Shown: positions 1 to 6,264 of the stretch, in pieces
Position numbering within the stretch: the first letter of the stretch is position 1
Layout of the letters: the number at the start of each line of letters is the position of its first letter
Source: Bacteroidota bacterium
Lineage (GTDB): Bacteria; Bacteroidota; Bacteroidia; B-17B0; B-17BO
Length of the DNA: 6,264 nt
Assembly (NCBI GenBank): GCA_025356715.1
Contig: JANXRU010000085.1
Span: 1-6,264, forward strand
Direction: 5' to 3'
Program-made: the position numbers and the translations under genes
The notes under the pieces: generated by a model
Told to the model about the DNA's origin: nothing
Database searches by the model: none
What the model saw: the letters and a program-made list of their open reading frames with translations, nothing else

Positions 1-425
1 CCTCCAATTGTTATTTTTCCTTCGCACTTAAATTCACCAACATCTTTACCTCCTACAATTTTTGTTTCATAATCATTTGGTCTCACGTTAACGGTAGCTA
101 GTTCAAAAGATGCTTCTGATAATGAAATAGTTAGTACATTATTTTCTCCTGTTTCTTTTATCTTTTTCACAGGCAGATAATAAGGCTTATATCCTATAGA
201 AAAAACTTGAACAATATCACTATCTTTTTCAGTTGTAATCTTTAGAGTAAACTCTCCTAACTCATTGCACACAACACCATATCCTTTGCTTGGAATTCCA
301 ACATTAGGATAAGCAATGATTTGTTTTGTTTTACCATCTATTACAATGCCTTTATAGATTTGAGCAGAAGATGATTGAATGATTAATAAAAGATTAGCAA
401 ATAGTATGGTGATTATTTTATTCAT
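1..425 (-). CDS. Exported carboxypeptidase-regulatory-like domain protein, C-terminus outside window
   Basis: The reading frame opens at an ATG at 423-425 and stays open for 141 codons to the window edge, so only the N-terminal part is visible. Residues 1-21 form a signal peptide (MNKII start, hydrophobic core, SSSA|Q cleavage). From about residue 23 to 100 the sequence fits the CarboxypepD_reg-like beta-sandwich of Bacteroidota: YKGIVID, then YPNVGIP, then the NELGEFTLKI motif near residues 54-63. It continues with the KIVGGKDVGEF segment. In this phylum such domains occur in surface and periplasmic proteins and at the N-terminus of TonB receptors. The missing C-terminus decides which kind this is. 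It starts 27 bases after the barrel gene stop, in the same direction, so cotranscription with that gene is likely. The exact role is unknown. Confidence 0.8.
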   Translation of the reverse strand, partial: MNKIITILFANLLLIIQSSSAQIYKGIVIDGKTKQIIAYPNVGIPSKGYGVVCNELGEFTLKITTEKDSDIVQVFSIGYKPYYLPVKKIKETGENNVLTISLSEASFELATVNVRPNDYETKIVGGKDVGEFKCEGKITIG

Positions 426-452
426 TGTTATTGAATTTATCAAAGCATTTAT

Positions 453-2885
453 TTAATTCTTTTTCAATCTATTTTTCTCTGCCTCATTACCTTTATTATG
501 TTCATCAAATTTTAGTTTAGTATTACCAAAATTATAAGTAATAGTGAATCGTACTCGCCTTGTATCTGCATATTGTTTAAATGTGAAGTTTTGATTGTCA
601 AAAGTTGACGATACTCTAGTTACGCTAGTATAAAACATATCGGATGCATTGAGTTTAATCGTAAATTTATTTTTGAATAGATTTTTTTTAAGTCCGATAT
701 CCACACTACCTTGTGGCTTCAATTGCATAATACCATACTGTAAAGCCCCTGTATATTGCCCAGATAATTCTACACTAAATTCTTTTGGTAAAATAAATTC
801 ATTAGTTAAACTCACTTGAAAAGAGGGCTTTCCAAAGTTGAAATTAACACCATTGACATTCCCTTCAAATGATTGATACCAAGCACTAAAATCAAGTTGA
901 GCAACATATATTTTTTTTACAGGAATATAAGCAAACAAATTATAGGCAAATTGATTTACTGAATTTATATTTTTTGAAATTTGAGTTGTTTCTTTGGTTA
1001 CATCATTTTGTGATATCAATTCCATAATTGAGTTTTCAGTTCTACTATACGACAACGTGTTGTATAGCGCTCCCATAAAGGAATGCGTTAAGCTTAAGTT
1101 ATGACTTGTTTCAGGATTCAAAAAAGGGTTCCCTTGATTAGCAGTGTATTGATCAATATAATGCTTAAAAGGATTCAACTGAAAGTAATCAGGTCGATTA
1201 ATACGACGGTTATATGAAAACTGTATAGCATGTTTTTCAGAAGCCTTGTAATCAAAACTAATATTTGGAAATAGTTGAAAATACTCCCGGGTATTTTTTG
1301 AATTAATGGTTTTATTAAAGCCAATGGCATTGGTATACTCGCCCCTTACGCCCAACTGCATCGATAGTTTTTTAAATTCTTTTTGATAATTAAAATAACC
1401 CGCTGCTACTTTTTCGTAGTATAAAAAATTATTACTGTAATTTAAGTCGTTATAATAATTATCGCTAATAGTATCTTTCCGTTCAAACAAAAAATCATTA
1501 TTTGTGTTTACTCCACTATATTTTAGACCTGTTTCTATAGTGGTTTTTTTAGCAAGTGGCTTTTTAAAATTCAATGCGCCAATAAACATATCAATATCTG
1601 AATGAATGGTGTTTTTATACACATTCGGAAATAGATTACCCACTAAATTATTAGAGGTATCATAAAAATAATTTCCGTAACCGTTATTTCCCTTCTCTTG
1701 ATACTTAGTATAATTGAACGACGCATCCATTTCTGCACCCAACGTATCCAGCTTATGTAAGGCATTAACATTTATATTATTATTATTCCAATTATTTTTT
1801 ACTGTACTTAGAGCTTCCAAATAATTAAACCCAACCGTATTATTTCCTAAAATGTTGGTAATGTTTTTTCCAGATTCATTAGGGCTTCCTGTACCTCCAT
1901 CCCATACAACACCTAACGTTGTTTTACTATTAATAAACCAGTCAACGCCAAGTTTATAATCGTTAGCTTGATTTTGTTTTGTCTCTACGCTTTTTTGATC
2001 GAAAATTAAATCTTCGCCAGTTGTTTTTATTTTTCTGTTTAATAAAATCGTTGTTAATCTATTACGTTGTATAGCATTAAAATTACTCGTGATGGCAAAT
2101 TTTTCTGCTTTGTAATTTAAAGCGAACCCTCCGTTACCACTCCAAAATTCGCCTCTGCTAACTCCTGAATTTACATTCCCATTTAAACCAATTAATTTTG
2201 CTTTTTTTGTTTTAATTTGAATAATACCAGCAGTGCCTTCTGCATCATATTTCACGGATGGATTTTTCATTATCTCAATAGTCGAAATTCCTTCCGCACT
2301 CATGCTTTGCAACATATTAGCTAATTGATCAGGAGAGAGTTGTTGCATACGCCCGTCAATCATAATCTTTACGCCTTTTTTTCCTTGTATTGAAATATTA
2401 TTATTGTTATCAATGGTTACACCTGGCGCACGCTTCAATAAATCATAAGCAGAATTACCAGCAGCTAATGTTGAATTTTCAACATTTAAGGTGATGTTTC
2501 CATTTTTAAACTCTACTAATGGTTTAATAGCAACAATCTCTACCGATTGAAGATCAACACCAGATTTTTCAATGATTAGATTTTCTAATAGAAAATCTTT
2601 TTGATTCTCTATTATTTCAAAAGAATTTGAAAATTTATTACTCATCCCTACTACCATCCCTTTGATTATATAATTTCCAGTAGGTGTTTTTTCAAATTCA
2701 AATGTGCCGTCTTCCTTAGTGTAATTACCTTTTACGATACTACTATCTTTTGCTTTGATTAAAGCCACCGTTGCAAAGGGTAGTGGTTCATTTTCTTTTG
2801 TAACTAATTTACCCTTAATAGTTGTTTGAGAAACTAAAAATGTAGATTGTATAATTATGACTAAAATAATGAGTAGTGGTTTCAT
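453..2885 (-). CDS. TonB-receptor-like outer-membrane beta-barrel protein with CarboxypepD_reg-like N-terminus
   Basis: This is an 810-residue outer-membrane protein. A signal peptide spans residues 1-20 (hydrophobic LLIILVIIIQ, cleavage near LVSQ|TT). Residues 22-105 form a CarboxypepD_reg-like domain (TIKGKLVTKENEPLPFATV, EDGTFEFEKTPTGNYII). Residues 130-228 form a receptor plug, with SAYDLLKRAPGV, then KIMIDGRMQQLS, then IEIMKNPSVKYDAEGTAG and IIQIKTKK. The rest, 230 to about 785, is alternating beta-barrel sequence of the OMP_b-brl_3 type (outer membrane beta-barrel family). It ends in RRVRFTITYNFGN followed by a charged tail of about 30 residues, as is common in this subfamily. Length is normal, with no frameshift. 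No convincing TonB box is visible, so TonB dependence is not proven, and the substrate cannot be predicted. The ATG at 2883-2885 is favoured because the signal peptide begins there. A 97-bp gap with two dyads separates it from the upstream pspC-like gene. Confidence 0.93.
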   Translation of the reverse strand: MKPLLIILVIIIQSTFLVSQTTIKGKLVTKENEPLPFATVALIKAKDSSIVKGNYTKEDGTFEFEKTPTGNYIIKGMVVGMSNKFSNSFEIIENQKDFLLENLIIEKSGVDLQSVEIVAIKPLVEFKNGNITLNVENSTLAAGNSAYDLLKRAPGVTIDNNNNISIQGKKGVKIMIDGRMQQLSPDQLANMLQSMSAEGISTIEIMKNPSVKYDAEGTAGIIQIKTKKAKLIGLNGNVNSGVSRGEFWSGNGGFALNYKAEKFAITSNFNAIQRNRLTTILLNRKIKTTGEDLIFDQKSVETKQNQANDYKLGVDWFINSKTTLGVVWDGGTGSPNESGKNITNILGNNTVGFNYLEALSTVKNNWNNNNINVNALHKLDTLGAEMDASFNYTKYQEKGNNGYGNYFYDTSNNLVGNLFPNVYKNTIHSDIDMFIGALNFKKPLAKKTTIETGLKYSGVNTNNDFLFERKDTISDNYYNDLNYSNNFLYYEKVAAGYFNYQKEFKKLSMQLGVRGEYTNAIGFNKTINSKNTREYFQLFPNISFDYKASEKHAIQFSYNRRINRPDYFQLNPFKHYIDQYTANQGNPFLNPETSHNLSLTHSFMGALYNTLSYSRTENSIMELISQNDVTKETTQISKNINSVNQFAYNLFAYIPVKKIYVAQLDFSAWYQSFEGNVNGVNFNFGKPSFQVSLTNEFILPKEFSVELSGQYTGALQYGIMQLKPQGSVDIGLKKNLFKNKFTIKLNASDMFYTSVTRVSSTFDNQNFTFKQYADTRRVRFTITYNFGNTKLKFDEHNKGNEAEKNRLKKN

Positions 2886-2910
2886 GATTTTTGTGTGTAG
2901 TGTGTTCTTA

Positions 2911-2928
2911 TATAATAATATTATTATA
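2911..2928. repeat. 18-bp perfect AT palindrome upstream of barrel gene
   Basis: TATAATAATATTATTATA reads the same on both strands. It lies 26-43 bp upstream of the barrel start codon and shares its last three bases with the larger dyad at 2926-2977. It is made only of A and T, so chance occurrence in this AT-rich gap is not negligible. It could be a repressor site, part of the promoter, or an easily melted segment. Confidence 0.6.
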
Positions 2929-2977
2929 CAATGTATTCTGTATACTAATATGAATCAGTATACAAAATACATCGTAT
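2926..2977. promoter_or_regulatory. Long inverted repeat upstream of barrel gene, candidate operator
   Basis: The arms 2926-2945 and 2958-2977 are 20 bases each and match at 18 positions, around a 12-base centre. The best part is ATGTATTCTGTATAC (2931-2945) against GTATACAAAATACAT (2958-2972), with one mismatch that becomes a G-U pair in minus-strand RNA. Each arm carries the palindrome GTATAC next to the centre. The outer ATGT and ACAT ends resemble PadR half-sites, but their spacing is much wider than the usual PadR site. No T-run follows on the minus strand, so an operator is favoured over a terminator. Alternatively it is an RNA hairpin between the two genes. Confidence 0.5.
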
Positions 2978-2982
2978 CGATT

Positions 2983-4812
2983 TTATTTTTTTGAATTAAT
3001 TTGAACTCCGTTTTTATCCAATTTAATATCTTCATTTTTATCTTGAATATGAACTCCGTCTTTATCTATTTTAATAGAACCATCATTATCTTTAATGTTT
3101 AATCCATTTACGGTTATTTTTACATCGCCATTTTTTGTTGTATTAGTTGGTTCGTCCTCATCATCATCTTTATCTGAATTAGAGATAATACCGTCACAAT
3201 CAACACATTTTAGTCCGCTATCAGTCATTATCCATCGGCGATTTATCATATCACCATCGTAAGTGTTAGTTACATTTTCTAAGTCATAAAACAAAGACAC
3301 TAATGATTTATCCAGATAAATAGTCTTACCAACGGGAACTTTAAAAATAACGGTTACATCTTGCACTCTAAATTTATCTGCATTCATAACTTTAAAAATA
3401 TTATCAAATTCTATCGTACTATCATGTTGAGAAACAAAGTAAGAAATGTTTTTTGCGCGTAATGTTGCCACTTGTTTATCGCCACCTTTAGCTTCCTTCA
3501 CTATTACTATTTCAACTTTTTCAGATTGAGATTTTATAATGTTTAGATGTGCATAACCTAATAAATATTTTTTACCATTATTTGTTCCAATCATATAATC
3601 ATTATCTCTTTTTCGTATTTCGAAATCTTTTTCGCCTTCTTTACCATCATCACTTTCGCTCAATTCTCCATAATTTACAGCCGTTTCGTTCATTTTTAAA
3701 TAAAGGGTTTCATACTGATTAACTGTAATGCTCTCTCTTACTTTCGCCGTTTTATTAAAATCAGTGCCTGTTTTAATTCCAACATACACCAGCATTAAAA
3801 AACCTAGCAACCAAAAAACGCCTGCACTTAAATTTACCCAACGGTTACTATAATTTATTTTAAATAAAATTTTGATACCACCATAAATCATCATAATAAT
3901 AGGCGTTCCGGCAAATATGGCAATTCCTATTATTCCAATATAAAAATCCTTTCCATCTAATAAAATAAGATCAATCCATTCGCCACCATTATTACTATTC
4001 ATAAAAAATGATGCTCCGAAAACTGAACTTGTTAAACCTAAAAAGAATATTACCCCAAAAATCACTAACAAAACACCTATCACTTTTAGAATTACCCGTC
4101 CAATATTTCCGAATAAATCACCTAAAAAGTCCACCAACTTTTCAGCTGCATTTCTTGGAGCGCCACTATTAGCCATATTATTAAATTCTTTACCGTATTT
4201 TTCCATTCGTTTTTTTAATTGCTCAGCTTCTTCTTTCACCGCTTTAGAAATATTATTGATGTCGGCTTTTTCACCTTTCATAGCAAGCTTTTCAGTCATT
4301 GTTTTTGCTTCAGGTATAGCAATCCAAAGGATGATATAAATTAAAACACCTGTGCCTGCAAATACTAAAAGTAACGCCAACGCTATTCTCAACCACACCG
4401 GATCAAAACCAAAATAATGACCAATACCTGAACAAACACCGCCTAATACTTTACTATCACCATCACGGTATAAGCGTTTTTTTACTGGTTCATTACTTAC
4501 ATTCTCAGTATAATCAGTGTTTGTCGTATTATTTGAGTTCGTTTGTTCATCACCTGCAAACTCTTCAGGTTTACCCATGTTATCCATTACAAAATCTACA
4601 TCGCTCATTAAAACAACTTGTTTAATAGCGCTTGTTTTGCCTTGTAGCATTTCTGCGATACGAGCTTCTATATCACTCATAATTTCACTACCGCCATCAG
4701 CCTTACTAAAATAGCCTTTAATGGTATTTAAATATTTACTTAATTTATCATAAGCCTCTTCTTCTATATGAAAAATAATGCCGCTTATATTTATGGTTAC
4801 TGTCTTATTCAT
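2983..4812 (-). CDS. PspC-domain inner-membrane protein, long Bacteroidota type
   Basis: This is a 609-residue membrane protein related to the phage-shock PspC family. Residues 1-88 form a cytoplasmic N-terminal segment typical of the Bacteroidota version (NISGIIFHIEEEAYDKL, YLNTIKGYF, SDIEARIAEML). The PspC domain lies at about 111-169 (KKRLYRDGDSKVLGGVCSGI, YFGFDPVWLRIA) and ends in a hydrophobic stretch at 141-167. A charged helical linker follows (180-212), then further membrane segments near 237-260, 290-312 and 326-347. The soluble C-terminal region (350-609) is beta-rich, with a Cys-x-x-Cys pair (C536, C539), an acidic stretch at 547-554, and three 16-residue tandem repeats at 562-609. 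PspC proteins sense or relay envelope stress; the signal here is unknown. The start lies 17 bases after the padR stop, which points to one transcript. The frame is intact and of normal length for this type. Confidence 0.9.
   Translation of the reverse strand: MNKTVTINISGIIFHIEEEAYDKLSKYLNTIKGYFSKADGGSEIMSDIEARIAEMLQGKTSAIKQVVLMSDVDFVMDNMGKPEEFAGDEQTNSNNTTNTDYTENVSNEPVKKRLYRDGDSKVLGGVCSGIGHYFGFDPVWLRIALALLLVFAGTGVLIYIILWIAIPEAKTMTEKLAMKGEKADINNISKAVKEEAEQLKKRMEKYGKEFNNMANSGAPRNAAEKLVDFLGDLFGNIGRVILKVIGVLLVIFGVIFFLGLTSSVFGASFFMNSNNGGEWIDLILLDGKDFYIGIIGIAIFAGTPIIMMIYGGIKILFKINYSNRWVNLSAGVFWLLGFLMLVYVGIKTGTDFNKTAKVRESITVNQYETLYLKMNETAVNYGELSESDDGKEGEKDFEIRKRDNDYMIGTNNGKKYLLGYAHLNIIKSQSEKVEIVIVKEAKGGDKQVATLRAKNISYFVSQHDSTIEFDNIFKVMNADKFRVQDVTVIFKVPVGKTIYLDKSLVSLFYDLENVTNTYDGDMINRRWIMTDSGLKCVDCDGIISNSDKDDDEDEPTNTTKNGDVKITVNGLNIKDNDGSIKIDKDGVHIQDKNEDIKLDKNGVQINSKK
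2986..3129 (-). repeat. Three tandem 48-bp units encoding 16-residue repeats
   Basis: The last 48 residues of the PspC-like protein split exactly into three units: GDVKITVNGLNIKDND (3082-3129), GSIKIDKDGVHIQDKN (3034-3081) and EDIKLDKNGVQINSKK (2986-3033). The shared pattern is xxIKIDKDGVxIxDKN, which suggests paired short beta strands joined by Asn/Asp-Gly turns. The DNA is also repeated: gaactccg occurs at 3003-3010 and again at 3051-3058 with long flanking similarity. That suggests fairly recent duplication of at least the last two units. Confidence 0.85.
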
Positions 4813-4829
4813 GTTAAATGTTTTTGAGA

Positions 4830-5162
4830 TTATTTTTTTGTAATAGTTTTATTAACGGCATCTACCAATTCGTACCAAGACAGATGTAATTCATTTAAAT
4901 AGGTTTGGCCAATTTCGGTAAGCATATAATACTTGCGTGGTGGCCCTGAGTTACTTTCTTCCCATCGGTAATTAAGCAATCCTGTATTTTTTAACCGGGT
5001 TAAAAGCGGATAAAGAGTTCCCTCAACTACTACTAACTTTGTTTCTTTTAATTTCTCAATAATTTCAGTAGGATAAGCGTCACCTTGAGAAAGGATAGAA
5101 AGTATGCATAGTTCGAGAACACCTTTGCGCATTTGAGCTTTTGTGTTTTCTGAATTTACCAT
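4830..5162 (-). CDS. PadR-family transcriptional regulator (short form)
   Basis: This 110-residue DNA-binding protein has the full PadR winged-helix pattern. It runs MRKGVLELCILSILSQGDAY (residues 11-30), the recognition region TEIIEKLKE with VVEGTLYPLLTRLKNTGLL (about 32-63), and the wing with SGPPRKYYMLTEIG (72-85). A short C-terminal helix (86-107) is the usual dimerisation part of the small PadR subfamily. PadR proteins are mostly repressors that bind dyads and often control their own operon. Its start is 4 bases after the stop of the upstream small exported protein gene and its stop is 17 bases before the PspC-like gene, so it sits inside an operon. Pairing of PadR with PspC-domain proteins is common in Bacteroidota. 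The likely target is the dyad in the divergent region at 5717-5753. The ligand is unknown. Confidence 0.95.
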   Translation of the reverse strand: MVNSENTKAQMRKGVLELCILSILSQGDAYPTEIIEKLKETKLVVVEGTLYPLLTRLKNTGLLNYRWEESNSGPPRKYYMLTEIGQTYLNELHLSWYELVDAVNKTITKK

Positions 5163-5166
5163 AATT

Positions 5167-5517
5167 TTATATTGTTTTAAAGTTAAATTGAATTCCGTAT
5201 GTATGGTTTGCTTTCAATTGATTAAGTGTTAACTTCATAAACTGTTTTTCAATTGATTGTTTTAAGAATATATTAGTTGTATTTGCAATAACCAAATTGA
5301 CTTTACCAATTTCATTAACAGTAAACACCACTTTTACTTCTTCTGTATGATTTGTTTCTTGAATGAAATTTGGAAATGTAATTTGATTTTTAATTTCTTT
5401 AAGAACATTAACTCCAATGGTTGTATTCGGATTCCCAATTTCTTTAGCTTGAGTTTTAAATGCTATTAATAAACCTGCACTTAAAATGATAAGTGATTTT
5501 TTTATAGTTGTTTTCAT
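5167..5517 (-). CDS. Small exported protein, possibly TonB C-terminal-like
   Basis: This 116-residue protein has a clear signal peptide: a basic start (MKTTIKK), a hydrophobic core (SLIILSAGLLIAF) and a likely cleavage after TQA at residue 24. The mature part (about 92 residues) resembles a lone TonB C-terminal domain: VLKEIKNQITFPNF (38-51), EVKVVFTVNEIGKVNLVIA (60-78), a helix at 83-95 and a final strand YGIQFNFK (107-114). The first part matches the usual YP...V.V.FTV...GKV pattern, but there is no membrane anchor or proline-rich linker as in true TonB. It is therefore probably a free periplasmic protein. It is the first gene of the padR-pspC operon, 4 bases before padR, so its translation may be coupled to padR. 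The TonB likeness is a judgement by eye; the function is unknown. Confidence 0.8.
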   Translation of the reverse strand: MKTTIKKSLIILSAGLLIAFKTQAKEIGNPNTTIGVNVLKEIKNQITFPNFIQETNHTEEVKVVFTVNEIGKVNLVIANTTNIFLKQSIEKQFMKLTLNQLKANHTYGIQFNFKTI

Positions 5518-5579
5518 TTTTTTAATTTTTAGTTATTTTTATTTTCTTTATCGTTCTTCTAGTAATTCACAAATTCGTC

Positions 5580-5591
5580 AAATCGCGATTT
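5580..5591. repeat. 12-bp palindrome AAATCGCGATTT
   Basis: This is a perfect 12-bp palindrome with a CGCG centre, which stands out in an AT-rich stretch. It lies in the predicted leader of the minus-strand operon, 63 bp before the first start codon. It may be a protein-binding site; no regulator can be assigned. Confidence 0.5.
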
Positions 5592-5669
5592 CAATAAAGT
5601 TGTGTTTGTATTAATTATTTTACCATGATAGCTATACAGGATAAAATCATTAAAAATCAAAGAACATTT

Positions 5670-5682
5670 TTTAGTACTGTGC
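5670..5682 (+). repeat. Extra copy of the TTTAGTACTRTGC motif
   Basis: TTTAGTACTGTGC matches TTTAGTACTATGC (5721-5733), the left arm of the large dyad, at 12 of 13 positions. Its core TAGTACTG is centred 51 bp from that arm's core, three times the 17-bp distance between the two arm cores. It would fall just downstream of the predicted minus-strand start site, a usual place for an auxiliary repressor site. Confidence 0.55.
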
Positions 5683-5703
5683 CATCTTTATTAGTTGGCC
5701 ATA

Positions 5704-5735
5704 CAAAGATAGATTATTTATTTAGTACTATGCAA
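5704..5735 (-). promoter_or_regulatory. Predicted promoter of the small protein-padR-pspC operon
   Basis: On the minus strand a -7 box TATCTTTG (5711 down to 5704) matches the Bacteroidota consensus TAnnTTTG exactly. A TTG that fits the -33 element lies at 5735-5733, with a 21-base spacer. It falls in the five-base centre of the inverted repeat at 5717-5753, so a protein bound there would block the promoter. The expected start site is near 5697. This rests on consensus matching only. Confidence 0.6.
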
Positions 5736-5753
5736 CACATAGTACTAAATAAA
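5717..5753. promoter_or_regulatory. Perfect 16-bp inverted repeat, candidate PadR operator
   Basis: The left arm (5717-5732, TTTATTTAGTACTATG) is the exact reverse complement of the right arm (5738-5753), around a 5-base centre (CAACA). Each arm contains the 8-bp palindrome TAGTACTA, with cores 17 bp apart. The repeat overlaps the -33 element and spacer of the predicted minus-strand promoter, as expected for a repressor site, and it lies upstream of the divergent terC-like promoter. The only regulator gene in the window, the PadR-type one, is in the operon it would control. A terminator is unlikely because no gene ends into it from either side. Confidence 0.65.
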
Positions 5754-5762
5754 CGCATAACG

Positions 5763-5777
5763 TATTGATAATCAATA
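5763..5777. repeat. 15-bp palindrome TATTGATAATCAATA
   Basis: Two 7-bp arms (TATTGAT and ATCAATA) flank a single central A. The site is 36 bp upstream of the -7 box of the terC-like gene, so it could be an activator or repressor site for that gene. No regulator can be assigned. Confidence 0.5.
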
Positions 5778-5812
5778 AGAATAATTTTTTAGGTTAGCCA
5801 AAAAAAAGCCAT

Positions 5813-5820
5813 TATATTTG
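5813..5820 (+). promoter_or_regulatory. Predicted -7 box of the terC-like gene
   Basis: TATATTTG matches the Bacteroidota -7 consensus TAnnTTTG. The expected start site near 5827 would leave a leader of only about ten bases before the ATG at 5836. No strong -33 TTG stands at the right distance; the closest candidate is GTTA at 5793-5796. Confidence 0.5.
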
Positions 5821-5835
5821 TCTTTTAATATAATT

Positions 5836-6264
5836 ATGCACAGTTGGGCCAACGATTTCTCGAATTTACTTTCCATTAATGGATTAATAACTTTATTGAC
5901 TTTAACCATTTTAGAAATTATATTGGGGATTGATAATATCATATTTATCTCCATTGCTGTTGACAAATTACCTCGTGAACTTCAGTCTAAAGCTAGAACC
6001 ATTGGCCTACTATTGGCATTAGTGGTTCGTACTGTTTTATTGTTTTGTATAGGTTGGATTGCTGGTCTTGTTAATCCTATTTTTCATTTAGCAGGATATG
6101 GAGTATCTGGTAAAACGTTAATCCTATTTGGAGGTGGTTTATTTTTATTAATTAAAACATGGTCAGAAATTAAAGAAATAATTCATGGCGCTGAAGAAGA
6201 AATCTCTAAAGAAAAATCGGGCAAAAATACATTCTATGCTATTATTGTACAAATCATAATCATT
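5836..6264 (+). CDS. TerC-family integral membrane protein, C-terminus outside window
   Basis: The frame opens at the ATG at 5836-5838 and stays open for 143 codons to the window edge. The sequence is that of a TerC-family membrane protein. The hallmark acidic membrane motif is present as EIILGIDNIIFISI (residues 27-40; E27, D33, N34). Membrane segments lie at about 16-42, 55-79 and 93-107, followed by GGGLFLLIKTWSEI (99-112), also typical of the family. The charged loop 113-130 leads into the next membrane segment, where the second conserved Asp cluster should follow but is cut off. The family is named for tellurite resistance, but many members are thought to move metal ions such as Mn2+ across membranes. 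The substrate here is not shown. It is divergent from the padR operon and shares its 318-bp control region, so coregulation is possible. No other start gives a better N-terminus. Confidence 0.93.
   Translation, partial: MHSWANDFSNLLSINGLITLLTLTILEIILGIDNIIFISIAVDKLPRELQSKARTIGLLLALVVRTVLLFCIGWIAGLVNPIFHLAGYGVSGKTLILFGGGLFLLIKTWSEIKEIIHGAEEEISKEKSGKNTFYAIIVQIIII

Follow-up and report, generated by a model that had tools for sequence, protein, structure and literature searches.

A conserved dyad in the promoter of a padR-pspC operon of Bacteroidota is probably an autoregulatory PadR operator

The window, by which we mean the whole stretch of 6,264 nucleotides that was analysed, holds a minus-strand operon with a padR gene, the predicted promoter of that operon and a divergent TerC-family gene. 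The features that concern us are given below, with signed numbers counted from the predicted transcription start.

5836 onwards, plus strand: TerC-family gene, divergent
5813..5820, plus strand: -7 box TATATTTG of the divergent TerC gene, placed by eye
5738..5753, no strand: right arm of a 16-bp inverted repeat
5717..5732, no strand: left arm of the same 16-bp inverted repeat
5723..5747, minus strand: O1, a 25-bp dyad TAGTACTATGTGTTGCATAGTACTA, core of the perfect inverted repeat 5717-5753 and putative PadR dimer site, about -48 to -24
5733..5735, minus strand: TTG in the -33 position at the centre of O1, placed by eye, 21 nt from the -7 box
5704..5711, minus strand: -7 box TATCTTTG, placed by eye and by conservation, with a predicted transcription start at about 5699
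5672..5696, minus strand: O2, a weaker second dyad 51 bp downstream of O1, about +4 to +28, with TAGTACTG (5672-5679) as its distal arm
5167..5517, minus strand: first gene of the operon, a 116-residue protein that looks exported (by eye)
4830..5162, minus strand: padR, a 110-residue PadR subfamily-2 repressor (PF03551), putative binder of O1 and O2
2983..4812, minus strand: pspC, a membrane protein with PspC, LiaI-LiaF-TM and Toast-rack domains and a HAAS-like N-terminus
453..2885, minus strand: OMP_b-brl_3 / TonB-receptor-like gene, after pspC

The operon consists of the small exported protein, padR and pspC, and probably includes the barrel gene as well. The first-pass annotation had placed the site at a divergent promoter next to padR and had spoken of a padR-pspC operon, and this is right: padR (5162-4830) and pspC (4812-2983) are neighbours here, and the gene pointing away from them belongs to the TerC family. 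No Pfam match was found for the 116-residue protein at 5167-5517. In many related loci the operon opens with a small protein of similar length.

The padR product matches PF03551 with 70.6 bits (cut-off 27) and, at 110 residues, fits PadR subfamily 2 in both size and domain. The cited passages of PMC3506622 give as subfamily motifs a helix EGT(L/I)YPxLxRLE, a wing G(P/R)RKYYx(L/I)TxxG and a Trp in the last helix; by eye, the window protein has EGTLYPLLTRLK (the last residue differs), PPRKYYMLTEIG (one residue differs) and LSWYEL in these places. The helix-2 motif YGYE(I/L) is absent from the window protein, which has the only partly similar AYPTEI. We take this motif as typical rather than defining because the published list gives subfamily-conserved residues, with the consensus drawn at 50%.

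Upstream of the operon lies a perfect 16-bp inverted repeat (5717-5732 and 5738-5753) around a centre of 5 nt, exactly where it had been reported before; all the coordinates of the first-pass annotation proved to be correct. None of 60 simulated first-order windows contained an inverted repeat of at least 16 bp with a centre of 3-20 nt. The core TAGTACTA occurs twice inside the repeat, at 5723-5730 and 5740-5747, which are 17 bp apart, and a third core, TAGTACTG, is found at 5672-5679, 51 bp from the nearer TAGTACTA core. Over the whole window nine words lie within one mismatch of TAGTACTA, against 3.2 expected, a count that was reached in 2 of 200 shuffles; among the matches listed, the three named cores are the only such words between 5036 and 6264. 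The repeat and the dyad are not due to chance. The arrangement had been described as a three-copy array. All three copies are indeed present, but it is better put as a strong dyad, O1, and a weak dyad, O2, with the third copy as its distal arm.

Housekeeping promoters of Bacteroidota follow the pattern TTTG/TAnnTTTG, and their -7 box ends in a G at -5 (PMC6847099); the same -7 consensus appears in the cited part of PMC9723704. With this G at -5, transcription is predicted to start at about 5699, so that O1 covers approximately -48 to -24 and O2 approximately +4 to +28. The -33 element lies at the centre of O1, and the offset from the dyad to the -7 box TAnnTTTG is mostly constant.

The conservation of this site was first assessed in related padR loci. 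A scan of public genomes for padR gave 62 loci, from which one Clostridia record (L062) was excluded. The first-pass annotation had named an absent or unconserved dyad upstream of orthologous operons as a result that would count against the operator, and this did not come about: 54 of the 61 loci have a dyad scoring at least 17 of 25 in the 1200 bp before padR, or 55 of 62 sequences when the window is included. Permuted dyads score 17 or more in 3.9% of tests, a threshold not far over chance, and seven of the 54 dyads score only 17 or 18. The seven uncounted loci are L015, L021, L035, L043, L045, L053 and L060. For the first five of these the upstream sequence is only 137-998 bp long; the L021 genome has a dyad on another contig (G415:C108) without a link to padR. 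No site was found in the 1200 bp upstream of padR in L053, and L060, with a score of 17, was removed by hand, a related dyad and a -7 box being visible there by eye. Second-best dyad scores near -78 in L038, L040 and L042 were dropped, as by eye these apparently fall within the final stretch of the reading frame before.

Among the 55 sequences, TAC is kept in 96-100% in both arms and its G in 89% and 82%, while the inner TG and CA are kept in 98-100%. The two letters between TAC/G and the inner TG/CA are more variable, at 58-91% (left T 91, A 85; right T 64, A 58). In the -7 box (offsets 36-43) the six fixed letters are kept in 93-100%. The inner TG and CA lie outside the cores and are as well conserved as the TAC of the cores, and because of this we read the TAGTACTA cores as half-sites of a single 25-bp dyad, GTACTATG-N5-CATAGTAC, which is the conserved unit. 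The dyad remains at padR where the divergent or the first gene is another (by eye).

A second and broader sample, the phylum draw, comprised 395 genomes from the phylum of G002 (uncultured Bacteroidetes), 93 of which carry one padR homologue at E<=1e-30. The sequence upstream was analysed for 92 of these homologues; G002 was already used and therefore excluded. A dyad scoring at least 15 of 18 within 1300 bp upstream accompanies 87 of the 92, a score that 20 permuted dyads reach in 2.1% of tests. The pattern TAnnTT[TC]G follows 30-43 nt after the dyad start in 79 of the 87 cases, and at an offset of exactly 36 in 63.

The five misses are L285 and four PadRs with Asn for Thr in the recognition helix (EGTLYPLLNRLK). 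Asn replaces Thr in five of the 92 PadRs, and a good dyad is missing in four of these five against one of the other 87 (Fisher p 9e-6, uncorrected for relatedness, for a pattern noticed post hoc in few related genomes). There are exceptions in both directions: L286 has Asn and a normal dyad, and L285 has Thr and a poor one. This covariation is the strongest indication we have that PadR itself would read the site, with the qualification that the four Asn proteins look related. The Asn PadRs of L289-L292 have a changed dyad, RGAATTAGG/CAAGGTAGC in three and AGAAACTGG/CAAGGTAGC in L292.

O2 is weak in the window itself, and its conservation is partial. A right-type half-site of at least 7/9 stands at +66 from O1 in 32 of the 55 sequences, compared with at most five at each of the four next-ranked offsets. 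Because the distal arm of O2 recurs at this exact offset, we regard the 51-bp register as real for some members of the group. Of the 87 dyads of the phylum draw, 24 have the left half-site of O2 at +52, and its right half, the distal arm, is not among the top offsets there. The 51-bp spacing claimed for the window is thus borne out in the related loci but not, for the distal arm, in the phylum draw. When the O1 profile is used for the scan, the best secondary offset is 34 in 30 of the 55 sequences, 51 in 17 and 68 in four. Offset 34 was not counted as an operator because it overlaps the -7 box, where TTTG resembles TATG, and this resemblance to a half-site is probably why it ranks first. There may be a weak 17-bp ladder of sites. 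At a distance of 51 bp we infer that side-by-side cooperation is more likely than a loop.

The dyad is also rather specific to its place in the genome. When up to two mismatches are allowed, a match is found in 19 of 20 and 33 of 41 genomes, with a single place in 17 and 26 of the matching genomes, respectively. These places were confirmed to include 48 of the 54 padR dyads. The padR dyads of L054, L056 and L057 were not found at up to two mismatches; places are given for L051, L052 and L058 without a locus, which puts them outside the 48. In the phylum draw, 62 of the 395 genomes have a match at one mismatch. Without G002 this amounts to 69 places in 61 genomes, and 47 of these genomes carry a padR homologue (E<=0.001). 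Twenty-six of the 69 places precede such a homologue at a distance of 30-1209 bp, 29 lie elsewhere in genomes with padR and 14 in genomes that lack it.

Eight of the 29 elsewhere places precede a gene that encodes OMP_b-brl_3 or Plug domains (L088, L094, L106, L147, L148, L149, L151 and L152), and the place of L093 precedes a short CarboxypepD_reg frame. In L147, L148, L149, L151 and L152 a -7 box follows at offset 36, as in padR promoters; these five count as one or a few events because they are orthologue-like (by eye). By eye the offset is 38 in L106 and 29 in L094, and L088 has no -7 box near 36. The nine genomes with barrel or CarboxypepD_reg places have 7-41 OMP_b-brl_3 matches each, pieces included, and we attach no probability to the association. 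A dyad of its own in front of the OMP_b-brl_3 gene in L147, L148, L149, L151 and L152 suggests control in trans. In L085 a PadR-type dyad stands ahead of an ABC transporter ATPase gene (PF00005), which is followed by a permease-like frame (by eye).

The remaining off-padR places come before unrelated genes or before operons of HTH_34 regulators, and in part they are a look-alike dyad of another regulator. The look-alike, TACTTTG-N5-CAAAGTACTT, was seen directly ahead of the operons of HTH_34 winged-helix proteins (PF13601) in L087 and L103, both scanned. L082, L091, L100, L165, L166 and L168 resemble these two in the regulator or in the neighbouring membrane protein (by eye). Two winged-helix families may therefore share nearly one operator code.

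This raises the possibility that a different winged-helix regulator reads the dyad at padR, as some HTH_34-type regulators appear to use TACTTTG-N5-CAAAGTA. Look-alikes do precede HTH_34 operons (two scanned cases and others by eye), the distinguishing letter is unfixed at padR, where the A of the left-arm TATG is kept in 64% of the phylum draw, and TTG and CAA occur in the two arms of a few padR dyads. However, the look-alikes read TTTG/CAAA, and from their end to the start codon there are at most about 40 nt, whereas in most padR dyads a -7 box follows some 36 nt after the dyad start; the dyad also goes with padR in 87 of the 92 loci of the phylum draw; we therefore give this reading very little weight. 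The same low weight falls on the idea that the main target of O1 is the divergent TerC gene. Many related loci do have a similar protein pointing away at 85-100 nt (by eye), but the predicted TerC start is some 80-100 bp downstream of the dyad, and the dyad persists where the divergent gene is another, for example in L007, L010, L030 and L054, which led us to reject TerC control as its main role.

The alternative that each 8-bp TAGTACTA core is a full site for one dimer, with the three cores forming a cooperative array or a repression loop, was the reading first proposed. The core is self-complementary, the spacings of 17 and 51 bp are exact and an arm stands at the 51-bp dyad spacing in 32 of the 55 sequences. 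This proposal has been weakened by the strong conservation of the inner TG and CA, letters beyond the cores whose constancy speaks for a single 25-bp dyad. The phylum draw does not retain the third copy, and the cdPadR1 sites in the cited passages of PMC5050560 are dyads with TACT and AGTA half-sites. We consider this reading unlikely and reject one dimer per core. Still further down the scale is an RNA hairpin or intrinsic terminator, which the inverted repeat could in principle encode and which was flagged as a terminator-like hairpin on the minus strand at 5754-5716. The -7 box is downstream of the repeat, which contains only three G-C pairs, and arm changes are mostly one-sided, with 100 against three two-sided changes that still pair in the first set and 271 against 18 in the phylum draw; there is no Rfam match at the gathering threshold. 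Position, the few G-C pairs and the one-sided changes are our reasons for rejecting this reading, which we regard as extremely improbable.

In our judgement it is highly probable that O1 (5723-5747) is the autoregulatory operator of the PadR encoded at 5162-4830, with promoter blocking, O2 and a signal acting in the steps proposed here. The operator with bound PadR that the first-pass annotation envisaged fits the evidence in silico: a dyad accompanies padR in 87 of 92 homologues and stays where the divergent gene differs, and PadR is its likely binder. Starting from the sites, their conservation and their place relative to the promoter, all of which are read from the sequence, we propose PadR binding, repression, a role for O2 and a signal as follows. 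A PadR dimer would bind the 25-bp dyad, each of its two recognition helices reading one arm, with about one turn between them. Bound in this way, PadR would cover the -33 element and keep RNA polymerase off the operon promoter. A second dimer probably sits on the weaker O2 near the start site, about five turns away, and would tighten repression. An envelope signal would then relieve it, most likely through the HAAS-like N-terminus of the PspC/Toast-rack protein, or else a small ligand would do so.

That PspC would be the likely input to PadR is suggested by its N-terminus. HAAS domains are reported to pair with PadR, and HAAS-PadR pairs occur with PspC/Toastrack (PMC11237479). The HAAS-like stretch of the window PspC scores 13.8 bits, under the Pfam cut-off of 27, and 20 of 23 aligned members have a HAAS match at E<=10, the best at 4.1e-8. 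A model of the N-terminus has three longer helices and a GxP turn; a Foldseek search of this model against the PDB gave nothing with E below 0.7. The coding stretch for the N-terminus (4483-4812) holds a conserved MGKPEEF motif, and a two-stranded beta hairpin stands ahead of the HAAS-like helical prediction.

A wider picture can be drawn, which we hold tentatively and as a little short of probable. It would be an old PadR-PspC envelope-stress circuit conserved across Bacteroidota, with an operator centred on -33, joined in some of the phylum by another at the start site in an exact 51-bp register; it would control the inner-membrane PspC sensor and an outer-membrane barrel, the latter in cis or through separate operator copies, and PspC would release PadR through its HAAS-like domain. 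What the analysis offers is a clear operator and a candidate regulon for a regulator that about one in four of the sampled genomes carries (93 of 395) and that is linked to a PspC/Toast-rack membrane protein and to outer-membrane barrels. The Thr/Asn change that goes with a changed dyad is a route to a base-reading rule.

By sequence, the best PDB relative of the window PadR is the PadR 5h20, which we take to be Bacteroides fragilis BF2549. A close homologue of 5h20 (by eye) in L083 has the dyad upstream, and the site may already be described in published DNA-binding results for this PadR. Among the matches listed in our literature search, which had most subscription journals outside its scope, no description of the dyad in Bacteroidota was found; one of them, PMC4752239, mentions PadR in a passage unrelated to the dyad and was set aside. 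Within that search, what appears to be new is the wide conservation, the register with a Bacteroidota promoter and the few operator copies ahead of outer-membrane barrel genes.

The gene arrangement has a known counterpart in the HAAS-PadR pairs, where a stand-alone PadR likewise stands beside a PspC/LiaI-LiaF-TM/Toastrack membrane protein with a HAAS-like N-terminus. In the cited passages of PMC11237479 these pairs are described by genes and domains, with no operator given. At the level of the operator, LmrR, LadR and PadR use ATGT-N8-10-ACAT (PMC4517056, PMC3506622, PMC5050560). Such an operator shares with O1 a dyad that would serve a PadR dimer, and LmrR also autoregulates, but half-site and spacing differ. 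ATGT-N8-10-ACAT has two matches in the window (1755 and 2468) and none at the operator, in keeping with the earlier remark that the core departs from the ATGT/ACAT half-site type.

The closest known system is cdPadR1 of Clostridioides difficile R20291, for which gel shift shows binding to TACT(N11-12)AGTA; its own promoter has two copies, one of which overlaps the predicted -35/-10, and an AT-rich spacer is required for binding (PMC5050560). The window dyad is TACT-N11-AGTA at 5726-5744, one of two in the window against 0.17 expected. Its spacer ATGCAACACAT has A or T at seven of 11 positions, and it sits in the predicted promoter of padR itself, overlapping promoter elements. The suggestion of an undescribed PadR site type thus falls to this precedent, and we reject a new type. 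Judged by its letters, O1 belongs to the cdPadR1 operator type and would work like it. The two systems have in common a PadR of subfamily 2, an autoregulatory placement and TACT(N11-12)AGTA dyads, and the second cdPadR1 site contains AGTACTATGTATT, almost the Bacteroidota left arm (PMC5050560). They differ in phylum and promoter type, and the cdPadR1 dyads, 25 and 52 bp upstream of the gene, are more closely spaced than O1 and O2. The cited passages of PMC5050560 give 200 genome matches, from a search that allowed 200, in contrast to mostly one strong place per genome here. Taken together, the comparison suggests that TACT-N11-AGTA is a code of PadR subfamily 2 common to a Clostridioides and to Bacteroidota.
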